From: a virus
Virus record (IMG/VR): IMGVR_UViG_3300042472_000036
Span: 1-30,200 of that record
Reading direction: 5' to 3' (one strand)
DNA: 30,200 nt
Part shown: positions 1 to 30,200 of the stretch, in pieces
How positions within the stretch are numbered: position 1 is the stretch's first letter
How the letters are laid out: the number at the start of each line of letters is the position of its first letter
The notes under the pieces: model-generated
What the model saw: the letters and a program-made list of their open reading frames with translations, nothing else
Told to the model about the DNA's origin: nothing
The model's database searches: none
Program-made: the position numbers and the translations under genes

Positions 1-381
1 TCTCCAGCGATACCATTGTTAATGACGGTATGTTTATTCATAATTGTAGATGCTCTTCTTGAAGTTGTAAAGTCTTTTAAATCAAAAAACTTCTGCCCAA
101 AATTTTTAGCAAGATTATTTACAAAAGTTATTACATATAACGCTGTATTAATAGCATTTTTCTTTTTTGAAGATTTAGTATTAAGAGATTTTATAATAAT
201 GGTAACATCAGTTCCTTTGTTTTTAACAAAAATATTATCAATAGGATTGATTTGGTTAGAATTAAGAAGCATAGAGGAGAACTTCTATGAAATAACAGGA
301 AAGCGCATTGTAAGAGAGTTTATTAAAATGATTAACTTTGGCAAAGAATTAAAAAAAGAAATTCAAGATGAAAGTAAATAA
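1..381 (+). CDS. Holin-like membrane protein, 5' end outside window
   Basis: The reading frame is open to the left edge, so the true start probably lies upstream; a TTG at 16 and an ATG at 22 are the only starts inside near the edge. The visible protein has at least two or three hydrophobic segments: one right at the beginning (around LLMTVCLFIIVDALLEVV), one in the middle (YNAVLIAFFFF) and a third (FIIMVTSVPLFLTKILSIGLIW). It ends in a charged tail rich in Lys and Glu. This multi-helix layout with a short cytoplasmic tail is that of phage holins, which form lesions in the inner membrane and let endolysin reach the wall. It overlaps the endolysin gene by 14 bases and is followed by a spanin-like lipoprotein, so context strongly supports a lysis role. 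The exact holin family is not recognised. Confidence 0.7.
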   Translation, partial: SPAIPLLMTVCLFIIVDALLEVVKSFKSKNFCPKFLARLFTKVITYNAVLIAFFFFEDLVLRDFIIMVTSVPLFLTKILSIGLIWLELRSIEENFYEITGKRIVREFIKMINFGKELKKEIQDESK

Positions 382-817
382 AGATGGGTTATATCTTATA
401 GCTGAGTTTGAAGGGTTGTCTTTAAAGCCTTATATGTGTCCTGCTAAAAAAGCAACTATAGGTTACGGAAATTGCTATTATAAAGACGGTAGAAAAGTAA
501 CAATGCTAGATAATCCAATTACAAAAGAAGAGGCTTTAGAGTTATTAAAAGTAATAGTAGATAGTTTTACAAAACAAGTTGATAAGTTGGTTTCGACTCC
601 ATTAAATCAAAACCAAATAAACGCTGTAGTATCTTTCGCATATAATGTTGGTATTGGAAATATAAAGAATAGTACTCTTCTTAAGTTGATTAATAAAGAC
701 CATAATCAATTAGCAATTTCTAATGAGTTTTTAAAGTGGGTTAATGTAGGTGGCGAAAAGTCTAAGGGATTGGAGAGAAGAAGAATTAAGGAATCTCAAA
801 TATATTTTAAAAAATGA
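368..817 (+). CDS. Endolysin, GH24 (T4-type) phage lysozyme
   Basis: This 149-residue protein hydrolyses the glycan strands of peptidoglycan to release progeny. Near the N-terminus it shows EFEGLSLKPYMCPAKKATIG followed by YG. Aligned with T4 lysozyme (E11, D20, T26) this gives Glu15, Cys24 and Thr30, followed by the IGYG turn typical of GH24. Cys in place of the catalytic Asp is found in many phage lysozymes of this family. The C-terminal helical lobe contains LNQNQINAVVSFAYNVGIGN, a family hallmark, and ends with GLERRRIKE. There is no signal peptide, so export depends on the holin. It overlaps the holin gene upstream, and its stop TGA overlaps the next start (ATGA at 814), indicating translational coupling across the lysis cassette. 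Confidence 0.93.
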   Translation: MKVNKDGLYLIAEFEGLSLKPYMCPAKKATIGYGNCYYKDGRKVTMLDNPITKEEALELLKVIVDSFTKQVDKLVSTPLNQNQINAVVSFAYNVGIGNIKNSTLLKLINKDHNQLAISNEFLKWVNVGGEKSKGLERRRIKESQIYFKK

Positions 818-1284
818 GAAAGTATTTATTAATTATAGCAATAGTATTATTTGCTTCTTGCTCAGGAACTAAAAAAGTTTCTGAAACAAAAAAGGAAGTC
901 ACTAAAGATACTGTAAGAGAAACAATTAAAATTGTAAAAGTTGACTCAACTAGTTTAAATAAAATAACTAATGTAGATGAGAATGAAGATGTTTCTTATG
1001 AACCAGTAGACAAATCTTATCCAATGTACATAGAGGGAGTTCCTTACGAGAATGTTATTATAAAAAAAACAAAAAGAAATAAGTTTGTAGAAACTATAAA
1101 CGATGTAAAAGTTATTAAGGAGAAAGCAGAAGCTGTACTAGAACAAGGTAAAAAAAGCGTTGTTGAATCTGATAAGAAACTTTATAAAAAATACTCTACG
1201 TTTAATTATATGTGGGTATTATTAGTTATATTGATATTATACATTATATATAGAGTACATAACTTTTCAAGAATAAACTTTTAA
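814..1284 (+). CDS. Probable unimolecular spanin (lipoprotein with C-terminal membrane anchor)
   Basis: The 156-residue protein begins with a lipoprotein signal: basic MRK, hydrophobic LLIIAIVLF, then lipobox ASC with Cys16 as the likely lipidation site. The periplasmic stretch (about residues 17-131) is charged, rich in Lys, Glu and Val, and contains a probable helical or coiled segment near 95-125. The end holds a strong transmembrane segment at about 132-147 (MWVLLVILILYIIY) followed by a short basic tail. An outer-membrane lipid anchor plus an inner-membrane C-terminal helix is the design of u-spanins such as T1 gp11, which fuse the two membranes in the last step of lysis. Its position directly after holin and endolysin supports this. 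The function is inferred from architecture; no family-specific motif is recognised. Confidence 0.7.
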   Translation: MRKYLLIIAIVLFASCSGTKKVSETKKEVTKDTVRETIKIVKVDSTSLNKITNVDENEDVSYEPVDKSYPMYIEGVPYENVIIKKTKRNKFVETINDVKVIKEKAEAVLEQGKKSVVESDKKLYKKYSTFNYMWVLLVILILYIIYRVHNFSRINF

Positions 1285-1297
1285 AAAAAAATATAAA

Positions 1298-3478
1298 ATG
1301 GCAAGAATAAATAGAACTGACTTATATGTATATGATGGTGTTGTAAGCGACAACGATTACATTATAGGTAGTGATGGAGATACTGTTGGTGCAAAGACCA
1401 AGAGTTACAAAATGAAAGATGTTCGTGACTTCTTATTAGCAGGTTTATCTCCTACTGTTGGAGGAACTATGCAATATACTGAATACACTTACAACGGAAT
1501 ATTAACTAGCCCAGCAGCGGTATTAAACGCACTTAATCCAGTGTTTGTAGTATTGCCATATCATATAGTAGTAGTTAGTGTAAATGGCGATAAATACATA
1601 TTAAAATCACAGAACGTAACAGTAGGTGTTGGTCAAACTCCATTGTCTGATTCTAATTTTATCTTATTAAGAGGAGATGTTAGTTTAGGAGATGGTCTTG
1701 ATATTTTAAAAGGATACAATGTAGCTACAAAAAAGCACGAATTTTACTCTTTAAAATCTACTAGTTTAAATTTATCTAAAGAAACAATATCATCTATTGA
1801 AACTGGAAATATTCTAGTTGAAATGAAAACTGATATTAATTTGAATATCGGTGTAGGAAGTGAAAATGTTTACAAGGGATATAACGCAGTTAATAGTAAA
1901 CATGAATTTAAAGGAATTAAAGATAGTGTTTCACTAGACGTTAGTTCTGATACAACAGATGTATCTATTGAGATTAAAGAGAATTTAATTAGTACAGCGA
2001 CTGGATCTGCTAAAAGTGTTTATGGTTCATTTAATAACTCTACAAAGAAACATTCTGTAAAAGGAATATCAACAAACACTTTGGTATTGTCTGAGTCTAG
2101 CGGAAGTATTTTTATAGACCTTCCAGAAGATGCTAGTGCTAAGTTCTTTTACGTTAATGAGAATTACCCAACAACTGATGGAAATGGTTCTGAAGCAAAA
2201 CCATATAAATATCTTAAACAAGCATTTGATGCGTTTAAAGGAAGTGGAACTATATTAGCTCCTCAATATGCTGGAGTTGGAACTATTAGATTACTTAGTA
2301 ATATTAATGTTAATTCATTAGCTGTAGATGCTACTTACGGAATGACATACGTTTCAATAAATAAGTTGAAATTAAATGGTGGTGGATTTACTTTGACTTA
2401 TAAAGGAGTTCAGGATTACTTTATATCTACAGAGTATTTAGTCGGATTAGATTCAAAAACTACAAATAGTAAATTGGACAATCAAATACAAATGACATTT
2501 GAAGATGTAACTATTGCATCTGAAGTTACTCATAAGGTAGTAAGACATTTAAACTACACGTCTCCTACGACTACTGGACCTCAAAACACATCTGGAATGT
2601 CATTTACAAATTGTAAAATAATTGACTATGCTTATCTTGCTGATTCAGTAAGTTATGGAGAAACTTCTGTATCTCACTTTGGAATACTTGTTAAAGCTCA
2701 AAATTCATTACCTACAACAAATTATAATGTTTATTTGGAAAATATAAATTGGAATGGAGAAGGTGCTTTTACTGTAAATGGATTAGAGATTCAAGGAAGT
2801 TCTTCTACTATTTTGTATGCAAAAAACACAACATTATCTATAACTAATTTTAATATATACTTCAATCCATTCTATATTAATTACCAAACTATTGCAGGAA
2901 GTGTTTATTCTACTAAAAATGATTTGAGTTTTATAAAGTCAGAAAATACTGGAAGTGTTGGTAATCAATATAAATCTAAAAACTACATTGGTATTCGTGA
3001 CTTCAAAGAGACAAGTCAAGATGCTATAAGTGGCGGTTCTAAAATGGGAGGATGTGCTTCTTTTTATTGGGCTGTTGGAGCTGCTGATATTGAGATTTAT
3101 ACTGGGAGATTTTTATCTGAAAAGGTAAATAACTTGACACTTACAGACATTAGCACTAATGGAGTTCTTTTTAGTGATTTTAATTGTGATTTATTAGAGA
3201 TTGCTGATGCAACTTATGGTGCATTTAGATATACTGGAACAGTTCCTGTTTCTAGAATATTTTATAACGTAACAGGTTCTTCTATAAAGAATATCAAGCA
3301 AAATGCTAGTTTACAATATGTTTATCCAACTGCTCCTTATGCGAATATTAATAGCACATACTTTGCTAACATTAGTGGTATTCAATATGCAAACAATACA
3401 GCAGCACTTGCTGGAGGATTAGTTCCTGGATGTTACTATTATAACTCATCAACAAACGTAGTAACAGTAGTAGTATAA
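1298..3478 (+). CDS. Tail fibre / spike protein with internal repeats and probable beta-helix
   Basis: The 726-residue protein probably binds the host surface. Residues 1-50 carry a short N-terminal module (NDYIIGSDGDTVGAKTKSYK) of the kind that attaches fibres to virions in Bacteroidota phages. Residues 129-278 contain three diverged copies of a roughly 50-residue unit with the core KGYN-x4-KHEF-x-GIK. From about residue 283 (FFYVNENYPTTDGNGSEAKP, then YKYLKQAFDA) the sequence looks like the entry of a right-handed pectate-lyase-type beta-helix, rich in Thr, Ser, Asn and Gly with regular hydrophobic spacing. Catalytic residues for a polysaccharide lyase or hydrolase cannot be named by eye. 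The stop codon overlaps the next ATG by one base. The gene sits between lysis and packaging genes. Confidence 0.75.
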   Translation: MARINRTDLYVYDGVVSDNDYIIGSDGDTVGAKTKSYKMKDVRDFLLAGLSPTVGGTMQYTEYTYNGILTSPAAVLNALNPVFVVLPYHIVVVSVNGDKYILKSQNVTVGVGQTPLSDSNFILLRGDVSLGDGLDILKGYNVATKKHEFYSLKSTSLNLSKETISSIETGNILVEMKTDINLNIGVGSENVYKGYNAVNSKHEFKGIKDSVSLDVSSDTTDVSIEIKENLISTATGSAKSVYGSFNNSTKKHSVKGISTNTLVLSESSGSIFIDLPEDASAKFFYVNENYPTTDGNGSEAKPYKYLKQAFDAFKGSGTILAPQYAGVGTIRLLSNINVNSLAVDATYGMTYVSINKLKLNGGGFTLTYKGVQDYFISTEYLVGLDSKTTNSKLDNQIQMTFEDVTIASEVTHKVVRHLNYTSPTTTGPQNTSGMSFTNCKIIDYAYLADSVSYGETSVSHFGILVKAQNSLPTTNYNVYLENINWNGEGAFTVNGLEIQGSSSTILYAKNTTLSITNFNIYFNPFYINYQTIAGSVYSTKNDLSFIKSENTGSVGNQYKSKNYIGIRDFKETSQDAISGGSKMGGCASFYWAVGAADIEIYTGRFLSEKVNNLTLTDISTNGVLFSDFNCDLLEIADATYGAFRYTGTVPVSRIFYNVTGSSIKNIKQNASLQYVYPTAPYANINSTYFANISGIQYANNTAALAGGLVPGCYYYNSSTNVVTVVV
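1682..2131 (+). repeat. Three diverged protein repeats within the tail fibre gene
   Basis: Residues 129-178, 184-229 and 233-278 of the fibre protein repeat a unit of about 46-50 residues. The common pattern is a Gly-rich start, then V/I-Y/L-x-G-Y/S-N/F, four residues, K-H-E/S-F/V, a G-I-K or similar turn, and a Ser/Thr-rich beta strand ending in an acidic residue. The copies are diverged at the DNA level, so this is an old protein duplication and not a recent tandem array. It may form a shaft of stacked beta modules. Confidence 0.7.
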
Positions 3479-3693
3479 TGGACATAATTAGAAAGATTAG
3501 TATAGGGGCAGATTTGAAGTCTGCCCTTCACTACCAAGTAGGAAGTACAGTTTTAAAAGATAAGACTGTATCTGACATAGTAAGAAATGACAACTTCTTT
3601 GATGTATATTTGCAAGACGATGACCATAAAGTTAAGTGGAAATCGTTTAATGTAAATTCAATTAGTCATATAGAATATAATACAAAGGAGTAA
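3478..3693 (+). CDS. Small conserved phage protein, function unknown
   Basis: The 71-residue protein starts MDIIRKISIGADLKSALHYQ and ends with NSISHIEYNTKE. It has no signal peptide or membrane segment and is predicted by eye to be mixed alpha/beta, with a WKSFN motif near residue 55. Its ATG overlaps the stop of the fibre gene (TAATG) and it lies three bases before the next gene, so it is translated as part of the same late operon. Its place just upstream of the terminase could suggest a packaging or assembly role, and a small terminase cannot be excluded, but nothing in the sequence shows this. I recall similar short proteins next to terminase genes of Bacteroidota phages; the function is not known to me. 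Confidence 0.75.
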   Translation: MDIIRKISIGADLKSALHYQVGSTVLKDKTVSDIVRNDNFFDVYLQDDDHKVKWKSFNVNSISHIEYNTKE

Positions 3694-3696
3694 AAT

Positions 3697-4248
3697 ATGA
3701 AGAGTCCACTTTATTTCATCATTAGACCATTAAGAAACCAAGAGTATATAAACAAACTTGAAAGCGGATTAATAGTTAACACATCAATAGAAGACCATAC
3801 ATACACTCAGAGAATGGCTGTAGTAATAATGACTCCTATTGATTATAAAGGAGAAATAAAGGAAGGAGATACAATTGTAGTTCAGCACAACACATTTAGA
3901 ACTCAATATGACAATCAAGGATTCCCTAGACCTTCAATGTATAAGATAACAGAAAATTTATATTACATAGAGGAAAGTTTGATATACGGAATTATATATA
4001 ATGATTCTGAATTAAAGGCTTTAGACCCATTTTGTTTTGTAACTCCATTTGATGAGGATACAAAGTTTGAGGGAACTATAGAGGTGGAGAGAGAGGGTAA
4101 ATTATACGCAACTCCAAAGACACTTATAGAGCAAGGATTTAAAGATGGGGATGTGGTATTTTTTAAGAGAGATAGTGAGTACGAGTTTAACATACATAAT
4201 ACTAGATTGTATTTAATGAATCATAACAGAATCTTATGCAAGGTTTAA
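3697..4248 (+). CDS. Conserved late protein, possible GroES-like co-chaperonin fold
   Basis: The 183-residue soluble protein seems to hold two beta-rich halves. The first has VVIMTPIDYKGEIKEGDTIV, the second FKDGDVVFFKRDSEYEFNIH followed by a closing LYLMNHNRILCKV. The x-V-x-G-D-x-V/I turn in each half and the terminal I-L-x-K-V strand resemble GroES-type beta-barrels, and phages such as T4 (gp31) encode their own co-chaperonin to fold the capsid protein. No GroES mobile-loop motif can be pointed to, so this is a weak structural analogy. The gene overlaps the terminase gene by 13 bases, linking it to head assembly or packaging. If not a co-chaperonin, it is an unassigned conserved protein of this module. 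Confidence 0.6.
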   Translation: MKSPLYFIIRPLRNQEYINKLESGLIVNTSIEDHTYTQRMAVVIMTPIDYKGEIKEGDTIVVQHNTFRTQYDNQGFPRPSMYKITENLYYIEESLIYGIIYNDSELKALDPFCFVTPFDEDTKFEGTIEVEREGKLYATPKTLIEQGFKDGDVVFFKRDSEYEFNIHNTRLYLMNHNRILCKV

Positions 4249-6869
4249 GTAAAGACATAGAGATTGCTGTAGATATAACGATAGAGGGATTAGAATATCC
4301 TATTGATACATCTGCTGTGGATTCTGACAAGCTAAAGAGCATTGTAAAAGCAAAAACAGATTCTTTTAAATACACGAAGGAACTTCTCTTAAAGTGGCAA
4401 AACTCAAATAACGCACCTTCAGAGGAAAAACTAAAGCTGTATGTTGGTAGATTAGTATCAGCAGGAGATATGTCCTTAAACGTGCTTAGAAGTGCATTGA
4501 GAGAGAGGATTGATTATGCAGACCTAGACCCATCGAAACACGCTGCTGCTATTAGTGCAAAACCAATTATTCATCAGGCTATTGTGGAGATAGATTCTTC
4601 TCTTATTGAATTGAGATTACAATTAGATGCTGATGCTATAAATTTAAAGGATAATGAATTTAAAAGAGGTTATCCTGAGAAGTTTGCTAATGGAGAATTG
4701 TTTCCATTAAAGAACTATTATAAGAGTTGGTATGTAGAGGAAAACGATTCTGTGTGTATATGTCCTTTTGGAACTAGAGGAGAAGTTATCGAATTAGACA
4801 ACTTAAAGATTACTATTCCAGAAGTTCCTAAAGATAAAAAGAAAATATTATTTCACGATAAGAAAAAGAAAGATCAATACTGGGAAAGATTAGATGTTCC
4901 AAACGGATTATCTCCTGAGAATGAAGATGCTTATGCTTCTTACGTAGTAGAGGAATATAGAAGAAGAAGAGAAGGAGTTTGGTTTTATAACAACGGAGAA
5001 CCTGTGTACATAACTGGAAGCCACTACTTTGCTTTACAATGGGTAAAGATGGAGGATAGTGGAGGATACATGGATTTTAGATATGCTCAAAGAGATATGT
5101 TTTATTTCTCAAGAGCTTGTATTGTAGATACTAGATGTTTAGGAGAGATGTTTGTTAAGTCAAGAAGAACTGGTTTTACATATCAGATTATATGTGAGAT
5201 GCTTAATGATAGTACATCAACAATAAACTCTAGACTTGGTATCACATCTAAATCAGATAGTGATGCTGAAAAGGCTTTCTCTAAATTTTCATATGGATTT
5301 TTAAATCTACCATTCTTTTTTCAACCAGTTGTTAAGGGAACATTAGATTCTAAGAAGTTATTAGAGTTTGCAAAACCAAGCGATAGAAGTAAAGCAGCAA
5401 AGAAGAAACAAGATACAAATACAGATGGATATTTAAATACACTTATAGATTACCTTCCTACTGTAGAGAGTTCTTATGATGGTCAGAAGATGTTTAGATA
5501 TTTAGCTGATGAGGCTTCTAAATGGGTTCGTGGAGCTAACTTTGAAAAGCATTGGGGTCAAGTATCCCCTACATTTGATGAGGGTGGTAAGATTGTAGGA
5601 AAAGCATTTGTAGGTTCTACAGTAAATGCAATGAGTAAAGGTGGTTCTGAATTTAAGTCTTTATACTTGGCATCTGATGTAAAGAAAAGAGATAAGACTA
5701 CAGATAGAACACCAAGTGGTTTATATTCATTCTTTCTACCAGCTCATAAGAATATGACTGAGTTTACAGATATTTATGGAGTATGTCACGAGACAGTAGA
5801 TAAAGGAGAGTCTTTTACAAATGTTAATGGAGTTAGAAAGACAGTTGGATCTATTGCGTATTTAGAAGCTAAAAGAAAAGCTAAGAGGAAAGAAAATGAC
5901 GTTGCTTATAATGAGGAGCTTAGAGCATTTCCAATGACCACTGATGAAGCATTTAGAGATGAATTGCTAAAGGCTTTATTTAATGTTGAGAAAATAAATG
6001 AGCAGAAATTATTTAACGATAGCATAAATGTAAATAATGATATTGTTAGAGGAAGATTTGCTTGGAAAAATGGAATACCAGATACAACTGTAGAATGGCA
6101 TCCTGATAATAATGGTAGGTTTCTAGTTTCTTGGATACCACCAGTAGATTTCAGAAATAGATTTGAATCTAAAAATGGATTTGGAGGATATAGTAAGTCT
6201 CCATTAAATGATGATATAGGTGCATTTGGATGTGACCCTTATGATATATCAGGAACTGTAGAAGGAGTATCTGCTTCAGGACATTATAACGAAGAAACGA
6301 GCAGAGCATCTAAAGGAGCTTTACATGGACTAACTGGTTTTACAATGAAAGACGCACCTAGTAATGCGTTCTTTTTAGAGTATGTAGCAAGACCATCTAC
6401 AGCAGAAATATTCTTTGAGGATGTTCTTATGGCTTGTGTATTCTATGGTATGCCGATATTAGTTGAGAACAATAAGCCTCGTTTACTATACCATTTTAAG
6501 AACAGAGGTTATCGTAACTTTGCAATTACTAGATTTGACAAAGCAGCCAATAGATTATCTCCTACTGAGAAAGAAATTGGAGGTATGCCTAACTCATCTG
6601 AAGACGTAAAACAAATACATGCATCTGCTATTGAAGCGTATATTGACAAATATGTTGGAATGAATCACGAGACTGAAGACTATGGTAATATGCCATTTAA
6701 TAACACTCTTGATGATTGGATGAAGTTTGATATAAATAATAGAACTAAATTTGATGCTGCTATCAGTTCGGGTTTAGCTATAATGGCTGTTAATAGAAAG
6801 TTATATTCTAGTCATTCTGAATCGAAACCAATTGTAGTGAATATTAAAAGATACAACAACAATAGATAA
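4236..6869 (+). CDS. terL: Terminase large subunit (packaging ATPase-nuclease)
   Basis: The 877-residue protein pumps DNA into the prohead and cuts the concatemer. An N-terminal helical extension (about 1-130) precedes the ATPase domain. The Walker A-like segment is K308-S-R-R-T-G-F-T-Y316, a deviant P-loop like T4's SRQLGKTT but without the lysine after Gly. Walker B is YLADEA, with D425-E426. The C-terminal RNase H-like nuclease begins near FGCDPYDISG (Asp667) and has further acidic positions near DDWMKFD (826-832). The length is above that of most TerL proteins, as in crAss-like phages. The start overlaps the upstream gene by 13 bases and the portal follows after nine bases, the usual terminase-portal order. 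Confidence 0.93.
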   Translation: MQGLSKDIEIAVDITIEGLEYPIDTSAVDSDKLKSIVKAKTDSFKYTKELLLKWQNSNNAPSEEKLKLYVGRLVSAGDMSLNVLRSALRERIDYADLDPSKHAAAISAKPIIHQAIVEIDSSLIELRLQLDADAINLKDNEFKRGYPEKFANGELFPLKNYYKSWYVEENDSVCICPFGTRGEVIELDNLKITIPEVPKDKKKILFHDKKKKDQYWERLDVPNGLSPENEDAYASYVVEEYRRRREGVWFYNNGEPVYITGSHYFALQWVKMEDSGGYMDFRYAQRDMFYFSRACIVDTRCLGEMFVKSRRTGFTYQIICEMLNDSTSTINSRLGITSKSDSDAEKAFSKFSYGFLNLPFFFQPVVKGTLDSKKLLEFAKPSDRSKAAKKKQDTNTDGYLNTLIDYLPTVESSYDGQKMFRYLADEASKWVRGANFEKHWGQVSPTFDEGGKIVGKAFVGSTVNAMSKGGSEFKSLYLASDVKKRDKTTDRTPSGLYSFFLPAHKNMTEFTDIYGVCHETVDKGESFTNVNGVRKTVGSIAYLEAKRKAKRKENDVAYNEELRAFPMTTDEAFRDELLKALFNVEKINEQKLFNDSINVNNDIVRGRFAWKNGIPDTTVEWHPDNNGRFLVSWIPPVDFRNRFESKNGFGGYSKSPLNDDIGAFGCDPYDISGTVEGVSASGHYNEETSRASKGALHGLTGFTMKDAPSNAFFLEYVARPSTAEIFFEDVLMACVFYGMPILVENNKPRLLYHFKNRGYRNFAITRFDKAANRLSPTEKEIGGMPNSSEDVKQIHASAIEAYIDKYVGMNHETEDYGNMPFNNTLDDWMKFDINNRTKFDAAISSGLAIMAVNRKLYSSHSESKPIVVNIKRYNNNR

Positions 6870-6877
6870 CATAAAAA

Positions 6878-9322
6878 ATGAGTGGAGTAAAAAAACAAAA
6901 TGGTGTAGCAATTACATTCAAAGGTTTTCCAAGTCAAAATCAACCATTTGAAATACAAGAAAGTTCCGATTACGGACTTCAGGTAGGTCAAGCTATTCAA
7001 TACGAATGGTTTAAAAAACAAGGACAGAGTTGTAAATTTTTTGATAACAAGACTGAATTTCACAGAAGAAGATTATATGCTAATGGATTGCAAAGCATTT
7101 CAAAGTATAAAGACTATATGGCTAATAACGGAGATTTATCTTATTTAAATCTTGACTGGAGTATTGTTCCTGTTATACCTAAATTCTGTGATTTGATAGT
7201 TAATGGAATGGCTAATAGAGATTACTCTGTTAAGGCATTTTCTGTTGACCCAGTATCTACTGAAAATAGAATATCGTATCGTCAAAAAGTAAAAGACGAG
7301 ATGGATGGTCAAGAGTTTATAGAAGCTGTTAAAGGTGGATTGGGTGTAGATATCTCTACAATACCAAAAGATAAACTTCCGCAATCTGAGCAAGAGTTAG
7401 ACTTACACATGCAACTAGATTACAAACCATCTATTGAGTTATCTTCTGAATTAGCTATTCAAGCTGTATTTGAAGAAAATGATTTTAATAATGTAATTAA
7501 AAGCAGATACGAGAAAGATATTGTAGAGATTGGTCTTGGTGCTGTTAAACATAGATTTACTCACTCAGATGGAGTTAAGATAGAGTATGTAGACCCTGCT
7601 AACTTAGTTTGGTCTTATACAGAAGATCCTTATTACAAAGATTGTTTTTATTTTGGAGAATACAAGAATGTAAACATCTCAGAAGTATATAAAGAGTTTC
7701 CAGGACTTTCAAATGATGAGAAAGATAGAATACAAGACGTAGGTAAATCTTGGAACAACTATTACGAAATTGATGTAAACAATTCAACTGACGATGGAAT
7801 AGATGGTAAAGTAGGATTACTTTATTTTAATTTCAAAACATCAAGAGAGAAAGTTTGGAAAAAGAAAAAGAATAATCAAGGTGGTCTTAAAGTTATTCCT
7901 AAAGGAAATGACTTTGTTTATAAAGGTCAAGGAGATGTTAGCTTTGAAAAACTTACAAAAGTAGAAGAGGTTTGGTTTGAAGGAGTATTGGTATTAGGAA
8001 CTAATATCTTATTGCAATGGAGTGTATGCAAGAATATGGTTAAGGAGAAATCTAATTTAAATAAAGTTCTTCCTAATTATGTTATGTGTGCTCCTAAAAG
8101 TTACAAAGGATATATTGATTCATTAGTAGCTAAGATTATTCCTTTTGCTGATGATATTCAAATGTCTTGGTTAAAACTACAACAAATCAAACAAAGAGTT
8201 GTGCCTGATGGTCAATACTTAGATGTAGATGGTCTTGTTGATATTTCATTAGGAAACGGAAATGCTTATACAGTAGATGACGCTTTAAATATGTACTTTC
8301 AAACTGGTACTGTTATAGGTCGTTCATCTTCAGTTGGTGGAGAATTTAACAATGCTAAAGTTCCAATTCAAGAGATAAGACACTCATCAGGAAGCGATAA
8401 GATACAGTCTTTGTGGGAATCAATTAGAATCTCTTTAGATATGATTGCAACTGTAACTGGTATAAATCAAGCTGTTGATGGAAGTAATCCTGATAAGAAT
8501 AGTTTAGTTGGTCTTCAGAAAATGGCAGCTTATAGCTCTAATGTAGCTACAAGACATATCTTAGAAGGAAGTCTTCATGTTATGAGACAATTAGCTAGAT
8601 GCGTATCTATAAGAATATCTGATGTACTTGAATATGCTGAATCTAAAAATGATTTAATCAGAAAGATAGGCAGAACAACAGTTACTAATCTTGATGAAAT
8701 TAAGGACCTTTATTTGTATGACTTTGCTATCAATATAGATTTATATCCAGATGATGAAGAACGTGCTAAATTAGAGCAAGATATTTCGTTTGAGATACAA
8801 AATGGTAACTTAGGAGTTGAAGATAAATATGCAATTCTGAATATTAAAAATATAAAATTAGCATCAAACTTTCTTTCTATCAGAAAAAAGAGAAGAATGG
8901 AAGAGATGTCAAAAAGAAAGAATGAAGAAATTCAAGCTCAAACTCAAGGTAATATTCAGTCTGCTCAAGCTGCTTCTGAATCAAAAGCTCAGCTTATACA
9001 GATGGAAAGCCAATCTAAAGCTCAGGTTGAAGAAGCTAGAATAAAAGGAGAGATTGCTAAAATGCAGATGGAAGTTGAACTTAAGAAACAATTAATGGAG
9101 ATTGAGTTTAATTATAACATGCAACTTAGAGGTGCTGAAGTAGAGAACAAAAAGAGCGTAGAAACATTCAAGGAAGATAGGAAAGACGAGAGAACAAAGC
9201 TACAAGCTACACAACAAAGCAAGATGGTAGAGCAAAGAAAACAAGCGTCTCCAGCGATAAACTTTGAGTCAGAAGAAGATAGCTTAGATGGTTTTGATTT
9301 CTCAGGATTTGAACCTAGATAG
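6878..9322 (+). CDS. Portal protein
   Basis: The 814-residue protein would form the dodecameric ring at the capsid vertex through which DNA enters and leaves. The position directly after the terminase, the large size and the internal segment around DKIQSLWESIRISLDMIATV, followed by TGINQAVDGSNPDKNSLVGL, fit portals of crAss-like and related Bacteroidota podoviruses. About residues 670-780 form a long charged coiled coil rich in Gln, Glu and Lys (IQAQTQ, then repeated SKAQ and KMQMEVELKK), matching the helical barrel or tail found at the C-terminus of podovirus portals. The gene ends with TAG, one of the few TAG stops here, and the reading frame soon closes again, so TAG is a real stop. A promoter-like box follows at 9351. 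Confidence 0.88.
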   Translation: MSGVKKQNGVAITFKGFPSQNQPFEIQESSDYGLQVGQAIQYEWFKKQGQSCKFFDNKTEFHRRRLYANGLQSISKYKDYMANNGDLSYLNLDWSIVPVIPKFCDLIVNGMANRDYSVKAFSVDPVSTENRISYRQKVKDEMDGQEFIEAVKGGLGVDISTIPKDKLPQSEQELDLHMQLDYKPSIELSSELAIQAVFEENDFNNVIKSRYEKDIVEIGLGAVKHRFTHSDGVKIEYVDPANLVWSYTEDPYYKDCFYFGEYKNVNISEVYKEFPGLSNDEKDRIQDVGKSWNNYYEIDVNNSTDDGIDGKVGLLYFNFKTSREKVWKKKKNNQGGLKVIPKGNDFVYKGQGDVSFEKLTKVEEVWFEGVLVLGTNILLQWSVCKNMVKEKSNLNKVLPNYVMCAPKSYKGYIDSLVAKIIPFADDIQMSWLKLQQIKQRVVPDGQYLDVDGLVDISLGNGNAYTVDDALNMYFQTGTVIGRSSSVGGEFNNAKVPIQEIRHSSGSDKIQSLWESIRISLDMIATVTGINQAVDGSNPDKNSLVGLQKMAAYSSNVATRHILEGSLHVMRQLARCVSIRISDVLEYAESKNDLIRKIGRTTVTNLDEIKDLYLYDFAINIDLYPDDEERAKLEQDISFEIQNGNLGVEDKYAILNIKNIKLASNFLSIRKKRRMEEMSKRKNEEIQAQTQGNIQSAQAASESKAQLIQMESQSKAQVEEARIKGEIAKMQMEVELKKQLMEIEFNYNMQLRGAEVENKKSVETFKEDRKDERTKLQATQQSKMVEQRKQASPAINFESEEDSLDGFDFSGFEPR

Positions 9323-9350
9323 TCTATACGAAAAATATATTAATTTTTAC

Positions 9351-9358
9351 TAATTTTG
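9351..9358 (+). promoter_or_regulatory. Promoter -7 box (TAATTTTG) before scaffold gene
   Basis: TAATTTTG matches the Bacteroidota -7 consensus TAnnTTTG and lies 33 bases before the scaffold start, in the 68-base gap after the portal gene. No good -33 TTTG is seen 19-21 bases upstream. This would start transcription of the scaffold and capsid genes. Confidence 0.5.
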
Positions 9359-9390
9359 TAAAATAATTTCAATTTAATTTAAATAAGAAT

Positions 9391-10458
9391 ATGGATTACA
9401 AATTCAGACTAGAGGGAAGTGAAGAATTTTACGACCCAAATGCAATTAAGGAAGAAGTAGTAGATACAACGAAAGACAATTTATCCGAAGAAGGAGTATT
9501 AGAAAATGTAGCAGATGGCAATAGTGTGATTGAACAAAAAGAAGAAGTCACACTTCCTGCCTCTGAAGAAGTTCTTAAAAATACTGAAGAATTAAATGAA
9601 GAGAAAGTATCTGAGTTTTTGAAAAACAACCCAGACTTACTTAATAAATTAAAACCAAGTCAGGAAGTAGAACTTGACGAGGATGTAAAAAAGTTTCTTG
9701 AGTTCAAAAAAGAAACTGGAAGAAGTTATTCTGACTTTATAGAATACCAAAGAGACCCATCTGATTTTGAAGAAGAAGATCTTGTTCGTAAATTAATTAG
9801 AGATAGGAATCCTGATTTAAACGATGAAGAGATTGAAGATGAGTTTCTAGATACTTATGGTTATGATGAAGATTTAGATGACGAGAAAGATATTAGAAAG
9901 AAACAAAGAGAATACAAAAAAGCAATTGCTGAAGCTACTGAGCATTTTAATGAACTAAGGGAGAAATACAAAGTACCATTATTGGTTAATAATGAGAATG
10001 TACCTGAAGATTATAAAGAAGCGAAGACAGCTTTAGAGCAATTAAAAGCAGAGCAATCTGCACAACAAGAAGGAGTAGAACAACAAACGAAACATTTCTT
10101 GGGTAAAACCGAAGAATTTTTCTCTAATGATTTCAAAGGTTTTGAGTTCAAAGTTGGGGAAGAATCTTTAGTACATAAGCCAGGTAACGTAGAAGATGTT
10201 AAGAATACTCAATCCAATATCGTCAATTTTTTTCAAAAGTTTTTAGACGAGAATGGAACATTAAAAGATATTGAGGGATACCACAAAGCTCTTTACGTAG
10301 CAATGAATTATGATAGCATTTTAAAAAATGTATATGAAACCGCAACAGCTAAAGCAATAGAGAGTGAAGTTAAAAATTCTAAGAATATCGACATGGGAAT
10401 GAGACCATCTCAATCCACATTAAAAACTGGAGGAATGACAATGAAAATCGTACAATAA
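9391..10458 (+). CDS. Probable capsid scaffolding protein
   Basis: The 355-residue protein is strongly acidic in its first half (EEVVDTT, SEEGVLENV, LDEDVKKFLEF, FEEEDLV, LNDEEIEDEF, YDEDLDDEKD) and largely helical, with no signal peptide or enzyme motif. It lies directly upstream of the major capsid gene, 25 bases away, which is the canonical place for scaffold proteins that guide capsid assembly and then leave or are cleaved. A central helical region (about 170-235) is rich in Lys, Glu, Ala and Gln and could form a coiled coil. No protease gene is seen beside it. The assignment rests on position and composition. Confidence 0.72.
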   Translation: MDYKFRLEGSEEFYDPNAIKEEVVDTTKDNLSEEGVLENVADGNSVIEQKEEVTLPASEEVLKNTEELNEEKVSEFLKNNPDLLNKLKPSQEVELDEDVKKFLEFKKETGRSYSDFIEYQRDPSDFEEEDLVRKLIRDRNPDLNDEEIEDEFLDTYGYDEDLDDEKDIRKKQREYKKAIAEATEHFNELREKYKVPLLVNNENVPEDYKEAKTALEQLKAEQSAQQEGVEQQTKHFLGKTEEFFSNDFKGFEFKVGEESLVHKPGNVEDVKNTQSNIVNFFQKFLDENGTLKDIEGYHKALYVAMNYDSILKNVYETATAKAIESEVKNSKNIDMGMRPSQSTLKTGGMTMKIVQ

Positions 10459-10482
10459 AACAAATAAATAAAACAATAAACA

Positions 10483-11826
10483 ATGGCACTTAATGGAACT
10501 CCAGCAGTAAAGCTAACACCTTCTGCTTCAAAAGAAATTTTAGCATCTAACTATTTAGACGCAACGAACTTTAATTTTACTAACCAATACTTACCTGAAT
10601 TACACGAGAAAGAATTTGCTCGTTATGGTAACCAATCTTTGAAAGGTTTCTTAGAGAAAATGTCTCAAGAAATGCCTATTCAATCTGACTTGATTAAATG
10701 GAGCGAAGAAGGTCGTTTGAGACCAGTAGGTCAAGCTGTAACTCGTGTATCTGCTGTATTTACACTTGTAGCACACCCATTCCGTAAAAACGATACTGTA
10801 ATCATCAATGATGGTGCTGGTGTTGAGAAAAAAGGTTTGATTACAGCTGTTACTGCTGATACCTTTACTGTAGCATCTACTTTAGCTGCTGGTTTTGGTA
10901 CTTTGGCTACTACAGGATTAAGCGTATTTACTTATGCTAACGAATACAGAAAAGGAACTAATGGTCGTGAAGAGTCTCTTGAGTCTCAACCAGAAATCTT
11001 TTCAAACAAACCAATCATCATCAAAGAGAAAGATTCAGTTAATGGTTCTGATATGGCTCAAATTGGATGGGTTGAAGTACAAGGAGAAGATGGTGCAGGA
11101 TACCTTTGGTATTTGAAATCAAGAGCTCAAACTCGTCAAAGATTTGATGACTACTTGGAAATGGCTATGGTTGAAGGTACTGCTTTTGAAGCTGGTTCTG
11201 CTGCTGTAACAGCTGGTTTCACAGGTACAGAAGGTCTTTTCGAAGCTGCTTCTAAAGGAAACATCTTTAATGGTTTAGTTGACAGCATTACTGAGGTTGA
11301 TGAAATCTTAGCTCGTCTTAACAAGCAAGGTGCTATCTCTGAATACTTGATGTTCAACACTTTTACTCAAGATAGAGCTATCGACACTATGTTGGCTGCA
11401 TTGAACTCTTACGGTGTTGGTGGAACTTCTTACGGAGCTTTCAACAATTCTGAAGATATGGCTTTGAACTTAGGATTCACAGGATTCAAATTGGCAGGTT
11501 ATGAAATCTACAAAAACCAATGGAGATACTTAGATGACGCTACTGCTCGTGGTCTTTTCACAGGTACTGCTCAAGTTAACGGTCTTTTAGCTCCATCTGG
11601 AACTAAAACAGTTTACGATAACGTATTAGGAGTTAATGCTACATTGCCTTTCTTACACGTTAAATACCGTAAATCTGCTACAGAAGACAGACGTTACAAA
11701 GTATGGGCTACTGGTTCAGCTGGTGGTGCTAACAATAGTGATTTAGATGCTAACGAATTGCACATGCTTTCTGAAAGAGCGTTATGTGTAATGGGTCGTA
11801 ACAACTTCGTTATGTTAAAAGCATAA
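10483..11826 (+). CDS. Major capsid protein
   Basis: The 447-residue protein follows the scaffold gene and shows features of HK97-fold capsid proteins of this phage group: an N-terminal arm with YLDATNFNFTNQYLPELHEK, the segment SLKGFLEKMSQEMPIQSDLI, a long spine-helix region around SRAQTRQRFDDYLEMAMVEG, and a C-terminal end ERALCVMGRNNFVMLKA. Residues about 92-150 form a beta-rich insertion (VFTLVAHPFRKNDTVIIN through YANEY) that may be an extra small domain on the capsid surface. Codon use differs from neighbours: by hand count 11 of 19 Arg codons are CGT, while AGA dominates elsewhere, and C-ending codons are more frequent. That fits selection for very high expression. A strong hairpin terminator follows 20 bases downstream. 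Confidence 0.92.
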   Translation: MALNGTPAVKLTPSASKEILASNYLDATNFNFTNQYLPELHEKEFARYGNQSLKGFLEKMSQEMPIQSDLIKWSEEGRLRPVGQAVTRVSAVFTLVAHPFRKNDTVIINDGAGVEKKGLITAVTADTFTVASTLAAGFGTLATTGLSVFTYANEYRKGTNGREESLESQPEIFSNKPIIIKEKDSVNGSDMAQIGWVEVQGEDGAGYLWYLKSRAQTRQRFDDYLEMAMVEGTAFEAGSAAVTAGFTGTEGLFEAASKGNIFNGLVDSITEVDEILARLNKQGAISEYLMFNTFTQDRAIDTMLAALNSYGVGGTSYGAFNNSEDMALNLGFTGFKLAGYEIYKNQWRYLDDATARGLFTGTAQVNGLLAPSGTKTVYDNVLGVNATLPFLHVKYRKSATEDRRYKVWATGSAGGANNSDLDANELHMLSERALCVMGRNNFVMLKA

Positions 11827-11846
11827 CCAAACAATAACCAATAATT

Positions 11847-11875
11847 AAGGGAGCTGAAATATGCTCCCTTTTTTT
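11847..11875 (+). terminator. Rho-independent terminator after capsid gene
   Basis: AAGGGAGC (11847-11854) pairs perfectly with GCTCCCTT (11863-11870) across an eight-base loop, and the stem runs into seven T residues (11869-11875). It sits just after the capsid stop and immediately before a promoter-like box. Confidence 0.88.
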
Positions 11876-11878
11876 ATA

Positions 11879-11886
11879 TAACTTTG
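11879..11886 (+). promoter_or_regulatory. Promoter -7 box (TAACTTTG)
   Basis: TAACTTTG matches TAnnTTTG and lies four bases after the terminator T-run and 26 bases before the next ATG. Terminator followed at once by a promoter would reset transcription between the abundant capsid protein and the following gene. No clear -33 element is seen. Confidence 0.55.
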
Positions 11887-11911
11887 CGTAAATATTTAAT
11901 TTAATCAAACA

Positions 11912-12658
11912 ATGGCAATAAGAAAAAAAATGGTAGAGGATTCTATCAAAGACAGAACGTACTTTTTAACTACTGAACAAGTACCATTACAGTTCTTTTT
12001 ACAGAACAGACACAAACAACATTCGGCTCTTCAATACTATGATGAAGCCAAGAACAGAAGTAGAGCATTAAGATATACTACAAACAATGCCTCTGTATTT
12101 CAAGATGAACAATTTGATGATAGCATCTTAGGTTTCATTGTATTTAAAAATGGAAAATTAGAAGTTCCTAAAACCAATCCTACATTACAACAGTTTCTTG
12201 AATTACATCCACATAAGGGATTATTGTTTGAAGAACACAATCCTGAGAAAGATGCTGAATTTGAATTGAGTAGTTTAGTTGTAGAAGCTGAGGCTATGAA
12301 AGTGGCTTTCGATTTAGAAGCTCTAGAACTAGAGAGTATTGCATTGGCTTTATTTGGTTCAAGTTCTACTAAGAAGAAAACAAGTGAGATCAAGAGAGAT
12401 GTATTAATGTACGCTAAACAAGACCCAGTTACATTCTTACACTTAGTAGCAGATGACTTAACTAAAATCAAAGCTGTAGCTATTAAAGCTCAAGAATTAG
12501 GATTAGTTCAATTGAAAGATTTGGTTTTCTATAACGAAGAAAATGTATTATGTAGAGTACCTTATGATAGCGAACCTAATGATACTTTAGCAAGATGGTT
12601 ACATACATCTAAAGAAGGAAAGAATTTTATGAACTTCCTTGAAGCTAAGTTAGTTTAA
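11912..12658 (+). CDS. Conserved capsid-module protein, possible head auxiliary protein
   Basis: The 248-residue soluble protein contains a conserved block early on: YYDEAKNRSRALRYTTNNAS, FQDEQFDDSI, FIVFKNGKLEVP, NPTLQQFLELHPHKG and LFEEHNPEKDAE. I recognise this block type from capsid-adjacent genes of crAss-like and other environmental phages, but no biochemical role is known to me. The C-terminal half is helical (ELESIALALFG, then KKKTSEIKRDVLMYAKQDP). It stands as a single-gene transcription unit with its own promoter-like box and a strong terminator. Its position right after the major capsid protein makes a decoration, head-completion or assembly role plausible. Confidence 0.75.
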   Translation: MAIRKKMVEDSIKDRTYFLTTEQVPLQFFLQNRHKQHSALQYYDEAKNRSRALRYTTNNASVFQDEQFDDSILGFIVFKNGKLEVPKTNPTLQQFLELHPHKGLLFEEHNPEKDAEFELSSLVVEAEAMKVAFDLEALELESIALALFGSSSTKKKTSEIKRDVLMYAKQDPVTFLHLVADDLTKIKAVAIKAQELGLVQLKDLVFYNEENVLCRVPYDSEPNDTLARWLHTSKEGKNFMNFLEAKLV

Positions 12659-12663
12659 AATGC

Positions 12664-12694
12664 AAAAAGCCCTTGATAAACTCAGGGGCTTTTT
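12664..12694. terminator. Bidirectional terminator between convergent genes
   Basis: AAAAAGCCCTTGA (12664-12676) pairs with TCAGGGGCTTTTT (12682-12694), with one G-T wobble and a five-base loop. The A-run on one side and T-run on the other make it work for both strands. It lies six bases after the stop of the capsid-module gene and one base from the stop of the reverse-strand endonuclease gene. Confidence 0.85.
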
Positions 12695-12695
12695 A

Positions 12696-13418
12696 TTATA
12701 CACGAATAAAATACGTATTATTTCTAACAACTCCATTTAATCTTGCGGTAAGATTGTATGGCTTCATTCCGATACTTTTAGCGGCTTCTTCAACTCCAAA
12801 GTAAAATATACCAGTATTAATATTTAAAATTATTTTCTTCATAGAATCACTTCTTTTCTTTACAGCCAATTCACATTGCTTAATTCCTTTTTTAGCTTTA
12901 CTTAAATTAACTTTATGCTCATCTGAAAACAACATCCCTTTTCTGTTTTTACTTATATTTAATTTATGTTCGTCAGAAAATAATTTTCCACTATGAGATT
13001 TACTCATTTTTAATTTCACATCCTCTGTATGTCTTCTTCCTTTTCCAGCATTACTGATTTTTTGCTTGGTTTCATCTGACATATTCTTACTTATAACACT
13101 CAATTTAGCTCTTAACTCTTCTGAGCATCTTCCGCTTCTGTCTCCATCTTGAGTTAATCTACAATTAAGTCCATTATTACTAAGAACATCATACTTATCC
13201 TGGTAATATCTCTCGTATTTATTTAATTCGTGTATATTGCACTCTAGTATTATTTCAAAAACATGATTTACATATCCATATTTAATAAGAGAATAGTGTA
13301 ACTTTGTTTGTCTTTTTGATTTTAAATATTTGTATCCTCTAAATCGTTCTTTTATACCGACACTTTGCCCTATGTAAATTTTACCTGAAGGACTTGTTAT
13401 TTTATATATACCTACCAT
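12696..13418 (-). CDS. GIY-YIG homing endonuclease with NUMOD3 repeats
   Basis: The 240-residue protein is a free-standing selfish DNA-cutting enzyme. The N-terminal nuclease has GIYKI (residues 3-7) and YIGQS (15-19), the two halves of the GIY-YIG motif, then Arg25/Arg27 in KERFRGY, Glu69 in YERYYQDKY and Asn85, matching the I-TevI catalytic layout. About residues 95-180 hold roughly five NUMOD3-type DNA-binding repeats of about 17 residues (for example LFSDEHKLNISKNRKG). The end (about 194-240, IILNINTGIFYFGVEEAAKS) fits a NUMOD1/IENR1 helix-turn-helix module. All expected parts are present, so it is probably active. It is the only reverse-strand gene inside the late block, with its own promoter and a shared terminator, typical of an inserted homing gene. 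Confidence 0.93.
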   Translation of the reverse strand: MVGIYKITSPSGKIYIGQSVGIKERFRGYKYLKSKRQTKLHYSLIKYGYVNHVFEIILECNIHELNKYERYYQDKYDVLSNNGLNCRLTQDGDRSGRCSEELRAKLSVISKNMSDETKQKISNAGKGRRHTEDVKLKMSKSHSGKLFSDEHKLNISKNRKGMLFSDEHKVNLSKAKKGIKQCELAVKKRSDSMKKIILNINTGIFYFGVEEAAKSIGMKPYNLTARLNGVVRNNTYFIRV

Positions 13419-13435
13419 TATCTATTTATTTTATA

Positions 13436-13443
13436 CAAATATA
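13436..13443 (-). promoter_or_regulatory. Reverse-strand promoter -7 box (TATATTTG) for the endonuclease
   Basis: Read on the reverse strand this is TATATTTG, a match to TAnnTTTG, 17 bases before the endonuclease ATG. No matching -33 TTTG is visible at the right distance. The leader would be only about ten bases. Confidence 0.45.
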
Positions 13444-13489
13444 ATTAATTATAGAATTAGTAGGCTCTTTAATGATTTTATAATTTGAG

Positions 13490-13497
13490 TATCTTTG
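13490..13497 (+). promoter_or_regulatory. Promoter -7 box (TATCTTTG) before neck genes
   Basis: TATCTTTG matches TAnnTTTG and lies 16 bases before the ATG at 13514. It would restart late transcription after the endonuclease insertion and drive the neck and muzzle genes. Confidence 0.55.
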
Positions 13498-13513
13498 TGG
13501 AAAATAATATAAT

Positions 13514-14221
13514 ATGGTCAACATTAACAAAGTAAGAAATACAGTTTTATACATAATTTCGAAAGAAAATCGTGGATTCATTACGCCTAATGAGTTCAAC
13601 AGTTTCTCTGATATGGCTCAAATGGCTATATTTGAAGATGACTTCCACAAGTACGCAAAAGCTATTTTAAAGCAAAACAATAGAATGTATCATTCAGAAT
13701 ACTCTGATATTCCAAAGCAACTAAGAGAGAGAATAGATGAGCTTACTGAGGTTGGAGATATGTCTTATGATTTAAATAACATGCTTTCAGTAGACGCTAC
13801 AGATTTATATAGAATGCTAAACATTACTTACAAGAATAAGTACGATGTAGAGGAGGTTTCTAAACTAGAGATAAATAGAGTTGTAAACAATAGTCTTATT
13901 GCTCCATCAGCGGAATATCCTATCTATGTAAACATTGGAGGTAAATACAAAGTATATCCAAGTACATTGTTAGATACTGATTTCTCAGCTACATACATTA
14001 GAGTTCCAAAACAACCTAAGTGGACTTATATAGAGATAGCAGGAAATCCAGTTTACAATGCTTCTGCTGTAGATAGACAAGACTTTGAATTACACCAATC
14101 TTGTGAGGTAGAATTAATCACAAAGATTTTAGGATACTGTGGAATATCAATAAGAGAAGCTGAGGTTACACAAGCTGTAAAAGCAGAAGAGACATACAAG
14201 GACCAAAGAAACGGATTATAA
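13514..14221 (+). CDS. Neck / ring protein (tail-head connector component)
   Basis: The 235-residue protein starts with helical segments (INKVRNTVLYIISKENRGFI, then PNEFNSFSDMAQMAIFEDDF) and ends with a compact conserved block: AGNPVYNASAVDRQDFELHQ followed by SCEVELITKILGYCGISIRE. The middle is beta-rich (YPIYVNIGGKYKVYPSTL). I recognise this arrangement from proteins encoded between capsid and muzzle genes of crAss-like phages, where ring proteins join the portal to the tail barrel. No enzyme motif is present. It opens the neck operon, is followed after 11 bases by another connector-type gene, and was probably separated from the head genes by insertion of the endonuclease. Confidence 0.72.
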   Translation: MVNINKVRNTVLYIISKENRGFITPNEFNSFSDMAQMAIFEDDFHKYAKAILKQNNRMYHSEYSDIPKQLRERIDELTEVGDMSYDLNNMLSVDATDLYRMLNITYKNKYDVEEVSKLEINRVVNNSLIAPSAEYPIYVNIGGKYKVYPSTLLDTDFSATYIRVPKQPKWTYIEIAGNPVYNASAVDRQDFELHQSCEVELITKILGYCGISIREAEVTQAVKAEETYKDQRNGL

Positions 14222-14232
14222 AAATATAAACT

Positions 14233-15105
14233 ATGAGTCACGATATAACTACTCCTCCTATCAATTATTATGAAGATGAGGCTAAATGGGGAGAATACCA
14301 ATATGTTACATTGACGGAGTTAGTAAACAACTTCATTACCAATATGGTTGGAGATGATAAACTATTGTCTAATGTAAAGAGATATAATGTCTTATACCAC
14401 ATGAAGAGAGGTATATCAGAATTGTCTTATGATGCTTTGAAAGATATTAGAAATGTAGAGCTAGAGATTGGAGATACACTTAGTGTTCCACTTCCTATTG
14501 ATTATATTTCTTATGTTAGAGTATCTGTAGTTGGAGACGATGGAACTCTTCAACCATTAGCAATTAACAATAAAACAACTATTGCTAGATCATACTTACA
14601 AGACCACCAATACAATATCTTATTTGACCAAGATGGTTATCCGTTAGAGGCTACGCCTAGTGTTGTTGAGAATAACTTCTCAGGTTCTACATATATAAAA
14701 GTTCCAAGCGATGAAGCTAAAGGTAACTATACAGTGTCAGCATCTCCAAACTTTAATTTTGACACATCTCAAAACGGTAACGGAACATTTGTAATAGATA
14801 AGAGAACTGGAAGAATGAATTTCTCTTCAAATATTTTCTCTAAAATAGTTGTTATAGAATACATCTCTGATGGACTAGAGGGAGACCCTGAGTTTATTAG
14901 TGTTCATAAGTTTGCAGAACAAGCTCTTTACGAGTATGTTAAGTATATGATTCTTAATAACAAATATGGTGTTCAAGAATATGTTATCAATAGAGCTAAG
15001 AGAGACTACCATTCAGCACTTCAAAATGCAAAGATTAGATTGTTAGAGTTGAGAAAAGTTAATCTTCATGGCATATTGAATAATAGAAAACAATGGCTAA
15101 AATAA
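14233..15105 (+). CDS. Ring / adaptor protein, tail tubular A (P22 gp4)-like
   Basis: The 290-residue protein shows an N-terminal helical part with YHMKRGISELSYDALKDIRN, then VELEIGDTLSVPLPIDYISY and VRVSVVGDDGTLQPLAINN. This helix-then-beta pattern is shared by adaptor proteins that sit under the portal of podoviruses. The centre (about 110-215) is beta-rich and the C-terminal segment is a long helix (HKFAEQALYEYVKYMI, then YHSALQNAKIRLLELRKV). Its place between the first ring protein and the muzzle gene, eight bases before the latter, fits a connector that closes the neck. Fold assignment is by recollection of similar proteins and order, not by alignment. Confidence 0.74.
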   Translation: MSHDITTPPINYYEDEAKWGEYQYVTLTELVNNFITNMVGDDKLLSNVKRYNVLYHMKRGISELSYDALKDIRNVELEIGDTLSVPLPIDYISYVRVSVVGDDGTLQPLAINNKTTIARSYLQDHQYNILFDQDGYPLEATPSVVENNFSGSTYIKVPSDEAKGNYTVSASPNFNFDTSQNGNGTFVIDKRTGRMNFSSNIFSKIVVIEYISDGLEGDPEFISVHKFAEQALYEYVKYMILNNKYGVQEYVINRAKRDYHSALQNAKIRLLELRKVNLHGILNNRKQWLK

Positions 15106-15113
15106 ATATATAG

Positions 15114-17648
15114 ATGAAAATACAAAATAATTTTCTTCAAGCTAAAGTAAATAAAGACTTTGACGAAAGGTTAACTCCTAATGGACAGTTAACAGATGCG
15201 GAGAACTTTATGGTTACTTCTGAAGATGGTGGAGCTGCTGGTGTTGGTAAGGTGGTTTTAGGAAACTTTAAGACTACTTCATTAAACATTCCTGGAGCTA
15301 TGGTAATTGGATCTATGTCTGATGATGCCAACAATAGATTGTTCTACTTTATAAAGGGAACTAATCACGATTATCTTATTGAATATAATGTAGAGACTGA
15401 AACTACAATTGTGGTTTTAAAAAGTGCAGTTGGAGGAGCATTGAACTTTAGCACATCTTACAGAATATATAATGTTAATTTCGTTGTTAACTCAGAGAAT
15501 GAAAACACAATACTAGCATGGACAGATGGATATAACCCACCTAGAATAGTTAATATAGATAGATTTAAGGCGTTGTTTGCAGCAGACCCTGCTTATGTAT
15601 TCACTTCGTTGGAGATAAGTGTTATAAAGCCTTCTCCAGAAACATCTCCTACGATACAAGGAAGGATTGATGCGGAAAACTTAGGTTCTAATGAGATTGA
15701 GGATAAAATGATATCTTTCTCTTATAGATATAAGTATAATGACGGATATTATTCTGCTATATCTCAGTGGTCAGAATACTTTTTTTATCCTAATGTATTC
15801 TCATTGAATTTTGAGACTATGGAAAATGTCGGGATGTTAAACCAATATAACTATGCTTATATATATTTCAATACAGGAGATAGAGATGTAATTGGGATTG
15901 ATGTATTTTTCAAGAATAGTGGAAGTAGCACTGTTTATGTTGTAGATAAATTCATAAAGAAAGAAGAGTTATGGGATGACAATACAACTCAAAGCGTATC
16001 TTTCTCTAATAATAAAATATATAGCACTTTACCAGAGAGTCAGTACTTTAGAAGTTTTGACAATGTTCCATTAACGGCAAATATTCAGACAATAGCTGGT
16101 AACAGATTAATGTATGGAGACTATGTAGAGGGAAGGAATTTGATAGATGAATTTGGAGGCGATGTGCTTCTAGACTATTCAGTAGGATATGTATCTCAAA
16201 ACCTAACTGAAAAAGAAATAGATTCTTCGTCTTTTGCACAAATAGAAGGTATATTTCCAACGAGCAGATGGTATGTTTCATTTACATTTCCAGACTATGT
16301 CACATATAAAAATGGAACATCTATACAGTTAAAACTAAGAATAAAATCAAATTATGTTGGTCACGAAGATAATTTCTTTACGGATTATTATACATATATA
16401 TTCTTAGAGGATTTTGATAATTTCAACGACTTCTTTGCCAACTCTTCTTTTGTTAGTGATATACAAGATGCTCTTAGTGCTTCTTTTGTAAGTGCTATGT
16501 CAGAACCTCCATTAGGGTTTGTTCTTAGCACTTATGAAGAATTTGTAGTAACCAATCCATCTCCAAAAAAGATAGATATTAAACTACCTTCAATAACATA
16601 TATAAAGAATAATCCAGACCCTACTCCAGATGAATTTGAATACGAATATTTCGAACCAACATCATCTAATGTTTATTACAGAGAAGTTGGTGTTAATAGC
16701 AGTATGAAATCAAATAGGAGTTATGAGATTTGTATGTATTATGAAGACCAAGAAGGTAGAAAAACTACTGCTCTTACATCTGCAAACAATACAACATATA
16801 TCCCTGCTTCTTCATCAGACAATAAGAATATTATCAAGGTATCTATACCTAATAGCCAGAAACCACCTGTTTGGGCTAAGAGATATGGCTTTGCTATAAA
16901 ACAAAATAGAAGAGATTACGAAACTATATATGCTAATCAATTCTTTTACGATGAAAACAAGTTTTGGATTCTAATAAAAGGTCAAACAAAGGATAAGATT
17001 AATGTAGGAGACGAACTTATTGTAAAGAGAGATAAGGGCGGTGTATTGAGTAATGTGGTTAAGACTAGAGTATTGAGTCTTTCTGATAAAGCAGAAAACT
17101 TCTTGCCAGACAACAGAGATTCTAATAACACATTAATTATAGAGCCAAGTGGATTCTACGCTGAATTAGATGGAACGTATATAGATTATCAGTATTCAGA
17201 AAATGAATTTATAGAATATAGCAAAGCCGCTGGAACTGTGTACGGTAGACCAACTGTTGTTATAGATGCCTTTAATGATGGAACTAGTCCACTAGCAATA
17301 CCGCAGGGAAGTATAATTACATTTAACTTCAGAAGTGACTATCGTGATGACCCACCTAGAATATTATTTAATAAAACATATATAAGTTCAAAGTCTTACG
17401 ACAGATTTGAGGATTTTTTCAATGAAGAGATACTTCCACTTGGTTTCACATCTACATCTGATTCAGAAAAAGAATACAACGTAACATTAGGACCAACAAA
17501 TGTTACCACTGGAAAGTGTGCACTTAGTGTAGAAGGAACTGAAGCTGGTGTTCAGACTTTGTTTTCTAGTTTCTACGGAAGAGTTTATGTAGATATATCT
17601 ATAAGAATTACATCTGGTGTATTTATATTTGAAACACTTCCAAAATAA
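15114..17648 (+). CDS. Tail muzzle (nozzle) protein, N-terminal part, ends at in-frame TAA
   Basis: The 844-residue product begins MKIQNNFLQAKVNKDFDERL, a beta-propeller-type start (NKDxDERL) seen in tail tubular B or muzzle proteins of short-tailed phages, where it forms the barrel below the neck rings. Supporting segments are the early GQLTDAENFMVTSEDGGAAG, YNPPRIVNIDRF, and the mid-protein WAKRYGFAIKQNRRDYETIY. It ends with IFIFETLPK, then TAA. In muzzle proteins this is the middle of a conserved FETxPKE run, not a natural C-terminus. The same frame stays open for 489 more codons after the stop with continuing muzzle-type sequence, so this looks like one 1334-codon gene broken by a single codon. 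The truncated product would lack the end of the barrel. Confidence 0.82.
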   Translation: MKIQNNFLQAKVNKDFDERLTPNGQLTDAENFMVTSEDGGAAGVGKVVLGNFKTTSLNIPGAMVIGSMSDDANNRLFYFIKGTNHDYLIEYNVETETTIVVLKSAVGGALNFSTSYRIYNVNFVVNSENENTILAWTDGYNPPRIVNIDRFKALFAADPAYVFTSLEISVIKPSPETSPTIQGRIDAENLGSNEIEDKMISFSYRYKYNDGYYSAISQWSEYFFYPNVFSLNFETMENVGMLNQYNYAYIYFNTGDRDVIGIDVFFKNSGSSTVYVVDKFIKKEELWDDNTTQSVSFSNNKIYSTLPESQYFRSFDNVPLTANIQTIAGNRLMYGDYVEGRNLIDEFGGDVLLDYSVGYVSQNLTEKEIDSSSFAQIEGIFPTSRWYVSFTFPDYVTYKNGTSIQLKLRIKSNYVGHEDNFFTDYYTYIFLEDFDNFNDFFANSSFVSDIQDALSASFVSAMSEPPLGFVLSTYEEFVVTNPSPKKIDIKLPSITYIKNNPDPTPDEFEYEYFEPTSSNVYYREVGVNSSMKSNRSYEICMYYEDQEGRKTTALTSANNTTYIPASSSDNKNIIKVSIPNSQKPPVWAKRYGFAIKQNRRDYETIYANQFFYDENKFWILIKGQTKDKINVGDELIVKRDKGGVLSNVVKTRVLSLSDKAENFLPDNRDSNNTLIIEPSGFYAELDGTYIDYQYSENEFIEYSKAAGTVYGRPTVVIDAFNDGTSPLAIPQGSIITFNFRSDYRDDPPRILFNKTYISSKSYDRFEDFFNEEILPLGFTSTSDSEKEYNVTLGPTNVTTGKCALSVEGTEAGVQTLFSSFYGRVYVDISIRITSGVFIFETLPK

Positions 17649-19118
17649 AACGACTCTATAGTTTATTTTGAAACACCTGAAATTTATCAAATAGTTAATG
17701 GAGAACACCAACTTGGAGACCACTTATTAACAAGAACTTTCAATTGCTTTTCGTTTGGAAATGGAGCAGAGAGTAATCAAATTAAAGATTCGTTTAATAA
17801 GCAAAAATTATTGATTGATTTCTGCCCTACATCGACAACAGAAGACAAATACAAACAGATAAGCAGATATGCAGATATAACATATAGTGATATTTACCAA
17901 TCATCAACTTCTGTAAATAGATTAAATGAATTTAATTTGTCAGTAGCTAACTACAAAGATGACATTGATAAAAGATTTGGTAGGATTGTTAAAATGCACC
18001 CTACAGAAACTGATATTCTTGTGATTCAAGAAGATAAGTGGAGTAAGATATTGTATGGTAAAGATTTACTTTACAATTCAGATGCAACCACCAACTTATC
18101 TAGAATACAGAATGTTTTGGGTCAGCAAGTACCTTATGGTGGAGAATATGGAATATCTACTCACGCAGAAAGTTTTGATGAGTACGGAAGAAATATGTTC
18201 TGTACAGATGTTAAGAGAGGAGTAGTGTTGAGATTTAATGATTCAAATGGTCTTACTGAAATATCTAACAGCGGAATGAAGGATTACTTCAAGAGATTGT
18301 TTAGAGATAACAAGATAGATAACATCATAGGTCAATACGATTCATTTTACGATATTTATATCTGTAACATAAAATACACAACTAAGACCAACGAAAGTAA
18401 ATATGTAACTTGGGTTTATTCTACAGATGCTGATGGATTTGCAACTAAGCAAACATTTAATCCTGAAGAAATGTTAAGAGTAAATAATCACTTATTGTCA
18501 TTTAAGAATGGAGAAGTTTACAAACATAACCATAATGCGACAAGTAATTACAATACTTTTTACGGAGTTCAATCTGATAGTACATTTTCATTTAACTTCT
18601 CTCAAGAACCAAGCACAAGAAAGAGCTTTAAAACCATAGAGATTGAAGGAACTAATTCTTGGGATATAACTCTTAAAACAGACCTTCAGAATGGATACTT
18701 GAATAAAGGCGATTTAAGCAAGAAAGAAGGAGTTTGGTACGGATATGTTAGAGGAGAGGGAGAAAATGCAGTAGACACAGCCACATTAAGCGTACAAGGA
18801 TTAGGAAGTGTCTCTTCAATTGTTGGTAATGTAGTTACTATTAATGGATTCTCTTCTGGATTAGTTAGCGTTGGAGATAGAGTTTTAGATTCTAACTTGG
18901 TTTTCATTGGAAACATAACAAGCATATTAGGACAAACTATAACTTTAAGTAGTGTTGTTGGAGCTTCAGTTGGAACATTCTTGGTTTCATCTAAATCACA
19001 ATCTTCAGAGACCAGTGGTTTACTTGGATACTATATGAAAGTTGATGCTAAATTAAGCAGTAATACATACTCAGAAGTTTACTCAGTTAATAGTGAGGCT
19101 ATAAAAAGTTTCTCTTAA
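17649..19118 (+). CDS. Tail muzzle protein, C-terminal part, same frame after in-frame TAA
   Basis: The frame continues directly after the TAA with NDSIVYFETPEIYQIVNGEH, which reads as the natural continuation of the upstream FETLPK. No in-frame ATG occurs until 17994, 115 codons in; a TTG at 17811 is the first alternative start and has no helpful leader. So this part is unlikely to be an independent gene. It contains ADITYSDIYQSSTSVNRLNE, VIQEDKWSKILYGKD and YGISTHAESFDEYGRNMFCT, all typical of the muzzle barrel. Residues about 1221-1297 of the joined protein are an inserted beta domain (LGSVSSIVGNVVTINGF to SSKSQ) within an otherwise continuous WYGYVRGE...SGLLGYYMKV region. The part is either reached by readthrough, or dead because of mutation or a base-call error. 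Confidence 0.7.
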   Translation, partial: NDSIVYFETPEIYQIVNGEHQLGDHLLTRTFNCFSFGNGAESNQIKDSFNKQKLLIDFCPTSTTEDKYKQISRYADITYSDIYQSSTSVNRLNEFNLSVANYKDDIDKRFGRIVKMHPTETDILVIQEDKWSKILYGKDLLYNSDATTNLSRIQNVLGQQVPYGGEYGISTHAESFDEYGRNMFCTDVKRGVVLRFNDSNGLTEISNSGMKDYFKRLFRDNKIDNIIGQYDSFYDIYICNIKYTTKTNESKYVTWVYSTDADGFATKQTFNPEEMLRVNNHLLSFKNGEVYKHNHNATSNYNTFYGVQSDSTFSFNFSQEPSTRKSFKTIEIEGTNSWDITLKTDLQNGYLNKGDLSKKEGVWYGYVRGEGENAVDTATLSVQGLGSVSSIVGNVVTINGFSSGLVSVGDRVLDSNLVFIGNITSILGQTITLSSVVGASVGTFLVSSKSQSSETSGLLGYYMKVDAKLSSNTYSEVYSVNSEAIKSFS

Positions 19119-19124
19119 TTTACT

Positions 19125-19132
19125 TACTTTTG
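19125..19132 (+). promoter_or_regulatory. Promoter -7 box (TACTTTTG) before cargo genes
   Basis: TACTTTTG matches TAnnTTTG, lies six bases past the muzzle stop and five bases before the next ATG. The very short leader is unusual but possible for Bacteroidota. No clear -33 element is seen. Confidence 0.42.
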
Positions 19133-19137
19133 TAATT

Positions 19138-19554
19138 ATGAAAACAGTAAGGTGGTTAAATGATTACGATTATGATACTTTAGTTAAGTGGTGGAAGTGG
19201 TTTAGATTCACTCCACCACCTAAAGTAACATTACCTGAAAATGGTAATTTCGGTATAATGGTGTCTAAAAATGGTGTAGATGTATGTGCTGGTTTTTTAT
19301 ACCTAACGAACTCAAATATGTGTTGGATGGAATACATAGTATCAAATCCAGATGTAAGAGATAAATACACTAGGGATGAGTGTATAAAAGAATTAATAGA
19401 TGGATTATCTTATTTAGCAGAGCAAAATGGATACTCTATAATATACACTTCGGTTAAGAACCAAAATTTAATTAATAAGTATTTAAGTTGTGGTTTTATT
19501 AAAGGTAGTGATAATTGTACTGAAATGATTAAAATAACAAATAAAAAAATATAA
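19138..19554 (+). CDS. GNAT-type acetyltransferase-like protein
   Basis: The 138-residue protein has the order of a small GNAT fold: N-terminal RWLNDYDYDTLVKWWKWF, a central hydrophobic strand (VCAGFLYLTNSNMCWMEYIV), then SNPDVRDKYTRDECIKELID, which corresponds to the acetyl-CoA binding loop and helix (motif A). A C-terminal N-x-x-L-I-N-K-Y-x5-GF element (NLINKYLSCGFIKGS) is typical of motif B. The usual Q/R-x-x-G-x-G/A pyrophosphate loop is not well kept, so activity is uncertain. The target is unknown. The gene is the first of the run that leads into the internal protein genes, and is separated from the next gene by one base. Confidence 0.72.
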   Translation: MKTVRWLNDYDYDTLVKWWKWFRFTPPPKVTLPENGNFGIMVSKNGVDVCAGFLYLTNSNMCWMEYIVSNPDVRDKYTRDECIKELIDGLSYLAEQNGYSIIYTSVKNQNLINKYLSCGFIKGSDNCTEMIKITNKKI

Positions 19555-19555
19555 C

Positions 19556-20170
19556 ATGGCAGTAGTAACATCAGTTGCAATAGGAGCTGTAGGATTAGGG
19601 ATGTCCGCATACCAAGCATATAGCGGTGCTAAACAAGCAGAAGAATCTAAAAAGGCTTTAGAGAATTTACCAGTTCAAGAATTAAAGAATCCATACGAGA
19701 ATCTACAAGTTTCTACAATGGGTGCTGATTTAAGACAACAAGAACAACAAAGAACTGAGGCTGCTCAAATAGAGGCTTTACAAGGAGCTGGAGTTAGAGG
19801 AGTAGTAGGTGGATTAGGAAGAGTGGAAGCAGGAACTCAAGCAGTTGCTCAACAAACAGGAGCTGAATTAGATGCTCAAAGAAAAGCTATTGACCAAGCT
19901 ATAGCTGGAGACGAGACTAATATAAGAGCAATGGAAGAACAAAGAAAGAATGCTAATATAGCTGCGTTATCTTCTCAGTTCTCAGCAGGTCAACAACAAC
20001 AATGGCAAGGATTGCAGGGTATGGCTCAAAGTGCTTCGGCAGCGGCTAGTGGATATTCTCAGTTAACAGGTCTTAAAACTGCATCTAATTATGCTGATAA
20101 ATTCAAGACGGCAGGTTCAGCATTACCTACTAATTCAGGATTAACAACACCAACACCTAAAATAGGATAA
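19556..20170 (+). CDS. Internal virion / cargo protein, Ala-Gln-rich
   Basis: The 204-residue protein starts with a Gly/Ala-rich hydrophobic helix (VTSVAIGAVGLGMSAYQAYS) and continues as a long helical, Gln- and Ala-rich protein (QQEQQRTEAAQIEALQGAGV, FSAGQQQQWQGLQGMAQSAS). Such small membrane-tending proteins encoded just before large internal proteins are typical ejection proteins of short-tailed phages, comparable in place to T7 gp14. They are carried in the head and go through the tail into the envelope. Location between muzzle and giant-protein genes supports this. There is no sequence motif that proves it. Confidence 0.68.
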   Translation: MAVVTSVAIGAVGLGMSAYQAYSGAKQAEESKKALENLPVQELKNPYENLQVSTMGADLRQQEQQRTEAAQIEALQGAGVRGVVGGLGRVEAGTQAVAQQTGAELDAQRKAIDQAIAGDETNIRAMEEQRKNANIAALSSQFSAGQQQQWQGLQGMAQSASAAASGYSQLTGLKTASNYADKFKTAGSALPTNSGLTTPTPKIG

Positions 20171-20172
20171 TA

Positions 20173-21768
20173 ATGGCTATAGGAAAAGTAAATGCTTATG
20201 CTACAGTAGACGCTCCTAAAGCTGATTTTGGAGCAGTAGCACAATTAAATATAGATAATTTAGTAAAGTCAGCTAAGGAAGATGAACAGTTAAAAGTTGC
20301 TAAGAAAGCTGCTGAAGACAAGGCTAAGTCTGAAAGAGAAAAAGATCTTGGTATGTTTCCAGATATGGTTGCTACTGGAGCTGCTGGAGCTGATGCATCT
20401 GGAATAAATCAAGGAGCAAAGGGTCTAAAGATGTATGTTGCTTTAAAGAATGATTGGATTGAAAATAAAAATCCTGAATCTAAAGCTAAAGCTGAAATGC
20501 TTCTTGGTCATTATAAAAACCTAAACAATCAATTAACAGAATTACAAAAAGGAGCTACTAATTTTGGAACTCTAGCTGGTCAAGATAAAATATATTCAAA
20601 AGATAAAGAATATACAATGAATCTTCTTAAATCTTCTGAGGATGGATTGATTCAGTTTGGTTTTGATGAAGATGCCAATCCTAAAGTTGGTATATACAAG
20701 ATAAGCGAAGATGGAAAGAATAAAGAGTTTGTAAAGAGTGTTGACTATAATGAATATTATAAAAACATTTGGACTCCAGTTCCAAAAATAGATATTGATG
20801 CTGATGCTTCTGCAACCAAGGGAGTTTACGAAAAGGATTTTACTGAGAAATATTCTGGAAGAACTAAAACAGGAGTCAAAGAACTTTCTGAAGACGCAAA
20901 GAAAAAGATATATGAAGATTGTCTTTCAAAAGTAAACGACAATAATTTTGCTTATGTGGCAGGAGATATTTATGGTGTTTTGAAAAAAGATGACTTTAGA
21001 AAAAGTGGCTTTTCAGATACAGAAAAAAAAGATATAGCAAGAAAACACGCTGATAAAATCATAGGTATGTTTGGTAGAGAAGTAGCTAAGGATACTACAT
21101 TCTTCGCTCCTAAGGATGGTTCTGGAGATAAAGAACCATTTACTCCTTCTACTATCGGACTAACAAATGCTGATTTTTATGGAAATACAGATGAACAAGG
21201 AGAGCAGATAGACAATTACGCTTTAAATGCTAAGAGTTCTGTATTAACTGGTATTAGCGGAACAAGTGCAAAAGCTAAAAAATTCATAATACCTTCGTTC
21301 CATAAGTGGTCTGCTAATAATCCACAAAGAGTTCCTAAGCAAACAAAAGACATAATGAGTGATTTTATAGTGTCTGACCTTATTTATGACAGGGCAGGTA
21401 GACCAATCGCAAGGGGTTCTTATGTAGATACAAAAACAAAGACTTACAAAGCAGCTGTAGATGGTCTTTTTCAAGAATTTAAAAGAGATGCAGAAGAAAG
21501 AAAGTCTATAGAAACAGACACTGAATTATACGCTAAAGCAGAAGAAGCATTAAAAAGCGAATTAGAACTTAAATCTGAAGTTAGAGGAGTAACTAGGATA
21601 AATCATGCTCAAGCAATAGGTCCTGTAGTAGAACAAAATTTAGCTACATACATGAGAGGAAAGATGCTTAATGGAGTTAAAATAAAAGACGTACCTTCGA
21701 TGCGTAAAGCAATGGGGTATAATAAAACAACAGAAAATAAATATTCCAAATACAATCCAAAAAAATAA
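20173..21768 (+). CDS. Internal virion / cargo protein candidate
   Basis: The 531-residue soluble protein is rich in Lys, Ala, Asp and Glu, with a helical N-terminus (AQLNIDNLVKSAKEDEQLKV, then AKKAAEDKAKSEREKDLG) and an Ala/Gly-rich stretch (MVATGAAGADASGINQGAK). No enzyme motif, signal or membrane segment stands out. It begins three bases after the Ala-Gln-rich protein gene and ends seven bases before the giant gene, so the three are translated together. The ordering small, medium, giant matches ejection protein sets in podoviruses, and crAss-like virions are known to contain cargo proteins in head and tail. Function is inferred from context only. Confidence 0.62.
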   Translation: MAIGKVNAYATVDAPKADFGAVAQLNIDNLVKSAKEDEQLKVAKKAAEDKAKSEREKDLGMFPDMVATGAAGADASGINQGAKGLKMYVALKNDWIENKNPESKAKAEMLLGHYKNLNNQLTELQKGATNFGTLAGQDKIYSKDKEYTMNLLKSSEDGLIQFGFDEDANPKVGIYKISEDGKNKEFVKSVDYNEYYKNIWTPVPKIDIDADASATKGVYEKDFTEKYSGRTKTGVKELSEDAKKKIYEDCLSKVNDNNFAYVAGDIYGVLKKDDFRKSGFSDTEKKDIARKHADKIIGMFGREVAKDTTFFAPKDGSGDKEPFTPSTIGLTNADFYGNTDEQGEQIDNYALNAKSSVLTGISGTSAKAKKFIIPSFHKWSANNPQRVPKQTKDIMSDFIVSDLIYDRAGRPIARGSYVDTKTKTYKAAVDGLFQEFKRDAEERKSIETDTELYAKAEEALKSELELKSEVRGVTRINHAQAIGPVVEQNLATYMRGKMLNGVKIKDVPSMRKAMGYNKTTENKYSKYNPKK

Positions 21769-21774
21769 ATATAA

Positions 21775-24700
21775 ATGGAAGAAGAAGCATTAAATGACGC
21801 ACATAGCGAATTTGTAAAAGGAGGATATAAAGGAAGTATCAATGATTTTAAAATTCTTTTATCTACAGATAAAGAGGCATTAAGTGACGCTCATTCTGTT
21901 TTCACAAAAAATGGGTACAATGGAAATGTAAGTGATTTTTCTAATTTGATTGGTATATCTCAAAAAAAAAATCAAGTTGGGAGTGCCACTTCAAAAGAAA
22001 CTCCTTCGGTATCCTCATCAAAGGTTCAACCAATTACTTCTTTGGGTACAGAAAAAACTCAAGCGGTAAAGGCTTCGGGTGGTTCTGTTGGAGGTAAAAT
22101 GAAAACATTTACTGGTTTTTCTAAAGAAGAACAGGCTCAGATGCAAAAACCTGAGTCTGTAATTAAATCAGAACAAAAACAACCATTAAAATCAGTTAAT
22201 AAAGCTCCTTTGTATGCTAAACAATTAAAGCTACAAAGAGAGCTTTCTACTGCTGTAGTAACTCCTGAAAACCAAGAGGAAATACAACAAAAGACTGATG
22301 AGTTATCTAAGATAAAATCAGAGGCAACAAAGCAAACTAAAAAAGAACCTGACTTTGTAGATTCATTGGTCTCTAACTTAGACGTTGGTTTATTCTCATT
22401 AGCTAAGGCTGCTGTTAAAGATGCTCCTGAAATGGCTTGGGATTTAACAACTACAATAGGTGCTACTGCTGCTGATATATTAGGAGATGAAACATTAGCT
22501 GTAATGACTAAGTATAAAGCTGATGATGTAGCTAAGATACTTGGTCTTAGAAATATTCCTGCTGAACAACTACAAGCAAATATAAATAGATCAAATTCTA
22601 TAATACAAGAATACAATAACAAGAATGGAGTAGATCCTCTTGAAGCTATATCTAATGGTAATTACTTAGGAGCTGCTAAGATGATAACTGGAAGTACAAT
22701 GCAATCACTTCCGTTAATGGCTGCCGCTATGCTTACTGGAGGAACAAGTGCTGCATTAGGTACTATTTCTGCTGCTTCAGGAGCTATGAAGTATGGAGAG
22801 CTTAAAGAGGAGCAACCTGATATGTCTACAGAAAAGAAATTAGCTAGTGCTATTGCATCAGGTGTTCTAGAAGGATTTGTTGGAAAGTTTTTCTCTGGTG
22901 CGTCTGGAGCTGTTGCTAAGAAAATATTAGCGGATAAAGGAGTTGAAGAAGGTGCTAAAATAATATCTAAAGGATTTAAATCAATGGCTATGAATGCTAT
23001 TGAGAAAAACCCAGTGATAGGTTTAGTTGGAGAGGTTACAGAAGAAAGTGGTGTTGAGTTTGGAAACCAAACTATTGAGATGGCTAATGGAACAAGACAA
23101 TCATACGACTTTAAAAGGATAGCTAATGCTGGTATTTCAGCAACTGGAATGGGTACTGCGAATACAGTATTTGTGTATGGTGCTAAAGGTTTTATAAAAG
23201 CATCTGATTATAAAAAAGTAAAGACAGCTAATAAAGAAATATCAAGACTAACAAGTGAGTTGTCAAATCCTAATTTAACTGAATCTGACAAAGGATTACT
23301 ATCTCAAAGAATAGACAGATTAATAACTGATAATAAAAAAGTAGTTGGAGATGGTTTAGAGAAAATAAAGGCTTTACCTAATCAAGTTAAAACTGAAGTT
23401 TTAGAAATAAACAATTCTTTAGATGAATTAAAAAGTAAGGTAATTGATTTAGAGGATAATTTTGTTATATCAAAGGAGACAAAAGTAGCGATGATAGAAG
23501 AGATTAAATCTGAAGCTAAATCTCTTACGGATAGAAAATTAAAGATAATAGAAGGAACGTACATATATGATGACTTCAATAAATTATCTGATACAGAAAA
23601 AATAGATAGAAAAGACAAGGCAGGAATAGAATTATTAAACGAAGCGAAAGCTAAAGGAGAAGAGAAAGCCTCTTTTGACGATGCACAAATAACTAAAAAA
23701 GCAGTAGAGAATTATGGCAATGAAAGAAAACAACAATCTGATAGGGAAGCAGCCAATCAAGAAGAACCTACAGGAGACCAAACAACAACCGAATCTTCAC
23801 AGCCTACAGGAGAAGGAGAGACTGGAGTACCTGGCGTTCAAGAAAAAGTAGATAAAGTATATTACTATAATACAGACCCAAATAGAGGAGCTTTAGAGCT
23901 TGCTCCTGAAACACTACCTGAAGGATATTCAAGTGCTCAAGCTGTTTCTAATAGTTTTGAATTAGATGCTTGGAAGAATCAGAAAGCTGTAGAGGCTTTT
24001 AGAGAAGATGAGCAAAAAGAACTACTTGAAGCAATACCTAATGCAAGTAATGCTTTAACAGATGGTAAAGTTGACAAAGATAAGTTAACAGCACCTGAAG
24101 AAAAAGCTAAGTTTGATGAGATATATGACAAGTACGATAAACTTATCACTGAAGCAAAAGGAACTTCTGCTGAAAAACCAATAGAGACAAATGATTTTAA
24201 TTTAAAATTACCTGATAACAAAGATAATATTATTGTTGCTTGGACTCCTAATGGTTTTATATTAATAGATTCAGACACAAAACAACCTATTGAGGTTTTT
24301 AATGATAATGCAGGTAATGAAAATGTAGGACTATCTAAACCTTATAATACACAAGAGGAAGCTCAGGCAAGAATAGAAGAATTAAAAACTAAACCTACTG
24401 AAGTAAAAGAAAAATCAAATCAATTAATAGAGATAAACAACGATTCTGTTCTTCACGGAACAGATGACGGATACCGAGTTAAAGAATCGGACAAATCTTA
24501 TGAAACAGCAAAGGATATAAGGCAAAAAGTTGCTAAACTAACAAATAACGAAAGTGGTAAGATAGTTGAATTTAAAACAGAAAATGAAGACGGAAGCACT
24601 ACTTATCACACTGCATTATCTGTTATGGACACGAAAAGAGGTGCTGGAAATGGTTTTTTAGCGTATAGCGTTAAGGTAGGTAAGGATTCAAAATTAAATG

Positions 24701-27700
24701 ACACAGAAATATATAGTGCTTTAAGAAAGAATTTAGATGGTGTTTTTGAGCAAGGTCTTGTAGATAAAAAAGGTATAATAAGCAAGGATGTAGATTTAAG
24801 TAACATATCTAAACCTAAACCTACTGAAGCAAAGGGAGCTCCTGATGTTGTATCTGAACCTATTGATTTAGCAGTTCCAAGTAAGACTGTAGAAGCAGAA
24901 GTTAAACCTACAATAAATAATCTTGATTTACTAGGAGACAAAAAAACTCAATGGATGAGGGTTATACCTTCAAGCGAGTTAAAGGCTCATAAAACAGGTG
25001 CTTCATCTAGTGATGTTTATTCAATAGAAGACGCATTGTTGCCTAAAAAAGTAAAAGGAAAGAACATAGGTAGTCAATTTGATAGGGCTATAGCTGAAGG
25101 AAGAATGTCTCCTGAAGAAGCTATTAAAGTTATAAATAGCGCTGGAATAGAAGCTCCTGAAAGCATTAAAAAATTAGTTAAACTTACAGAACAAACTGTA
25201 GTAGAGACTCCTGTTTCAGAGACTCCTAAAGAATTTAAAGCAAGACAAACTCTAGTAGATAAAACTAAAAATGCAGAGCAAGAATTAAAAGATGCTTGGA
25301 AAAACTTAGGCAATTTAGGAGCTGCATACGACCCTAAAGTTCAAGCGGAGAAACAAGTAGCTATGAATAAGGCTATTATTAAATACGTTGTAAATAAGAT
25401 AGCTTTAGGGGCTTATGACGTGAGTGCTTTCATAAAAGATATGGCTTCAAATGGAGTTGAATTAACTAAGGAAGGAGCTGATTTCTTATTTGGAAAGTCT
25501 CAAACTGCTTACAAAAGACAGATAGAGCAACTTACTGGTGTATCTAGAAAGCCTTCTGTAGGACAAGCTAGACAGCAAAAAGTAATAAATAAAGCATATT
25601 CAGTTGGTGTTGCTACTCAAAAAGTTGAGACAGAAGCTCAGAAACAAAAGACTAAAGCTGAAAAAATAAAATTAAGAGAAGAGAAAGCTAAGGCTAAATT
25701 AGATATAGCTGAATTAAAGAAGCAGTTCAATGACGCTATGTCTTCTATGAGAACTGTAGATGATGTAATTAAAAAAGAAGAATTAAAAAAACAAGCTGAA
25801 GGATTTAAACAAAAAATAGCCGAAATTAAAGCTAAATTAGCTGAATCTGAAGCCGAAGTTAAAGATTTGAAGGGTCAGGTTAAGGATGTATTTAAAGCTG
25901 CTTTAGAAGCTGTAAAACAAACCAAAACAAATGCTAAGACAGATGCTAAATCATTAGCTGATTTCATCAAGGCAAAACAATCTGCATTGGCTGAGTATTT
26001 AGAGAAAAACTTAGTTGGTAAAATAACTCCTAAAGAAGTAGCTACTATATCTAAAGCCATTTCAGGAGCTTCAGATTCAGCGATTGAATCCGCAAATAAA
26101 CTAATAGGTAGAGTTGCTAAAAGAACTGATGCTGGTTTAAAGAAAAAGTTGATAAAATCAATAAAAGAAAATATATCTAATAAAAAGATTGTTAGTGGAG
26201 ATGGTGTCAAAAAAATAGAAGTAACATTGGCAGCTAAAGCATATCTTGTTAATGCTAGAAAGATAGATTTAAACTCTATGAATACAGCACAGCTAACTCA
26301 ATTATATAAAGACATATCTGATGTATTATCTACTGGTAGAGCTGATAGAAATGCAATGAATGAAGTTGCTAAAAGAAGACGTAGAGACTTAGAGGCAGAA
26401 GCTATTGTTAGATTTGAAAGAAAGTTTAAGCAAGGTGTTGAGAGTGATAATATAGATGTTCATAAAACTCTTAAAGATAGAAAGATAGTTATACTAGAAG
26501 ATGGAACTGTATTCTTCCCAGAAGATGCTGAAAGCACGATAGGTATGAGTCCTCAGAAAGGAACTGTAATAACTGAAAACGCAACTATTCAAAGTGCTGG
26601 TAAGCGTTTTATTGGGTCTATTGGTGCTTCATCTATAGCTAAATCTATTTATTCTAGCATATCTAAAATACCTAATTTTAGCTTTAGTATTACATATAGG
26701 TTTTATGACCTATTAAGTGATACTGAATCACAAGATTTCTTCAATAATAATGTATTTAAAAAATTAGAGGATTTTAAAAATAGAGTCGATGATAGGTCTA
26801 CAAACTATTCTAGAATATTAAATGACAAAATTTACGGACAACAAGTAGGTAAAAAAACATTGGCAAAATTGTTTAAATCAAACTTACTTAAAACAGCTAG
26901 GGTATTTTCTAAAAAGGAAGGGTTAAGTTTAGGTGGCGTAACTATAGCTAAAAAAGGAGATGTAGAGAACTTAGAATTTGGTAAAACATCTTTGGTTTTA
27001 AACGATAGAAAAGGAGATAATTTAAATTTATTTGAAGGAGCTACTAACTCAGAAGTAATTAATTTGTATAACTCTTTAAGAGATTACGATTTCTTAACTA
27101 AGACATTCATGAAGGATGGAAGATTTAATCTAGAAGATGCTTTAAAAGTTATAGAACATGTTAATCAGAATCCAGAGTTAAAGAAAAGAGCTGATGCTTT
27201 AGTTGAAACTTATGCCTCTATAGCTGTTGACTTAGCTGCTAAGATGGATGAGATCGGAAAAGACTTGAATTTTGGAGAGTATATGACAGAAGACGAGTAT
27301 AGAGCATCTTCGTTAGCTAAAAACAAGGGAGACCAAGTTATAGCAAATGCACAGACAGCTCAATACATGTCTATATTAAGAGCGTTTTACGGAAACAATA
27401 TTCCTAAAATAATTCCTTACGTTCCTATAAGTGCTGAGAAAACATCTTCAAAAAATGTAGAGGCAACTACTATTTTAGACCAAAACAGAGTATATAATCC
27501 TGGACTGGCTTTCCCTAATTTATTAGAGAGAAAAGGTGGTGGTAATTTGATACTAAAATCATATCAAGAGTCATTTGACAATTATGTTAAGAATGTGTCT
27601 AGATTTATAGAAGGTACTGATTTATTAAGTGACTTTTCTGCTATTTTTAATGGAAACCACTCTAGTAGAATACTTACTCAACAATTTGGAGAAGAATGGG

Positions 27701-29553
27701 TTAAGCAGTCAAACGATAAAGTTGTAGATGTAATACTTGAGAGAAATAAACCAGGCTCAAGTTTCTTATCTTTAGGAGCTGTAAATGTATTGTTGCTTAA
27801 TCCAACATCAGCAGTATCTCAGCTTTCTTCAGCTCCAAGTTTTCTTGTATCTCTTGACAATATGACAGAAAGAAAGCAGTTCTTAAATATACTTAAAGAC
27901 GGAAAAAAATATAGAGAATATGCTACTAAAGTATTGAATAGTAATTATACTTCAAATAGGATTAATATGTCTAATCACGAATATGATGCGGCTATGTTGA
28001 GAAGACTATCTACAGAAGGAGGGATGTTTTCTTTTGGAGGGGTTGTTGGGGATACTGTATCTGACACAATGTTCTTGACATCGTTATCAGATGCTGCTTC
28101 TGTTGTTTATGGTGGAGCTGCTTTTTTTGGGGTTAAATACGAAGCGAAACTAAAAGAGTATAAAAGGACTATGAATGCCGCTGATGCTGATGCAAAAGCA
28201 ACTAAAGAAGCTATGCTTGATTTAGCTAGGTCTACAGAAAGAACTCAACAATCGTCTCAAGAAGCGTATTTAAGTGACTTCAGAAGGAATCCTATTCTTA
28301 GAGCTATGGGTGCAACTGCATTTTCATCTTCATCGCTTCAAGCAGGAGAGATGGCTGTGAAGGCATTTAGAGACTTAAAAAACGGAAGAGGAAACAAGAA
28401 GGAAAATATACTTAAAGTAATGTATTTTGGAACTTTAGCACCAACAATATTTACTTTAACTGGAGCTTTATTAAGAGGAGCTTTTGACGACGATGACGAC
28501 CCAGCAATTAAATTAGCTAATGACGCATTAAACAATGCTTTAGAGCAATTAACAATTGTAGGTAAGGTAGTAGCAATGACTAAGGATTACTTCTTGGAAG
28601 AATATGCTCCAGAAGCAGTTGGAATGAGAATGAAGTATAATAAAAGTGATAATGATATTATAATTAAATATGCATCAGATCTAGCACCTGGATTAGGAGT
28701 TAAGGTAAGAGACATTAAGGCTGCTATAGATTCAAAAGGCAAGAGAACTGTATTAGAGAGAACAGCTGCTGGTATTCAAGCTACTACAAACATTCCTATT
28801 AAAAGATTTTTAGATATTGGAGCAAATATTGCTGTAATGATTAATAGTGATTATTCAAACATGGTTAGAATAAAAGGTTTGTCTTTACAAATACCAGAAT
28901 CAGAGAGAATTAAACACAGAGACTATATAGAATCTGTTAAAAATAGAGCTGATGAAATGGTAAATCTAAGTACAAAACAGTCTATTCACGCTATGAGTAT
29001 TAAAGACCCTATTGAGAGAAGAAGATTTATAGAAGATGCTTTGACAGATAGAAAGGTTCAATTTATAGATAGCCAACTAAAAACTTGGTTTGAAACTGGA
29101 TACTCTGCATCTAAGCAAACTGAGATTTTCCAACAAGAACGAACTGATGCTCTTAATGATATTAAGAATAATTACTTGAAAAAGTATATTGATGCAATTA
29201 AATCTGGAGATAAAGAGGAGTCTAATAAATCTATAGATAAACTTCTAAGTAGAATTGAACATTATGAAAAAACAAGTTATGATGTTTCAGAAGCTATAAA
29301 GAATGACCTTGATAAAATGGCTACAGACCTAATAAAGGAAGAAACAGATAATTTCAAATCATTATCTAAGTTTAGTAGTGGGAAACCAAGAGGAGTAGCT
29401 TTATATAGTTTAGTAGGAGGATTATTAATGCAAGACTTTGATAGTCCTGGAACAATTGGAACTATAAAAGCTCTAGAGGAAGAAGGAGTGTTAAATAAAG
29501 AAACAATAAGAGAATACGCTAAATATGTAAGAGAAAAAAGAGGGGCTGAATAA
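21775..29553 (+). CDS. Giant internal / ejection protein with polyvalent architecture
   Basis: The 2592-residue protein is the largest here. It opens with two tandem 25-residue motifs (ALNDAHSEFVKGGYKGS, INDFKILL and a second copy). A disordered linker and a region with hydrophobic Ala/Gly-rich helices (about 303-340, LPLMAAAMLTGGTSAALGTI) follow, suggesting membrane insertion. A Gln/Glu/Thr-rich linker (about 650-690) precedes unassigned mixed domains, then a Lys/Glu coiled coil (about 1280-1400). The C-terminal third holds two more hydrophobic segments, near 1996-2012 (FLSLGAVNVLLLNPTSA) and 2215-2234, the second followed by FDDDDDP. This resembles phage polyvalent or ejection proteins (T7 gp16-like role): carried in the virion, entering the host with DNA. 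No RNA polymerase catalytic motif or clear peptidoglycan hydrolase motif was found. Confidence 0.75.
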   Translation: MEEEALNDAHSEFVKGGYKGSINDFKILLSTDKEALSDAHSVFTKNGYNGNVSDFSNLIGISQKKNQVGSATSKETPSVSSSKVQPITSLGTEKTQAVKASGGSVGGKMKTFTGFSKEEQAQMQKPESVIKSEQKQPLKSVNKAPLYAKQLKLQRELSTAVVTPENQEEIQQKTDELSKIKSEATKQTKKEPDFVDSLVSNLDVGLFSLAKAAVKDAPEMAWDLTTTIGATAADILGDETLAVMTKYKADDVAKILGLRNIPAEQLQANINRSNSIIQEYNNKNGVDPLEAISNGNYLGAAKMITGSTMQSLPLMAAAMLTGGTSAALGTISAASGAMKYGELKEEQPDMSTEKKLASAIASGVLEGFVGKFFSGASGAVAKKILADKGVEEGAKIISKGFKSMAMNAIEKNPVIGLVGEVTEESGVEFGNQTIEMANGTRQSYDFKRIANAGISATGMGTANTVFVYGAKGFIKASDYKKVKTANKEISRLTSELSNPNLTESDKGLLSQRIDRLITDNKKVVGDGLEKIKALPNQVKTEVLEINNSLDELKSKVIDLEDNFVISKETKVAMIEEIKSEAKSLTDRKLKIIEGTYIYDDFNKLSDTEKIDRKDKAGIELLNEAKAKGEEKASFDDAQITKKAVENYGNERKQQSDREAANQEEPTGDQTTTESSQPTGEGETGVPGVQEKVDKVYYYNTDPNRGALELAPETLPEGYSSAQAVSNSFELDAWKNQKAVEAFREDEQKELLEAIPNASNALTDGKVDKDKLTAPEEKAKFDEIYDKYDKLITEAKGTSAEKPIETNDFNLKLPDNKDNIIVAWTPNGFILIDSDTKQPIEVFNDNAGNENVGLSKPYNTQEEAQARIEELKTKPTEVKEKSNQLIEINNDSVLHGTDDGYRVKESDKSYETAKDIRQKVAKLTNNESGKIVEFKTENEDGSTTYHTALSVMDTKRGAGNGFLAYSVKVGKDSKLNDTEIYSALRKNLDGVFEQGLVDKKGIISKDVDLSNISKPKPTEAKGAPDVVSEPIDLAVPSKTVEAEVKPTINNLDLLGDKKTQWMRVIPSSELKAHKTGASSSDVYSIEDALLPKKVKGKNIGSQFDRAIAEGRMSPEEAIKVINSAGIEAPESIKKLVKLTEQTVVETPVSETPKEFKARQTLVDKTKNAEQELKDAWKNLGNLGAAYDPKVQAEKQVAMNKAIIKYVVNKIALGAYDVSAFIKDMASNGVELTKEGADFLFGKSQTAYKRQIEQLTGVSRKPSVGQARQQKVINKAYSVGVATQKVETEAQKQKTKAEKIKLREEKAKAKLDIAELKKQFNDAMSSMRTVDDVIKKEELKKQAEGFKQKIAEIKAKLAESEAEVKDLKGQVKDVFKAALEAVKQTKTNAKTDAKSLADFIKAKQSALAEYLEKNLVGKITPKEVATISKAISGASDSAIESANKLIGRVAKRTDAGLKKKLIKSIKENISNKKIVSGDGVKKIEVTLAAKAYLVNARKIDLNSMNTAQLTQLYKDISDVLSTGRADRNAMNEVAKRRRRDLEAEAIVRFERKFKQGVESDNIDVHKTLKDRKIVILEDGTVFFPEDAESTIGMSPQKGTVITENATIQSAGKRFIGSIGASSIAKSIYSSISKIPNFSFSITYRFYDLLSDTESQDFFNNNVFKKLEDFKNRVDDRSTNYSRILNDKIYGQQVGKKTLAKLFKSNLLKTARVFSKKEGLSLGGVTIAKKGDVENLEFGKTSLVLNDRKGDNLNLFEGATNSEVINLYNSLRDYDFLTKTFMKDGRFNLEDALKVIEHVNQNPELKKRADALVETYASIAVDLAAKMDEIGKDLNFGEYMTEDEYRASSLAKNKGDQVIANAQTAQYMSILRAFYGNNIPKIIPYVPISAEKTSSKNVEATTILDQNRVYNPGLAFPNLLERKGGGNLILKSYQESFDNYVKNVSRFIEGTDLLSDFSAIFNGNHSSRILTQQFGEEWVKQSNDKVVDVILERNKPGSSFLSLGAVNVLLLNPTSAVSQLSSAPSFLVSLDNMTERKQFLNILKDGKKYREYATKVLNSNYTSNRINMSNHEYDAAMLRRLSTEGGMFSFGGVVGDTVSDTMFLTSLSDAASVVYGGAAFFGVKYEAKLKEYKRTMNAADADAKATKEAMLDLARSTERTQQSSQEAYLSDFRRNPILRAMGATAFSSSSLQAGEMAVKAFRDLKNGRGNKKENILKVMYFGTLAPTIFTLTGALLRGAFDDDDDPAIKLANDALNNALEQLTIVGKVVAMTKDYFLEEYAPEAVGMRMKYNKSDNDIIIKYASDLAPGLGVKVRDIKAAIDSKGKRTVLERTAAGIQATTNIPIKRFLDIGANIAVMINSDYSNMVRIKGLSLQIPESERIKHRDYIESVKNRADEMVNLSTKQSIHAMSIKDPIERRRFIEDALTDRKVQFIDSQLKTWFETGYSASKQTEIFQQERTDALNDIKNNYLKKYIDAIKSGDKEESNKSIDKLLSRIEHYEKTSYDVSEAIKNDLDKMATDLIKEETDNFKSLSKFSSGKPRGVALYSLVGGLLMQDFDSPGTIGTIKALEEEGVLNKETIREYAKYVREKRGAE
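21787..21951 (+). repeat. Tandem 25-residue motif at the start of the giant protein
   Basis: Residues 5-29 and 35-59 repeat the pattern AL-N/S-D-A-H-S-x-F-x-K-x-G-Y-x-G-x-I/V-x-D-F, spaced by 30 residues (90 bases). Similar motifs open large virion proteins of other Bacteroidota phages as far as I recall. They could be a packaging or docking tag. Confidence 0.75.
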
Positions 29554-29562
29554 CCCCTCTTT
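29537..29562. terminator. Bidirectional terminator at the end of the late operon
   Basis: AAAGAGGGG (29537-29545) pairs perfectly with CCCCTCTTT (29554-29562). The eight-base loop contains the TAA stop of the giant protein gene. A-rich and T-rich flanks allow use from both strands, and the convergent MazG-like gene ends eight bases away. Confidence 0.82.
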
Positions 29563-29569
29563 ATAAACA

Positions 29570-29977
29570 TTATTTAATCCAAGATTTCTTTTTCTTTGGA
29601 AAATCAATTAAGTGGTTAAGACTAACTGGGATAAAACCTTTAGGCTTAATCACTTTTCCATTTTTATCCTTAACTACTTTTCCATCTTCTCCAACTTTAG
29701 TCATATTGTTCTCGTGAACTAATAAGAAAGCCTCTTCTACTGAGTCTTGAAGACCACATTCATTAACTCCTCCTTTTAGGATATAGTCAATATCTACAAA
29801 AGCATCTAATACTTCTACTAGATCATTAGCTTTAAAAGCATCCTCTAATTCCTTAACCTCTTCTTTAAGAAGTTCAATTCTAAGTTTCATTGCTTCTTTG
29901 CTTGGCAGAGTTGGTTTCTCATTTAATTCTTGACCACAAGCTGATTGGAATCCTCTTACTAGAGATAGTTTATTCAT
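29570..29977 (-). CDS. MazG-like nucleotide pyrophosphohydrolase
   Basis: The protein (135 residues from the ATG at 29977) carries MazG/all-alpha NTP pyrophosphatase signatures: LKEEVKELEDAF, giving the metal-binding ExxE pattern, then EVLDAFVDIDYILKG with the second acidic pair (E-x2-D-x3-D), and a C-terminal VHENNMTK. These enzymes split NTPs or dNTPs to NMP and pyrophosphate. In phages they are thought to tune nucleotide pools or host alarmone signalling. The ATG at 29977 is preferred over one at 30019, because homology-like sequence starts at NKLSLVRGFQSA and the bases before it (AAAACAAAAACT) suit Bacteroidota starts. The longer start would read through a terminator-like hairpin. It is the only non-late gene here besides the endonuclease. 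Confidence 0.86.
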   Translation of the reverse strand: MNKLSLVRGFQSACGQELNEKPTLPSKEAMKLRIELLKEEVKELEDAFKANDLVEVLDAFVDIDYILKGGVNECGLQDSVEEAFLLVHENNMTKVGEDGKVVKDKNGKVIKPKGFIPVSLNHLIDFPKKKKSWIK

Positions 29978-30003
29978 AGTTTTTGTTTTAAGTTTAAAAA
30001 AAT

Positions 30004-30142
30004 CCTCGTGTGAGGTCACTTATCATTTCGGTAGCGTAGCACAAGTCAAATGACTGTGCCTCGAATCTTAAATATTGTTTAGAAACCCCTCTCTTATAGC
30101 TTACCGAGTTATCAGTTACGGAGCTTGTATAAGAGTAGGGTT
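30004..30142 (-). other. Hairpin-rich leader region upstream of the MazG-like gene
   Basis: The 223-base stretch from the MazG-like start to the right edge has no convincing gene but holds three hairpins. The first (30084-30142) has about 19 pairs: AACCC/GGGTT, an internal 2x2 loop, CTCTTATA/TATAAGAG, then GCT/AGC and CCG/CGG separated by small bulges, with a 12-base loop. The second (30039-30059) pairs GCAC and AGTC with GACT and GTGC around AAAT. The third (30004-30015, CCTC/GAGG), read on the reverse strand, runs into seven T residues at 29996-30002, like a weak terminator. The strand is inferred from this T-run and the downstream gene. It may be an attenuator, a small RNA or a DNA site. 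Confidence 0.5.
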
Positions 30143-30200
30143 ACTATTTATACTTATTTTAAAAATGCGTTCTATTGAAATTGGAAGTTAGTGCGCCTAT

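Follow-up and report, generated by a model that had tools for sequence, protein, structure and literature searches.

As judged by sequence comparison, two of the three hairpins preceding the MazG-like gene (hairpins 2 and 3) form one conserved RNA element, here called E, and hairpin 1 is predicted to be the terminal hairpin at the 3' end of a larger RNA of phages, here called class B. We put the probability at about one half that E serves as a leader acting in cis on stable RNAs of phages and that the copy in the window was left before the MazG-like gene after loss of a tRNA-like gene. The window, i.e. the whole stretch of 30,200 nucleotides analysed (1–30200), is the entire virus record, and the phage sequence can be read only up to position 30200. 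The MazG-like nucleotide pyrophosphohydrolase gene is situated at 29570–29977 on the minus strand (phrog_671, E-value 1.5e-28; PF01503, E-value 1.5e-10), as are all features of the window given below.

The initial annotation had placed three hairpins in order on the reverse strand before the MazG-like start. All of them are present, hairpin 1 (30085–30141, shared tip AAGCTCCGTAACTGATAACTCGGTAAGCT) with its 19 pairs (5+7+7). Its folding energy of -19.7 kcal/mol (z -2.9) was equalled by 4 of 200 shuffles, and that of hairpin 2 (30038–30060; -12 kcal/mol, z -3.6) by none of 200. Hairpin 3 (30004–30015, loop ACAC) comprises four pairs with -4.8 kcal/mol, a value equalled by 31 of 200 shuffles; in the window an A-A mismatch replaces the fifth pair that is present in relatives. 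Hairpins 1 and 2 exceed chance on folding energy, and hairpin 3 fails on energy alone but is supported by covariation in the relatives. The whole stretch 29990–30160 folded with z -3.35 on the minus strand and z -2.9 on the plus strand, and in both cases 1 of 200 shuffles equalled the value.

Hairpin 3 had also been described as terminator-like. The run of seven T is indeed there, one A after the stem (29996–30002), but the stem has only four pairs (z -1.05) and was not flagged by a terminator scan of 29500–30200, in which a stem of at least five pairs was required. A GC-rich stem of at least five pairs followed by a T-run, as in an intrinsic terminator, is not formed by hairpin 3. A run of at least five T after hairpin 3 is missing in 43 of 47 distinct E copies; runs similar to that of the window occur only in L255, L261, and L280.

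The complete element E comprises 71 nt in the window (30001–30071), with hairpin 2 as its stem P2 and hairpin 3 as its stem P3. In a pattern scan E was found in 54 viral stretches, with a length of about 70–100 nt across copies; the 57 matches correspond to 47 distinct ones. Outside the stems the segments GCTACC, TGAYAAGTG, and CACAYG are conserved, their letters being partly fixed by the search pattern. Covariation was scored in two alignments. Alignment A2 contains 14 short-stem copies, L252 being excluded. Here 8 of 13 pairs have changed on both sides (5 of 8 in P2) and 97.8% of the cells pair; the covariation score is 0.406 as against 0.164 after shuffling, a score reached by 0 of 500 shuffles, and slid controls gave at most 0.104. 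One of five measures, the further pair types, lies within the shuffle range (133 of 500). Alignment A1 was used for stem P3 and contains 41 copies, 3 without a script-found start and 3 duplicate E sequences having been dropped. In this stem 3 of 5 pairs have changed on both sides and 99% of the cells are paired, and the score is 0.539 compared with 0.122 for shuffled alignments and at most 0.286 for slid ones; two of the five measures are within the shuffle range (222 and 452 of 500). When no structure was supplied, RNAalifold recovered both stems of E from the 14 copies and only hairpin 3 from the 41 copies. It also proposed a 4-pair helix in A2 (columns 42–45 with 62–65), which hardly varies and is therefore regarded as unproven. 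A pseudoknot of the hairpin 2 loop with an AAATG segment was rejected as well, as it is possible in the window and lost in L091 and L255.

The window was recognised as a member of this family by a covariance model. Model R3, which had been trained on 12 E copies with the window and L002 withheld, detected it with 88.1 bits and an E-value of 1.1e-22, with one P3 pair broken; a search of this kind across related phages had been proposed as a check. Both stems and the three conserved segments, by which membership in E was defined, are present in the window. All positions invariant in 12 other short-stem copies (A7) are kept, and P2 is intact. Compensating changes, which had likewise been asked for, are found in E, in class B and in the tip of hairpin 1, so the lack of covariation in homologs that had been named as a refutation does not apply. 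G-U pairs on the minus strand, in the alignments of E and class B, suggest a role as RNA rather than DNA. Together, covariation, one-strand G-U pairs and fixed orientation support a predicted conserved structured RNA.

What follows E is similar in most copies. In 38 of the 47 distinct copies a tRNA, tmRNA, or tRNA-like gene begins 3–8 bases past the last hairpin; such a gene is usual for E and not universal. ARAGORN, run with introns of up to 150 allowed, called a tRNA beginning 3–6 bases past hairpin 3 in 27 of the 47 (20 tRNA-Leu, 3 tRNA-Ser, and 4 of other kinds, probably tRNA-like), compared with 41 of 3,000 random positions in the same sequences that pass within 12 bases. Six more copies carry a tmRNA 5' motif and another five show acceptor/T-arm pairing. 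The acceptor/tmRNA test alone was passed by 19 of 47 copies versus 217 of 20,000 random positions; ARAGORN was added because the acceptor-stem test had overlooked G-U-rich tRNA-Leu genes. No tRNA or tmRNA test was passed by nine of the 47, namely L213, L252, L260 (truncated by the contig end), L261, L268, L280, L282, L283, and the window. On the 5' side, an ARAGORN tRNA ends at most 15 bases before E in 9 of 44 copies, 2 bases away in seven of these, and a directly adjacent 5' tRNA is missing in the other 35. That E occupies a fixed position ahead of tRNAs and tmRNA hints at a further level in the production of phage stable RNAs that has so far gone unstudied.

Hairpin 1 belongs to a different family. 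The 25-mer at its tip matches exactly in 16 further viral contigs. When as many as three changes were allowed, the window and the retrieved loci together gave 42 copies, overlapping contigs included. These represent 23 distinct contexts (alignment A6, in which the window stands for L016), with double changes in 6 of 14 pairs and a score of 0.212 as against 0.095 after shuffling and at most 0.106 after sliding. The tip caps two distinct RNA cores, class A and class B. The class B core pattern occurs in at least 120 viral stretches, and the RNA is about 150–430 nt long among the copies listed, its ends being marked by tandem copies in L055 and L076. Alignment A3 was made from 42 of 92 dereplicated cores (126 found), taken from the first 60 listed. 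In the stems P2, P3, and P4 of class B, 14 of 16 pairs show double changes, and the whole structure scores 0.467 compared with 0.112 shuffled and at most 0.091 slid. A pseudoknot of the CTTGAGAAA loop with TTCTCA is putative: its pairs are invariant since the search pattern had fixed their letters, and the few relaxed matches are mixed.

In several phages class B lies directly before E. The order class B, short linker, E, and then a tmRNA or tRNA-like gene is present in L130, L250, L254, L255, L257, and L285. A 3' end was identified for 93 distinct class B copies and was not found for 16 more matches. Of the 93, 26 are followed within 80 bases by an ATG-initiated ORF of 50 aa or longer; E follows in 11, tmRNA in 6, class A in 3, and none of the four in 47. 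Upstream of class B the Bacteroidota promoter box TAnnTTTG was found in 15 of 93 copies as against 8% of random windows, which is too weak to be considered further. L026, L033, L044, and L045 have in common a stretch AGCTAAGCTGTGTAAAG..CAGAACT..ATAATCTGTTAGAAGCTA upstream of class B, perhaps another RNA module.

In the window only the terminal hairpin of class B is left. Model R2 finds no class B core (CTTGAGAAA loop, ATGAGTTCTCAGC) there, and a core match is also missing in L016 and L002. The linker TTCTAAACAATAT between hairpin 1 and E (30072–30084), compared by sequence, resembles the class B–E junction of L003, L130, L254, and L285, and the conserved class B end GGGTGCTAA is altered to GGGGTTTCTAA. 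The place of the class B body in relatives is occupied by a recurrent module GGCGCACTAACTTCC..ATAGAACGC (30167–30197), which in differing contexts is also present in L002, L010, L014, and L020. On the 3' side the MazG-like gene follows E directly, its ATG at 29977 lying 26 bases past hairpin 3, and a tRNA search of the window found none. Since the window locus has neither the body of class B nor a tRNA-like gene, we interpret it as a remnant before the MazG-like gene.

Two relatives, L002 and L003, carry a tRNA-like gene at this place. The MazG-like protein is 100% identical in L002 and 97% in L003, and the leader stretch is longer in both contigs. L002 shows 93% identity to the first 197 bases of this stretch of the window, after which a 141-base tRNA-like gene follows that scores 29.1 with the Rfam tRNA model (cut-off 29). 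An ordinary tRNA extending past the edge had been regarded as a possible refutation; a tRNA-like or tmRNA gene does exist in relatives, but on the MazG side, and the window is without it. In L002 and L255 a tRNA, tmRNA, or tRNA-like gene begins 3–8 bases 3' of E, whereas in the window none does. In L003 an HNH homing endonuclease gene (2254–2730; NUMOD4 and HNH_3 above, AP2 below the cut-off) has a partial E on one side and, on the other, a complete E belonging to a different subtype. This gene and the tRNA-like exons had prompted a search for a group I intron in the tRNA gene, and no Rfam intron matched in L001–L003. By its terminase (71% identity) the phage is placed near Flavobacterium phages of the elemo group. 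In several loci (L002 2836–2976, L003/L011, L013, L019, L020 13231–13363, L254, and L255) tRNA-Leu-like genes were noted that have acceptor, D, and T arms and no clear anticodon, with extra D-loop hairpins or an altered anticodon region. In L008 and L012 very short tRNA-like sequences, seemingly consisting of acceptor stem and T-arm only, lie upstream of the tip hairpin.

It is the fixed place of E from which we infer an action on the following tRNA or tmRNA. E, and class B where present, would be transcribed together with that RNA; E would fold during transcription and act in cis on the stable RNA that follows, giving its precursor shape or protection. RNase P would then cleave at the mature 5' end, releasing the tRNA or tmRNA from E and class B. 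In the window, where the tRNA-like gene would have been lost, E would now form a 5' untranslated segment ahead of the MazG-like gene. What counts against this leader model is that the tRNA-like genes after the closest E copies of the window are without a clear anticodon, so that RNase P might not process them as ordinary substrates. Furthermore, class B, which often precedes a protein gene (26 of 93 copies), is not explained by a role specific to tRNAs. The nine E copies that passed no tRNA or tmRNA test, including that of the window, and the lack of an E match in phi14:2, a phage with class B, also weigh against the model.

Alternatively, E might be a free-standing small stable RNA, freed by tRNA-processing cuts on both sides and acting in trans. 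This possibility is a doubtful one. In the nine copies with a 5' tRNA, tRNAs bound E on both sides, and the conserved segments outside the stems, although partly fixed by the search pattern, also speak for it; on the other hand, 35 of 44 copies have no tRNA directly 5', no target is known, and the fixed, short spacing to the following RNA equally suits a role in cis. Somewhat more speculative is the broader proposal that E is among modular RNA elements placed exactly before phage tRNAs and tmRNAs, which direct maturation of the RNA behind them, possibly as a new self-cleaving ribozyme or as an RNase P-guiding leader, and that class B, whose tips are exchanged between families, represents a novel ornate phage RNA that can be likened to GOLLD and ROOL. 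These RNAs may represent a self-cleaving ribozyme of a new class; the self-cleaving ribozyme families of Rfam gave no match in the window and the scanned relatives. Alternatively, the hairpin modules could be shuffled as a homing or recombination target at the DNA level. Tips and modules do recur across families, and L003 has its homing gene flanked by E sequences, one partial and one complete; homing genes, however, commonly occupy conserved sites. The one-strand G-U pairs, fixed orientation, fixed spacing to tRNA 5' ends, and covariation point to RNA instead, and we consider a DNA element unlikely.

The initial annotation had suggested a transcription attenuator, a riboswitch-like leader or a stable small RNA. 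Its structural part is supported, as a conserved RNA structure with compensating changes is present; control of the MazG-like gene as attenuator or riboswitch is not supported, since the downstream genes differ among copies. Hairpin 3 followed by seven T shortly upstream of the MazG-like start codon, with T-runs also in L255, L261, and L280, is what a MazG attenuator would look like. But hairpin 3 would terminate poorly, such a T-run is absent from the remaining 43 of the 47 copies, and L255 has a window-like T-run and yet a tRNA-like gene behind it. Instead of one gene function, E and class B precede differing genes (tRNA-Leu, tRNA-Ser, or tmRNA, and unrelated genes after class B); in L002 and L003 a tRNA-like gene lies between E and MazG, and in the single elemo record viewed the MazG homologue has no leader and overlaps the preceding annotated gene. 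Control of the MazG-like gene by these hairpins is quite improbable on these grounds. It is still harder to believe that the copy in the window is a decayed remnant without function: the class B body was not found and its conserved end is changed, the tRNA-like gene is lost and one P3 pair is broken, but every A7-invariant position is retained and P2 is unimpaired. The leader reading, with loss of the tRNA-like gene in the window, is the one we prefer.

The initial annotation had recognised no RNA family in the hairpins. Rfam, including GOLLD and ROOL, likewise gave no match at gathering scores in the window, and none in those class B and E loci that were scanned, L245–L288 being outside the scan. 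A literature search over titles and abstracts, with partial coverage, returned no description of E, class A, or class B, an earlier listing being possible; a published catalogue of phage structured RNAs reportedly exists and might already include them. GOLLD and ROOL are ornate structured RNAs of phages and prophages, often located by tRNA islands (PMC12286853). Class B resembles them as an ornate phage RNA near tRNAs, but is shorter (about 150–430 nt) and has its own conserved loops, and E has only about 70–100 nt. The stable RNAs C and D of phage T4 are small non-tRNA RNAs within the tRNA cluster; likened by description, E would be similar in being a small stable non-tRNA RNA among phage tRNA genes. 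In MALAT1/mascRNA a downstream tRNA-like structure sets the 3' end of the preceding RNA via RNase P. By analogy, a tRNA-like structure downstream could set the 3' end of the preceding RNA here, although MALAT1 is a eukaryotic lncRNA.

Class A, an RNA with an AGGGTTT/AAACCCT crossing helix, was found in 114 viral stretches, and its pattern was not found in the window. It has the tip in common with class B and a different core. Like E it lies before tRNA-like genes in several loci; this link rests on tRNA-like sequences judged by eye, and an ARAGORN tRNA lies within 15 bases in only 2 of the 25 copies for which the 3' end could be located. One copy is located at L021 1497–1630. Vibrio phages contain a 41-base match to class A, among them Vibrio phage Va1 (193188–193229).

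BLAST of the window region against named phages gave nothing at 1e-5, and at a limit of 10 only weak matches (E-value 0.7 or worse). The class B core pattern was found in a species-level bacterial and archaeal collection on one contig, of a Sphingobacteriales MAG, where the neighbouring ORFs are phage-like by eye; among 395 genomes of the class of this MAG the class B model matches this MAG alone. A search with the E model through 395 genomes from a single bacterial class, a run that had no positive control, gave no match. Among cultured phages, Flavobacterium phage immuto carries E (20827–20916) before a tRNA-Ser, and no class B core match was found in it. In the crAss-like Cellulophaga phage phi14:2 class B is situated at 2913–3359 on the plus strand under annotated ORFs of the opposite strand, with a predicted tmRNA about 670 bases beyond and no E match; an infection transcriptome of this phage is mentioned in PMC10136315. 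Phages of Bacteroidota, cultured ones included, carry predicted conserved structured RNAs that are omitted or overlaid with doubtful ORFs in annotation. In phage immuto class A directly precedes an annotated tRNA-Cys gene that ARAGORN does not call. Small ORFs annotated over these RNAs (class B, class A, or E) in KC821624 (3106–3431, gp007–gp009) and in MW353175 (immuto26A_31 and immuto26A_33) are probably not genes.
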